Assembly: GCA_030491005.1 (NCBI GenBank)
Contig: JAKZMJ010000031.1
Location: 1-51,922 of the forward strand
Reading direction: 5' to 3'
DNA length: 51,922 nucleotides
Source of the DNA: Sulfurospirillum sp.
Lineage (GTDB): Bacteria; Campylobacterota; Campylobacteria; Campylobacterales; Arcobacteraceae
Part shown: one piece after another, positions 1-51,922 of the stretch
How the letters are laid out: each line of letters starts with the position of its first letter
Position numbering within the stretch: position 1 is the stretch's first letter
Notes under the pieces: model-generated
Databases searched by the model: none
What the model was told of the DNA's origin: nothing
Seen by the model: the letters and a program-made list of their open reading frames with translations, nothing else
Made by a program: the position numbers and the translations under genes

Positions 1-64
1 AGTAGCTTAGAGGTTTGGAATATAAATATATTTAGGATTGGTATTGACAAAGAGGGACAGTATA

Positions 65-109
65 CTTTTTTAGCGACCCAAGGGTACGGGGAATTAACCC
101 TTTTTTAGA
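65..109 (-). mobile_element. Solo left end of the IS200 element
   Basis: This matches the left end of the four IS200 copies in the window, in minus orientation. It has the hairpin core with ACCC/GGGT arms and the AAAAAAGGG tract, and it is followed by TTAA as at every complete copy. No tnpA accompanies it, so the element has been deleted down to its end. Bases 1-64 hold no gene. They contain GGGACAG, whose reverse complement (CTGTCCC) resembles an IS3 end at 49893, but this is weak. Bases 115-236 show nothing recognisable. Confidence 0.75.
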
Positions 110-236
110 TTAAAATCTCTGTATCAATATTATTTCTTCTAAAATTATATTTTTAGAATACAGAACTTAAAAAGTATAGAATATTCAAAATTATTATTTT
201 TATAAAAGTCTATTTTTCAGGATTGACTACTTAACA

Positions 237-294
237 TAATGAAAGATGAATATTTTCGCAGTATAATTTTGTTTTCTCCTCTGATTTGTTGTAC
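237..294 (-). repeat. Partial attC recombination site (integron)
   Basis: The stretch TTCGCAGTATAA, the TTGTTTTCTCCTCTGATTTG run and the final TTGTTG match the right halves of the attC sites at 29030 and 31166. The left half is missing. It lies directly after the stop of the helicase gene, as an attC should follow a minus-strand cassette gene. The core block separates it from the main array. Confidence 0.5.
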
Positions 295-305
295 TTTTTT
301 ACTAA

Positions 306-3300
306 TTATGTAAACTTATTTAAAAATTCAATTGCCAAACCTCTTTCCAATCTATCATGAAATCTTTGATTACTTCTACTTTGCAAACATTTAAAACATG
401 AACTGTCAAGCCCACATTGACAATTAATTATTTTTTGAAGTGATATATCAAACCATTGTTTATATTTCATTTCATTAAAATCAAATATTTTGTATGTATG
501 TCCAGCTCCACCAGGTACATTATCAAATATATATATTGAAATACTATCATTAAATACTTTTACAAATATATCTAAATCATCTCTTTTTATTGAAGCAATT
601 TTTGATAATCCATCAACTAAAGCATATCCAACTGAATAGATATTTGTCGTTAAACTTTCTTCATTAAAATTATTTCTTGATATATTTAATTCTAATATAT
701 CAGTTGAATACATTGCACCTAGTTGATATATATTTTCCCTACTTCTAGATGTAGTTTTTATTATTTCACCATTTTGTATATTAATCTTATATTCCATATT
801 ATTTAAAATATAAATATTAATGTCTTTATGTAAAGATAAAGTTATTTCACTTAATATGTTTTTTGTAAGATCATTTTCTTGTTCTATAAAATCTATAAAT
901 GGTTCTGTAGTAGTTAAAATTTTCGGCTTTTTTTTGACTTTCTTTGGTCGATCTTTTACATCAAAACCATATACAGGAATAATGAATTTTTTTACTTTTG
1001 TTATATCTAAATTATTCGGACAACTTTTACAACTTTTAACTTCATTTAAAGTCATAAAAAAGCTTATATTTTTACAACAATCACATCTAATATAAAATCT
1101 TGGCTTTAGTTCTTCGTTTGGTACTATAATTTTATTAGATTTTACAACTTTTTTATTTACTATTATTTCTTGATTTGGAGCAAATTCAGTAATAGCATAT
1201 TTTATATCTCTTGATAATTTAACTTTTTCTGTAAATTTACTATATTCATTCCAATTATTTCTGCTATTAAACAATCCTGTAAACTTTAATTCAACAACAT
1301 CAACAGGAAAACCATATTTAGGTATTAAACTATAATTTGACAAAGAAGTTATTAAATCTCTATTTGCCAATTCTTTTAGAGCCTTAAATGATAAAGAATT
1401 AGAAAAGCTCTTTTTCTCATTTCCTAAAAATAATTCTATTATGCTCTTTTTATCATTTGCAAAATTACTATTATCTTCTATTAAATAATCATTTAATGCC
1501 TGATAAATTGCATCAAACTCATAACTATATTTTGTTTTTGCATCTTTTAATTTATCTTTAAATTCATTTAGCCATTTACCATTTACAAAATCATATTTAA
1601 AATACTTTATAAAATAACTATCTTCAATAGTATCAATATATAAATTAATTTCATTATATAAACTTTTACTATTTAATTCTAGCCATTTTAATAAAACTTC
1701 AATACCATCTATCATAAAAAACTGATAACTTATTGGACTTGCTCCCATAGAATTAAAATATGTTGGGTCATATTTTAGAAATTTAGAGATTATTACAGAA
1801 TACATATGTCTTGAAATTATTTTAGTATTTGTTATACTAAACATTGGTGAAATTATTTCTCCTGCAATCATCTCTTTTGGATTATCATCTTTAAAGTAAC
1901 TCATATCATGGCTATTTCGTTTAGAGTATGTCAAAATAAAAGGATTTCTTTGTCTTCGTCCTGCTCGTCCTGCTCTTTGTTGGTAGTTTGATGTTTTAGG
2001 TGGCATATTTCGCATGAAAACACAATCTAAAGAACCTAAATCTACACCCATTTCAAATGTTGTAGAACTACTTAGAACATTAATTTTTCCATCTTTAAAG
2101 CCTTCTTGTACTTCTCTTTGTCCTTCTGCACTTAATTGCCCTGAATGCTCTTCGGCTTTTAACAATAACTTATTAGGTAAATTTTGATATAAACTTCTAT
2201 AATTTTCATCATCAATATCTAAAATATTAATTTCCTGCATAATACCATTACAAGTCTTATCATTACAAACTGTATTTGTACCTTGTATCGCTCCACAAGT
2301 AATACATCTAAAAAGAGTATCATTTTCTTTTACAATAAATTTTAAATATTTATCATTAAAATAAAAGAAGTCTGGATTTTCAATTACTTCATTGTCTATA
2401 TAGCAAAAGTTATCTTCAATATTTTCTTCATAGTCATCATCATCTTCAAATTCTATAAGCTTTATACAATATAATTTTTTAATAAAATCTTTAATAAAAG
2501 TTTTATAATCATTTTTATCTTTTTTTAAAGTTAAGAAATGATTATCTATATATTTATTATATAATTTTGATGAAATACTATTACCATAACAAAGTATATT
2601 TTCGTTATCTTTATTGTCAATTATTAAATTTGTAAATCTTGGCTTACTAATTCTTGTATATCCAATTTCATCATTTAAAATGGAACTATTCATCTTTTTA
2701 AATAAATTTACACCACTTAATCTATATGAATTAATAAAATCTAATGTAAAATCAATAATTGTACAATTGTGAAAATAAGTTAAGTTATTAGATAGGAACT
2801 TACTTTTATTTTCGAAATCTAATGCAATCAATCCAGAGGCTTCTAAATCTATTCTCTTGTCAATTCTAAATATTTCTATTAAGAGTTGTAATTGTAATTG
2901 TTCATGACTATCATCATCTAATGTAAATCTATTGTAATCACTAAATCTAAATTCATTTTCTTTAATTAATTTATATAATTTTGATCGTAAATAAAATTTA
3001 TTAAAACTATTTTCAAGTGCAATTGGAAAATATGATGCATCTTTTCTACTATCTGCAAAGGTTATTAGTTTTCTATTTTCATCTTTATATAATAACCCTT
3101 TATAAATAGACATTGTTAAAGCTGATTGTACAGCATCATTACCCATTTTAAATGGTGTAACTCTTTTTGTTCCACATCTAATACATTCACTTTCTCCAAA
3201 TTCATCAGATTTACTATGCAATAAAAGTGTAGTTACAAGTTCATTATTACAATTTGTACAGTTTTTATTGTCAATAGAATGAAACGAATTACATTTTAAA

Positions 3301-5110
3301 CAAAATTTCTGCAAAGAGTCTGCTATTCCAAATTCATCATGCTGTCTAGTAATAATTTTTTCAAAATTGTCTTTATCAATATCATCAATATTAAAGGCAA
3401 ATAAATCTTTATTTAGTTCATTTGATTTCTTATCATCCCTATATCTTGATAATTTATTTCCACCACTAGGCTTAAATACTCGTATATATTCTTGTCCACA
3501 TCTCATACAACTTGCAATTTCATAAACTTGCTTTTCATCTTCTGTTTTAGTAATTGGATCAAAATATATTTCATCTATTTTATTTTTAGTGAAAGTTACA
3601 AATAGTCCAGTATTTGCAGATACAAAGTTGTGAAATTTTACTTTAAAAAATTCAAAATCACTAAAACTTTGAGATAGAAAATTCAGTATTGCTATTAACG
3701 ATAATGCTTCATCAAAATTAATATTTAAATATTTTGATAATTCATCAATATTAAATATAATATTTTTTTGTTTTTCTTCAAGTTCTTTTAAAAATAATAT
3801 TAAATTTGTTACATCTTTATTATTAGTTGGTAAAAAGTATTTTGGTAATTGCAGAACAGCCTTATTGTAGTCATTATTTAACTTATAGTATTTACATAAT
3901 TTTTGAAATTCTTTAATTAATTTATTGCTTCTATCTAATCTTTTTGGCTTATATATATAAAAGGGAGTTAGCAACTCTTGATAAATTTTAATATATGAGT
4001 ATTGAAATTTATTTATTTCTATATTATTGCTATCAATTGTGGCTAAAAATTTATCGGGTTCTCTTTGTGAAAATATTAAAGAGTTTTTATCAAATTTTTC
4101 TCCAAATAAAGTTTGTCCAAATTTTATAAATTCCTTTTGCCCCTCTTCTGTTGAACTATCAACAATAGTTGCAGATGTAGCAATACATTGTAAAGAGTTA
4201 TCATTTTTATTTAACGCAAGTTTTAACTTTCTAATTAACATTGATATTTCTATTGCCAAAGCTCCATCATATACATGGGCTTCATCTAAAACTAAAAATT
4301 GCCACCATTTAGATTTATCAAGTGAAAAAATACCTAAATCTTTTGGTCTTAAAAGTAAAAATTCAAGCATTGAATAGTTTGTAATTAGTATATTTGGTGG
4401 ATTATTTCTAATCTCTTCCCTTGTTAGTATAAAATTCTCACAACATTTATATTTATCTACTTTTTCAGTATTATTTTTATCGCAACAACTATAAAAGCTT
4501 TTTTTATACTTTTCAATAGTTTCATAATTTTCTGGTGTTTCACCTATATACATTCCAAAAGTTATCTGTTTTAACTTTTCATCTTGACTTAAAATATCCC
4601 TAATTCTATTTAGCTGATCATTTACAAGTGCATTTAATGGATAAAGTATTAACGCTCTTACTCCTTTATTTTGTAAAGTATTATTATCTATTTCTTTTAA
4701 AAGATGATTTATAATTGGCAATAGAAATGCTTCATTTTACCTGATCCTGTTCCTGTAGAAATTAAAATATTATTATCATTTGAAGCTTTTACGAGTGCTT
4801 CCTCTTGATGTTTATAAAGTGGATAATCAACTCCTAAGCCACTAAAAGCTTTCTGTAATATAGGATGAGCAACTTTAATATCTTTTAAAAATGCTCCACT
4901 TTTATATTTATGATTAAATTCTAAATAAAGTTTATCTTTCGTGTATGGATGTTTTGATTTCAATTCTTTTTTTAGTTTTTCAAAAAACTCTTTATCTCTT
5001 AATGGAAAACTAGAATATAAATATCTCTCATAATCTTCTTCAATTCTTTTTGAAATATTTATTGGATCAAAATATTCTAAATCATACTTATCTAAACTCG
5101 ACTCATTCAT
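306..5110 (-). pseudogene. DUF1998-type DEAD/DEAH helicase (DruE-like), frameshifted
   Basis: This is a superfamily 2 helicase of about 1600 residues, read in two frames (5110-4709, then 4721-306). The first frame ends in the Walker A motif STGTGSGK. Restoring one base gives GKTEAF and a single frame of exactly 1602 codons. Visible parts are Walker [15 protein letters not shown], a helicase C domain with [10 protein letters not shown], about five CxxC zinc pairs, and a C-terminal DUF1998/MZB region with [10 protein letters not shown] and a Cys cluster. Large helicases of this type occur in antiphage systems such as Druantia (DruE) and relate to DISARM DrmA/DrmB. It overlaps the upstream gene by 8 bases, so the two were probably co-translated. 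It may be inactivated, or the missing base may be a sequencing error. The defence role is inference. Confidence 0.8.
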
Positions 5111-6766
5111 AATCTATATCTCCTAATTGTACACATAATCCATCTTTATTTATACTGCTAAAAGATTTTTTAATAATTGTTTCTTTTTGTGTTTGCCTAA
5201 TTTCATTTAAAACTAACATTTCAGTTTTAAATCCAGCTGTCTCAACAGTTTCTACTCCATATATAAAGTATGGTTTACCTTTTATATAAAACTTTATATT
5301 GTCTATATTGTGCATCAAAAAATCTATATCATTAATTTGTATCTCTTTTATTTGTTTATTATTTTCAATAATTAAATTATCAAAAATAATATTTGTAATT
5401 GGTAAAAAATAATAGTCATTTTTTAATACTAATGGTAAATAATTACTATTATTTTCATTAATAACTTCTTTTATTTTGATTATTGATATAAAATAATTAC
5501 TTAAATTTTTTATAATATCAATATCTTTATCACCTATTTTTATTTTATCGAATTTTATAGATGAAGGATAATTTAATAGCTTTATTTTTATTTGTCTATA
5601 AAAATTTAGTCTCTCAAATTTTATATTCTTACTTTTAATTTTAGTTTCATTTTTTCTTTTATCTAAAAATGTCATTTTAATTTCTGGTTTTAATACTTTA
5701 AAATGTATATTGTTACCATTAAGTTGATTAAATACAAATGTATTATCTTGCTCTTTTAAATGAAATGTATGGATAAGATAACTATCTTCTTGAATAACTT
5801 CATTACTATTTACTTTTATATCTTTACTAGATATTTTAATTTCAATCTTTTTATCATTATCAAACCAATTAAACCATTTTAATATCTTAAACCCATTAAT
5901 ATAGGGCACCTCTAAAAATAGACAAAAAATCACATAATTTTCAAATACTTAGAAAATCATAAAATAAGTCTTTTATTTAATCCAAATAAATTTACAAATA
6001 ACTCTCTATAAAGCTATTATTTAAAGCATTTGATACCACTATTTAGCTATAATTACAACATAAATTATTATAAAAAGTGAGTATATTATGGCAGGATTAT
6101 TTGATTATGAGTTTCAGCTAGAAAAGATTAAAAAGCATCAACCACCTTTACAAAAGTTAAATGAAATTATTGATTGGGAATTATTTAGACAACCTATTGA
6201 AGAATCATTAATGAAAGAAGATAAAAAAAGTAATGCTGGTAGGAAACCATATGATAAACTTTTAATGTTCAAAATAATTATACTTCAAAGATACTACAAT
6301 TTATCGGATGAACAAACAGAGTTTCAAATCAAAGATAGATTATCTTTTATGAATTTTCTAGGTCTCCAAATAGGTGATAATGTACCTGATAGAAATACAA
6401 TTTGGCTATTTAAAGAAGAACTAAAAGAGAAAGATTTATCAAAAAAACTATTTGATATTTTTACTGCTAAACTTTTATCTAATGGTGTTATTGCTAAAGA
6501 GGGAACACTTGTAGACGCTAGCTTCATCAAAGTACCTAAACAAAGAAATAAAAGGCAAGATAATGCTGATATTAAAAAAGGTGCTATTCCTTTAGAGTTT
6601 GGAAAGAATAAAAATAAATTAGCTCAAAAAGATATAGATGCCAGATGGGTTACCAAGTATAAAACTAGAGAATTTGGATATAAAAATCATATATCAGTTG
6701 ATCAAAAAACTAAAGTAATATCTACTTATACTGTAACACCCTCATCAACTCATGATTCACAAGTAA

Positions 6767-7322
6767 ATGATGCTCCACCGACCCAAGGGTACGGGGTATC
6801 TTTTTCTATAAATCAAACTTTAATTGTCCATCATATATTTTGACATATTCTTTTTCATTTGAGCCTTGATTTTTAATATAATTTTTAATTGTATCTTTAC
6901 TTGCGTAGAGTCCAACTGTATTTACATAATATCCACTTGTCCAAAGACTTGAACCCCACATTTCTTTTTTTAATTGAGGAAATTGTTTAAATATCTCTCT
7001 TGCTGTTATACTTTTTATTGTAGTTACTAGTTTAGTTACAGATATTGTTGGTACACTTTGAACTAAAAAATGTACATGATCTTCATCATTACCAATTTCT
7101 ACAAATACAATTTCATATCTTTGAGATATATCAATACATACTTCTCTAAGTTTTTTATCTATTTTATTATCAAATACTTTTTTTCTATATTTAGCTGGAA
7201 ATACCAAATGATATAGTAGTAAAGTCTTATTATGACTTTTATATATATGTTCATCTCTCATATCTCTATTATAGCTAACTTGTTAACGACCCAAGGGTAC
7301 GGGGAATTAACCCTTTTTTAGA
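6767..7322 (-). mobile_element. IS200 element, copy 1
   Basis: The element is 556 bp, with the left end TCTAAAAAAGGG next to TTAA (7323-7326) and the right end finishing GGAGCATCAT in minus orientation. Both ends carry a hairpin with a bulged T (CCG-T-ACCC/GGGT-CGG), typical of the IS200/IS605 recognition structure. There is no target duplication. Confidence 0.9.
6806..7261 (-). CDS. tnpA: IS200-family Y1 transposase TnpA
   Basis: This 151-residue HUH single-strand transposase cuts and joins the element ends as single-stranded DNA. The HUH motif is H62-V-H64 and the catalytic Tyr is probably Y128 in a YxxxQ arrangement (Q132). Its length is usual for IS200 TnpA and no tnpB accompanies it. 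The protein is identical in all four copies in this window, implying recent spread. Confidence 0.95.
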   Translation of the reverse strand: MRDEHIYKSHNKTLLLYHLVFPAKYRKKVFDNKIDKKLREVCIDISQRYEIVFVEIGNDEDHVHFLVQSVPTISVTKLVTTIKSITAREIFKQFPQLKKEMWGSSLWTSGYYVNTVGLYASKDTIKNYIKNQGSNEKEYVKIYDGQLKFDL

Positions 7323-8301
7323 TTAAAGAACTTATCAATGAAAATGATACTACATTGTATGCTGATTCAGCATACAAATCAAAAGAGATAGAAGACTATC
7401 TTCAAAAAAATAATGTAAACTCAAAAGTTATCAATCGAGCATATAGAAATAAACCACTTACTAATGCTCAACACAAACTCAATCATAAATATTCAAAAAC
7501 TAGAGTAAGAGTAGAACATATATTTGGAACATTCACAACCTCTATGAATAAAGCTCTATCTTTAAAAGCTATTGGCATTGATAGGATTAAATCCTTAACA
7601 GGACTTCTAAATCTTACTTATAACTTTATACGATATGAACAATTAGTAAGGTTAAAAAATATACCAATTATGAAAAGTTGATAATATATCAACAAAATAG
7701 TGAATATTATCACTATTTCAAGAGTAAATTATAGATAATTTATAGTTGAAATTGTCATATTTTCTCAAATAAAATTTATATTCTGATATTTTTTAATAAA
7801 TATTTGGAAAGTGGTTTTTAAATGCTATTTTTAGAGGTTCCCTATAAATTATTTTAAATATTTTATTATTTATTATTATTTCAAATTTACCTATTGGTTC
7901 ATTATAATCATAAAAAGTTTTAAAATCTAATGCAATATTTGTAAATAAATTTTGCACTAATATCTTATCTTTATCTTTTGGAGAAAGTTGAAATTTTGGT
8001 AATTCAGATATATATAAAAAATCTTCATTATCCTTATACTCTATATTTGTTAAAATTCTAGGAGAAAAATATAAATGATAGTTTTCATTATTGTCCAGTT
8101 TCACCACGTTATGGTTGCCTAGTTTCATAAATAAGAAAGTAATAGATTAAACAACATAAGTGTAAAATCTTTACAACACATAAGGATTTAAAATATGTCA
8201 CAAACCTATCACTCTAATGCTAGAACAAACCAGCACATAAGAGAAATAATACAGAAATCTAATTTAACAAATGTTGAATTAGCAAATAGTTATAATCTAA
8301 A

Positions 8302-9794
8302 GAGCTACTTGCAAATTCAATCACAATCAAATATATAATTCTTAATAGTAACTATTTTAAGCTTTAAAAAAATAGTTATTATTTCTAACTTGCATAATTT
8401 ACAATATATTTACCAAATTTATTAAAAAATCACATTTTTTCTCCATTCCTTATGGTTAAATTGTAAAATTCAGTATTTTTATATAAATTTCTATCAATGG
8501 TCATGTAATAAGTTTTAAACTTTGATGTATACAAATAGATAAAATTCCAAATGCTAAAACGCAAGCTACCTTATTTGCCCCTTGATAGTATATTTTATCA
8601 CATCCAAAGTCATCTTTTAAGTATTTATTTACTCGCTCTACCATACTTCTTTGCTTGTAGTGATGTTTATCTGATGCTTGAGTCAAATTTAAATATTCAA
8701 ATTTTTCTTTTTTCTCTTTTGCTAAAGCTATTTTTTCTTTTAGCACTTTAGAGTTTTTAGGATTTATATCTATGATTGGTTTATGATTTAACTCTTCAGA
8801 ATACTCTGCAATAATATCACTATCATATCCAGCATCAAGTAAATCATGAAGATACATTACTCTTTTGCTAGTTTCATTTATAAGTGGAAGTGCTACAGAA
8901 CTATCATGAACATTTGCACCACTATAAAATGCAACTACTGGTATATCTCCATCAACAACACTAATATGAAGTTTACCACCTATCCAAACTTCTCTATTAC
9001 CTTTTGAATTTTGTTTAATACCAACTCCACATGATGTTGATACAAGTGATAACATATCATTAGTAGTTTTCATATCTTTTTGAAGTTCAAGAATCTTTGG
9101 TTTTATAGCTTCTCTTTTCTCACCTTTTTTAGGTCTTCCAACCTTATTTTTTGCTTTCTCTTTTTTCTCAACTTTTACAGGTTTTTCCCTAAGTGGTATT
9201 TTTGTAGCATCACTTGCATTGTACATAAATATGGTATTGGACAGATACTCTTCTATGAATTTTTGATGAGTTTTCTCAGCTATTTTCATATCACTAAGTT
9301 GTTCAAACACTCTACTAAATTTAGATTCACTAGGAATATCTATTTTATATCTCCATCCACATAATACTCGCAATATTCTATCCCTATGCAGTCTATGAAT
9401 TAAATCTCTTGTTGTTTGTATATTATAAACTGATTTAGCAATAAATGCCCTTGCTATTTCTTCTCTATCTTTTGGAGTGTTTGTAATTGTTACAATTGTA
9501 ACATGCTTTTCTATTTGGGCAAAATCTAATATTTTTATTAATTTTTCTTCTTTAGTGCTTAGTGTTCCTAGTTGTTCTTTTATCTCAGGAAATAAACAAT
9601 TTTCATGGTTTATAATCCTAAGCCACATTTTTGAAAGATTTGAAGATAATTTTGGTATAATATTTTTCATAAGTTGAATCTCTTTTCTGTTAAATTTTAG
9701 GATATAAAATTATAACTTATTTGAAATTTGATTCAACTTTTTTTACAAATAAAAACCTAAATTATGAACTTATTTGCTAATTTGCAAGTGGCTC
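8302..9794 (-). mobile_element. IS-A, copy 1
   Basis: The element is 1493 bp with 15-bp terminal inverted repeats of the form GAGCCACTTGCAAAT (one mismatch at the left end). A 4-bp target duplication TAAA flanks it at 8298-8301 and 9795-9798. It sits inside IS-B. The 200 bp between the left end and the transposase stop is shared with copies 2 and 3. Confidence 0.9.
8501..9670 (-). CDS. IS-A transposase (IS5/IS4-like DDE)
   Basis: This 389-residue DDE transposase has a basic linker (KNKVGRPKKGEKRE, about residues 175-190). Likely catalytic residues lie in VVDGDIPVV, LLDAGYDSDII and the C-terminal RSMVERVNKYLKDD. The family call rests on the DDE_Tnp_1-like layout and the 4-bp target duplication. 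The gene is intact and differs from copy 2 at a few residues only. Confidence 0.85.
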   Translation of the reverse strand: MKNIIPKLSSNLSKMWLRIINHENCLFPEIKEQLGTLSTKEEKLIKILDFAQIEKHVTIVTITNTPKDREEIARAFIAKSVYNIQTTRDLIHRLHRDRILRVLCGWRYKIDIPSESKFSRVFEQLSDMKIAEKTHQKFIEEYLSNTIFMYNASDATKIPLREKPVKVEKKEKAKNKVGRPKKGEKREAIKPKILELQKDMKTTNDMLSLVSTSCGVGIKQNSKGNREVWIGGKLHISVVDGDIPVVAFYSGANVHDSSVALPLINETSKRVMYLHDLLDAGYDSDIIAEYSEELNHKPIIDINPKNSKVLKEKIALAKEKKEKFEYLNLTQASDKHHYKQRSMVERVNKYLKDDFGCDKIYYQGANKVACVLAFGILSICIHQSLKLIT

Positions 9795-10680
9795 TAAATA
9801 TTAAAACTATCTCTAAATGGAAAGATAGGGATTTTATTGAAGATAAAAGTTCAAGACCACATAATATAAAAACAACTTTAACATCTTTAGAAAAAGAGTT
9901 AATAAAAGTAGTTAGGACAATGACTTGGATGGAACTAGATGACCTAGTAGATACAATGGTTGATATTATCCCAAATGCAAATAGAAGTAATATCTATAGA
10001 ACTCTAAAAGCATTTGATATAAATAGAGTCCCACAAGAACAAAAAGAAAAAGCAAAGAAATTTAAAGAATACGAACCTGGATATTTGCATATAGATGTAA
10101 CCTATTTACCAAAGTTTGATAAACAAAAGTTTTATCTATTTGTAGCAATAGACAGAGCTACAAGGCTACTATATTACAAAGTGTATAAAAACAAATCATC
10201 TAATAATGCAGTTGAATTTCTAAAAGTTTGTAAAGAGTTTTTTCCTTTTTACTTAACTCATATTTTAACAGATAATGGATTGGAATTTACAGATAAATGG
10301 GCAAGAGGCAAAGGAATTGTAAGTGGTAATCACAAGTTTGATGTAGAATGTAAAGAAGATAGTATAGAACATAGACTAACAGCTCCATATACACCACAAA
10401 CCAATGGAATGGTAGAAAGAGTAAACGGAACTATTAAAAATGCTACAATCAAAGCCCAAGACTATGAAAATATAGATGATGTTAAAAAAGATTTAAATAA
10501 ATTTTTGATATACTACAACTTCAATAGAAGACATGGTTCTTTAAGAAAAGAATTAAAAGTCAGAACTCCATTTAATGCAGTTCAAAGTTGGTTTCAAACG
10601 AAGCCTGAAATATTTAAGATTTTACCAGATGTGTTTCAAGATATTGTTTTTGGAATGGTACAACGTGGTGAAACTTGACA

Positions 10681-10701
10681 CTTAATTATATGGTAGTACT
10701 T
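10681..10701. mobile_element. Terminal scrap of IS-E (IS630)
   Basis: TTAATTATATGGTAGTACT is identical to the right end of the complete IS630 element (ending at 42197) and is followed by TA. It abuts the right end of IS-B copy 1, so IS-B landed in or recombined with an IS630 copy here. Confidence 0.7.
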
Positions 10702-10758
10702 ACTTGAAAATAGATGGGATTTAGATACTACTTTGTCGCTTTTATTAGGGATTAGTTT

Positions 10759-11043
10759 TTAGTGGATTAGACTACAGTTGTAGTTACTATTACTAAGTAA
10801 TCTATAATAAACATCTTTTTTTAAACTATCATCACTTTGCTTTGAAAATGTTGATATCTTTTTATTCATAACCAACATATAGACAAAATGAATAACTACC
10901 ATATAAACACTAACACCATCTTTCTTAGTGAATTTACTTTGAGATAAAATTGTTTTTATATTTAGTACTTGCATTGTCTTGAAAATTGGATTTTTTAGCT
11001 TGTCATTTATAATATTAGTTATTTTCTCTTGAATATTCATCAA
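10759..11043 (-). pseudogene. N-terminal fragment of a DDE transposase
   Basis: These 94 residues resemble the first part of IS4/IS1380-like transposases: KKDGVSVYMVVIHFVYMLVMNKK followed by KKDVYYRLL. The frame breaks off after about residue 88 (YN), and no DDE core is found to the left, so this is a truncated remnant. The family is uncertain. Confidence 0.55.
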
Positions 11044-11481
11044 TAAACCTCTTTTTTAATATCCATATTATAGCTAATAAGCACTGTATAAAAGCTTCTT
11101 TGATACTATTTTATAGTTTATTTTTAGAATATTATTTTAATTATTTACACTTAAAATAATATTGTCAATAGACATGAAAATTTTGCAGCAATTCTAAGTG
11201 AAAATTTATATAGCTAAAATCTTCCAAAATAATATCAAAAATCACTAATAAGCAAATTTACTAAAACCCTTTATTTAAAGGCTTTATCAAGCTTTTTAAT
11301 ACCTAATTTTAGCTATAATATATCCTATAAAAGCCCATAAATAGGAGTGTTTAAGCAAATGAGACAAACAAATATTTTCGATTTTTTAATAGAATCATTT
11401 ACAGATAATATACTACCCCAAGAAAAACAAACAACTTTTTGTAAAATTTAAGTAGAATTAAAATAAATATTTGGAGTAATT

Positions 11482-11589
11482 ATGGAATTTAATATTTGGC
11501 TAACATTATTTATAGCTTCCATTGCTATATCTATTTCACCAGGAGCAAGTGATGTTGTTTCAATGAATTATAGTTCTTATCAAGAATAA
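11482..11589 (+). pseudogene. LysE/RhtB exporter N-terminal fragment
   Basis: These 35 codons begin MEFNIWLTLFIASIAISISPGA, the typical first helix and SPGP-like motif of LysE/RhtB amino-acid exporters. The frame then runs out after VVSMNYSSY. It has a plausible ribosome site (GGAG) but no downstream continuation, so it is a truncated relic. It is not the same gene as the exporter at 43882. Confidence 0.65.
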
Positions 11590-11671
11590 TGAGCAAATAG
11601 TCTAAGACTTAATAAAGCATATAAAAGAATGCTTCATCAAAAATAAGCTTCAAGGTTAGTATGGGTATTAA

Positions 11672-11764
11672 ATTGGCAATTATAAACTTATTTGTCTTAT
11701 TGAAGATAATAAGAGTAGAATAGCAATGATTTATTTTAAACATAGGCAATTATCTGATTATTAA
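11672..11764 (+). pseudogene. Possible RelE/ParE toxin C-terminal remnant
   Basis: Thirty codons reading IGNYKLICLIEDNKSRIAMI then YFKHRQLSDY match the shape of the RelE/ParE C-terminus (a GxYRxIxxIEDN stretch followed by HR). A stop lies immediately upstream. The match is short and could be chance. Confidence 0.35.
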
Positions 11765-11926
11765 TTAAAAAATATTGGAACTAATAAATTTTATAAGAAA
11801 TTTAACAAGAATAGATTTATAAACGCAAAATTGAAAAAGATTATTAGTTCTAAAATTTACTAAAATAAAGCCAAAAAAGCTAAACTGACTTCAGTAATTC
11901 AATCTTTTAAACTTCAAAGGAATTAA

Positions 11927-12508
11927 ATGGATATACTTTTACAAGTATGGGGAGGATTATTTTACTTAATAAATAAAATATTTTTTTCATTATCGGAAGC
12001 GAAAATAGATAATAAAAAAAATCAATTTCAATTATTTGCATGGTTGGCTTATATTATTGGGGTACCTGCTTGGATAGTATTACTTATTGGTCAAAATAAC
12101 TGGATAGCTGTATCAGTGGAAGCTGGTGGAATTCCTGCTATGTTACTTGGACTTTATAAGGTATTAAATAAAAAAAAGATACATACAAAAATTGAAAAAT
12201 ACGTAAAATATATTACTAGTATTGCTATTGTATTTGGAATATCTTTAAGTTTTCAATATCATGGAGGAATCACTTCCCTCTCACAAATTCTTGAAATAGG
12301 AGTAACAATAGGTTTCCTTATAGGCACTTATTTAATGACACAGAATAATCATAATGGGTATATATTTTTTATGCTAATGAATTTAAGTATGGCATCTTTA
12401 ATGTTATTACAAGATAAACACATACTTGCAATTCAACAAATAGTTTCTTTATTATTTGTAATATATGGATATATAAAATCAAAAGCTAACAAAACAGGCT
12501 TATTATAA
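11927..12508 (+). CDS. Multi-pass inner-membrane protein, unknown function
   Basis: The 193-residue product has about six hydrophobic segments, including GVPAWIVLLIGQNNWIAVSV and IGVTIGFLIGTYLMT. The glycine/tryptophan-rich pattern is faintly like PnuC-type vitamin-precursor transporters, but I see no decisive motif. The start follows AAAGGAATTAA. It stands alone on the plus strand between IS debris and a periplasmic-protein gene. Confidence 0.65.
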   Translation: MDILLQVWGGLFYLINKIFFSLSEAKIDNKKNQFQLFAWLAYIIGVPAWIVLLIGQNNWIAVSVEAGGIPAMLLGLYKVLNKKKIHTKIEKYVKYITSIAIVFGISLSFQYHGGITSLSQILEIGVTIGFLIGTYLMTQNNHNGYIFFMLMNLSMASLMLLQDKHILAIQQIVSLLFVIYGYIKSKANKTGLL

Positions 12509-12539
12509 AACAACTCCAAATAAGCTTTATTTTCAAAGT

Positions 12540-12571
12540 AAAAGCTAAGATTATTTAGACAGCTAGCTTTT
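12540..12571 (+). terminator. Possible terminator hairpin
   Basis: The arms AAAAGCTA and TAGCTTTT are separated by 16 bases and end in a short T-run, about 30 bases after the stop of the membrane-protein gene. The loop is long, so this is tentative. Confidence 0.3.
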
Positions 12572-13041
12572 CTACATTTGCTTATTTGACACAAAATTTA
12601 TAATACTTTCTATCCTAATTTAAGTTAGCACTCCAATATTTAAGCCTCAAATAGCTAAAATAATAAAAAGCAATTTGTTTTTTAAATTGTGTCTTATCTA
12701 AAGTAAAAGGAAAACAATGAAAAATATATTTATCAAAATTATTATTCTGTGTTTAATATCAATATATTCATATTCCTTTGAAAATAAATTAAATTTTACA
12801 GTATTAATATCAAATAATATAGAATCATTTGATTTTACTAAAGTCAAAAGAGAATATATTCGTGGCGAAAAAGCAAGTGCTATATTTATTGTTTCTGGTT
12901 TTAATGTTGATAAATTTAATAAAGTCAATTTAAGCTCAAAAATAAGAGTACTTACTCCTAAAAATAAATACATTGCACAAATGGATTTTATATCATCTAA
13001 CACTGTTATAAAAAACAATCAAAAAGAAATTACTTTAAATG

Positions 13042-14534
13042 GAGCCACTTGCAAATTCAATCACAATCAAATATATAATTCTTAATAGTAACTATTTTAA
13101 GCTTTAAAAAAATAGTTATTATTTCTAACTTGCATAATTTACAATATATTTACCAAATTTATTAAAAAATCACATTTTTTCTCCATTCCTTATGGTTAAA
13201 TTGTAAAATTCAGTATTTTTATATAAATTTCTATCAATGGTCATGTAATAAGTTTTAAACTTTGATGTATACAAATAGATAAAATTCCAAATGCTAAAAC
13301 GCAAGCTACCTTATTTGCCCCTTGATAGTATATTTTATCACATCCAAAGTCATCTTTTAAGTATTTATTTACTCGCTCTACCATACTTCTTTGCTTGTAG
13401 TGATGTTTATCTGATGCTTGAGTCAAATTTAAATATTCAAATTTTTCTTTTTTCTCTTTTGCTAAAGCTATTTTTTCTTTTAGCACTTTAGAGTTTTTAG
13501 GATTTATATCTATGATTGGTTTATGATTTAACTCTTCAGAATACTCTGCAATAATATCACTATCATATCCAGCATCAAGTAAATCATGAAGATACATTAC
13601 TCTTTTGCTAGTTTCATTTATAAGTGGAGGTGCTACAGAACTATCATGAACATTTGCACCACTATAAAATGCAACTACTGGTATATCTCCATCAACAACA
13701 CTAATATGAAGTTTACCACCTATCCAAACTTCTCTATTACCTTTTGAATTTTGTTTAATACCAACTCCACATGATGTTGATACAAGTGATAACATATCAT
13801 TAGTAGTTTTCATATCTTTTTGAAGTTCAAGAATCTTTGGTTTTATAGCTTCTCTTTTCTCACCTTTTTTAGGTCTTCCAACCTTATTTTTTACTTTCTC
13901 TTTTTTCTCAACTTTTACAGGTTTTTCCCTAAGTGGTATTTTTGTAGCATCACTTGCATTATACATAAATATAGTATCTGACAAATATTCTTCTATGAAT
14001 TTTTGATGAGTTTTCTCAGCTATTTTCATATTACTAAGTTGTTCAAACACTCTACTAAATTTTGATTCACTAGGAATATCTATTTTATATCTCCATCCAC
14101 ATAATACTCGCAATATTCTATCCCTATGCAGTCTATGAATTAAATCTCTTGTTGTTTGTATATTATAAACTGATTTAGCAATAAATGCCCTTGCTATTTC
14201 TTCTCTATCTTTTGGAGTGTTTGTAATTGTTACAATTGTAACATGCTTTTCTATTTGGGCAAAATCTAATATTTTTATTAATTTTTCTTCTTTAGTGCTT
14301 AGTGTTCCTAATTGTTCTTTTATCTCAGGAAATAAACAATTTTCATGGTTTATAATCCTAAGCCACATTTTTGAAAGATTTGAAGATAATTTTGGTATAA
14401 TATTTTTCATAAGTTGAATCTCTTTTCTGTTAAATTTTAGGATATAAAATTATAACTTATTTGAAATTTGATTCAACTTTTTTTACAAATAAAAACCTAA
14501 ATTATGAACTTATTTGCTGATTTGCAAGTGGCTC
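13042..14534 (-). mobile_element. IS-A, copy 2
   Basis: The element is 1493 bp with ends GAGCCACTTGCAAAT and ATTTGCAAGTGGCTC. The target duplication AATG flanks it (13038-13041 and 14535-14538). It interrupts the periplasmic-protein gene. Confidence 0.95.
13241..14410 (-). CDS. IS-A transposase (IS5/IS4-like DDE)
   Basis: This intact 389-residue copy is nearly identical to the one at 8501. It shares specific substitutions with the broken copy 3 (SDTIFMYN, SNMKIAE, EKVKNK), so copies 2 and 3 are the closer pair. DDE residues are as in copy 1. Confidence 0.85.
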   Translation of the reverse strand: MKNIIPKLSSNLSKMWLRIINHENCLFPEIKEQLGTLSTKEEKLIKILDFAQIEKHVTIVTITNTPKDREEIARAFIAKSVYNIQTTRDLIHRLHRDRILRVLCGWRYKIDIPSESKFSRVFEQLSNMKIAEKTHQKFIEEYLSDTIFMYNASDATKIPLREKPVKVEKKEKVKNKVGRPKKGEKREAIKPKILELQKDMKTTNDMLSLVSTSCGVGIKQNSKGNREVWIGGKLHISVVDGDIPVVAFYSGANVHDSSVAPPLINETSKRVMYLHDLLDAGYDSDIIAEYSEELNHKPIIDINPKNSKVLKEKIALAKEKKEKFEYLNLTQASDKHHYKQRSMVERVNKYLKDDFGCDKIYYQGANKVACVLAFGILSICIHQSLKLIT

Positions 14535-15157
14535 AATGGTATTTATGATTTATACTTTGAAGCAAAAGATCAAGTAGGAATATATTGGCTTGAAGTAACT
14601 ATCACAGATAATATTTCAAAACAATCAAGAAGTAAGAAAATATCAATTTTATTATTTGATAATGAAAAATCAAAAGAAATAATTATGAAACCAGTTCAAA
14701 GTGCAAAGCACTTAGACGAACTTTGGGAAGAGTACTTTAGAAGTAAAAATCAATGGGCAATAAAAAGAATAATATCAGCATTAAGATATATTAAAAATAA
14801 AAATAAAAATACAATGCTAGTTGGACTTGCGGCAAAATGGTCTTTAACATCAAATTCTTTCCAACATAAAGAAGTCTTAAAAATTTGCCAAAGTAGTTTA
14901 AGTGCTGTACCACCTAATATGAAAAAAGCATTAGAGGAAGTAATCTTAGAAGCTAAAAAGAAATTAAAATAAAGATGAGATAAGGGCTACTATAGAGATT
15001 ATTCGAGCTTAAAGTTTCATACTCCTAATGAAGTTTTTTCAAAGAGTTTTCAAAAAATAGTGACATAATTTAATAGATTAATTTAGATGGTTATGTTGTA
15101 CTTTAATAATTAATTGAATATTCCTTTAAAGGGAATTAAATCATATTAAAATACCAT

Positions 15158-15622
15158 TTAATCAAGCTTATAAATCAATGCCCTTTCATCACATACAGGA
15201 AAATGCTTACATCTAATACAATCAGCCCAAATCTTATGCTCAGGAATATTCTCTTTTTCTATTAGTTCAAAATCTAGGCTTTTAAAAAAACCTTCTTCAT
15301 ATGTCAAGGCTAATAATTGCTTTAGTTTATATCCTCTAGCTTCTTTAATACAAGCTTTTATTAACTTCCTACCAAGTTTTAATCCCCTAAACTTTTTTGA
15401 TATTATTAAGCTTCTAACTTCTGCTAAATTTTTTGAATAAATATTAAGTGCAACAAAACCAACAAGTTTATCATCAACTTTTACAATAATATATGATCTA
15501 ATTGTATTGGCCATTTCATCATTAGTTCTTAAAAGAATATTACCATTTACAACTTCTTCTTTAACTAGTTCTTGCATTTCATCTATATTTGTAATATTTG
15601 GTTTAGAAAAAACAATATTCAT
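15158..15622 (-). CDS. argA: Short ArgA-type N-acetylglutamate synthase (GNAT)
   Basis: This 154-residue GNAT acetyltransferase probably makes N-acetylglutamate from acetyl-CoA and glutamate, the first step of arginine synthesis. The acetyl-CoA loop is seen as SLIISKKFRGLKLGRKLI (about residues 71-88). The C-terminus, HKIWADCIRCKHFPVCDE, is the Cys-rich tail typical of the stand-alone short ArgA family, which lacks the kinase-like domain of the E. coli enzyme. It directly abuts engB as the last gene of the long operon. A different GNAT substrate cannot be excluded. Confidence 0.75.
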   Translation of the reverse strand: MNIVFSKPNITNIDEMQELVKEEVVNGNILLRTNDEMANTIRSYIIVKVDDKLVGFVALNIYSKNLAEVRSLIISKKFRGLKLGRKLIKACIKEARGYKLKQLLALTYEEGFFKSLDFELIEKENIPEHKIWADCIRCKHFPVCDERALIYKLD

Positions 15623-16228
15623 TTAAATACCAAATAAATATTTCGTAATTTTATCTCTTAAAGAGTCTATGCCTTTTTTATTTAAATTAGAAATAAAAAT
15701 GCCATCTGGATTTTTTCTTTTTAATTTTGCTAAATCATTTTGTTTTAATTTATCAATTTTTGTAAAAGCATTTATAATGATTTGATCATTATTTTTAGAG
15801 ATTTTTAAAAATTCATCAACATTTTTATCTATTGCCAAGTTTTCATGTCTGGCGTCAATTAAGTGTACAAATATTTGTAAACAAGGTCTTAATTCTAAAT
15901 AAGATGTAAGATTTTTATTCCATTCTTTTTTAATACTTTTAGATACTCTTGCATATCCAAAACCAGGTAAATCAACAAATCTTGCATAAAAATATCGTTT
16001 TTCTTCTTCATATCCATCTTTAAATGTAATATCAAAATAATTAATTAATTGTGTTTTACCAGGAGTTGAAGACGATTTGGCTAGTTTTTTTTGATTTGTT
16101 AAGGTATTTAATAAAGAAGATTTTCCTACATTACTTCTACCTAAAAATGCAATTTCTGCACAATTGGGACTTGGAGAATCTTCTATACTTTTAGCTGAAG
16201 TTAAAAATGTAGCTTGTGTTATTTTCAT
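15623..16228 (-). CDS. engB: Ribosome-biogenesis GTPase EngB (YihA/YsxC)
   Basis: This 201-residue TRAFAC GTPase is needed for late 50S subunit assembly. G1 is GRSNVGKSS (residues 30-38), G3 is DLPGFG, G4 is TKID, and a threonine in SSTPGKTQ serves as G2. The length is normal. It overlaps the lptA stop by 4 bases, so translation is likely coupled. Confidence 0.95.
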   Translation of the reverse strand: MKITQATFLTSAKSIEDSPSPNCAEIAFLGRSNVGKSSLLNTLTNQKKLAKSSSTPGKTQLINYFDITFKDGYEEEKRYFYARFVDLPGFGYARVSKSIKKEWNKNLTSYLELRPCLQIFVHLIDARHENLAIDKNVDEFLKISKNNDQIIINAFTKIDKLKQNDLAKLKRKNPDGIFISNLNKKGIDSLRDKITKYLFGI

Positions 16229-16710
16229 TTACTTTTGTTTCCACTTTCCATATTTAGAATAAATCTTATAGGTTTTTTATCACTTCCTTTAACTTTTGCT
16301 ATTGAAGTTAATTTATTTATTGATATTGTATCTCCATATATTTCTCTAGCATCCATGGTTTCTTCTAAAAAAGCATTACCAATTATAGTGTATTCACCAC
16401 TTTCTAAATTATATGTTAATTTATCACCCCTACCATTATATACTTTTTTTTGTGCCAATATTTCAAACTTTACATTACCAAAAGCAATATATTTATAAAA
16501 TTTCTTTTTTTTACTCAAGGAGTCCATTTTGCTATAAATTTCTATTTTATCAGAACCTAATTTATCACTTGACATTTCTAATTTTACATTACCTTTAAAA
16601 ATTGTAATATTTTTCAAATCATTAGACTCAAAACTATTAGCATCTATAATTAATTTTTCTCCACACAGAAAGGACAAAGACAAGAACAGTCCAAATATGT
16701 ATTTAATCAT
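16225..16710 (-). CDS. lptA: LPS transport periplasmic protein LptA
   Basis: This 161-residue OstA/LptA-fold protein would form the periplasmic bridge carrying LPS from LptC to LptD. It has a signal peptide (IKYIFGLFLSLSFLCG) followed by a beta-jellyroll (LIIDANSFESND, FKGNVKLEMSSDKL). It overlaps lptC by 4 bases upstream and engB by 4 bases downstream. The kdsC-lptC-lptA order is a classic LPS cluster and supports the call. Confidence 0.85.
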   Translation of the reverse strand: MIKYIFGLFLSLSFLCGEKLIIDANSFESNDLKNITIFKGNVKLEMSSDKLGSDKIEIYSKMDSLSKKKKFYKYIAFGNVKFEILAQKKVYNGRGDKLTYNLESGEYTIIGNAFLEETMDAREIYGDTISINKLTSIAKVKGSDKKPIRFILNMESGNKSK

Positions 16711-17237
16711 TTTTTTCCTTCATAATCTATTTCAAAATGAGTATTATTAGCTCTCATATAACTTGAGTCTAGGTCTAAAAAAAGACTTGTTCCTTTTAAA
16801 TAATTGTTATTATAATAAGCATCAAAAGAAGTAGAATTTTGTGCAGTATTAGTCTTTATATTGTACAATAACTCATCAGTGTAAAGTGTGATATAATCAT
16901 CTCTTTTTAATACTACATTTTTAATAAATTTAAAATTGTTTTCTTTTTTTTCAATAAAATCACCACTTAGATAATCAAATACTTTTTTATCATTTTGTTT
17001 TTTTTGTATAGTGATAATACCATTATACATTAAATCTTTTGTTTTATATCTTTCAACTTTCTTAGATATTATAAATCTATTTATACTCTTAATATCCAAT
17101 GTATACATAATAGAGTCATAAAAAGTAACTAAGGCTATATTATCTGTTGTAGATTGTTTATTTGATGTATTAATTGGAGATATATATGCAATTATTGCAA
17201 AAAATAAAAAAATAAAAATAAAACTTTTTATAGCCAT
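16707..17237 (-). CDS. lptC: LPS transport protein LptC
   Basis: The 176-residue product has one N-terminal membrane anchor (AIKSFIFIFLFFAIIAYISP) followed by a periplasmic OstA-like beta-strand domain. In the Lpt machine it receives LPS from LptB2FG and passes it to LptA. Sequence conservation in this family is low, so the call leans on fold pattern, length and position between kdsC and lptA. It overlaps kdsC by 10 bases. Confidence 0.8.
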   Translation of the reverse strand: MAIKSFIFIFLFFAIIAYISPINTSNKQSTTDNIALVTFYDSIMYTLDIKSINRFIISKKVERYKTKDLMYNGIITIQKKQNDKKVFDYLSGDFIEKKENNFKFIKNVVLKRDDYITLYTDELLYNIKTNTAQNSTSFDAYYNNNYLKGTSLFLDLDSSYMRANNTHFEIDYEGKK

Positions 17238-17725
17238 ACTTTTAAAAAATCCTCTTCAATGTCATCATACTTTATAATATATTCTATCATTTCTCTAACA
17301 GCACCACTCCCACCATTTTTTACACATACTACATTAACAATTTTTTTAATATAAGATGAAGCGTTTTGTGGACTAAAAGATAGTCCTGCTTTTTTTAACA
17401 TTTTGTAATCATTTAAATCATCGCCAATAACTGCAACTTCATTCCATGATAAGTTTTCTTTTTCAAGTATAGTTTCTAGAACTTCATCTTTCTTATGAAT
17501 ACCTTGATAAACATATTCAATACTTAAATCTTTTGCTCTTCTTTGCACAATTAAAGATTTTCTACCTGTAATAATAGCAACTTTTTTATTAAGTTTTTTA
17601 GTCCATGTAGCAATTGCTAGACCATCGCTTGCATCAAAAGATTTTAATTCTTCTCCTGAGCTTGAATATGTTATTTTACCATCAGTTAAAGTTCCATCTA
17701 CATCAAGTACTAACAATTTAATCAT
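17228..17725 (-). CDS. kdsC: KDO-8-phosphate phosphatase KdsC (HAD)
   Basis: This 165-residue capless HAD phosphatase releases KDO from KDO-8-phosphate for LPS inner-core synthesis. Motif I is LDVDGTLTDG at the N-terminus, motif II is IITGR, and motif III/IV is IGDDLNDYKML. The length fits KdsC/YrbI. It is linked to hisB by a 4-base overlap and to lptC downstream. Confidence 0.9.
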   Translation of the reverse strand: MIKLLVLDVDGTLTDGKITYSSSGEELKSFDASDGLAIATWTKKLNKKVAIITGRKSLIVQRRAKDLSIEYVYQGIHKKDEVLETILEKENLSWNEVAVIGDDLNDYKMLKKAGLSFSPQNASSYIKKIVNVVCVKNGGSGAVREMIEYIIKYDDIEEDFLKVWL

Positions 17726-18294
17726 AAGATGCCTTTTGTACTTGGTATTCCCAATGTTTCATTTTTACTTAAAGCTTTTCTAAGTGCAACTGCAAAAGCT
17801 TTAAATGCAGCTTCAATAATATGATGTTTATTTCTTCCTCTTTCTTGTATAATATGACAAGTAAAACCAGCATTCATAACAAGTGCATAAAAAAATTCTT
17901 CAACTAATTGTGTGTCAAATTCTCCTAAATTTCCCATAACATTAAGCTCATAAACTAAATATGGTCTATTAGATAAATCTAATGCACAACTAACTAATGC
18001 CTCATCCATCACTATACTTACATTTGAATATCTTTCAATATTTTCAATTGGAAAAATTTCTTTTTTTAATGCTTTGCCTAAAACAATTCCACAATCTTCA
18101 ACACTATGATGACCATCAACAAATAGATCACCCTTACATATTAAGTCAATATGAATACATGAATGTTTAGCAAATGCTTCTAGCATATGATTAAAAAATC
18201 CAATCCCAGTATCTATATTTGAAACTTTGTTATCATTAATATTTACAGTACAAACGATATTAGTCTCTTTTGTTTTTCTATTTATTTGTGTCAT
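17722..18294 (-). CDS. hisB: Imidazoleglycerol-phosphate dehydratase HisB
   Basis: This 190-residue monofunctional enzyme converts imidazole glycerol phosphate to imidazole acetol phosphate in histidine synthesis. Metal-binding signatures are GFFNHMLEAFAKH, DGHHSVEDCGI and HHIIEAAFKAFA. The phosphatase domain found in the bifunctional E. coli enzyme is absent. It sits between rlpA and kdsC with tight spacing. Confidence 0.95.
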   Translation of the reverse strand: MTQINRKTKETNIVCTVNINDNKVSNIDTGIGFFNHMLEAFAKHSCIHIDLICKGDLFVDGHHSVEDCGIVLGKALKKEIFPIENIERYSNVSIVMDEALVSCALDLSNRPYLVYELNVMGNLGEFDTQLVEEFFYALVMNAGFTCHIIQERGRNKHHIIEAAFKAFAVALRKALSKNETLGIPSTKGIL

Positions 18295-18301
18295 TTTTGC
18301 C

Positions 18302-19156
18302 CTATTCTTGTATAATTCTAGCAGAATTTAAACCATAAATTTGTTTAAATCTACTTGCTTCTTCTTTTGTTCTAAAACCAATAATAAAAACTTTGTTGAT
18401 TAATTTTGCATTATTATACAGTTTTTTAATTACAACAGTATATTTATTATCAAAAATCATATCTAATTTTTTTTTAGTACTTTTAGCACCTTCATAGTTT
18501 TTAAAAGCTCCAACTTGAACATTATACTTTATATTATTACTAATATTTTTTTGCTTATGAATTTGTTTACTTACTTTTGTAGTAAAATGTGAATTAGTAT
18601 TAAGTACAGTAACTTTGACATCTACTGTACCAATATTTATTATACCAATATCATTAGCAGCTTTATTTGACAAATCAATAATTCTACCATTAACAAAAGG
18701 ACCTCTATCATTTATCCTAACTATTGTTGATTTTCCATTATTAAGATTGTCTACTTTTACAATTGTATTCATAGGTAAGGTTTTATGTGCAGCAGTACTA
18801 GCATACATATTATATTTCTCACCATTTGAAGTTAGTTTTGAATGAAAATTTGGACCATACCAAGACGCAATACCTCTTTGTATCTCCCCTATTTCTACAG
18901 ATTTTGGATAATATCTAATTCCTCTTATACTATAAGATCTCATAGTTGCTCTATGCATTGCTTTAGAGTTTTTAATAATTTCATTTGAGTTTTTAATATA
19001 TTTATTATCATCTTGATTAGGAGTGATAACATATTCATTTGTACTTTTTTTAAAATAAGATTCTTTGTAAAATTTAATATTTTTTTGTGAACATCCTGAT
19101 AGAAATAGTAAAAAAAGTACAAATAATGTAAAAAGCATTCTATTAACTAATAGCAA
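18302..19156 (-). CDS. rlpA: RlpA-type septal lipoprotein (lytic transglycosylase)
   Basis: The 284-residue lipoprotein has a lipobox (LFLSGC, about residue 21), a double-psi beta-barrel domain (GIASWYGPNFHSKLTSNGE ... VRINDRGPFVNGRIIDLS, about 95-180), and a C-terminal SPOR domain (YNVQVGAFKNYEGAKS). The SPOR domain binds denuded septal glycan, and RlpA cleaves such glycan in some bacteria. The gene overlaps mltD by 14 bases, pairing two glycan-cleaving enzymes. Confidence 0.9.
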   Translation of the reverse strand: MLLVNRMLFTLFVLFLLFLSGCSQKNIKFYKESYFKKSTNEYVITPNQDDNKYIKNSNEIIKNSKAMHRATMRSYSIRGIRYYPKSVEIGEIQRGIASWYGPNFHSKLTSNGEKYNMYASTAAHKTLPMNTIVKVDNLNNGKSTIVRINDRGPFVNGRIIDLSNKAANDIGIINIGTVDVKVTVLNTNSHFTTKVSKQIHKQKNISNNIKYNVQVGAFKNYEGAKSTKKKLDMIFDNKYTVVIKKLYNNAKLINKVFIIGFRTKEEASRFKQIYGLNSARIIQE

Positions 19157-20408
19157 TTTTATCTCCTGATTTTATATTTTTTACAAGTATATTATTTAGT
19201 ATAGGAATAATTAGTTTTTGTCTTATTCTTAATATATTTGATTTTAAATTATTATAGTTTTTTATTAACTTATAAGGTATATTATAAATATTTGCAATTT
19301 TTGACAAAGTATCTCCATTTTTAACAATATATATTATGTACTTTGTATCTTCAATAAAATCTTTATTTTTATTAAAAGAAAAAAGCTTATTGTAAGGTAT
19401 ATGAATACTATATAACTTTTCATTGGGTGGAATAATGGATCTTATTAAATGTTTATTTAAACTTTTTAAATCAGCATATTTCATATTTATAACTTTTGAA
19501 ATATTTTTTAAGTGTAAGCCACCTTTAATAGATACAGTTGCAATAGTTGAAGAAATGCCCATATTAAGTAAATGTGAATTTTGATTAGTTTTAATAAAAT
19601 TATTAGAGTTCATTATAGCTAGTGCTATAATTTTTCTAATATATATTCTACTTTCTTTTGGTAGGTAGTTTCTTGAAAGACCACCTTGTATCTTTAAAAG
19701 TTCAGTTAAGCTTAATTCTATATCCCATTTTTTAATTTTTTTAAGTATTTTTCGAATACTTAAAAATTTATTTTTCCTCTCTTGATAATTTTTAATTGTT
19801 TTTCTAAAATCTTTAACTTTAGGATTATTAATTTCTTGTGGATTTAATAGAACATATTTATCTAAACTAGCTCTTACAATGGCTTCTGTTACTCTACCCT
19901 CTCCACAATTATAAGCAAGTGCCGCTAAATACCACTTACCAAAAATTTTATGCAAAGTTTTTAAGTATCGTGATGCAGCAAGAGTAGATTTAACAATATC
20001 CATTCTTTCATCTATATATAAATTTTTCTTTAAACCATAATTTTTAGCAGTAGGCTTCATAAATTGCCATAAACCAATGGCTTTAGCTTTTGATTTTGCA
20101 TCAATAGTAAAATTTGATTCAGCCATTGCCATATATAAAAAAACTGGAGGCAAACCTTTATGTTTTAGAACTTTTTTTACTCTAGGAAGAAATAAGGAAG
20201 CATTATTTAATCTATCAACATAGGTATTAGAATTGTTTTTATTTAAAAAATTATCATATATTTTTTTTAATTTATAATCTCTTATAAATGATATTTCAAT
20301 ATCCAAATCTTCCAAAACTTGTAAATCTTTTTGAGAAAAATTAGAATCTACTAAAAAAGCATTTACAGTACTTAAACAATAAAATAAAAATAAAAATATT
20401 TTATTCAA
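19143..20408 (-). CDS. mltD: Membrane-bound lytic transglycosylase, MltD-like
   Basis: The 421-residue product has a signal peptide (NKIFLFLFYCLSTVNA). Its SLT domain has the catalytic Glu in MAESNFTIDAKSKAKAIGLW (about residues 90-110) and the AALAYNCGEGRV motif. One clear LysM repeat for glycan binding lies near the C-terminus (YIVKNGDTLSKIANIYNIP). No lipobox is evident, unlike E. coli MltD. It cleaves peptidoglycan glycan strands. Confidence 0.88.
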   Translation of the reverse strand: MNKIFLFLFYCLSTVNAFLVDSNFSQKDLQVLEDLDIEISFIRDYKLKKIYDNFLNKNNSNTYVDRLNNASLFLPRVKKVLKHKGLPPVFLYMAMAESNFTIDAKSKAKAIGLWQFMKPTAKNYGLKKNLYIDERMDIVKSTLAASRYLKTLHKIFGKWYLAALAYNCGEGRVTEAIVRASLDKYVLLNPQEINNPKVKDFRKTIKNYQERKNKFLSIRKILKKIKKWDIELSLTELLKIQGGLSRNYLPKESRIYIRKIIALAIMNSNNFIKTNQNSHLLNMGISSTIATVSIKGGLHLKNISKVINMKYADLKSLNKHLIRSIIPPNEKLYSIHIPYNKLFSFNKNKDFIEDTKYIIYIVKNGDTLSKIANIYNIPYKLIKNYNNLKSNILRIRQKLIIPILNNILVKNIKSGDKIAIS

Positions 20409-20443
20409 AAAAAATCCTAATAGCTAAATAGCTAAGATGATAC

Positions 20444-21232
20444 TTAATTTTTTGTTGAAAACTGCTTAAATAACTTATAAGCATTTTTATTTGTAATGTC
20501 TTCTATTTCATTTGAGCTTAAATTTAATATTTTAGATATTTTTTCAACTATATATTTAGTATATAAAGGTTCATTTCTTTTACCCCTAAAAGGGTGTGGT
20601 GTTAAATAAGGTGCATCTGTTTCTATAAGTAATCTATCTTTTGGAATCTTGTCTAAAACCAATAGGAGTTTTTTTGCATTTTTAAATGTTACAACACCAC
20701 CTATTCCAAAATAGAAATTATGTTTGGATAAGCAAAGCAAGTTTTCATCAGCATTATAACAATGTAAAACGCCCCCTACTTCTTTAGCATCATAATCTTC
20801 TAAGATTTTTTTTGCATCTTGTGATGCTTCTCTTATGTGTATAATTAAAGGTTTTTTTACTTTTTTAGCAAAAATAATTTGAGAAATAAAAACTTCTTTT
20901 TGTTTTTTAATATTTTTCTTTTTATCTTCTTCATCTTCAGGAAGTCTAAAATAATCTAAACCACACTCCCCAACAGCTATACATTTAGGGTGTGAAATAT
21001 ATTTTTCTAAAACTTTTTCATCATATTGTTCTATATCGTAAGGATGAATTCCAACAGCAAAATAAACTTCGTTATATTTCTCACTAAGCTTAATAGCCTG
21101 TGGTAAATCATCAAAACTAGCACCAGGAATTAAGAATTTACTAACTCCTTGCTCTTTTGCATTTTTTATTACTTCGTCTATATCTTCATAATATAGCTTA
21201 TTGTCCAAATGACAATGAGTATCTATTATTAT
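20444..21232 (-). CDS. tatD: TatD-family metal-dependent DNase, non-ATG start
   Basis: TatD hydrolases act as Mg-dependent 3'-5' exonucleases. Motifs include the N-terminal IIDTHCHLD metal site, AVGECGLDYFR, IIHIREA, GVLHCYN and LLIETDAPYLTP. The first ATG (21208) would remove the essential HCH motif, so I place the start at the ATA codon 21232-21230. This gives MIIDTHCHLD and 262 residues. That ATA overlaps the stop of the upstream gene as ATAA, like the common ATGA coupling. ATC at 21235 is another possible start. Confidence 0.9.
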   Translation of the reverse strand: MIIDTHCHLDNKLYYEDIDEVIKNAKEQGVSKFLIPGASFDDLPQAIKLSEKYNEVYFAVGIHPYDIEQYDEKVLEKYISHPKCIAVGECGLDYFRLPEDEEDKKKNIKKQKEVFISQIIFAKKVKKPLIIHIREASQDAKKILEDYDAKEVGGVLHCYNADENLLCLSKHNFYFGIGGVVTFKNAKKLLLVLDKIPKDRLLIETDAPYLTPHPFRGKRNEPLYTKYIVEKISKILNLSSNEIEDITNKNAYKLFKQFSTKN

Positions 21233-21534
21233 GATGCAAGCTTTTTTTGAGCTAAAGCTATTAAATCGTTTAGTTTTGAAATATCTTCAAACTTAATCCA
21301 TGAATCAATACCAAAATTCTTAAAAGCATCATAATCATCCCAATCTTCAATAACTGCAATTGAAATAAAATTATCTTGACAATAAGAATGTTTATGTTCT
21401 TCATAATCAAAAATTGATTCAATATTTAAAAGTGCAACTTCACAATCCTTATAACATTCGCTTTTATAAAACTTCACATTATATTTTTTATCTATAACTG
21501 ATTCATCTAAATCAAAAAAAGTAACTATATTCAT
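21229..21534 (-). CDS. Conserved small protein of unknown function
   Basis: The 101-residue acidic protein (NIVTFFDLDESVIDKKYNVK ... VIEDWDDYDAFKNFGIDSW) has no signal peptide or membrane segment. It lies between hslU (56-base gap) and tatD (4-base overlap), so it belongs to this operon. I do not recognise the family. Its start follows GGAGTG. Confidence 0.75.
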   Translation of the reverse strand: MNIVTFFDLDESVIDKKYNVKFYKSECYKDCEVALLNIESIFDYEEHKHSYCQDNFISIAVIEDWDDYDAFKNFGIDSWIKFEDISKLNDLIALAQKKLAS

Positions 21535-21590
21535 AAAACACTCCTAATTTTTATACTTAAATCTAATTCTAGCGAAAAAATATTTAAACA

Positions 21591-22919
21591 TTACAAAATG
21601 TATCTTGTTAAATCTTCATTCTTTATAATATCACTTAATTTACTTTCTACTAAACTTTTTGTAATAATAATTTTTTGACCTTTTTTTTCATCAGCATCAA
21701 AGCTTATATCTTCAATAACTTTTTCAATAATTGTATATAATCTTCTAGCACCAATATCTTCTATTTTTTCATTAGCCTCAACACAATATTTTGCAAATGA
21801 ATGAATAGCATCATCTTCAAATTCTAAATCAACACCCTCAACTTTAAGTAAAGCCTTGTATTGTCTAAGTAAAGAGTTTTTTGTATTTGTTAGTATTTTG
21901 TATAAGGCTTCTTCATCTAGATTTTCTAATTCTACTCTTAAAGGAAATCGTCCTTGTAGTTCAGGTATCAAATCACTTGGCTTACTAACATGAAATGCAC
22001 CAGCAGCTATAAATAATATATGATCTGTTTTTATTTGACCAAATTTTGTTTGAACAGTACTTCCTTCAACAATTGGTAATAAATCTCTTTGTACTCCTTC
22101 TTTAGAAGGATCTTGATTATTGTTTTTTTTACTTGTAGCAATTTTATCTATTTCATCTAAGAAGATAATACCACCATTTTCACATCTTTTTAATGCTTCA
22201 ATTTTCATAGCTTCTTGGTCCAATAAATTCTCAGATGCACTATTTCTTAATAAAGTTTTTGCATTTTTTATTGTTACATCTTTTGTAATTTTTTCTTTGC
22301 CCATACCTGAAAAAATTTTATTTAAATTCTCTTGAATAGAACTCATATCCATAGGCATATTAGAATCTATAACTTCAACATGTGTGATTTTTGGAATGTC
22401 AATTTTAATTATTGTTTCGTCAAGCTCACCACTTAAAAGCTTTTTCTCTATTTTATTATAAGCTAATATAAAAGATTCTTTTGAATCCAAACTTGCTGTT
22501 TTAGGTAGAGGTGGCAGTAGTTTTTCAATAATTTGCTTGTTAACCTCAGTTTCAATTTGATCTTTTATTAAATCTTTAAATTCTCTTTTAACTAAATTCA
22601 TAGATTCAAAAACTAAATCTCTAATCATAGATTCAACATCACGCCCAACAAAACCAACTTCCGTATATTTACTAGCTTCAACTTTTATAAAAGGTAAAGA
22701 CATGATTTTTGCTAATCTTCGTGCTATTTCAGTTTTTCCAACTCCAGTACTTCCTATCATCAAAATATTTTTTGGCATAATATCTTCTTGTAGTTCTGGC
22801 TCAACTTTCATTCGTCTGTATCTATTTCGTAATGCCAAGGCAATAGTCTTCTTAGCTTCTTTTTGTCCTATTATATAGTCATCTAAGTGTTTAACAGTCT
22901 GTTTAGGTGTTAAATCCAT
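21591..22919 (-). CDS. hslU: HslU, ATPase subunit of the HslUV protease
   Basis: This 442-residue Clp/Hsp100 AAA+ unfoldase feeds proteins to HslV. Walker A is GSTGVGKT (56-63), the pore-loop region contains GFVGRDVE, Walker B is GGIIFLDEIDKI, and the sensor region carries PELQGRFPLRVEL. It ends in EDLTRYIL, the C-terminal tail that docks into HslV. It follows hslV by 5 bases. Confidence 0.97.
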   Translation of the reverse strand: MDLTPKQTVKHLDDYIIGQKEAKKTIALALRNRYRRMKVEPELQEDIMPKNILMIGSTGVGKTEIARRLAKIMSLPFIKVEASKYTEVGFVGRDVESMIRDLVFESMNLVKREFKDLIKDQIETEVNKQIIEKLLPPLPKTASLDSKESFILAYNKIEKKLLSGELDETIIKIDIPKITHVEVIDSNMPMDMSSIQENLNKIFSGMGKEKITKDVTIKNAKTLLRNSASENLLDQEAMKIEALKRCENGGIIFLDEIDKIATSKKNNNQDPSKEGVQRDLLPIVEGSTVQTKFGQIKTDHILFIAAGAFHVSKPSDLIPELQGRFPLRVELENLDEEALYKILTNTKNSLLRQYKALLKVEGVDLEFEDDAIHSFAKYCVEANEKIEDIGARRLYTIIEKVIEDISFDADEKKGQKIIITKSLVESKLSDIIKNEDLTRYIL

Positions 22920-22924
22920 TATGT

Positions 22925-23461
22925 TTAATCCTTAAGTTCTAATATTTTTATATTTTTATTCGTATATATACACAGTTCACCTGCAATATATAGTGATTCT
23001 TTTACTAAATCAACTTCATTTAAAGAAGAATGTTTATTTAATGCCCTTGCTGCTGAAATTGCAAAGTTTCCTCCACTTCCAATAGAAGCAATTGCTCCAT
23101 CTTCTGGTTCAACAACATCACCAGTACCACTTAATATAAAAATATGTTTTGTATTTAAAACTATCATCATGGCTTCTAATTTTCTTAAAAATTTATCTTT
23201 TCTCCATTCTTTAGCAAAAGATACTACTGCTTTTAGAAGGTCACCTTTTGTAAGTTCTAAATGTGTTTCAAACATATCAAATAAATTAAAAGCATCTGCT
23301 GTACTTCCTGCAAATCCTGCTAATACTTTTTCTTTATATAGTGTTCGTATTTTTGTAGCATTTCCTTTTAAAATAGAGTTACCAAAAGTTACTTGACCAT
23401 CTCCACCAATTACAGCTTTATTTTTTCCCTTAAAGGCTAGTATCGTTGTAGCATCAAACAT
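22925..23461 (-). CDS. hslV: HslV, peptidase subunit of the HslUV protease
   Basis: This 178-residue threonine peptidase is related to proteasome beta subunits. The sequence starts [12 protein letters not shown], so cleavage of a four-residue leader would expose the catalytic Thr5. The [10 protein letters not shown] and [14 protein letters not shown] motifs are typical. It lies 1 base after rplI and 5 bases before hslU. Confidence 0.97.
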
Positions 23462-23462
23462 A

Positions 23463-23909
23463 TTATTTTGCTATCACATCTATTTTAATAGTTCCATGAA
23501 TACCATGTCCTAATTTACAATCAATCTCAAATATACCAATAGATTTTATTTTATTTTTTAAAACAATTTGTTTTTTATCAATATCAATATTACCCTGAAT
23601 TTTTAAAATTTCTGAGATCTCTTTATTTGTAACTGAACCAATTAAATGACCATTAGCTCCAACTTGATGTTGAATTGTAAACTTCTGTGCATCTAATACA
23701 TTAGAAACTTCTTTTGCTTTATTAATCTCATCTAGTTGATCATTTTTCATTTTTTTTTGTTTGGCTTTATATTTATTTAAAACTTCAGTACTTGCATGTA
23801 AAGCCAAACCTTTTTTAATTAAAAAATTTTTACCATAACCATCTTTTACTTCTTTAACTTCACCTTGTTTACCAGTACCTTGTACATCTTTTATTAATAA
23901 TACTTTCAC
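23463..23909 (-). CDS. rplI: 50S ribosomal protein bL9
   Basis: The 148-residue ribosomal protein begins [20 protein letters not shown], with the N-terminal domain signature [14 protein letters not shown] long charged connecting helix (residues 50-75) and a C-terminal RNA-binding domain follow. It appears to be the first gene of the rplI-hslV-hslU run. Confidence 0.97.
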
Positions 23910-23939
23910 TATAACTCCAATAAATTATTTTTTATATAT

Positions 23940-23945
23940 ATTATA
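23940..23945 (-). promoter_or_regulatory. Likely -10 box of the rplI operon
   Basis: TATAAT (minus strand) lies about 30 bases upstream of the rplI start in the 68-base gap after the preceding gene. No good -35 is visible, which is usual for Campylobacterota sigma-70 promoters. The ribosome site is TTGGAG. Confidence 0.4.
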
Positions 23946-23977
23946 TTTAAACTATTTGCAAACTTTTAAATATAGTT

Positions 23978-24247
23978 TTACCATAAGGAACATGTGTCTA
24001 GTTTTTTTTTATTTATTTCTAAAAATATTTCATTATCATAATCAAAATATATAGAGTACTCTCCAAAATATAATGTTCTTTCTATATTTTGTTTATTTAA
24101 ATATATTTCATTTTCATCAAAATACAAAGTTGATAAATAATACTCCACTAAAGAAGGTGCCATAATATCAATTTTATTTTCTAAAGAATTAAAATCATTA
24201 ACTTCAAAAGTATTGTATAAAATATTTTTATCTAAAAGTGTAATCAT
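23978..24247 (-). CDS. Small protein of unknown function
   Basis: The 89-residue acidic product (MITLLDKNILYNTFEVNDF ...) has no signal peptide, membrane segment or motif I recognise. It is six bases downstream of the coiled-coil gene and probably co-transcribed with it. Confidence 0.6.
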   Translation of the reverse strand: MITLLDKNILYNTFEVNDFNSLENKIDIMAPSLVEYYLSTLYFDENEIYLNKQNIERTLYFGEYSIYFDYDNEIFLEINKKKLDTCSLW

Positions 24248-24253
24248 TGTTTA

Positions 24254-24682
24254 TTATTTAAAGCCATTCAACAAAGAAGTCATTCTATTTAAATCAATTT
24301 TATTTTCAGATTCTTGATTTATTTTTATTATACTCTCATCAAAGTTTTCATTTTCATTTGACGTTTTTTTATCAAGTACAGTAATTTTTTCAACAACATT
24401 ATTGCTATTTATATTAGAATTACTTTTATTTCCTAACAATGATTCTATTTTCCCAAGCATTGAATTCATACTTGTTGATTTTTCTTCATCAGTATTATTT
24501 AGAACATTTATGTTGTTTTCTAAGTTCTTAACTTTCTGAAGTAATTCTTCTTTTTCTTTTTTTAAGTTTTTAAAATCATTGCCTAAGGAATGATTTTCAT
24601 TTTGTAAATCTTCATATGCCCCTATTAGTTTTGTCAAAGCCTCATTTAACTTTGCAACAGTTTCGTTATTAAGCGTACTCAT
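24254..24682 (-). CDS. Coiled-coil protein of unknown function
   Basis: The 142-residue product has a heptad-rich coiled coil over about residues 10-65 (LIGAYEDLQNENHSLGNDF ... EELLQKVKNLENNINVL). A low-complexity Asn/Ser linker follows, and the protein ends in the short motif DLNRMTSLLNGF. The layout resembles small cell-division or scaffold coiled coils (ZapB-like), but that is only a resemblance. Confidence 0.65.
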   Translation of the reverse strand: MSTLNNETVAKLNEALTKLIGAYEDLQNENHSLGNDFKNLKKEKEELLQKVKNLENNINVLNNTDEEKSTSMNSMLGKIESLLGNKSNSNINSNNVVEKITVLDKKTSNENENFDESIIKINQESENKIDLNRMTSLLNGFK

Positions 24683-24732
24683 TATACTAGTCCTTTAAAA
24701 TATTTTATTCATAATCTGTATTATTGCTAATT

Positions 24733-26700
24733 TTAACTGATAATTCCATCAATTTTTAATAAATAATCTACACTTGGTTTTCTTTTTGCAAAATTATAAA
24801 ATAATATGTCCATATCTATAGACCCTCCTTTGCTTAAAATATTATTTTTATATTCTAAGGCAAGCTCTTTATTAAATATATTTTTAGACTCAATAAACAT
24901 ATAAAAAGCATCAGCACTAAGAACTTCAGCCCATTTATAAGAATAGTATCCAGCACTATAACCACCTGCAAATATATGAGAGAATGAATTTTGAAATTTA
25001 TTATATGAAGGAGGATTTAGAACAGAAATCTTTTCTCTAATGTCATTTAATAATCTTTGAACTTCTTCTTCCTTCTTATATAGTTTTTGATGTAATTTAA
25101 AATCAAATAAAGCAAATTCTACTTGTCTCATCATAGTAAGTGAAGATTGAAAGTTTTTTGCCTTAATAATTTTATCTATATCCTCATCACTTAAAACTTT
25201 TTTAGTTTGATAATGTTTTGCAAAGAGTTTTAAAACTTGTTTATCATAAGCAAAATATTCTAAAAATTGAGAAGGAAACTCAACCGTATCCCAAGCAACT
25301 CCAGAAATTCCACTAACATAAGGTTCTTCAATATCACTTACTAAATGGTGCAAAGCATGTCCCATTTCATGAAACAAAGTTACCACATCATCATGTCTTA
25401 ATAAAGAGGGGGTATCTTTTGTTGAAGGTGAAAAATTACAAACTATATATGCCGTAGGAAGATGGATATCATCATTTGAGTCTTTATAAAATGAATGCCA
25501 ATTATTCATCCAAGCCCCACCTTGCTTATCTTTTCTAGCTTCAAGATCTATAAATATTCTTGAAAACACCTTTTCATTTGTACTTAAATCATATATTTTT
25601 ACCTTTTCATCCCAAGAAGATGAGCTAACTTGTGTAAACTTTATATCAAACAGTTGATGTAAAAAATCGAAAAATCCTTTCAAAACTGATTCTTGTTCAA
25701 AGTATGGTTTATAATATTCTTCATCAATATCATACTTTTCTTTTTTTAGTTTTTGTGAATAATAAGACATATCACTTGATTTAAAATCTTTAATTCCATC
25801 TTTTAGTGCTAAGAGTTTTATTTCTTCAAGTTCTTCTTTTGCTTTTACTTTGCCTTTTATTGCTAATTCTTCTAAAAAAGAAATTACATCATTTTCTTTG
25901 GAAGCCATTTTTGTTTGTAAAGAATAATGTGCATAAGAATTAAAACCTAAGATTTTCACTTTCTCATCTTTTAGCTTTAAAATTTCAACTATTAATTTTT
26001 CATTTTCTTTTGCTCTTGTACAATATGCTTTATATATTTCTTCTCTTTTAGCTCTTGAACTACCATAAGTAATATATGCAATATAAGAAGGCATTTGTAA
26101 AGTAAACTTATATTTTGTTTTTTCTTCATGTTTAAAACTAGCTATTTGTAAATCAGATTTTGGCAATTCTTTTACATCTTCATAATCTTCTATTATCATC
26201 TCAAATTCATTTGTTGCATCTAAAACATTTTGTGAAAATTGATTTGCTAAATTACTTAGCTTTAAATTAATAGTTTTTAATTTATCTTTTTCTTCATTTT
26301 TTAAGTGGCAACCTGATAGTTTAAAATCTCTTATTTCATTTTCAAGAACTTTATTTTGTATAGTACTTAAAGATAGATTATACTTAGACTGTATATCAAT
26401 TATAGATATATAAATGTTTTCATTTTGACCTAACTCAGTTTCATATAAAGAAATTAGAGGAAGACATTCTTCTTGAACTTTCTGTGTAATCTTAGAATTT
26501 TTTACACTATTCATATGGAAAATAGGAGTTAAAAAATCATTCAATTCCTCCCCTACTTCTTGATATGGTTTCATAAAGTTTTGATATGTCTTTTCTTTTA
26601 TATTCAAAAGCTTCTCAATTTCTTTTTTACTAAGAGATAATTTCTTTTCTAATAATACTTTGCTATTTTCTAAATTTTTATATGTAAATTCTTTAAACAT
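24733..26700 (-). CDS. M3-family oligopeptidase (PrlC/OpdA-like)
   Basis: This 655-residue zinc metallopeptidase degrades short peptides in the cytoplasm. The zinc site is TLFHEMGHALHHLVS, with the third ligand region SQFLEYFAYD downstream. FAGGYSAGYYSYKW is the substrate-binding loop typical of M3 enzymes. No signal peptide is present. It lies between prmC and the coiled-coil gene with gaps of about 50 bases. Confidence 0.93.
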   Translation of the reverse strand: MFKEFTYKNLENSKVLLEKKLSLSKKEIEKLLNIKEKTYQNFMKPYQEVGEELNDFLTPIFHMNSVKNSKITQKVQEECLPLISLYETELGQNENIYISIIDIQSKYNLSLSTIQNKVLENEIRDFKLSGCHLKNEEKDKLKTINLKLSNLANQFSQNVLDATNEFEMIIEDYEDVKELPKSDLQIASFKHEEKTKYKFTLQMPSYIAYITYGSSRAKREEIYKAYCTRAKENEKLIVEILKLKDEKVKILGFNSYAHYSLQTKMASKENDVISFLEELAIKGKVKAKEELEEIKLLALKDGIKDFKSSDMSYYSQKLKKEKYDIDEEYYKPYFEQESVLKGFFDFLHQLFDIKFTQVSSSSWDEKVKIYDLSTNEKVFSRIFIDLEARKDKQGGAWMNNWHSFYKDSNDDIHLPTAYIVCNFSPSTKDTPSLLRHDDVVTLFHEMGHALHHLVSDIEEPYVSGISGVAWDTVEFPSQFLEYFAYDKQVLKLFAKHYQTKKVLSDEDIDKIIKAKNFQSSLTMMRQVEFALFDFKLHQKLYKKEEEVQRLLNDIREKISVLNPPSYNKFQNSFSHIFAGGYSAGYYSYKWAEVLSADAFYMFIESKNIFNKELALEYKNNILSKGGSIDMDILFYNFAKRKPSVDYLLKIDGIIS

Positions 26701-26749
26701 TTTAATCCTTTTATTTTTATTGTTTATTTTATAATGTATTTTATTGCTT

Positions 26750-27583
26750 TTATATATTAAATTCCATCAAAAATCCTCTGTCAAAATTTGAATAATCTTT
26801 ATAAAACTCTAATGATTTTATATCAAACTTTTTTGAAAAATTTATTATAGATTTTTTTTGATCGTATCCAAATTCACAATAAAAGTATTTTATCTTTTTA
26901 GTGCTTATTTCTTCTAATAGAGTTTTTATTAGTTCATCTCCTTTATTGCCTGCAAATAAAGCATTTTTTGGTTCAAACTTTACATTTTTTGGCAAGACAT
27001 AATCATCTGCTATATAAGGTGGATTTGATATACACATATCACAAGATTTGGCGATATCTTCTGAAATATTTTCTAATAAATCAGACTTAATAAATTCTAT
27101 TTGATGCTCAATTTTATGCTTTTTTGCATTTTTTAAAGCTAAGTTTAAAGCATCATCATTAATATCGACAGCTATACTTTGTAAACTTGGAATTAATTTT
27201 GCCAACATTATAGATATGATACCACTTCCTGTTCCTACTTCTATGATCTTAGGATTTTTAATACTTTTTAAAAGCTCGTAAGCTTTTTCCACCAAGAGTT
27301 CTGTTTCTGGTCTTGGTATTAAAATGTTTTCTTCTATTAAAAAGGTTTCACCATAAAAAGATACTTTATTTGTTAAATATTCTAAAGGATAGTGCTTAGC
27401 TCTTTTATTTATTAGTTTTTCTAATTCTTTGTTTTTTGTAAAAGTTTTATCTTGATTTAGGTGTAAATAAATGACATTTACATCTAATAAATACATTATA
27501 AGTATTTCTACTTCTTTAGCAGGTATATGTGTAACTTCTTTTAACAAAGGTGCATATTGTTTTACACATTGTTTTATAGTCAT
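26750..27583 (-). CDS. prmC: Peptide chain release factor methyltransferase PrmC
   Basis: This 277-residue SAM-dependent methyltransferase modifies the Gln of the GGQ motif in RF1/RF2. The SAM loop is EVGTGSGIISIMLA and the active-site motif is SNPPYIADDYVLP. LIPRPETELLVE precedes the Rossmann core as in other PrmC proteins. It is the most upstream gene of the minus-strand core run. Confidence 0.95.
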   Translation of the reverse strand: MTIKQCVKQYAPLLKEVTHIPAKEVEILIMYLLDVNVIYLHLNQDKTFTKNKELEKLINKRAKHYPLEYLTNKVSFYGETFLIEENILIPRPETELLVEKAYELLKSIKNPKIIEVGTGSGIISIMLAKLIPSLQSIAVDINDDALNLALKNAKKHKIEHQIEFIKSDLLENISEDIAKSCDMCISNPPYIADDYVLPKNVKFEPKNALFAGNKGDELIKTLLEEISTKKIKYFYCEFGYDQKKSIINFSKKFDIKSLEFYKDYSNFDRGFLMEFNI

Positions 27584-27950
27584 TTACTTCCTTTTTTATA
27601 TATATTGTCATTTTATCAAGTAAACTTTACCATTTTGTAAAAATGATTTTAATGAAATACTTTAGAAATTTATCAAAGTTTTACTTTGTTTTTTATAAAA
27701 ATTTTCTAATTAAATATTGTTTGATTTTTATATTGCCAATTCAAGTCATAAGTGAAACATTATAATTTTTCTTTATTTAATTGCTATACTAATTCCAATT
27801 GATTATTTAAAATATCTCAAAAATACAAATCAAACTATAAATCTTCTTACGCCAATTCACACTTAAAGTGCAATATATTGACTACTTCTTTTTGTATATT
27901 TCTTATTTTGATGTTCTAAGGATTTACTACTTGGTATTTTGTTTTCTGCT
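27584..27950. other. AT-rich intergenic stretch, no gene seen
   Basis: This stretch must hold the prmC promoter on the minus strand and the boundary between core genes and the integron side. I find no coding frame or convincing repeat in it. Confidence 0.5.
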
Positions 27951-28290
27951 CTATATCAAAGTGCTTACACTAGCATCTATAACCAAAACATAGTTTGCAG
28001 TTTGCTTCAAATCTATAATACCATTATCCAAACTAGCAAGACCAGCAATAAACCTAGACATAGTAATATTTTTATTATCATAATCTTTTATAGCACTTAA
28101 AGATGCACCAGCAGTATTAGCAACCTTGTATTTGTTTGCTTCAAGATTAGTATTCGTATTAAATGCAGAATCTTCTGTAGGGAATAGGCCTTTAGCTTTT
28201 GTTTTTCTTTTTATTGTAGCATTTAGAGATTCTATTGGATTTGTAGTATAAATAAGTTTTTTTACAGTTTCTAAATATTTAAAAACATAG
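27951..28290 (-). pseudogene. Chimeric remnant: IS256-type transposase fused to an unknown fragment
   Basis: One open frame reads IYTTNPIESLNATIKRKTKA then KGLFPTEDSAF, the conserved C-terminal region of IS256 (mutator) transposases. Without a stop it continues as ANKYKVANTAGASLSAIKDY and ends at 27951. The second half is not transposase-like and I do not recognise it. No start codon with a ribosome site is evident, so it is probably a recombination scar rather than a gene. Confidence 0.55.
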
Positions 28291-28340
28291 TTTTTAATAT
28301 GACTATAAAATTAGCTTATTTGGGGCTATTTTCACAGTCT
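28291..28340 (+). mobile_element. Right-end remnant of IS-F (IS1182-like)
   Basis: About 50 bases ending TTCACAGTCT are the same as the right ends at 32074 and 45746. The rest of the element is gone. It abuts an attC end exactly as the other copies do. Confidence 0.75.
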
Positions 28341-28357
28341 GAAGGACTTGTTATAGG
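28341..28357 (-). repeat. Partial attC site after the mazF cassette
   Basis: GAAGGACTTGTTATAGG is the gene-proximal end of an attC (minus-strand TAACAAG), only 4 bases from the toxin stop codon. The other arm was replaced by the IS-F remnant. Confidence 0.6.
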
Positions 28358-28360
28358 TGG

Positions 28361-28696
28361 TTAACCAACATCTTCAAATCTTAGACAAAGTACATCTACT
28401 ATTTTTTTTCTAGTGATAAAATTATCAATATAAGTTAATCTTTTAATTAATCGACTTTTTGAAATAGTTCTAATTTGTTGGCAAAGTAGAATTGATGGAA
28501 TTTCTAGTTCATCTTCTAATAATAATTCATTTGGATATATCTTTCTTCCATCTTTCAATGATGTTATTGGAATTATTGTAACAACATCGAGTAAATTCTC
28601 ATAGTTATTTGAAATAATTAAAACTGGTCTTTTACCGAACTGTTCTCGTCCAACAGTCGGATTTAAATCTGCTAGATATACATCATATTGATTCAT
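28361..28696 (-). CDS. MazF/PemK-type endoribonuclease toxin
   Basis: The 111-residue PemK/MazF-fold toxin is probably a sequence-specific mRNA interferase. Family signatures are YDVYLADLNPTVGREQFGKR, RPVLIISNN and CQQIRTISKSRL, which include the catalytic Arg and Thr/Ser positions. It overlaps the antitoxin gene by 4 bases. As a complete two-gene cassette followed by attC, it is the type of toxin-antitoxin module that stabilises integron arrays. Confidence 0.9.
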   Translation of the reverse strand: MNQYDVYLADLNPTVGREQFGKRPVLIISNNYENLLDVVTIIPITSLKDGRKIYPNELLLEDELEIPSILLCQQIRTISKSRLIKRLTYIDNFITRKKIVDVLCLRFEDVG

Positions 28697-28938
28697 CTAA
28701 TAATCTGCTCATCTGTGTATTGAAATTCATTTTCAATACTATTCATATCTTGAATATATAATTCATCTTTTGAAGCTTCTATCATTGCTAATTTATATTG
28801 CTCTTTCTTTTGTTTTTCTATCAAAAGCTGTAAAGCATTTGATACTAATTCTGAAAATGATTGATATTGATTTATAATATGATTCAATTCCAAATTATGA
28901 AATAATTCATCTCTTATAGCTACTGTTTTCCTTATCAT
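28693..28938 (-). CDS. Ribbon-helix-helix antitoxin of the MazF-type toxin
   Basis: The 81-residue protein has an N-terminal RHH DNA-binding region (IRKTVAIRDELFHNLELNHI) and an acidic C-terminal tail (ELYIQDMNSIENEFQYTDEQ) that would wrap the toxin. It is the first gene of the pair, with an AAGGAG ribosome site. Autoregulation by the complex is expected from the family. Confidence 0.8.
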   Translation of the reverse strand: MIRKTVAIRDELFHNLELNHIINQYQSFSELVSNALQLLIEKQKKEQYKLAMIEASKDELYIQDMNSIENEFQYTDEQIIR

Positions 28939-28948
28939 AACTAACTCC

Positions 28949-28961
28949 TTACTAATAGTAA
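28949..28961. promoter_or_regulatory. Palindrome upstream of the antitoxin gene
   Basis: TTACTAATAGTAA is a 6-bp inverted repeat with one central base, next to the ribosome site of the antitoxin gene. It is a candidate operator for the toxin-antitoxin complex. Confidence 0.35.
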
Positions 28962-29029
28962 TATTTAATTCATACTTTTATCATACCATAATTATTTAAG
29001 AGTTTGTTTAAGTTTAAGAAATATTGACC

Positions 29030-29161
29030 TATAACGGTCGAAGTGAGGAACACGGCGATTTAACGGCTTGATAATTTACTATTTAAGTATCTTAATGCGA
29101 CACTTAAAAGGTCGCTAAATCGCCGTGGTAGCCTTGTTTCTCCTCCTCTGATTTGTTAGAT
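29030..29161 (-). repeat. attC recombination site
   Basis: It runs from TATAACGGTCG to TTTGTTAGA. Inner arms CACGGCGATTTA and TAAATCGCCGTG are perfect inverted repeats, giving the long imperfect palindrome of an attC folded as single-stranded DNA. It shares long blocks with the sites at 35835 and 38427, like the homogeneous repeats of Vibrio superintegrons. Confidence 0.85.
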
Positions 29162-29184
29162 GTCGGACTAATTAACAGCTTGAA

Positions 29185-30147
29185 TTATTCAGAAATAGTT
29201 ATATCACTACAAGTTACATTTCCTGTTGTTGTTAATGTTCCACCTGTCATATTTGAATTTGATGATTGCCATCTATCAACTGTAAGATTAGAATAATTAC
29301 TACAATTTGACACATTAAAATCAAATGAAATTACTTGAGGAAATCCTTCTCCATCTGTTGTTAGTGTATATCCTGTATTTGTAGTATTTAATTCTTTAAT
29401 AAATCCACCACTCAATGCTCTTCCTGCTCCACTTGTTCCTTCTGAACTATGTGAACCTAATATATTATTATTTTCATCAAATAATAAACTGATCTTATTT
29501 TTATACTCTGTTCCTGAATTATTATAAACTAAATCAAATTGAGCTATTTTCGCAGGTGTATTTGTAATAAATCCAAATGCTTCCATTGTATTACTTACCC
29601 AAGTTTGGTCTGCCATCGTAGCTTTTCCAGTTGAATATTGCACATCTCCTGTAAATTTACTTACATAAAATAAATTAACTGCTTTATCTGCTGTTACAAG
29701 TAAATTAGTTGGGAATTTTACTGTTACAGTATGAGTCACTGCACCTTGTGTAATAATTGTAGAAGCGTAGTCTGTTTCAGTTGTACTAAATTGCCAAGAT
29801 GTAGTATCATCTTCTGGAACTGTAGTATTTGTTGAATAATATGTTGTACCATTATCAATAAATTTTACTTTTATTCTAAATCCCATTGGTGTCCATCTAA
29901 CATGAGTATATGTTCCAACTGCTGGTTTTACACCTGATAAAGCTTGTCCTATTGATGTAGCTGATGAACTACTACCATTTAGTTTTAAATATTTTGTACC
30001 ATCTAAAATTGTTATTATCGTCTTATCATCTTTAATAAGTTCAACTTTTAATTTGATTTCATCAATTTCAACTTGACTTCCACTTTCTCCAAATGCTCCA
30101 AATAAACTACTTCCAATAAAAAGTAATGCTAATAATATTTTTTTCAT
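29185..30147 (-). CDS. Exported protein of unknown function
   Basis: The 320-residue product has a signal peptide (KKILLALLFIGSSLFGAFG) and a Thr/Ser/Asn-rich, beta-strand-rich body without Cys until the last 50 residues (NVSNCSNYS, TGNVTCSD), which suggests one disulphide. It begins 10 bases after the lipoprotein gene stop, so the two form an operon in one cassette. It is probably surface or periplasmic. I do not recognise a named family. Confidence 0.65.
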   Translation of the reverse strand: MKKILLALLFIGSSLFGAFGESGSQVEIDEIKLKVELIKDDKTIITILDGTKYLKLNGSSSSATSIGQALSGVKPAVGTYTHVRWTPMGFRIKVKFIDNGTTYYSTNTTVPEDDTTSWQFSTTETDYASTIITQGAVTHTVTVKFPTNLLVTADKAVNLFYVSKFTGDVQYSTGKATMADQTWVSNTMEAFGFITNTPAKIAQFDLVYNNSGTEYKNKISLLFDENNNILGSHSSEGTSGAGRALSGGFIKELNTTNTGYTLTTDGEGFPQVISFDFNVSNCSNYSNLTVDRWQSSNSNMTGGTLTTTGNVTCSDITISE

Positions 30148-30157
30148 AATAAACTCC

Positions 30158-30778
30158 TTATTTTAATTCAACTGATTTAACAGTTAATCTATTCGTTCCA
30201 TTTTTAACTATATCAATATAGTTATCCATGCTTGATTTTACATTATTTGTAGTTTTTAATGTATAATTTTTAGTATCTGTATATTGTCTAAAACCTGGAG
30301 TCTTCAATAAATCTGAAATCTCATTTTCCATGGCTTTAGTTTTTTGATTCAAATCAATATATGATAAATCATAAATACCTAAATCTTTACATTTTGAAAC
30401 ATCTACTGTCGTTGTATCACTTCTATTACTATCAAAATTTTGAAGTAATAATGCTATATTTAGAGTTTTATTACTTGGATTACTACTATTACTATCGCCT
30501 AAAGTATAGGGAGTAATTAAATCTCCTACAGGTGCTTGTCCTAATGATAATGTATTTAAAAAGAACTCAATTGTTTCCCCAGATTTATATTTAAAGCCAC
30601 CACTTGCATCTGTATAACCACTTTGTGTAGCTGTTTCGTATTTTAGCCCATATACTGGTGCATCTACAAAAGTTCCTGTTTTTATATCATCTGTAGTGCT
30701 ATTACTAGTACTACCACAACCACTTAAAATAAAAGTGGCACTTAATCCAACAAGCATAAGCTTTAAAAATTTATTCAT
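30158..30778 (-). CDS. Lipoprotein of unknown function
   Basis: The 206-residue product has a clear lipobox (FILSGC, Cys about residue 21). It is followed by GTFVDAPVYGLKYETATQSG and YTDASGGFKYKSGETIEFF, a domain seen at the start of many large surface lipoproteins and adhesins of marine bacteria. Here it is short, so it may be a minimal or truncated form. It is paired with the downstream exported protein. Confidence 0.65.
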   Translation of the reverse strand: MNKFLKLMLVGLSATFILSGCGSTSNSTTDDIKTGTFVDAPVYGLKYETATQSGYTDASGGFKYKSGETIEFFLNTLSLGQAPVGDLITPYTLGDSNSSNPSNKTLNIALLLQNFDSNRSDTTTVDVSKCKDLGIYDLSYIDLNQKTKAMENEISDLLKTPGFRQYTDTKNYTLKTTNNVKSSMDNYIDIVKNGTNRLTVKSVELK

Positions 30779-30800
30779 GAAATCATCCTTTTTTTAATTG

Positions 30801-30877
30801 CCCTGTAATTGACCATAGGGAATTTGAAAAATATTTTATCATCTGTAAACTAAATATATACTTTACTATAGGGAATA
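30801..30877 (+). promoter_or_regulatory. Repeated ATAGGGAAT boxes between divergent genes
   Basis: The 105-base divergent region holds CCATAGGGAAT at 30814-30824 and CTATAGGGAAT at 30867-30877, 53 bases apart. The first also forms an inverted repeat with GCCCT at 30801. They fit operator sites for the adjacent XRE regulator acting on itself and on the lipoprotein operon. Confidence 0.4.
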
Positions 30878-30883
30878 AATAAA

Positions 30884-31132
30884 ATGTTAGAATATTTAGA
30901 TATAGATGATATGGATATAATGAACTTTAAAAAACTAGTGGCTTCTAATGTAAAGAAGATTAGACTTAAAAACAATATAACACAAAGTGAATTGTCTCAA
31001 ATCATAGGGCATAAATCAGCAAGTACCATTGGTAAAATTGAAGCTAGTATTGACAATAAACACTATAATTTAGAACAACTGTATAAAATATCTAAAGCTT
31101 TAGATGTTGATATTTGTCAATTTTTTAAATAA
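30884..31132 (+). CDS. XRE-family helix-turn-helix regulator
   Basis: The 82-residue protein has one HTH_3 domain (IRLKNNITQSELSQIIGHKS then ASTIGKIEA) and ends KALDVDICQFFK. It is the only plus-strand gene in the cassette array that is not part of a mobile element. It is divergent from the lipoprotein operon and shares its promoter region, so it probably regulates that operon. Confidence 0.85.
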   Translation: MLEYLDIDDMDIMNFKKLVASNVKKIRLKNNITQSELSQIIGHKSASTIGKIEASIDNKHYNLEQLYKISKALDVDICQFFK

Positions 31133-31287
31133 ATATAAACTTTTAAAATATTCCAAAACTTGACATCTAACGCCTGAGTTAAGCGACAAGGTGATATGAC
31201 TCAGTAGAAATTTGGTCTTTTATCTAACTAACTTTAGAAGATAAAAGCTCGGTATTTTCGCAGTATAAACCTTGTTCGATTTCTACC

Positions 31288-32074
31288 AGACGGTAAAAGA
31301 ACTAAATCTCAATTTATATAAAATATTCTATCAAATTTACCCTAAAATCAATATAATTTTAACCATCTTAAAACTACTAAAATGCTATAATATGACAATG
31401 ATTAAAGGGTTTTAATGGGTATATATAAACAAGGATTATCGTGAGCTCAACAACTAATATTTCCACCAAGTTTGGATGAACTTATTGATGAAAATAATAT
31501 GGTAAGAGCTGTTGATAAAGGTTACTATAGTTCAGTAGAGATAAAAAAGTGTGTTGATGATGGTATTGATACTATTGTACCATTAAGAAATACAGCTGTA
31601 TAGATGGGAACATGAATATACTATAAAGATGAATACCAAAGAAGCCAAAGAAATAGTTTAAAAACGAGGCTCAATAGTAGAACATTCATTCGGAACAATA
31701 AAAAGAACTTTAGCTTGGGATCATTTTTTAGTTCGTTCTAAAAAAAAGGTACTTGGAGAAAATGCTTTAATAATGTTTACCTATAATTTTAGAAGACTTT
31801 TAAACCTAATAGGGATAGTTCTGTTCAAAAAACTGTGCTTTCAAGGAAAGTTTGCTACACAACCGCTATTCGCTACTTTTGCCATTAAAAACAAAGATTT
31901 AACCCAAGTAAGAAAAGATATAGAAGAATATATCTTGGTGTTTGGGCTTTTTTTGGTTTATTTTTTAAGATATGTTTTTTATTTCCAAATTTCTTTTGAA
32001 AAGTTACGATATTTTGAAAAATAACTTTTAATATGACTATAAAATTAGCTTATTTGGGGCTATTTTCACAGTCT
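31288..32074 (+). mobile_element. IS-F, IS1182-like element with internal deletion
   Basis: The ends AGACGGTAAAAGAAC and (inverted) AGACTGTGAAAATAGC are similar. The element is only 787 bp and the transposase is internally deleted. No target duplication is evident. The right end matches the remnants at 28340 and 45746. Confidence 0.7.
31415..32024 (+). pseudogene. IS1182-like transposase remnant
   Basis: It begins MGIYKQGLS, then after a stop QQLIFPPSLDELIDENNMVR, typical of IS1182 N-termini. It jumps directly to DKGYYSSVEIKKCVDDGIDT, losing the middle. More stops and frameshifts precede the C-terminal part (VEHSFGTIKRTLAWDH and MFTYNFRRLLNLIG). It is not functional. Confidence 0.8.
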
Positions 32075-32860
32075 GTGTGTTTTGTTAGATGTTTTGTCTA
32101 CTAATTCAGCTGGATTTATTTTAAACTGTAACATATTGGCTGTTTCTCTTCCATTATCTCCACCTTTTCTTTGAATTGTAATATTTCCAATTTTAAAACT
32201 TCCTCTTGGAGTTATTCTTATCTCTCCATTTCCAAAGTGATTCAATACTTTATTAATTGGCTCTAATGCCCAATCAATAGTATCTGTATCTTTTAATCTT
32301 AAAATTACTAACATCCATTCAGCAGAAAACTTTCCTCTACCTTTTAAAATATCATTTACAATTAATGTTTTATTATCATTAAAAAACTTTAAGAAGAGTT
32401 GTTGTTCATCTTTTGAAAATTCATCAGTAAACATTCTTCTTCCATCTCTTGGATTATTAATTTTAGGTTTTTTCTCTCCAGTAAAATACTGTAATAATTC
32501 ATACACATCACTTGGAATATTCCAAAGTTCATTATATTTCTTTAGCCATCTTTTATCAATTTGATTAAATCCTTTTGGATTTGATACAAGTTTTACTTGT
32601 AGATTTTGAATATCGGTTAAGCTTTTTAATTTTACTTCAATTTTTATCTCTACTTGTATATCAGCTTTTAATGAGCCTTTAACTTTTGAAGCTTGTACTC
32701 TTTCAATATCTGTTAAATCATAATCCATAGCTTTTAACCAAAGTTGTGCAAATTCACTCTCTTTCCAATTATTAAATTCTGCTATTGTAAAATCTTCATT
32801 TTTAAAACCATTTTTAGCAGTTTGTGAACCTCTATTTATTAATATTTCTTTTTCTATCAT
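32066..32860 (-). CDS. HinP1I-like type II restriction endonuclease
   Basis: The 264-residue product closely resembles R.HinP1I (GCGC) as I recall it: SQTAKNGFKNE, VKLVSNPKGFNQIDKRWLKKY, RRMFTDEF and a near-identical QRKGGDNGRETANMLQFKI. The PD-(D/E)XK variant site is probably D67, Q88 and K90. The family normally ends soon after this motif. Here the frame runs through the attC end and 9 bases into IS-F (tail SNKTHRL), so the native stop has been lost. Its start overlaps the methyltransferase stop by one base. GCGC specificity is inferred. Confidence 0.85.
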   Translation of the reverse strand: MIEKEILINRGSQTAKNGFKNEDFTIAEFNNWKESEFAQLWLKAMDYDLTDIERVQASKVKGSLKADIQVEIKIEVKLKSLTDIQNLQVKLVSNPKGFNQIDKRWLKKYNELWNIPSDVYELLQYFTGEKKPKINNPRDGRRMFTDEFSKDEQQLFLKFFNDNKTLIVNDILKGRGKFSAEWMLVILRLKDTDTIDWALEPINKVLNHFGNGEIRITPRGSFKIGNITIQRKGGDNGRETANMLQFKINPAELVDKTSNKTHRL

Positions 32861-33846
32861 TATATTGCTCCTACTGATTTCATTAAATTTCTACTAATCT
32901 CTTCAATTACTGTTGATGTCATAGCATTACCTGATTGTTGTAAAAGTTTAGAATTTGATATTTTACCTTTTACTTTATTAGCATATTTTTTTGGAAAATT
33001 TTGTAATAATAAAGCCTCATACCCTGATAATTTCTTAAATTTTCCATTTTTAACATATAAAATACCATGTCGTCCTCTTCTCAATGTTGGAGTCTTTTCA
33101 TGATAAATTCTTAAATCTGATTGTCTTGTATCTATAACGGTATATTCTTTTGATAAAAGATCATTTATTTTGTATTTATCTTTATTATATTTATTATCTA
33201 AATATTTTAAAAAAGTTTGATATGAAGATAATCTATCATCAAAAGTTAATTCTTCATCATCAATTAAACAATCTTGTAAATATTTATTATTTCCACTATA
33301 TTCTTTTGGGAATTCATATTTAAAATTATCATCAATTAAATCTTTTTGTATTCCAACAAAATATACTCTTTCTCTCATTTGAGGTACACCAAAGTTTAGG
33401 CTATTTAAATTTTTATGAAATACTTTATATCCTGCATTATCTAATAATTCTAAAACAGTTTTTAATGTGTTTCCTTTATCATGATTCATTAAACCTTTTA
33501 CATTTTCTAAAATAAAATATTTTACATTTTTAGCTTTAAGTATTTTAACTAAACCATAAATAACTTGTCCTCTATTTTCATCTTCTAATCCACATCTAGT
33601 GCCAATAATTGAAAATGTTTGACATGGAAAACCACCAACCATAAAATCAAAATCTGGTAAATCATCAGGATTAATTTTCATTAAATCCCCATAATTTTCT
33701 TCATTTTTACCAAAAAAATGTTTATATGTTATCTCTGCATCTTTATCAATTTCACTAAAACCAAGACATGACATACCTAAGTTTTCAAGTCCAATTCTAC
33801 CACCACCGATTCCAGCACAAAAATCCATAAATTTAATATTTTTCAT
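32860..33846 (-). CDS. DNA (cytosine-5) methyltransferase of the HinP1I-like system
   Basis: The 328-residue m5C methyltransferase would protect the recognition site of the adjacent endonuclease. Motif I is FCAGIGGGRIGLE. Motif IV has the catalytic Cys75 in GGFPCQTFS, motif VI is ENVKG with Glu114, motif VIII is QMRERVYFVG, and motif X is QSGNAMTSTVI. Its length equals M.HhaI/M.HinP1I-type enzymes. Confidence 0.93.
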   Translation of the reverse strand: MKNIKFMDFCAGIGGGRIGLENLGMSCLGFSEIDKDAEITYKHFFGKNEENYGDLMKINPDDLPDFDFMVGGFPCQTFSIIGTRCGLEDENRGQVIYGLVKILKAKNVKYFILENVKGLMNHDKGNTLKTVLELLDNAGYKVFHKNLNSLNFGVPQMRERVYFVGIQKDLIDDNFKYEFPKEYSGNNKYLQDCLIDDEELTFDDRLSSYQTFLKYLDNKYNKDKYKINDLLSKEYTVIDTRQSDLRIYHEKTPTLRRGRHGILYVKNGKFKKLSGYEALLLQNFPKKYANKVKGKISNSKLLQQSGNAMTSTVIEEISRNLMKSVGAI

Positions 33847-33916
33847 TTTAAACCAACTTTTGATTTTATCAAAAAATATTCATTTAACTTAATTATATTG
33901 CAAATTGACATATTTT

Positions 33917-35008
33917 TTAATTTATTTCTTTTTGTATATTAATTAATGATTTTGAATAATCAATATTAAAAAAAGTTTCTAATAGTTTTACTCTAGTTCT
34001 AATATTAGATGAATTATTTGTCCCTTGTTGAGAATTCAAATGATAATCATAATATAAATAATCATCTTCTAATAATGTTTCTGTTGATTTTTTATTAATT
34101 TCAGATACTGCTTGTTGAAATCTAACCAATGCTTCACGTGTAATATTATGTAGTAAATTTTGCTTTAATGCATCTTTTATTACTAGATAGTATATTGGTA
34201 TATCACCTTGTCTTTTTAGTAATATATCTTTATCAATAAAAATATTATTTAAGTAAGATAATATAGACAATGTATTATTAAAATATTGTTTGATAGTACC
34301 TACTGTATCTTTTTTATTATTTTTAACAAATTTATCTAAAAATGATTTTGAAGTGTCAATAATATTTTTATTATTATTTAAGCAATCTTCTAAATAAAGT
34401 AATTTAACAGCAATTTCTAAATGTTGATAACGACTATTATTAACTTTTATTTTTTTAGTAAAAAAATCTGATGAAGCAAGATTTCTTATTCCAATTACAG
34501 CATCTCCTCCAATTGCATTTCTTTTTTCGGAAGCATTAAGGGGAACTGCTTCATTTAATCTTGAAAACATATCTTCAATTAAATCAATATCATCTGTTTG
34601 AACTAATATAATTGGTAAAGTAACAGAATCAAAATCTATTATAATTTTTTTATATTTGTCTTTTATATCATTATAAGCAAGTGAATTTAACTTTTTACTA
34701 TCATCTTTAAAATATTTAAAGTCATCTGCTAATGTAAATTTATTATCCATAAATTCCCAAATAGTTTCTAATCGTTGTCTTCCATCAATTACAGCTGAAT
34801 GATAAATACTACTATTAGTTAATTCATGAAAGTAAATTTTTGGAATATCATAATTATTTATAATTGAATCAATTAGTAATTGCTTTTTTTCTAAATTCCA
34901 AACTCCACCCATTCTTTGATAATCTGGATTAAGATTGATTTCCTCTTTTTCTGCATACATTTTCATGATAGTAGCATTTTGAAGTGGATTATTTTTAATT
35001 ATACTCAT
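33917..35008 (-). CDS. DUF262 (GmrS/ParB-like) protein
   Basis: The 363-residue protein has the DUF262 fold related to GmrSD-type modification-dependent enzymes and ParB-like nucleotidases. YQRMGGVWNLEKKQLLIDSI (about residues 30-50) and VIDGRQRLETIWEF (about 76-90) hold the DGQ/RQR signature. No HNH (DUF1524) C-terminal nuclease is visible, so it may provide the NTP-sensing part only. It overlaps the FRG gene by 4 bases and precedes the methyltransferase by 70 bases with no attC between. A defence role is inferred from neighbours. Confidence 0.85.
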   Translation of the reverse strand: MSIIKNNPLQNATIMKMYAEKEEINLNPDYQRMGGVWNLEKKQLLIDSIINNYDIPKIYFHELTNSSIYHSAVIDGRQRLETIWEFMDNKFTLADDFKYFKDDSKKLNSLAYNDIKDKYKKIIIDFDSVTLPIILVQTDDIDLIEDMFSRLNEAVPLNASEKRNAIGGDAVIGIRNLASSDFFTKKIKVNNSRYQHLEIAVKLLYLEDCLNNNKNIIDTSKSFLDKFVKNNKKDTVGTIKQYFNNTLSILSYLNNIFIDKDILLKRQGDIPIYYLVIKDALKQNLLHNITREALVRFQQAVSEINKKSTETLLEDDYLYYDYHLNSQQGTNNSSNIRTRVKLLETFFNIDYSKSLINIQKEIN

Positions 35009-35778
35009 ATTAGGTTCCTTTTAGACATAACATCTTTAATACTTGATAACTCTGGAAATAATTGAAACTTATTTATTCCAAGCAGTGATAATTGTTTTAG
35101 AATAGTTTCTTTATTCTCATTTTTAATAATATATTTTATAATATGCTCTCCATTTGATAATTCTTCAATTGGTTCATTTCCTTTATAATGTATAGTAAAG
35201 ACACCTTGTTGTGCTTGTATTCTTACATTATTTCTTGATGCAATGACTGCTATTGGAAGTGAACCTGTATTGCCTATATCTAATTTCATATTATCAATAG
35301 AATATTTTAAAACGTCTGTGTCATCACATGATGGAATGAAAAAATCTTCAGATGTATTATTTATATGTGCAATCTTATTTAATTCAGTTGGCTTTAGTGA
35401 CCATACAACAGCATCAATTGAATTATTTATATTTTCAAGAGCAAAATATAGTGCAACAAGAGGACTTTCTGACCAATCCAATAATCTTGTTGGTATTCCA
35501 TAGTGTTGCATTAAAAACATCCAATCAAAAGAGTTTGTTGGTTGCTTAGAAGTTAACATTATTGCATTTTGTTTAAATGCAGATAATAATGTTGTTTCTG
35601 GTGCAAATCTTTTTGTCTCTTTATCTCTAGTATAACTAGGTAATAATTTATATGTTGCATTGGATTGACCCCTATACCATACCGAGCCATTATAACTAGA
35701 ATAGTCTTCTTCTAATTTAGTAATAAAACTACTTAATGATTCTACTTCTCTTATTTCATATTTGATTGTTTCGCTCAT
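35005..35778 (-). CDS. FRG-domain protein
   Basis: The 257-residue protein has an N-terminal FRG domain, named for its Phe-Arg-Gly-type motif and seen here as VWYRGQSNATYKLLPS (about residues 33-48). LMQHYGIPTRLLDWSESPLV and ALYFALE follow and are highly characteristic. AQQGVFTIH lies near the C-terminus. The domain's biochemical activity is not settled to my knowledge. It recurs in defence islands and toxins. It is the first gene of the four-gene cassette and translationally coupled to the DUF262 gene. Confidence 0.85.
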   Translation of the reverse strand: MSETIKYEIREVESLSSFITKLEEDYSSYNGSVWYRGQSNATYKLLPSYTRDKETKRFAPETTLLSAFKQNAIMLTSKQPTNSFDWMFLMQHYGIPTRLLDWSESPLVALYFALENINNSIDAVVWSLKPTELNKIAHINNTSEDFFIPSCDDTDVLKYSIDNMKLDIGNTGSLPIAVIASRNNVRIQAQQGVFTIHYKGNEPIEELSNGEHIIKYIIKNENKETILKQLSLLGINKFQLFPELSSIKDVMSKRNLI

Positions 35779-36019
35779 AATTGTCCTACATATATTTCTT
35801 TAATTATATCTAAAAGTTTATTTTAAAGTCATCATCTAACGTCTAAATTGAAGGACGGGGCGATTTAACGGCTTGATTGTTCGGTCTTTCAATTTTCTTA
35901 ATGCGATACTTAAAAGTTCGAAAAATCTCGACTGTAGCCTCGTTCTTCTTCCAAGTCGCCACCTTACAACCTACTGAATTTCTTAATTACAACCAACTAA
36001 ATACACATTAATTTATATT

Positions 36020-36717
36020 TTAAGTAATAATACCATTTTTATCACATTTCACACTATATTTACCACAAGCTTTTTCATAAACTTCTGCATTATAAATACA
36101 ATTATTTTTATAAAGTGAATGAGCAATAACTATTAATTTTCTCATTACTGCTATTTGTGCTACAGTCGAATATTTACCATTATTTTTTAATCTATCGTAA
36201 AAGTTTTTCATTTGTTCATTATATTTTATTGCTACCATTGTAGCCATAAATAAGCTTCCTCTATAAAGTTTTATACCTGCTTTAGATATTCTAGGTTTTG
36301 ATTTAACTGATGTGTCTGAGTCTTTAATAATAGGGTCAAGTCCAGTCAAAGATACAATTTGACCTTTATTTCATCTTTTCTAGCTACAGCAATAGCCTTA
36401 GATAAAATAATTGCATCTATTTTATCGCTCTTACTTCTATTGCCTAATGCTTTAGCAAAATTACTTGATTGTTTGGGATTTATTATAAATGATTTTATAT
36501 TTTTATTTGTACAAAACTTTTTAGTTAAAAAGTAATAACTACCTGTTGGCTCGTAAACAAAAGTAAGTTTATCTAAATCTTTTTTATATAGCTTTTTCAA
36601 CTTTGAATACAAAGCTTTAAAAGCTACAAGAGTGTTATCAATCTCTAAATTTAAAGAATTGATGGGAATATGAACCGAAATACTTGCTTTACTAATATCT
36701 AATCGAAAAGAATACAT
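36020..36717 (-). pseudogene. IS110 transposase, middle deleted
   Basis: The N-terminal DEDD RuvC-like part reads YSFRLDISKAS, VYEPTGSYYFL, KSDKIDAIILSKA. The C-terminal Transposase_20 part reads TGLDPIIKDSD ... KPRISKAGIKLYRGSLFMA, with the catalytic Ser region. The two halves meet out of frame near 36350. Comparison with copy 2 shows that the central coiled-coil segment has been lost. Confidence 0.85.
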
Positions 36718-37005
36718 ACTTAGAACCTCACATATTAATTTATTTGAGAGTTCGTTAGGGTAGGAGTTTTACTCTTACCTGATTTATATAACAACGCTAT
36801 ACTTAATTTTACCTCATGATATTCGATCTAGCAATATATTACCGATCCAGTCGCCACTCAAATTTTTAGTATAACTATCTGACTTGGATTGAAACTAACT
36901 AATCTTATTGTTTAAGAAAACTAGCCGTTTTACGATTTGTCCGATATATTATATTAACTTACTCTGTTATTTATGATAGCTAATTTGCTATGGGTTTATT
37001 ATATG
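36718..37005 (-). ncRNA. IS110 left-end region, candidate bridge RNA (copy 1)
   Basis: These 288 non-coding bases upstream of the IS110 gene are nearly identical to 50169-50457. They contain hairpins, for example GGTAGGAG/CTCTTACC near the gene and ATAGC/GCTAT near the outer end. IS110-group elements encode a bridge RNA in this position that pairs with target and donor DNA. The RNA itself is inferred, not seen. Confidence 0.5.
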
Positions 37006-37088
37006 ACGATTTGTTAGACATCATAGCTGTTTTTACAAATCTTACAATTCCAATACTCCTCACTACAAATACTTTCTTCATCCATTAA

Positions 37089-37710
37089 TCTAAAAAAGGG
37101 TTAATTCCCCGTACCCTTGGGTCGCTAAAAAAGTTAGCTATAATAGAGATATGAGAGATGAACATATATACAAAAGTCATAGGGTATCTATTTTGTCAAG
37201 AGAATATATTTTATTATGAGAGATGAACATATATATAAAAGTCATAATAAGACTTTACTACTATATCATTTGGTATTTCCAGCTAAATATAGAAAAAAAG
37301 TATTTGATAATAAAATAGATAAAAAACTTAGAGAAGTATGTATTGATATATCTCAAAGATATGAAATTGTATTTGTAGAAATTGGTAATGATGAAGATCA
37401 TGTACATTTTTTAGTTCAAAGTGTACCAACAATATCTGTAACTAAACTAGTAACTACAATAAAAAGTATAACAGCAAGAGAGATATTTAAACAATTTCCT
37501 CAATTAAAAAAAGAAATGTGGGGTTCAAGTCTTTGGACAAGTGGATATTATGTAAATACAGTTGGACTCTACGCAAGTAAAGATACAATTAAAAATTATA
37601 TTAAAAATCAAGGCTCAAATGAAAAAGAATATGTCAAAATATATGATGGACAATTAAAGTTTGATTTATAGAAAAAGATACCCCGTACCCTTGGGTCGGT
37701 GGAGCATCAT
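37089..37710 (+). mobile_element. IS200 element, copy 2 (66 bp longer)
   Basis: The ends are as in the other copies, with TTAA at 37085-37088. Its length is 622 bp instead of 556 because the first bases of tnpA (ATGAGAGATGAACATATAT) occur twice, at about 37151 and at 37216, with unrelated sequence between. Confidence 0.9.
37216..37671 (+). CDS. tnpA: IS200-family Y1 transposase TnpA
   Basis: The protein is identical to the 6806 copy (H62-V-H64, Y128). The natural 5' leader is displaced by the extra 66 bp. The partial frame starting at 37151 soon diverges, so expression may differ from the other copies. Confidence 0.95.
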   Translation: MRDEHIYKSHNKTLLLYHLVFPAKYRKKVFDNKIDKKLREVCIDISQRYEIVFVEIGNDEDHVHFLVQSVPTISVTKLVTTIKSITAREIFKQFPQLKKEMWGSSLWTSGYYVNTVGLYASKDTIKNYIKNQGSNEKEYVKIYDGQLKFDL

Positions 37711-38071
37711 TTTTGGAAAATGTTCTAAATGATGATATTTTAAATCTTTTTCAAAACAAACTGTACAAAATGGTGTTTTATCATTTTCTGCCCAATACAT
37801 TTTTCCATCAAATGATATTTTTTCTTTTTTATTAAGTTCTTCTTTTAAATTAAGTATTGTTTGTTCTTTATCTCTTTGTGAAACTTGAACTTCTGAAAGT
37901 TCTATTTTAATATCAGCTAAAGCACTAATTAAGTCTGCCATTTTAAGTTTTATTTCTGCTTCTTCAAGGGAAGTTGTGCTATTTTTAATTAATTTAGCAA
38001 TATCTGTTGCTGTTTTAATGCTTGATAAAATTGTACTGATTTCTGTAATTCCTGTCATGCTAATCCTTTTG

Positions 38072-38203
38072 TATAACGGTTGAAGCAAAGAACAAGTGAC
38101 CCTCAGTCTGTTTGCTAACTTCTTTTTATTACCATTACATTTTAGTTAATTTATGCTTAAAGTTTGATGGGTCACTTGTTTTCTTTCGGTGTTTTGTTGG
38201 GTG
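38072..38203 (-). repeat. attC recombination site
   Basis: It runs from TATAACGGTTGAAG to GTTTTGTTGGGTG, with perfect inner arms AACAAGTGACCC and GGGTCACTTGTT. The central part differs from the 29030-type sites, so it belongs to a second attC subfamily in the array. Confidence 0.85.
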
Positions 38204-38426
38204 CTTTCGTGACTTTAAAGTTTTTTATTTCTTTTATATTTACTAGCGATAGTTAGATATATTTCTAAGTTCTTTAATATTCAAATTATTTTTAATATTT
38301 ATCTTTTCATTGTTTATGAAAGTTTATTTTAAATTAGAAATCTATATAACTATTTTATAGCTTTTTAAGTTGTTGATTCTTTAATAAATATTTTTTATTT
38401 TTTAAAACTTTTTTTTAATGTTGTCA
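38204..38426. other. Geneless integron cassette
   Basis: This is the 223-base interval between two complete attC sites. I find no frame longer than about 15-25 codons with a start on either strand. It could hold a promoter or small RNA, but nothing specific is visible. Confidence 0.55.
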
Positions 38427-38559
38427 CCCAACGACCGAAGTGAGGGACAATGGCGATTTAACGACTTGATTATTTACTCTTTTAAATATCTTAATACGAC
38501 ACTTAAAAGCTCGAATAATCGCCGTTGTAGCCTCGTTCCTCCTCCTCTAATTTGTTATC
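38427..38559 (-). repeat. attC recombination site
   Basis: It runs from CCCAACGACCGAAG to TTTGTTATC. It shares GGCGATTTAACGACTTGAT, TCTTAATACGACACTTAAAAG and CTCGTTCCTCCTCCTC with the 29030 site. Inner arms are CAATGGCGATT and ATCGCCGTTG. Confidence 0.85.
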
Positions 38560-39336
38560 TTTTGTCTTTTCTATTTGTTTAATTTATATTTTTAAATTGC
38601 TGAGCCACTTGCAAATCAGCAAATAAGTTCATAATTTAGGTTTTTATTTGTAAAAAAAGTTGAATCAAATTTCAAATAAGTTATAATTTTATATCCTAAA
38701 ATTTAACAGAAAAGAGATTCAACTTATGAAAAATATTATACCAAAATTATCTTCAAATCTTTCAAAAATGTGGCTTAGGATTATAAACCATGAAAATTGT
38801 TTATTTCCTGAGATAAAAGAACAATTAGGAACACTAAGCACTAAAGAAGAAAAATTAATAAAAATATTAGATTTTGCCCAAATAGAAAAGCATGTTACAA
38901 TTGTAACAATTACAAACACTCCAAAAGATAGAGAAGAAATAGCAAGGGCATTTATTGCTAAATCAGTTTATAATATACAAACAACAAGAGATTTAATTCA
39001 TAGACTGCATAGGGATAGAATATTGCGAGTATTATGTGGATGGAGATATAAAATAGATATTCCTAGTGAATCAAAATTTAGTAGAGTGTTTGAACAACTT
39101 AGTAATATGAAAATAGCTGAGAAAACTCATCAAAAATTCATAGAAGAATATTTGTCAGATACTATATTTATGTATAATGCAAGTGATGCTACAAAAATAC
39201 CACTTAGGGAAAAACCTGTAAAAGTTGAGAAAAAAGAGAAAGTAAAAAATAAAGTTGGAAGACCTAAAAAAGGTGAGAAAAGAGAAGCTATAAAACCAAA
39301 GATTCTTGAACTTCAAAAAGATATGAAAACTACTAA

Positions 39337-40823
39337 TGAGCCGACTGCATAATTAAAAAGTACTCATATATCTTATTTTTTCAAATATTTAAAAAAATCC
39401 ATCTTCAATAAAATTAGATTCAGTCATTTTTAGGAGCTTTTTTAGTCTATTAAATCTCTTTAGCTCTATATTATTCATCTAACTACTTATAATCTTTGTC
39501 TTATTTGTCTTTGTCCTAATAATCTAAGATTAGTAGCTATACAGGTAAGGGTAAAATTCATATTATTTCTAACGAGTCCTATAAATTTTGTAGTTGAACC
39601 TTTCATCTGAGTTTTTATATCTGCAAACCTATGTTCAACTTTAGCTCTAATCTTATGTTTAGGTTTTTCATCTTTTCTTTGCTGCTTAATCTGTTCTTGG
39701 CTTAGAGTTTGTTTCTCTTTGAGACATACCATATTTTCTATATTTTCACTTTCTAAAAAAGTATCTATATCTTTTGAGTTATATGCTTTATCAGCATAAA
39801 GAGCTTTCATTCCATCTATATCTTTTACAAATGTTTTTACTGTGTCTATATCGTGAGTATTTGCGAAGGTAGTTTGTTGGGAGATAATAATACCACTTTG
39901 CTCATCTACTGCTATATGTACTTTATAGCCTTGTGTATATTGTTTTTTTGATGCGTGAAAGCCTATCCTTACTTCACTATCTATTTTATCTTGATGATTA
40001 TAGCTATCTTCTTCATTCTTTATAATAATTTGAGAAGTCTTTATATCTTTAGTATCAATACCTTGTAGTGTATCAAGTTGTGCATTCTTGTATGTCTTGG
40101 AGTTATGGGCTTTAGTATTAAGAATTCTTTGAATCTTCTTTTTTGAAGGCTTTTTGGATTGAAGCTCTACTTCAAGTTTTATATTTAACTCAGCATTTAT
40201 TGTTTGAATACCTTTCTTGTCTTCTTTGTATACTTCTTTAGTCTTATTTTTTATTTGCGTGTTATCACTTCTAATGAGAGTAGCATCAATTAAAACAGAT
40301 TTTCCTTTTTTAGCTATCAGGTTTTTACTCTCTAATTGTTTATTTACAGAGTTAAATAATTTATCATAAAGTCGGTTCTTGAGTAGGGAATTTCTAAATC
40401 TACAGATTGTACTCTCGTCTGGTACACTATCCTCTAGGCTAAGTCCTACAAATCTAATAAAGAGTAGGTTTACATAGAGTGCATCTTGGGTGGCTCGATC
40501 AAAGAGATTGTAATACTTCTGGAGTAACAGTACTCTAAACATCAGTACATTATCATAAGCAGGTGCTCCAGCTACATTACTTTTAGCAATTCCATTTCTA
40601 TTTAGTACTGGTCGTAATTTATCAAAGTCTATAATAGAGTCCAACTCTTTAAGAAATGAATTTACTTTTTCTAATCTTGATGTTACTGCTATATCTGAAA
40701 ATGTATTGTTTGTATCTTTAAATGCCATTTTTACCTCTTCTTAGTGATGTTATTTTAGCTGAAAAGTGCTTTTAATGCCTTTAAATAGGTTGCTTTCTTG
40801 GATTATACTGTGCAGTGGTCTCA
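39337..40823 (-). mobile_element. IS-C, IS5-family element
   Basis: The element is 1487 bp. Its ends are related inverted sequences (TGAGCCGACTGCA and TGAGACCACTGCA) with the target TAA repeated on both sides (39334-39336 and 40824-40826). It is inserted in the IS-A copy 3 transposase gene. This is the only copy in the window. Confidence 0.85.
39487..40728 (-). CDS. IS5-family transposase
   Basis: The 413-residue DDE transposase has an N-terminal DUF772-like region (APAYDNVLMFRVLLLQKYYN, SVPDESTICRFRN). Catalytic regions are VLIDATLIRSD, LYADKAYNSKDID and RAKVEHRFADIK. It appears intact and is the least degraded transposase of the nested block. Confidence 0.92.
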   Translation of the reverse strand: MAFKDTNNTFSDIAVTSRLEKVNSFLKELDSIIDFDKLRPVLNRNGIAKSNVAGAPAYDNVLMFRVLLLQKYYNLFDRATQDALYVNLLFIRFVGLSLEDSVPDESTICRFRNSLLKNRLYDKLFNSVNKQLESKNLIAKKGKSVLIDATLIRSDNTQIKNKTKEVYKEDKKGIQTINAELNIKLEVELQSKKPSKKKIQRILNTKAHNSKTYKNAQLDTLQGIDTKDIKTSQIIIKNEEDSYNHQDKIDSEVRIGFHASKKQYTQGYKVHIAVDEQSGIIISQQTTFANTHDIDTVKTFVKDIDGMKALYADKAYNSKDIDTFLESENIENMVCLKEKQTLSQEQIKQQRKDEKPKHKIRAKVEHRFADIKTQMKGSTTKFIGLVRNNMNFTLTCIATNLRLLGQRQIRQRL

Positions 40824-41033
40824 TAATGATATGTTATCACTTGTATCAACATCATGTGGAGTTGGTATTAAACAAAATTCAAAAGGTAATAGAGAAGTTT
40901 GGATAGGTGGTAAACTTCATATTAGTGTTGTTGATGGAGATATACCAGTAGTTGCATTTTATAGTGGTGCAAATGTTCATGATAGTTCTGTAGCACTTCC
41001 ACTTATAAATGAAACTAGCAAAAGAGTAATGTA

Positions 41034-42197
41034 AGTACTACCAACAATTTAAAAATAACTCAATAAATACACTATCTTAACAAGTAATTAAAGATAATTA
41101 TGCTATAATACAGCATGAAAAATATAATAAACTTAACACCAAAAACAATAATAGAACTAGAAAATATCATTAAATATAATGATAAATTTAGAGCAAGAAA
41201 AAGAGCAGAAACAATACTGTTAAGCTATAAAGGTAAAACAGTAAATGAGATAGTTGAATTATTAGATTTAAAGCATCAAGCTATATGGAAATGGTTTAGA
41301 AACTTTAAAAAAGATGGTATACAAAGTTTATATGAAAAGTCTGGTCGTGGTAGAAAATCTCCACTTAGAGATTTAAATATTGATGATGTAAAAGCAATAG
41401 CTATAAACTGTCCATCAGTACCCATAGTTAATGCTAAAATTAGAGATAAATATAATATAAAAGTATCAAATGAAACAATGAGAAAATTTTTAAAAAATCT
41501 GCAAATTAAGTTGGACTCGAGTAAAAAAAGTTCCTCCTAAAAAACCTGATCAAAAGTTATATAATCAAAAAGTTCAAAAGATTATACAATATGAGAAGCT
41601 AGAGTCTAAAGGAAAGATAGATATATTTAGATTTGATGAAAGTGGTTTCTCACCTACATCTAATTGTCCTTATTTATGGTCAGAAGTAAATAACACAGCA
41701 CAAGTTAAAACACTATCCATAAAAAGAATAAATGTTTTAGGTTTTCTTAGTAGAAATGGTACTTTAAAATCATATATAGCAGATGGAAGAGTTAATAGTG
41801 ATAAAGTTATAGAAGTATTTGATGATTTTACTTTAATACTTACAAAGCCAACAGTAGTTATTCTTGATAATGCTAGTTATTATAAAAGTAAGAAGTTTAA
41901 AGCTAATTTATCAAAATGGTCTAATCGTGGATTAACACTATTGTATTTACCACCATACTCACCACAATTAAATATTATTGAAATACTATGGAAGTTTATG
42001 AAGTATTATTGGATTGAATATACTGCTTATTTGAGTTATGATAACTTACTAGAATATGTAAAAAAGATATTTGCTAATTATGGAACTGGCAAAGATGAAT
42101 ATTTTATTAATTTTAATACTTTAAAAGAGCAGTTATTAGATACTGAATTACTTTGTTTGAAGAGCATATAAGTTATGTTTAATTATATGGTAGTACT
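41034..42197 (+). mobile_element. IS-E, IS630-family element
   Basis: The element is 1164 bp. Inverted ends AGTACTACCA and TGGTAGTACT are flanked by TA on both sides, the hallmark target of IS630. It is inserted in the IS-A copy 3 transposase. A scrap of a second copy lies at 10681. Confidence 0.92.
41115..42171 (+). CDS. IS630-family transposase, two frames
   Basis: The N-terminal frame (41115-41540) carries two HTH segments (TVNEIVELLDLKHQAIWKWF, GRKSPLRDL). A +1 shift between about 41495 and 41540 continues as WTRVKKVPPKKPD, FRFDESGFSP, VVILDNASYY and YLPPYSPQLNIIEILWKFMK, the DDE core. Together they give 351 residues. Some IS630 elements use programmed frameshifting; a simple inactivating indel is equally possible. 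Confidence 0.85.
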
Positions 42198-42558
42198 TAT
42201 CTTCATGATTTACTTGATGCTGGATATGATAGTGATATTATTGCAGAGTATTCTGAAGAGTTAAATCATAAACCAATCATAGATATAAATCCTAAAAACT
42301 CTAAAGTGCTAAAAGAAAAAATAGCTTTAGCAAAAGAGAAAAAAGAAAAATTTGAATATTTAAATTTGACTCAAGCATCAGATAAACATCACTATAATCA
42401 AATAAGTATGGTAGAGCAAGTAAATAAATACTTAAAAGATGACTTCGGCTGTGATAAAATATACTATCAAGGGGCAAATAAGGTAGCTTGCGTTTTAGCA
42501 TTTGGAATTTTATCTATTTGTATACATCAAAGTTTAAAACTTATTACATGACCATTAA

Positions 42559-43114
42559 TCTAAAAAAGGGTTAATTCCCCGTACCCTTGGGTCGTTAACA
42601 AGTTAGCTATAATAGAGATATGAGAGATGAACATATATATAAAAGTCATAATAAGACTTTACTACTATATCATTTGGTATTTCCAGCTAAATATAGAAAA
42701 AAAGTATTTGATAATAAAATAGATAAAAAACTTAGAGAAGTATGTATTGATATATCTCAAAGATATGAAATTGTATTTGTAGAAATTGGTAATGATGAAG
42801 ATCATGTACATTTTTTAGTTCAAAGTGTACCAACAATATCTGTAACTAAACTAGTAACTACAATAAAAAGTATAACAGCAAGAGAGATATTTAAACAATT
42901 TCCTCAATTAAAAAAAGAAATGTGGGGTTCAAGTCTTTGGACAAGTGGATATTATGTAAATACAGTTGGACTCTACGCAAGTAAAGATACAATTAAAAAT
43001 TATATTAAAAATCAAGGCTCAAATGAAAAAGAATATGTCAAAATATATGATGGACAATTAAAGTTTGATTTATAGAAAAAGATACCCCGTACCCTTGGGT
43101 CGGTGGAGCATCAT
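42559..43114 (+). mobile_element. IS200 element, copy 3
   Basis: The element is 556 bp, inserted in the 3' non-coding end of IS-A copy 3 after CCATTAA. Other IS-A copies read CCATTGA here, so the target either carried a G-to-A change or was altered on insertion. Confidence 0.92.
42620..43075 (+). CDS. tnpA: IS200-family Y1 transposase TnpA
   Basis: The 151 residues are identical to the other three copies (H62-V-H64, Y128/Q132). The leader GTTAACAAGTTAGCTATAAT upstream is the shared promoter-like region. Confidence 0.95.
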   Translation: MRDEHIYKSHNKTLLLYHLVFPAKYRKKVFDNKIDKKLREVCIDISQRYEIVFVEIGNDEDHVHFLVQSVPTISVTKLVTTIKSITAREIFKQFPQLKKEMWGSSLWTSGYYVNTVGLYASKDTIKNYIKNQGSNEKEYVKIYDGQLKFDL

Positions 43115-43319
43115 TAGAAATTTATATAAAAATACTGAATTTTACAATTTAACCATAAGGAATGGAGAAAAAATGTGATTTTTTAATAAATTTGGTAAAT
43201 ATATTGTAAATTATGCAAGTTAGAAATAATAACTATTTTTTTAAAGCTTAAAATAGTTACTATTAAGAATTATATATTTGATTGTGATTGAATTTGCAAG
43301 TAGCTCTGCTATATTTTAA

Positions 43320-43875
43320 TCTAAAAAAGGGTTAATTCCCCGTACCCTTGGGTCGTTAACAAGTTAGCTATAATAGAGATATGAGAGATGAACATATATA
43401 TAAAAGTCATAATAAGACTTTACTACTATATCATTTGGTATTTCCAGCTAAATATAGAAAAAAAGTATTTGATAATAAAATAGATAAAAAACTTAGAGAA
43501 GTATGTATTGATATATCTCAAAGATATGAAATTGTATTTGTAGAAATTGGTAATGATGAAGATCATGTACATTTTTTAGTTCAAAGTGTACCAACAATAT
43601 CTGTAACTAAACTAGTAACTACAATAAAAAGTATAACAGCAAGAGAGATATTTAAACAATTTCCTCAATTAAAAAAAGAAATGTGGGGTTCAAGTCTTTG
43701 GACAAGTGGATATTATGTAAATACAGTTGGACTCTACGCAAGTAAAGATACAATTAAAAATTATATTAAAAATCAAGGCTCAAATGAAAAAGAATATGTC
43801 AAAATATATGATGGACAATTAAAGTTTGATTTATAGAAAAAGATACCCCGTACCCTTGGGTCGGTGGAGCATCAT
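43320..43875 (+). mobile_element. IS200 element, copy 4
   Basis: The element is 556 bp, between IS-A copy 3 and the exporter gene, with TTAA at 43316-43319. It lies in the short spacer between the exporter stop codon and the attC at 38427, in tandem orientation with copy 3. Confidence 0.92.
43381..43836 (+). CDS. tnpA: IS200-family Y1 transposase TnpA
   Basis: The protein is identical to copies 1-3 and intact, with the same ends and leader. Four identical proteins within 37 kb point to current or very recent activity. Confidence 0.95.
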   Translation: MRDEHIYKSHNKTLLLYHLVFPAKYRKKVFDNKIDKKLREVCIDISQRYEIVFVEIGNDEDHVHFLVQSVPTISVTKLVTTIKSITAREIFKQFPQLKKEMWGSSLWTSGYYVNTVGLYASKDTIKNYIKNQGSNEKEYVKIYDGQLKFDL

Positions 43876-43881
43876 TTTTTA

Positions 43882-44493
43882 TTATTCAAATAAAGTTGGT
43901 ACAATAGATAGTATCAATAATATTGCCATAATTATATTAAATCGTCTTATTCCAATATCGCTTTTGATTAATTTTTTTAAAACTACTCCTCCAATAGCCC
44001 AAGAGTTTGCTGAAACGAATACGGTTAGAAAAAATATTATTGTTATGACTATAATTTGAGTTGTAGCATTTTCTACTGATGTAACATATACTGACATTGC
44101 AGTTATAATTTTAATCCAATTTTTTGGATTAATCCATTGAAATAAAACTATTGGCATAAATTTTAAAGGTTTTGAATTTTCATCATTTTCTTTAAACTTT
44201 GGCGTTGAGTTTGCTATTTTCCAAGCTAAGAAAAGTAAATATAGTATTCCAACTATTTTTAATATTGTAAATGCAAATGGATATATTTTAAAAAATTCTC
44301 CAAGCCCAAGACCTACAAATATTGTCATCAATGGAAAACCAATAACAACACCTAAAATATGTGGTATTGTTCTTTTGTATCCAAATGTTAATCCTGAAGA
44401 TAAAAGCATAATATTATTTGGTCCTGATGTCATTGATGTTGCAAATGAGAACATAAATATTGATACGAATAATGTAAATGTAAAAGTTTCGAT
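43882..44493 (-). CDS. LysE/RhtB-family amino-acid exporter (cassette gene)
   Basis: This membrane exporter has about six segments. SFATSMTSGPNNIMLLSSGL is the conserved first-helix motif and LFQWINPKNWIKIITAM the central one. Starting at the first ATG (44454) would remove most of helix 1. A better-placed start is ATC at 44493, six bases after AAGGA, giving (M)ETFTLFVSIFMFSF and 203 residues, the family's usual length. No ATG, GTG or TTG fits, so the start codon is either mutated or unusual. Substrate is unknown. Confidence 0.8.
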   Translation of the reverse strand: METFTFTLFVSIFMFSFATSMTSGPNNIMLLSSGLTFGYKRTIPHILGVVIGFPLMTIFVGLGLGEFFKIYPFAFTILKIVGILYLLFLAWKIANSTPKFKENDENSKPLKFMPIVLFQWINPKNWIKIITAMSVYVTSVENATTQIIVITIIFFLTVFVSANSWAIGGVVLKKLIKSDIGIRRFNIIMAILLILSIVPTLFE

Positions 44494-44510
44494 ATTTTTT
44501 CCTTTTTTAA

Positions 44511-44640
44511 GATAACGGCAAAATTGAAAAATAAGGGAGTATAACTAAGTGAAAGTTTGGTCTTTAATATCTCTTCATTTATAAGATAAAAGCTTATGAA
44601 TTTCGAATGTTACCTTGTTTTTTTCCAATAAATTGTTATG
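44511..44640 (-). repeat. attC recombination site
   Basis: It runs from GATAACGGCAAAATTG to AAATTGTTATG. Inner arms AAAATAAGG and CCTTGTTTTT pair. The central block TTTGGTCTTTAATATCTC is shared in part with the 31166 site. Confidence 0.75.
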
Positions 44641-44659
44641 CTTGAATTACCATAAAAGC

Positions 44660-44926
44660 TTACGGAAAATATTTATATATTTCTCTTCTATGTTTTACTA
44701 TTTCAACAATGATAATATCATTTTCTTTTTTGATACCAACTCTATAATCACCAAATCTGATTTTAAAATAGTTTTTACAACCTGTCATTTTTTCAACTTT
44801 TCCAATTTCATTTAAATTATTATAAGTTGGTAATTTATCAAACACAAATACTTCTATTGTATCAGCATATTCTATTGGTAGTTTTGAAAGTTCTTTTAAA
44901 AACTTTTTCTTAATTTTAACTTCCAC
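44660..44926 (-). CDS. RelE/ParE-family toxin
   Basis: The 88-residue toxin has the family's sheet core and C-terminal motif (NYFKIRFGDYRVGIKKENDI and VKHRREIYKYFP). It is probably a ribosome-dependent mRNase or gyrase inhibitor. It follows the antitoxin by 6 bases, and an attC lies 20 bases after its stop, so this is a toxin-antitoxin cassette. Confidence 0.88.
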   Translation of the reverse strand: MEVKIKKKFLKELSKLPIEYADTIEVFVFDKLPTYNNLNEIGKVEKMTGCKNYFKIRFGDYRVGIKKENDIIIVEIVKHRREIYKYFP

Positions 44927-44932
44927 TGAATA

Positions 44933-45139
44933 TTATGAAGCTTTATCTTGTTTTAATGATTTATAATATTCTCTTGCATCTTTTAATGATAATGTTTCAT
45001 TCTCATCATTCTCTTCCATTAGTTTATATAATGCAAAATTTTCTAATGTTTCTATAATTTGATTGTATGTAGCAATATCTAATTGTACTGCAATTTTATG
45101 ATTTTGATTATCAACAATGTAGTTTGGGTTAATGCACAT
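44933..45139 (-). CDS. Antitoxin of the RelE-type toxin
   Basis: The 68-residue protein has an N-terminal Phd/YefM-like segment (YIVDNQNHKIAVQLDIATY) and an acidic C-terminal tail (EENDENETLSLKDAREYYKS) that would bind the toxin. The ribosome site TTGGAG precedes ATG. Confidence 0.78.
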   Translation of the reverse strand: MCINPNYIVDNQNHKIAVQLDIATYNQIIETLENFALYKLMEENDENETLSLKDAREYYKSLKQDKAS

Positions 45140-45177
45140 AATTTACTCCAATAATTTATTTATATATTATTGTATCA

Positions 45178-45204
45178 AAACTTAAGTGAATTTCACTTAA
45201 GTTT
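45178..45204. promoter_or_regulatory. Perfect 13-bp inverted repeat upstream of the antitoxin
   Basis: The arms AAACTTAAGTGAA and TTCACTTAAGTTT are perfect, with a single central base. It lies 39 bases upstream of the antitoxin start and just before a TATAAAT-like box, so an operator bound by the toxin-antitoxin complex is likely. It also lies 21 bases after the stop of the small exported peptide and could end that transcript. Confidence 0.5.
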
Positions 45205-45225
45205 GAAATTTAATAGTTATTGTAT

Positions 45226-45390
45226 TTAGTCAGTTGATACGGGACAAACAGAAGCTGAACTTACAGTGATTGCTGAACCATCATTATAAAAACAAATTTT
45301 ATTTAAACCATTTGTTTGAGAACCAGTTAAAACACCATAAGCATATGCTGATGTAATTAATACGGCAATTGTAAAAATAATTCTTTTCAT
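45226..45390 (-). CDS. 54-residue exported peptide, unknown function
   Basis: This small gene begins MKRIIFTIAVLITSAYAYG, a complete signal peptide ending in an AYA-type cleavage site. The mature peptide of about 36 residues contains two Cys (NKICFYNDGS and SVCPVSTD), possibly a disulphide. The ribosome site AAAGGAAA is well placed. It shares a cassette with the RelE-type pair. I do not recognise the family. Confidence 0.65.
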   Translation of the reverse strand: MKRIIFTIAVLITSAYAYGVLTGSQTNGLNKICFYNDGSAITVSSASVCPVSTD

Positions 45391-45449
45391 AATTTATTTT
45401 CCTTTCTTTGAAACTAACTAGTCAGTCCTGAAAAATAAACTTTTATAAA

Positions 45450-45746
45450 AATATAATTTTAGAAGACTTTTAAACCTAATAGGGATAGTTTTGTTCAAAA
45501 AACTGTGCTTTCAAGGAAAGTTTGCTACACAACCGCTATTCGCTACTTTTGCCATTAAAAACAAAGATTTAACTCAAATAAGGAAAGATATAGAAGAATA
45601 TATCTTGGTGTTTGGGCTTTATTTGGTTTATTTTTTAAGATATGTATTTTATTTCCAAATTTCTTTTGAAAAGTTACGATATATTTAAAAAAATAGTTTT
45701 TAATATGACTATAAAATTAGCTTATCTGGGGCTATTTTCACAGTCT
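45450..45746 (+). mobile_element. IS-F 3' remnant
   Basis: About 297 bases nearly identical to 31780-32074 include the C-terminal coding tail (KKLCFQGKFATQPLFATFAI) and the right end CACAGTCT. The 5' part is missing. Confidence 0.85.
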
Positions 45747-45762
45747 TAACGATTTGTTAGAC
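45747..45762 (-). repeat. Partial attC abutting the IS-F remnant
   Basis: TAACGATTTGTTAGAC is the gene-proximal end of an attC, 12 bases from the stop of the next gene. The distal arm has been replaced by IS-F sequence. Confidence 0.6.
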
Positions 45763-45773
45763 AACTTACAATA

Positions 45774-46472
45774 TTAATTTGTTTTAGAATTATCTTTATT
45801 ATTATATTCTCTCTTTTTTGCGAAACTTTCTTTTATATATTTTTTTTGTATCCATTGCATAAAAATAGGATTTGAAATTATTTCTTTCCTTGTTAATAAT
45901 TTAGTGACTTTATCTTTCATATCACTAGAAACTATATTTACTGTTGGTGTGATACCATCAGCTAATAGTGTAGATATTTTTGTTACTCCACAAGTGATAC
46001 AAGTAACCCAAAATAAATATCCAGTATCTGTAATAAAATAATTATATCCAACAGGGCTTTTATCGGGAACTTTTTGAATATCATATTTTTCATCAATTTT
46101 TTGTTCCAAAATATATTCTAAATCTTTTAAAAAAAATTTCATATTAAATTCTTCAAAAAAATTATTAGAGTTATTATCAAATTTTCTAATATATTTTTTA
46201 GATTTAGTATTGAAATACTGTTGTTGTTCTATTGTTGATATACGAACTAATCCAATACTTTTATCAGACTTAAGTTGTTTTTGTAATGGATAATAACCTA
46301 TTTTATTATAATATTTCTCAATTAAATCTGTCCAATATAGAAGATGTTCTAATCTAATAATATCAGCATCATTTTGAAAGTCATTTTCATAATTATTATA
46401 AAATTTATTTATTCCAAAAAATAATACTATTATCATAATTAATGCAATAAATGTAATTTTTAATATTTTCAA
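45774..46472 (-). CDS. Membrane-anchored protein of unknown function (cassette gene)
   Basis: The 232-residue product has one N-terminal membrane segment (ITFIALIMIIVLFFGINKF) and a soluble, probably periplasmic body. Conserved-looking stretches are LEHLLYWTDLIEKYYNKIGY, VPDKSPVGYNYFITDTGY and FWVTCITCGVTKIST, with a CxxC pair. From memory it resembles unnamed proteins recurring in Vibrio-type integron cassettes. No function is assigned. Confidence 0.65.
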   Translation of the reverse strand: MKILKITFIALIMIIVLFFGINKFYNNYENDFQNDADIIRLEHLLYWTDLIEKYYNKIGYYPLQKQLKSDKSIGLVRISTIEQQQYFNTKSKKYIRKFDNNSNNFFEEFNMKFFLKDLEYILEQKIDEKYDIQKVPDKSPVGYNYFITDTGYLFWVTCITCGVTKISTLLADGITPTVNIVSSDMKDKVTKLLTRKEIISNPIFMQWIQKKYIKESFAKKREYNNKDNSKTN

Positions 46473-46489
46473 CTTTTATCCTTTGCTTT

Positions 46490-46619
46490 GTCTAACGACT
46501 GTCTTGAGGGACAAGTGAACTAACGATTTAATAAATTTATCTTTCAATTTTACCTATTCGATACTTATAATCTTGAATTATCCGCAGTTTTAACTTGTTC
46601 CTCTCCTAGTAATTGTTAT
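46490..46619 (-). repeat. attC recombination site
   Basis: It runs from GTCTAACGACTGTC to TAATTGTTATA. Inner arms are GAGGGACAAGT and ACTTGTTCCTC. The stop codon of the decarboxylase gene overlaps its core (TATAAC on the minus strand), as is common in compact cassettes. Confidence 0.8.
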
Positions 46620-47830
46620 ACATTATTGTCTTGTAATATTTTCTTCAAACTAGAAATTATTTCATCAATATTTGCCAAAGGATTAACTGCAACTGAACGA
46701 ATCCACAATTTATCATCAAGAATACATGTTGAAAACATTCCTTGCGGTAATTGTTTAAAGAATCTTTCTGTAGTACAATTTAGCGGACGAAATATAGTAA
46801 TAGCTGTTTGTGGAACTTCTAAAACTGATATATTTTTTTCTTTTGTAAGTTCTTCATAAAGCTTATTTGACATATTGATTGAATGCTCTATAAGCTCTAC
46901 AATTCCATCTTTACCAAATGCAATTAATGTAGCTAGTAGAGGTATAGCACTTGCACCTCGAGAACCTTGAACACCTACATTTGGAGTTGTTAGATAACTT
47001 CCACCAAAACTTATTGCTTCATTTGAAGTTTTTATATCTTTAAATAAAACCAATGCAGAATCTTTAGGCTGAAAAAACCATTTATGTGTTGAAATAGAGA
47101 TTGAATCAGCATTTTGGATATTGTCAAGTAATTTAGAATATTTTGAACTTAATCTTAATGGAGCTGCCCAAGCTCCATCTACATGTGTCCACTTTGCTTT
47201 TCCAATAAGTTTTAAAGAATCTATTGCTCCACTTGTTGTTGTTCCTGCTGTTAAAACTAAACAGGCACTTGATAAATCTCCAAGTTTTTCTGAATCTATT
47301 TGACCTTTCGAATTAGTTGGTACTTTTCTAAATTTTAGTCCAAGAATTTTGGCTGCTTTTTCTACACTTAAATGAGCTGATTGTGAAGTGACAACTTCTA
47401 TAATATTTTTAGAATCTCTAGCAACCCAAATCGCTGTTAGATTTGCTATAGTTGACCCTGAACACATATGACCACCTTCCATACCAAAAAAAGGTATTAA
47501 CCACTTAATAACTAATTTTTCAGCTTCAGTTGCAAATGGAGATACTGCTGGATGTAAAAGATTTTGATTTAGTCTTGCATTCCATAAAGCCATTGCCCAT
47601 GTTATCCAAGGAGTTGGTGGATCCATATGTGCTAAAGCATTTTGTGAATCTAAATAAGAAGCATTACCTAGAACATGTGGGGCTAATAAATTTAAAGTAT
47701 TTATTTCTCCAATACCTTCATTTGGACAATTATTTGGTAAATTATTTTGATTTGAATTAACTTTATTGAGTAACTTTAAAGCATATTCTAAATCGGGTGT
47801 ATTACTAAAACTTGTTTCTTTATCTATCAT
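46616..47830 (-). CDS. Group II PLP-dependent decarboxylase (cassette gene)
   Basis: This 404-residue enzyme belongs to the aromatic-amino-acid/glutamate/diaminobutyrate decarboxylase fold. The PLP Lys is K250 in SISTHKWFF, the ring-stacking His is H153, and the Asp contacting the pyridine N is D218 in THVDGAW. GSTIANLTAIWVAR binds the phosphate. It is shorter than typical 450-500 residue members. Substrate cannot be read from sequence. An enzyme this size is large for a single cassette. Confidence 0.88.
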   Translation of the reverse strand: MIDKETSFSNTPDLEYALKLLNKVNSNQNNLPNNCPNEGIGEINTLNLLAPHVLGNASYLDSQNALAHMDPPTPWITWAMALWNARLNQNLLHPAVSPFATEAEKLVIKWLIPFFGMEGGHMCSGSTIANLTAIWVARDSKNIIEVVTSQSAHLSVEKAAKILGLKFRKVPTNSKGQIDSEKLGDLSSACLVLTAGTTTSGAIDSLKLIGKAKWTHVDGAWAAPLRLSSKYSKLLDNIQNADSISISTHKWFFQPKDSALVLFKDIKTSNEAISFGGSYLTTPNVGVQGSRGASAIPLLATLIAFGKDGIVELIEHSINMSNKLYEELTKEKNISVLEVPQTAITIFRPLNCTTERFFKQLPQGMFSTCILDDKLWIRSVAVNPLANIDEIISSLKKILQDNNV

Positions 47831-48740
47831 TTATTTGTTCCTTTGTATAACGCCTGACTTGAGAAACAAGTGGATTTAACGACTTGAAACTTTTGTCTTT
47901 ATATTCTATTTAATCGACATTTAAAAGCTCGAAAAATCGTACTTTCCACTTGTTCTTCTTACAAGTCGCCACCTTAAAACCTACTGAATTTCTTAATTAC
48001 AACCAACTAAATACACATTAATTTATATTTTAAGTAATAATACCATTTTTATCACATTTCACACTATATTTACCACAAGCTTTTTCATAAACTTCTGCAT
48101 TATAAATACAATTATTTTTATAAAGTGAATGAGCAATAACTATTAATTTTCTTATTACTGCTATTTGTGCTACAGTCGAATGTTTACCATTATCTTTTAA
48201 TCTATCGTAAAAGTTTTTCATTTGTTCATTATATTTTATTGCTACCATTGTAGCCATAAATAAGCTTCCTCTATAAAGTTTTATACCTTCTTTGGATATT
48301 CTAGGTTTTGATTTAACTGATTTGCCTGAGTCTTTAATAATAGGGTCAAGTCCAGTCAAAGATACAATTTGACTTTTATTTGCTTTGGGGTAACTAATAA
48401 ATAGATGAACTAATACAATACCTGCAATCTTACTGATTCCTAGAATTGTTTGTATATTTGTATATGCAGTTGATAGCTTATCATCTGCTTCTATAATCTC
48501 TTTTATCTTCTCTAAAATTTTAATCTCTTCTTCTTTAAAGGATTTTAATCTTTTAGTTATATCTCTAAGAGTATATTTATTACCACCCTTACAACTTAGG
48601 GCTTCATTATGATTACCTAGTGCTACTCTTTGTTTTACAGTAAACTTATAAAACTAATTTTGCTTTAAAACTTGCTGTGTATGTTGTTCTTTTTCTACTC
48701 ATGGTATATTATCCTCTTTTCTTATCTTTATATTGTATAT

Positions 48741-49832
48741 TGTCCAGTTTCACCACGTTATGGTTGCCTAGTTTCATAAATAAGAAAGTGATAGATTAAA
48801 CAACATAAGTGTAAAATCTTTACAACACATAAGGATTTAAAATATGTCACAAACCTATCACTCTAATGCTAGAACAAACCAGCACATAAGAGAAATAATA
48901 CAGAAATCTAATTTAACAAATGTTGAATTAGCAAATAATTATAATCTAAATATTAAAACTATCTCTAAATGGAAAGATAGGGATTTTATTGAAGATAAAA
49001 GTTCAAGACCACATAATATAAAAACAACTTTAACATCTTTAGAAAAAGAGTTAATAAAAGTAGTTAGGACAATGACTTGGATGGAACTAGATGACCTAGT
49101 AGATACAATGGTTGATATTATCCCAAATGCAAATAGAAGTAATATCTATAGAACTCTAAAAGCATTTGATATAAATAGAGTCCCACAAGAACAAAAAGAA
49201 AAAGCAAAGAAATTTAAAGAATACGAACCTGGATATTTGCATATAGATGTAACCTATTTACCAAAGTTTGATAAACAAAAGTTTTATCTATTTGTAGCAA
49301 TAGACAGAGCTACAAGGCTACTATATTACAAAGTGTATAAAAACAAATCATCTAATAATGCAGTTGAATTTCTAAAAGTTTGTAAAGAGTTTTTTCCTTT
49401 TTACTTAACTCATATTTTAACAGATAATGGATTGGAATTTACAGATAAATGGGCAAGAGGCAAAGGAATTGTAAGTGGTAATCACAAGTTTGATGTAGAA
49501 TGTAAAGAAGATAGTATAGAACATAGACTAACAGCTCCATATACACCACAAACCAATGGAATGGTAGAAAGAGTAAACGGAACTATTAAAAATGCTACAA
49601 TCAAAGCCCAAGACTATGAAAATATAGATGATGTTAAAAAAGATTTAAATAAATTTTTGATATACTACAACTTCAATAGAAGACATGGTTCTTTAAGAAA
49701 AGAATTAAAAGTCAGAACTCCATTTAATGCAGTTCAAAGTTGGTTTCAAACGAAGCCTGAAATATTTAAGATTTTACCAGATGTGTTTCAAGATATTGTT
49801 TTTGGAATGGTACAACGTGGTGAAACTTGACA
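48741..49832 (+). mobile_element. IS-B (IS481 family), copy 2, complete
   Basis: The element is 1092 bp, from TGTCCAGTTTCACC to GGTGAAACTTGACA, with target duplication GTATAT at 48735-48740 and 49833-49838. Confidence 0.95.
48844..49830 (+). CDS. IS481-family transposase
   Basis: The 328-residue integrase-core transposase has an N-terminal HTH (NVELANNYNLNIKTISKWKD) and an rve domain with catalytic regions HIDVTYLPKF, LTDNGLEFTDKW and TPQTNGMVERVNGTIKN. It is intact, with ribosome site AAGGAT. The C-terminus reaches the end of the element. Confidence 0.95.
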   Translation: MSQTYHSNARTNQHIREIIQKSNLTNVELANNYNLNIKTISKWKDRDFIEDKSSRPHNIKTTLTSLEKELIKVVRTMTWMELDDLVDTMVDIIPNANRSNIYRTLKAFDINRVPQEQKEKAKKFKEYEPGYLHIDVTYLPKFDKQKFYLFVAIDRATRLLYYKVYKNKSSNNAVEFLKVCKEFFPFYLTHILTDNGLEFTDKWARGKGIVSGNHKFDVECKEDSIEHRLTAPYTPQTNGMVERVNGTIKNATIKAQDYENIDDVKKDLNKFLIYYNFNRRHGSLRKELKVRTPFNAVQSWFQTKPEIFKILPDVFQDIVFGMVQRGET

Positions 49833-50168
49833 GTATATATTGTATCTATTGTAATAAAAATATTTTATTAATCGGTTGTTTTATCTGGGGACAGTATATG
49901 CTTTAGCAAAATTGGATGATTGTTTGGGATTTATTATAAATGATTTTATATTTTTATTTGTACAAAACTTTTTAGTTAAAAAGTAATAACTACCTGTTGG
50001 CTCGTAAACAAAAGTAAGTTTATCTAAATCTTTTTTATATAGCTTTTTCAACTTTGAATACAAAGCTTTAAAAGCTACAAGAGTGTTATCAATCTCTAAA
50101 TTTAAAGAATTGATGGGAATATGAACCGAAATACTTGCTTTACTAATATCTAATCGAAAAGAATACAT

Positions 50169-50457
50169 ACTTAGAACCTCACATATTAATTTATTTGAGA
50201 GTTCGTTAGGGTAGGAGTTTTACTCTTACCTGATTTATATAACAACGCTATACTTAATTTTACCTCATGATATTCGATCTAGCAATATATTACCGATCCA
50301 GTCGCCACTCAAATTTTTAGTATAACTATCTGACTTGGATTGAAACTAACTAATCTTATTGTTTAAGAAAACTAGCCGTTTTACGATTTGTCCGATATAT
50401 TATATTAACTTACTCTGTTATTTATGATAGCTAATTTGCTATGGGTTTATTATATGA
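50169..50457 (-). ncRNA. IS110 left-end region, candidate bridge RNA (copy 2)
   Basis: This non-coding end is nearly identical to 36718-37005, although the adjacent transposase genes have decayed differently. The retained identity, hairpins and position fit a bridge-RNA locus, but transcription is not shown by sequence alone. Confidence 0.5.
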
Positions 50458-50497
50458 GGTTTTGTTATCCTTGCACTACTTATATATTCAATTATTT

Positions 50498-50860
50498 TTA
50501 ATATTTATTTTTTAAACCAGTAATTAGAATTTGATATTCATATTGATTTATATCTATTTTATTATTTATCTCTGTTGCAAATATTACATTTGCATCATTG
50601 TTTACATAGTTATTTAATTGCTCCATAACATCACCTATACTACTCATTGTTATTTTATCATTAATTATAAATTTTATATATAATCCTTGTGCTTCATTTA
50701 GAGCATTGTTTAAACTTTTTAATGTCGTATTAAAATCTTTTGAATATCCATTAAATCCAATACAATAGCCCTTATTGCTCATAATAGTATTAATATCATC
50801 ATTATTTATAGTATTATCTATATTTTCAGAATCATTGGATTTATTAAGTAATTTTCTCAT
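50498..50860 (-). CDS. Stand-alone FtsZ C-terminal-domain-like protein
   Basis: After a 20-residue Asn/Asp-rich lead, the 120-residue product aligns by eye with the second half of FtsZ. DDINTIMSNKGYCIGF resembles the FtsZ stretch DVRTVMSEMGMAMMG. Then come GLYIKFIINDKITMSSIGDV, DANVIFATEI (89-98) and YQILITGL (109-116), matching FtsZ's ANIIFG and VTVIATGF. The GTP-binding half, including GGGTGTG, is absent and no upstream continuation exists. It follows the nuclease gene by 40 bases in the same cassette. A role as an FtsZ interactor, decoy or sensor is inference. Confidence 0.65.
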   Translation of the reverse strand: MRKLLNKSNDSENIDNTINNDDINTIMSNKGYCIGFNGYSKDFNTTLKSLNNALNEAQGLYIKFIINDKITMSSIGDVMEQLNNYVNNDANVIFATEINNKIDINQYEYQILITGLKNKY

Positions 50861-50900
50861 TTTTTGTAAATTTTGTTCATATCATATATCCTTATTTTAT

Positions 50901-51893
50901 TTATGATAATTGTTTTAGTACATTAAATATTAGTTTAATAGTGTTTTCTTGAAAACTTTTAGAACCAACAGTGTCATTTAATTTGACAATATAACTAAAT
51001 TGTCTTATCGAATTACTTGTTTCTTCACTTAATTCAGTTTTCGTATTTATATTTTTAAGATTTAATTTAAATTCTTGATGATTGTTTTTTACACTTTGAA
51101 TAACAATACTTAGTGGAATATCATTATTTTCCCAACTATTATAATCTACACCAAAATATATTATATAATCTTTTATTATTTTAGAATAATTATAACCAAC
51201 AGTATCATTATCAATTTTCATATTTGTATGTGAGCCAATATTGTTAACTAATGCTTCTAGTTTTTGTATCATTGTTGGTATAGATGTATTTGTAAAATCA
51301 TTCATTTTTATTCCTTTATCATTAAATAGTTTATTTTCTTCTTCGTTAAATTCAATTGTTTTCATATCAAACCAATATAAACAAAATTTATAAAACATAT
51401 TTATTTCTGTATTATCTTTATATATATTTGATTCTGTTATTTTGTTTATAAAGTCTTCCCAATAAAGTATTTGATTTGATACATTATTATAATCTTTCCA
51501 TCTTGCAATAATTTCATCTTTATGCTTATATCCTCCAGGAATTAGAAAAAACAAGTTACTGTGTTTATTGTTTAAATAGTTTAAGTAGCTATTTGGTTGA
51601 TTAGTGGTTAAGTTTGTATAAACTTTATTTTTGATTTCAAAAATAAATTCTTCATTAGTATCTTTAATTTTTAAAAATAAATCTGCTCTACCATTATCAT
51701 TATTTAGTTTTACTTCTGTATTGAAATATTTATATTTTATTATATTTTTATCTAGTAATTTATTTTTATTATTGATAAAATCAATAAATAAATTTCTAAA
51801 ACTATCAAAATATAATAAATTACAAAAATATTCCTCAAAAACTATTTCTTGATTTAGTACATTGTATAAAATTATATTTTCTCTATGTTGCAT
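50901..51893 (-). CDS. PD-(D/E)XK nuclease-like protein
   Basis: The 330-residue product has an N-terminal PD-(D/E)XK core. Asp71 lies in GRADLFLKI, E86-I-K88 in FIFEIKNK, and Gln99 follows in TNQPNSYL. YLNNKHSNLFFLIPGGYKH continues the fold. The layout is like the PDDEXK_4 group often found near defence genes. The C-terminal half (about 190-330) has no recognisable domain. The start lies 29 bases from the window edge, and no attC is visible upstream within the window. Confidence 0.78.
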   Translation of the reverse strand: MQHRENIILYNVLNQEIVFEEYFCNLLYFDSFRNLFIDFINNKNKLLDKNIIKYKYFNTEVKLNNDNGRADLFLKIKDTNEEFIFEIKNKVYTNLTTNQPNSYLNYLNNKHSNLFFLIPGGYKHKDEIIARWKDYNNVSNQILYWEDFINKITESNIYKDNTEINMFYKFCLYWFDMKTIEFNEEENKLFNDKGIKMNDFTNTSIPTMIQKLEALVNNIGSHTNMKIDNDTVGYNYSKIIKDYIIYFGVDYNSWENNDIPLSIVIQSVKNNHQEFKLNLKNINTKTELSEETSNSIRQFSYIVKLNDTVGSKSFQENTIKLIFNVLKQLS

Positions 51894-51922
51894 TTTAACC
51901 CTTTGATATATTATATACCAAT

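What the first reader, a model, noticed from the sequence alone, without database searches (positions are those of the whole stretch)
31288..32090. An IS1182-like DDE element also sits at attC ends, three times
The right end CACAGTCT abuts the last 10-16 bases of an attC at 28340, 32074 and 45746. The flanks are GAAGGACTTGTTATAG, GTGTGTTTTGTTAGAT and TAACGATTTGTTAGAC. That is the same slot used by IS110 here. A DDE element with attC preference would be unusual; folded single-stranded attC or its cruciform may be the target.
Basis: partly seen in the sequence, partly recalled or inferred. Interest (0 to 1): 0.6.

Follow-up and report, generated by a model that had tools for sequence, protein, structure and literature searches.

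The report
DDE insertion sequence that targets attC
A branch of IS1182-type jumping genes in Campylobacterota inserts at one fixed spot inside attC, the folded recombination site of integron gene cassettes; attC was previously known as a target only for a different IS type (IS1111) and for group II introns.

Summary
The right end CACAGTCT abuts the R'' end of an attC at 28340, 32074 and 45746. The own genome holds 14 distinct right ends: 12 have TTGTTA exactly 7 nt after the end (background 6.9e-4 per position), the other two with 1-2 mismatches. All four left ends lie inside attCs found by an independent covariance model. Flanks and truncations differ, so the copies are not duplicates of one insertion. 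In other Campylobacterota nearly every end of the same transposase clade also sits in attC. Removing the element from two complete copies gives uninterrupted attCs found in 54 and 59 of 397 genomes, and both copies have an exact 5-bp target duplication (CTCTG, CAAGG). So the insertion is clean, in the spacer between R'' and L'', and almost always in one orientation. The transposase is IS1182 family. On its tree the attC users form one fully supported clade (a second clade uses both orientations), beside relatives that insert into hairpin loops. Hairpin targeting by IS1182 relatives is known (IS1272); attC targeting by a DDE element was not found in the literature held. Recognition of folded attC is likely but inferred. 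Window copies are decayed.

The parts
31165..31287 (+). attC left part (R' box TCTAACG, stem and loop), on the left of the IS relic
   Evidence: attC model R1 hit 31165-31298, E 3e-7
31288..32074 (+). IS1182-like element, internally deleted relic; left end AGACGGTAAAAG, right end TTTTCACAGTCT
   Evidence: transposase fragment 67-71% identical to intact relatives
32075..32090 (+). rest of the same attC: spacer GTGTGTT and R'' box TTGTTAGAT
28275..28340 (+). relic of the same IS, right 66 bp only
   Evidence: 92% identity to the query end
28341..28356 (+). attC R'' end GAAGGACTTGTTATAG
45452..45746 (+). relic of the same IS, right 295 bp
   Evidence: 96% identity
45747..45762 (+). attC R'' end TAACGATTTGTTAGAC
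29029..29161 (+). uninterrupted attC
38071..38202 (+). uninterrupted attC
38426..38560 (+). uninterrupted attC
44510..44641 (+). uninterrupted attC
46490..46621 (+). uninterrupted attC
35834..35954 (+). attC left part interrupted by an IS110-type element (starts GTCGCCACC); its R'' end is at about 37005-37019
   Evidence: attC model hit 35834-35964; sequence
47845..47966 (+). second attC interrupted at about the same slot by an IS110-type element (GTCGCCACC)
   Evidence: attC model hit 47845-47974; sequence

Best explanation
The element is a decayed member of a Campylobacterota clade of IS1182-family DDE insertion sequences that has specialised on integron attC sites. The transposase joins the element into the spacer between the R'' and L'' boxes, at a pentamer CNNNG two bases before TTGTTA. 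It makes a 5-bp duplication, deletes nothing, and almost always puts the right end next to R''. Shown: position, orientation bias, empty sites, exact 5-bp duplication in two copies, clade-wide occurrence, IS1182 membership. Inferred: that the transposase reads the folded attC (hairpin or cruciform), as its sister clades read simple hairpins, and that cassette arrays are used because they offer many equivalent non-coding sites. The window copies look inactive.
For: (1) In the own genome 12/14 distinct right ends have exact N7-TTGTTA (13/14 within one mismatch); background 6.9e-4. (2) The four left ends found (C31:31288, C5:10114, C30:208613, C32:49228) lie inside attC-model hits 31165-31298, 10103-10236, 208490-208624 and 49224-49349 (E 8e-6, 4e-11, 4e-11, 0.015); the model was built only from uninterrupted attCs. 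(3) Same-clade copies in G077, G082, G013, G108, G109 and in Sulfurimonas, Sulfurovum and other Campylobacterota records abut the same box; joined flanks of the two-ended copies read R' (AAC box) - stem - CNNNG - NN - TTGTTA. (4) Empty sites: the joined flanks of L149 and L134 match uninterrupted attCs in 54/397 and 59/397 genomes; those aligned run through the junction, up to 95% and 94% identity; L254 shares sequence beyond the attC and lacks the IS. (5) Tree: attC_A clade 100/100, 1 label change against 9.6 in shuffles. (6) Sister clades insert in loops of hairpins with the 6-nt loop duplicated (L138, L140, L143, L144).
Against: The duplication is exact over 5 bp in only two of the twelve two-ended attC_A copies compared; most others differ at 1-3 of the inner bases (23 of 36 matching, permutation p 0.06), which needs mutation or recombination between copies. 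One clade member (L235) is reversed. No experiment shows that the fold rather than the R'' sequence is read; the motif GNTTTGTTAKRY occurs only 47 times in the genome. The window copies have no working transposase. Most records are metagenome assemblies.
Confidence: 0.9

Rival explanations
1. The transposase recognises a linear double-stranded motif (CNNNGNNTTGTTA, the R'' box) and attC is hit only because it carries that motif; the fold plays no part.
For: The motif is strict on the R'' side (36 of 38 exact TTGTTA). The exact 5-bp duplication is what an ordinary staggered cut in duplex DNA gives.
Against: The motif GNTTTGTTAKRY occurs 47 times in the genome, many in places where the attC model reports nothing, and no copy was found at such a place without attC features. 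All left ends lie in attC arms whose sequence and length (about 53-135 nt for the whole site) vary widely. Sister clades use hairpins.
Confidence: 0.3
2. The copies spread with the cassettes: one IS-bearing attC was multiplied by integrase or by duplication.
For: The genome has integrase-like genes and many attCs.
Against: Bases next to each end, cassette sequences and truncation points differ. The clade shows the same slot in different genera with different attCs. Empty sites with one pentamer copy exist.
Confidence: 0.02
3. Survivor bias: insertions occur everywhere, but only those in non-coding attC DNA persist.
For: attCs are non-coding and cassette arrays tolerate insertions (general knowledge).
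Against: Fixed base position, strong orientation bias and the absence of copies at ordinary intergenic sites. The related hairpin-loop clade in the same phylum does persist outside attC.
Confidence: 0.03
4. The element inserts like IS1272, replacing the stem-loop and leaving no target duplication.
For: IS1272 is an IS1182-family element that targets stem-loops and replaces them (PMC4923244, PMC5678879).
Against: The whole attC is retained around the element; L149 and L134 have an exact 5-bp duplication and matching empty sites.
Confidence: 0.03

Closest known systems
IS1182 family (NCBIfam NF033551; Pfam DUF772 and DDE_Tnp_1_6), including IS1272
   Same: Same transposase family and preference for palindromic or structured targets, as reported for IS1272 (PMC4923244, PMC5678879)
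   Different: This clade uses attC, at one base position and nearly one orientation, with a 5-bp duplication and no loss of the stem-loop
IS1111-attC group (Tetu and Holmes 2008; Post and Hall 2009; ISKpn4, ISPst6, as cited in PMC11187229)
   Same: Targets one end of attC; works like it in effect. IS110-type elements in this window use the same slot
   Different: IS1111/IS110 have a DEDD transposase guided by a seekRNA; this element has an unrelated DDE transposase and makes a target duplication
Group IIC-attC introns
   Same: Insert at attC (PMC9229058; PMC7923331)
   Different: RNA-based retroelements; no transposase or terminal inverted repeats

Membership tests
IS1182 family | Transposase matches the IS1182 model above its cut-off | tested here: met
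   L133, an intact member of the clade: NF033551 381 bits, cut-off 270; window fragment 67-71% identical to intact relatives
IS1182 family | DDE catalytic residues | tested here: met
   D144 and D287 invariant; E422 in all Campylobacterota rows
IS1182 family | Terminal inverted repeats, element of about 1.6-1.8 kb | tested here: met
   AGACTGTGAAA...TTCACAGTCT; the longest copies 1731-1793 bp. The window copy is 787 bp, internally deleted
IS1182 family, IS1272-like insertion mode | Target stem-loop replaced, no target duplication | tested here: not met
   attC retained and 5-bp duplication in L134 and L149
IS1111-attC group | DEDD transposase and subterminal inverted repeats | tested here: not met
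   DDE_Tnp domains and terminal inverted repeats instead
IS1111-attC group | Inserts at one end of attC | tested here: met
   works like it, is not a member
Integron attC (the target) | R'/R'' boxes and paired arms at the joined flanks; empty sites elsewhere | tested here: met
   the predicted fold of the joined sites is strong in most but weak in some (L182, L184, L207)
Integron attC (the target) | Recombined by the integron integrase | not testable with these tools
   needs an assay; integrase genes in this genome have in-frame stops

The most novel reading that the evidence does not exclude
A DDE transposase that recognises folded attC (single-stranded hairpin or cruciform) directly and inserts asymmetrically into the unpaired spacer beside R''; attC would then be read by several unrelated machineries: the integrase, RNA-guided IS1111 elements, group IIC introns, and a plain DDE enzyme.
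Probability: 0.45. Interest if true: 0.75.

Novelty: new variant of a known kind. Interest (0 to 1): 0.62.

Why it matters
attC was known as a target of IS1111 elements and group IIC introns. A DDE lineage at the same few bases shows convergence on one vulnerable spot and gives a natural series (hairpin loops, attC in both orientations, attC in one orientation) in which to find which part of an IS1182 transposase reads DNA shape. Insertions there should break attC and so may freeze cassettes; this genome's integron carries many such relics and integrase genes with stop codons.

Tried and rejected
AlphaFold model of L133: mean pLDDT 58, not used. Plasmid collection: only relatives under 60% identity; of the four regions fetched none looked like attC. 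Viral contigs pattern scan: one match, not clearly related. 'of' with a locus id is not accepted. Duplication of one insertion: rejected by differing flanks. Replacement of the stem-loop as in IS1272: rejected by empty sites. A simple attC finder run on the loci was too noisy to be used for counts. Literature: IS1182 with attC, integron, palindrome or hairpin gave IS1272 papers and IS1111-attC citations but no report of IS1182 at attC; subscription papers are mostly not held, so this is not proof of absence.

Full report
The observation. The element at 31288-32074 begins AGACGGTAAAAG and ends TTTTCACAGTCT. Homology searches of the genome (G000, 33 contigs; window = contig 31) found 17 places that include the right end, 14 of them distinct (contig pairs C2/C23, C12/C1 and C9/C27 repeat the same sequence). 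In 12 of the 14, TTGTTA stands exactly 7 bases after the end; the others are TTATTA and TTCTCA. TTGTTA occurs at 6.9e-4 of positions, so 12 of 14 has probability about 1e-36. TTGTTA(G/T) is the R'' end of the attCs here: five uninterrupted attCs of 132-135 bp lie in the window. The array is in reverse orientation: genes mostly on the minus strand, R' on the left, R'' on the right.

Left ends. Four were found. A covariance model built from the five uninterrupted attCs (R1) was run over the genome: 32 hits at E <= 0.1, in several contigs. All four left ends lie inside hits: C31:31165-31298 around 31288, C5:10103-10236 around 10114, C30:208490-208624 around 208613, and C32:49224-49349 around 49228 (the last weak, E 0.015). 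So left ends sit in the left part of an attC and right ends at its R'' end.

Relics. No intact copy was found in this genome. Most keep only the right 32-450 bp. Left ends are rarer (4 against 14). Deletions to the right would remove the end of a cassette gene, which may explain the bias; this is inference.

Relatives. The same right end, followed by N7-TTGTTA, occurs in G077, G082 (three), G013, G108 and G109 of the same family. A scan of named genomes with the transposase of L116 returned Sulfurimonas, Sulfurovum and other Campylobacterota copies, several of full length (1731-1793 bp). All 19 right ends of the same clade there abut N7-TTGTTA. The two-ended copies have, on the left, an R' box, a stem and CNNNG, and on the right CNNNG (or a variant) - NN - TTGTTA. 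A further sample agreed, with one reversed copy (L235).

Empty sites. Removing the IS and one pentamer from L149 and L134 gives sequences that match uninterrupted attCs in 54 and 59 of 397 genomes (a minority of those matches cover only one flank). The alignments looked at run through the junction: TATTGGCTACTCTGTTTTGTTAGG in L217 (95%) and CTCTCCAAGGTTTTGTTAGACTTT in L257 (94%); L254 matches over 192 bp, including sequence beyond the attC, and has no IS. In other two-ended copies the two pentamers mostly differ at one to three inner bases; mutation or recombination between copies in different attCs would do this.

Family and clades. The intact transposase L133 is IS1182 family (NF033551, 381 bits), with conserved D, D, E. 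A maximum-likelihood tree of 35 transposases puts the eleven attC users of the first kind in one clade (100/100), three attC users with both orientations in another (L150, L157, L188; 100/98), with three near relatives at a TAACAA-like site, and the rest of the Campylobacterota rows among elements that insert into hairpin loops. In four of these (L138, L140, L143, L144) the stem is 8-12 bp without a break and the 6-nt loop CTGGAG or CTCCTG is exactly duplicated.

Mechanism. Shown: clean insertion with a 5-bp duplication at a fixed place in attC, orientation bias, clade specificity. Inferred: recognition of attC as a fold. For it: sister clades and IS1272 (PMC4923244, PMC5678879) target hairpins, attC arms vary greatly in sequence and length, and other occurrences of the R'' motif carry no copy found here. 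Against: the R'' side is strict in sequence, and the duplication needs staggered joining on both strands, which a duplex target would also give. The insertion point is not the centre of the palindrome but the spacer beside R'', within a few bases of where IS110-type elements sit in this window.

Known and new. IS1111-attC elements and group IIC introns are the attC invaders found in the literature held (PMC11187229, PMC9229058, PMC7923331); IS1182-family hairpin targeting is known from IS1272. No report of an IS1182 or other DDE element specific for attC was found, with the limit that many journals are not held. I call it a new variant of a known kind.

Noticed in passing
L155, L163, L168, L172, L180 (also L156, L164 by flank sequence): IS1182-family copies in Bacillota share flanks of the type ACCGCCGTATACCGAACGG | ACGTACGGTGGTGTGAGAGG, with group II intron RNA (RF02001) about 1.5 kb away in five loci: another IS1182 lineage may favour a hairpin of a group II intron.
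   Followed up: partly
G000 right ends versus left ends: 14 distinct right ends but only 4 left ends of this IS survive in the genome; the cause of the one-sided loss is not shown.
   Followed up: partly
L020, G000:C15:491251-491290: A 40-bp remnant AGACTATAAAATTAGC...CACAGTCT lies between two R''-like ends facing outwards (GCATAACAAAACCACCC and GGACGATTTGTTAGTC), as if a tiny internally deleted copy.
   Followed up: no
G000 C15:4807-5736, C2:166389-167318, C23:29443-30372: Integron integrase genes over the family cut-off but each with one or two stop codons reported inside; the integron looks decayed.
   Followed up: no
G000 contigs C2/C23, C9/C27, C1/C12: Pairs of contigs hold the same stretches, so the assembly is partly redundant.
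   Followed up: no
L141 (same as L049), G031:C34: The IS is flanked by an inverted copy of more than 50 bp of its target; real inverted duplication or assembly artefact.
   Followed up: no
L262, plasmid pNY5085-IMP: An IS1182-family copy sits in the 4-nt loop of an 11-bp hairpin with the loop GGTA duplicated: loop insertion is not confined to Campylobacterota.
   Followed up: partly
6765-7262, 37215-37671, 42620-43075, 43381-43836: Four near-identical copies of a 151-aa ORF with conserved ends (GGGTTAATTCCCCGTACCCTTGGGTCG), possibly an IS200/IS605-type element.
   Followed up: no
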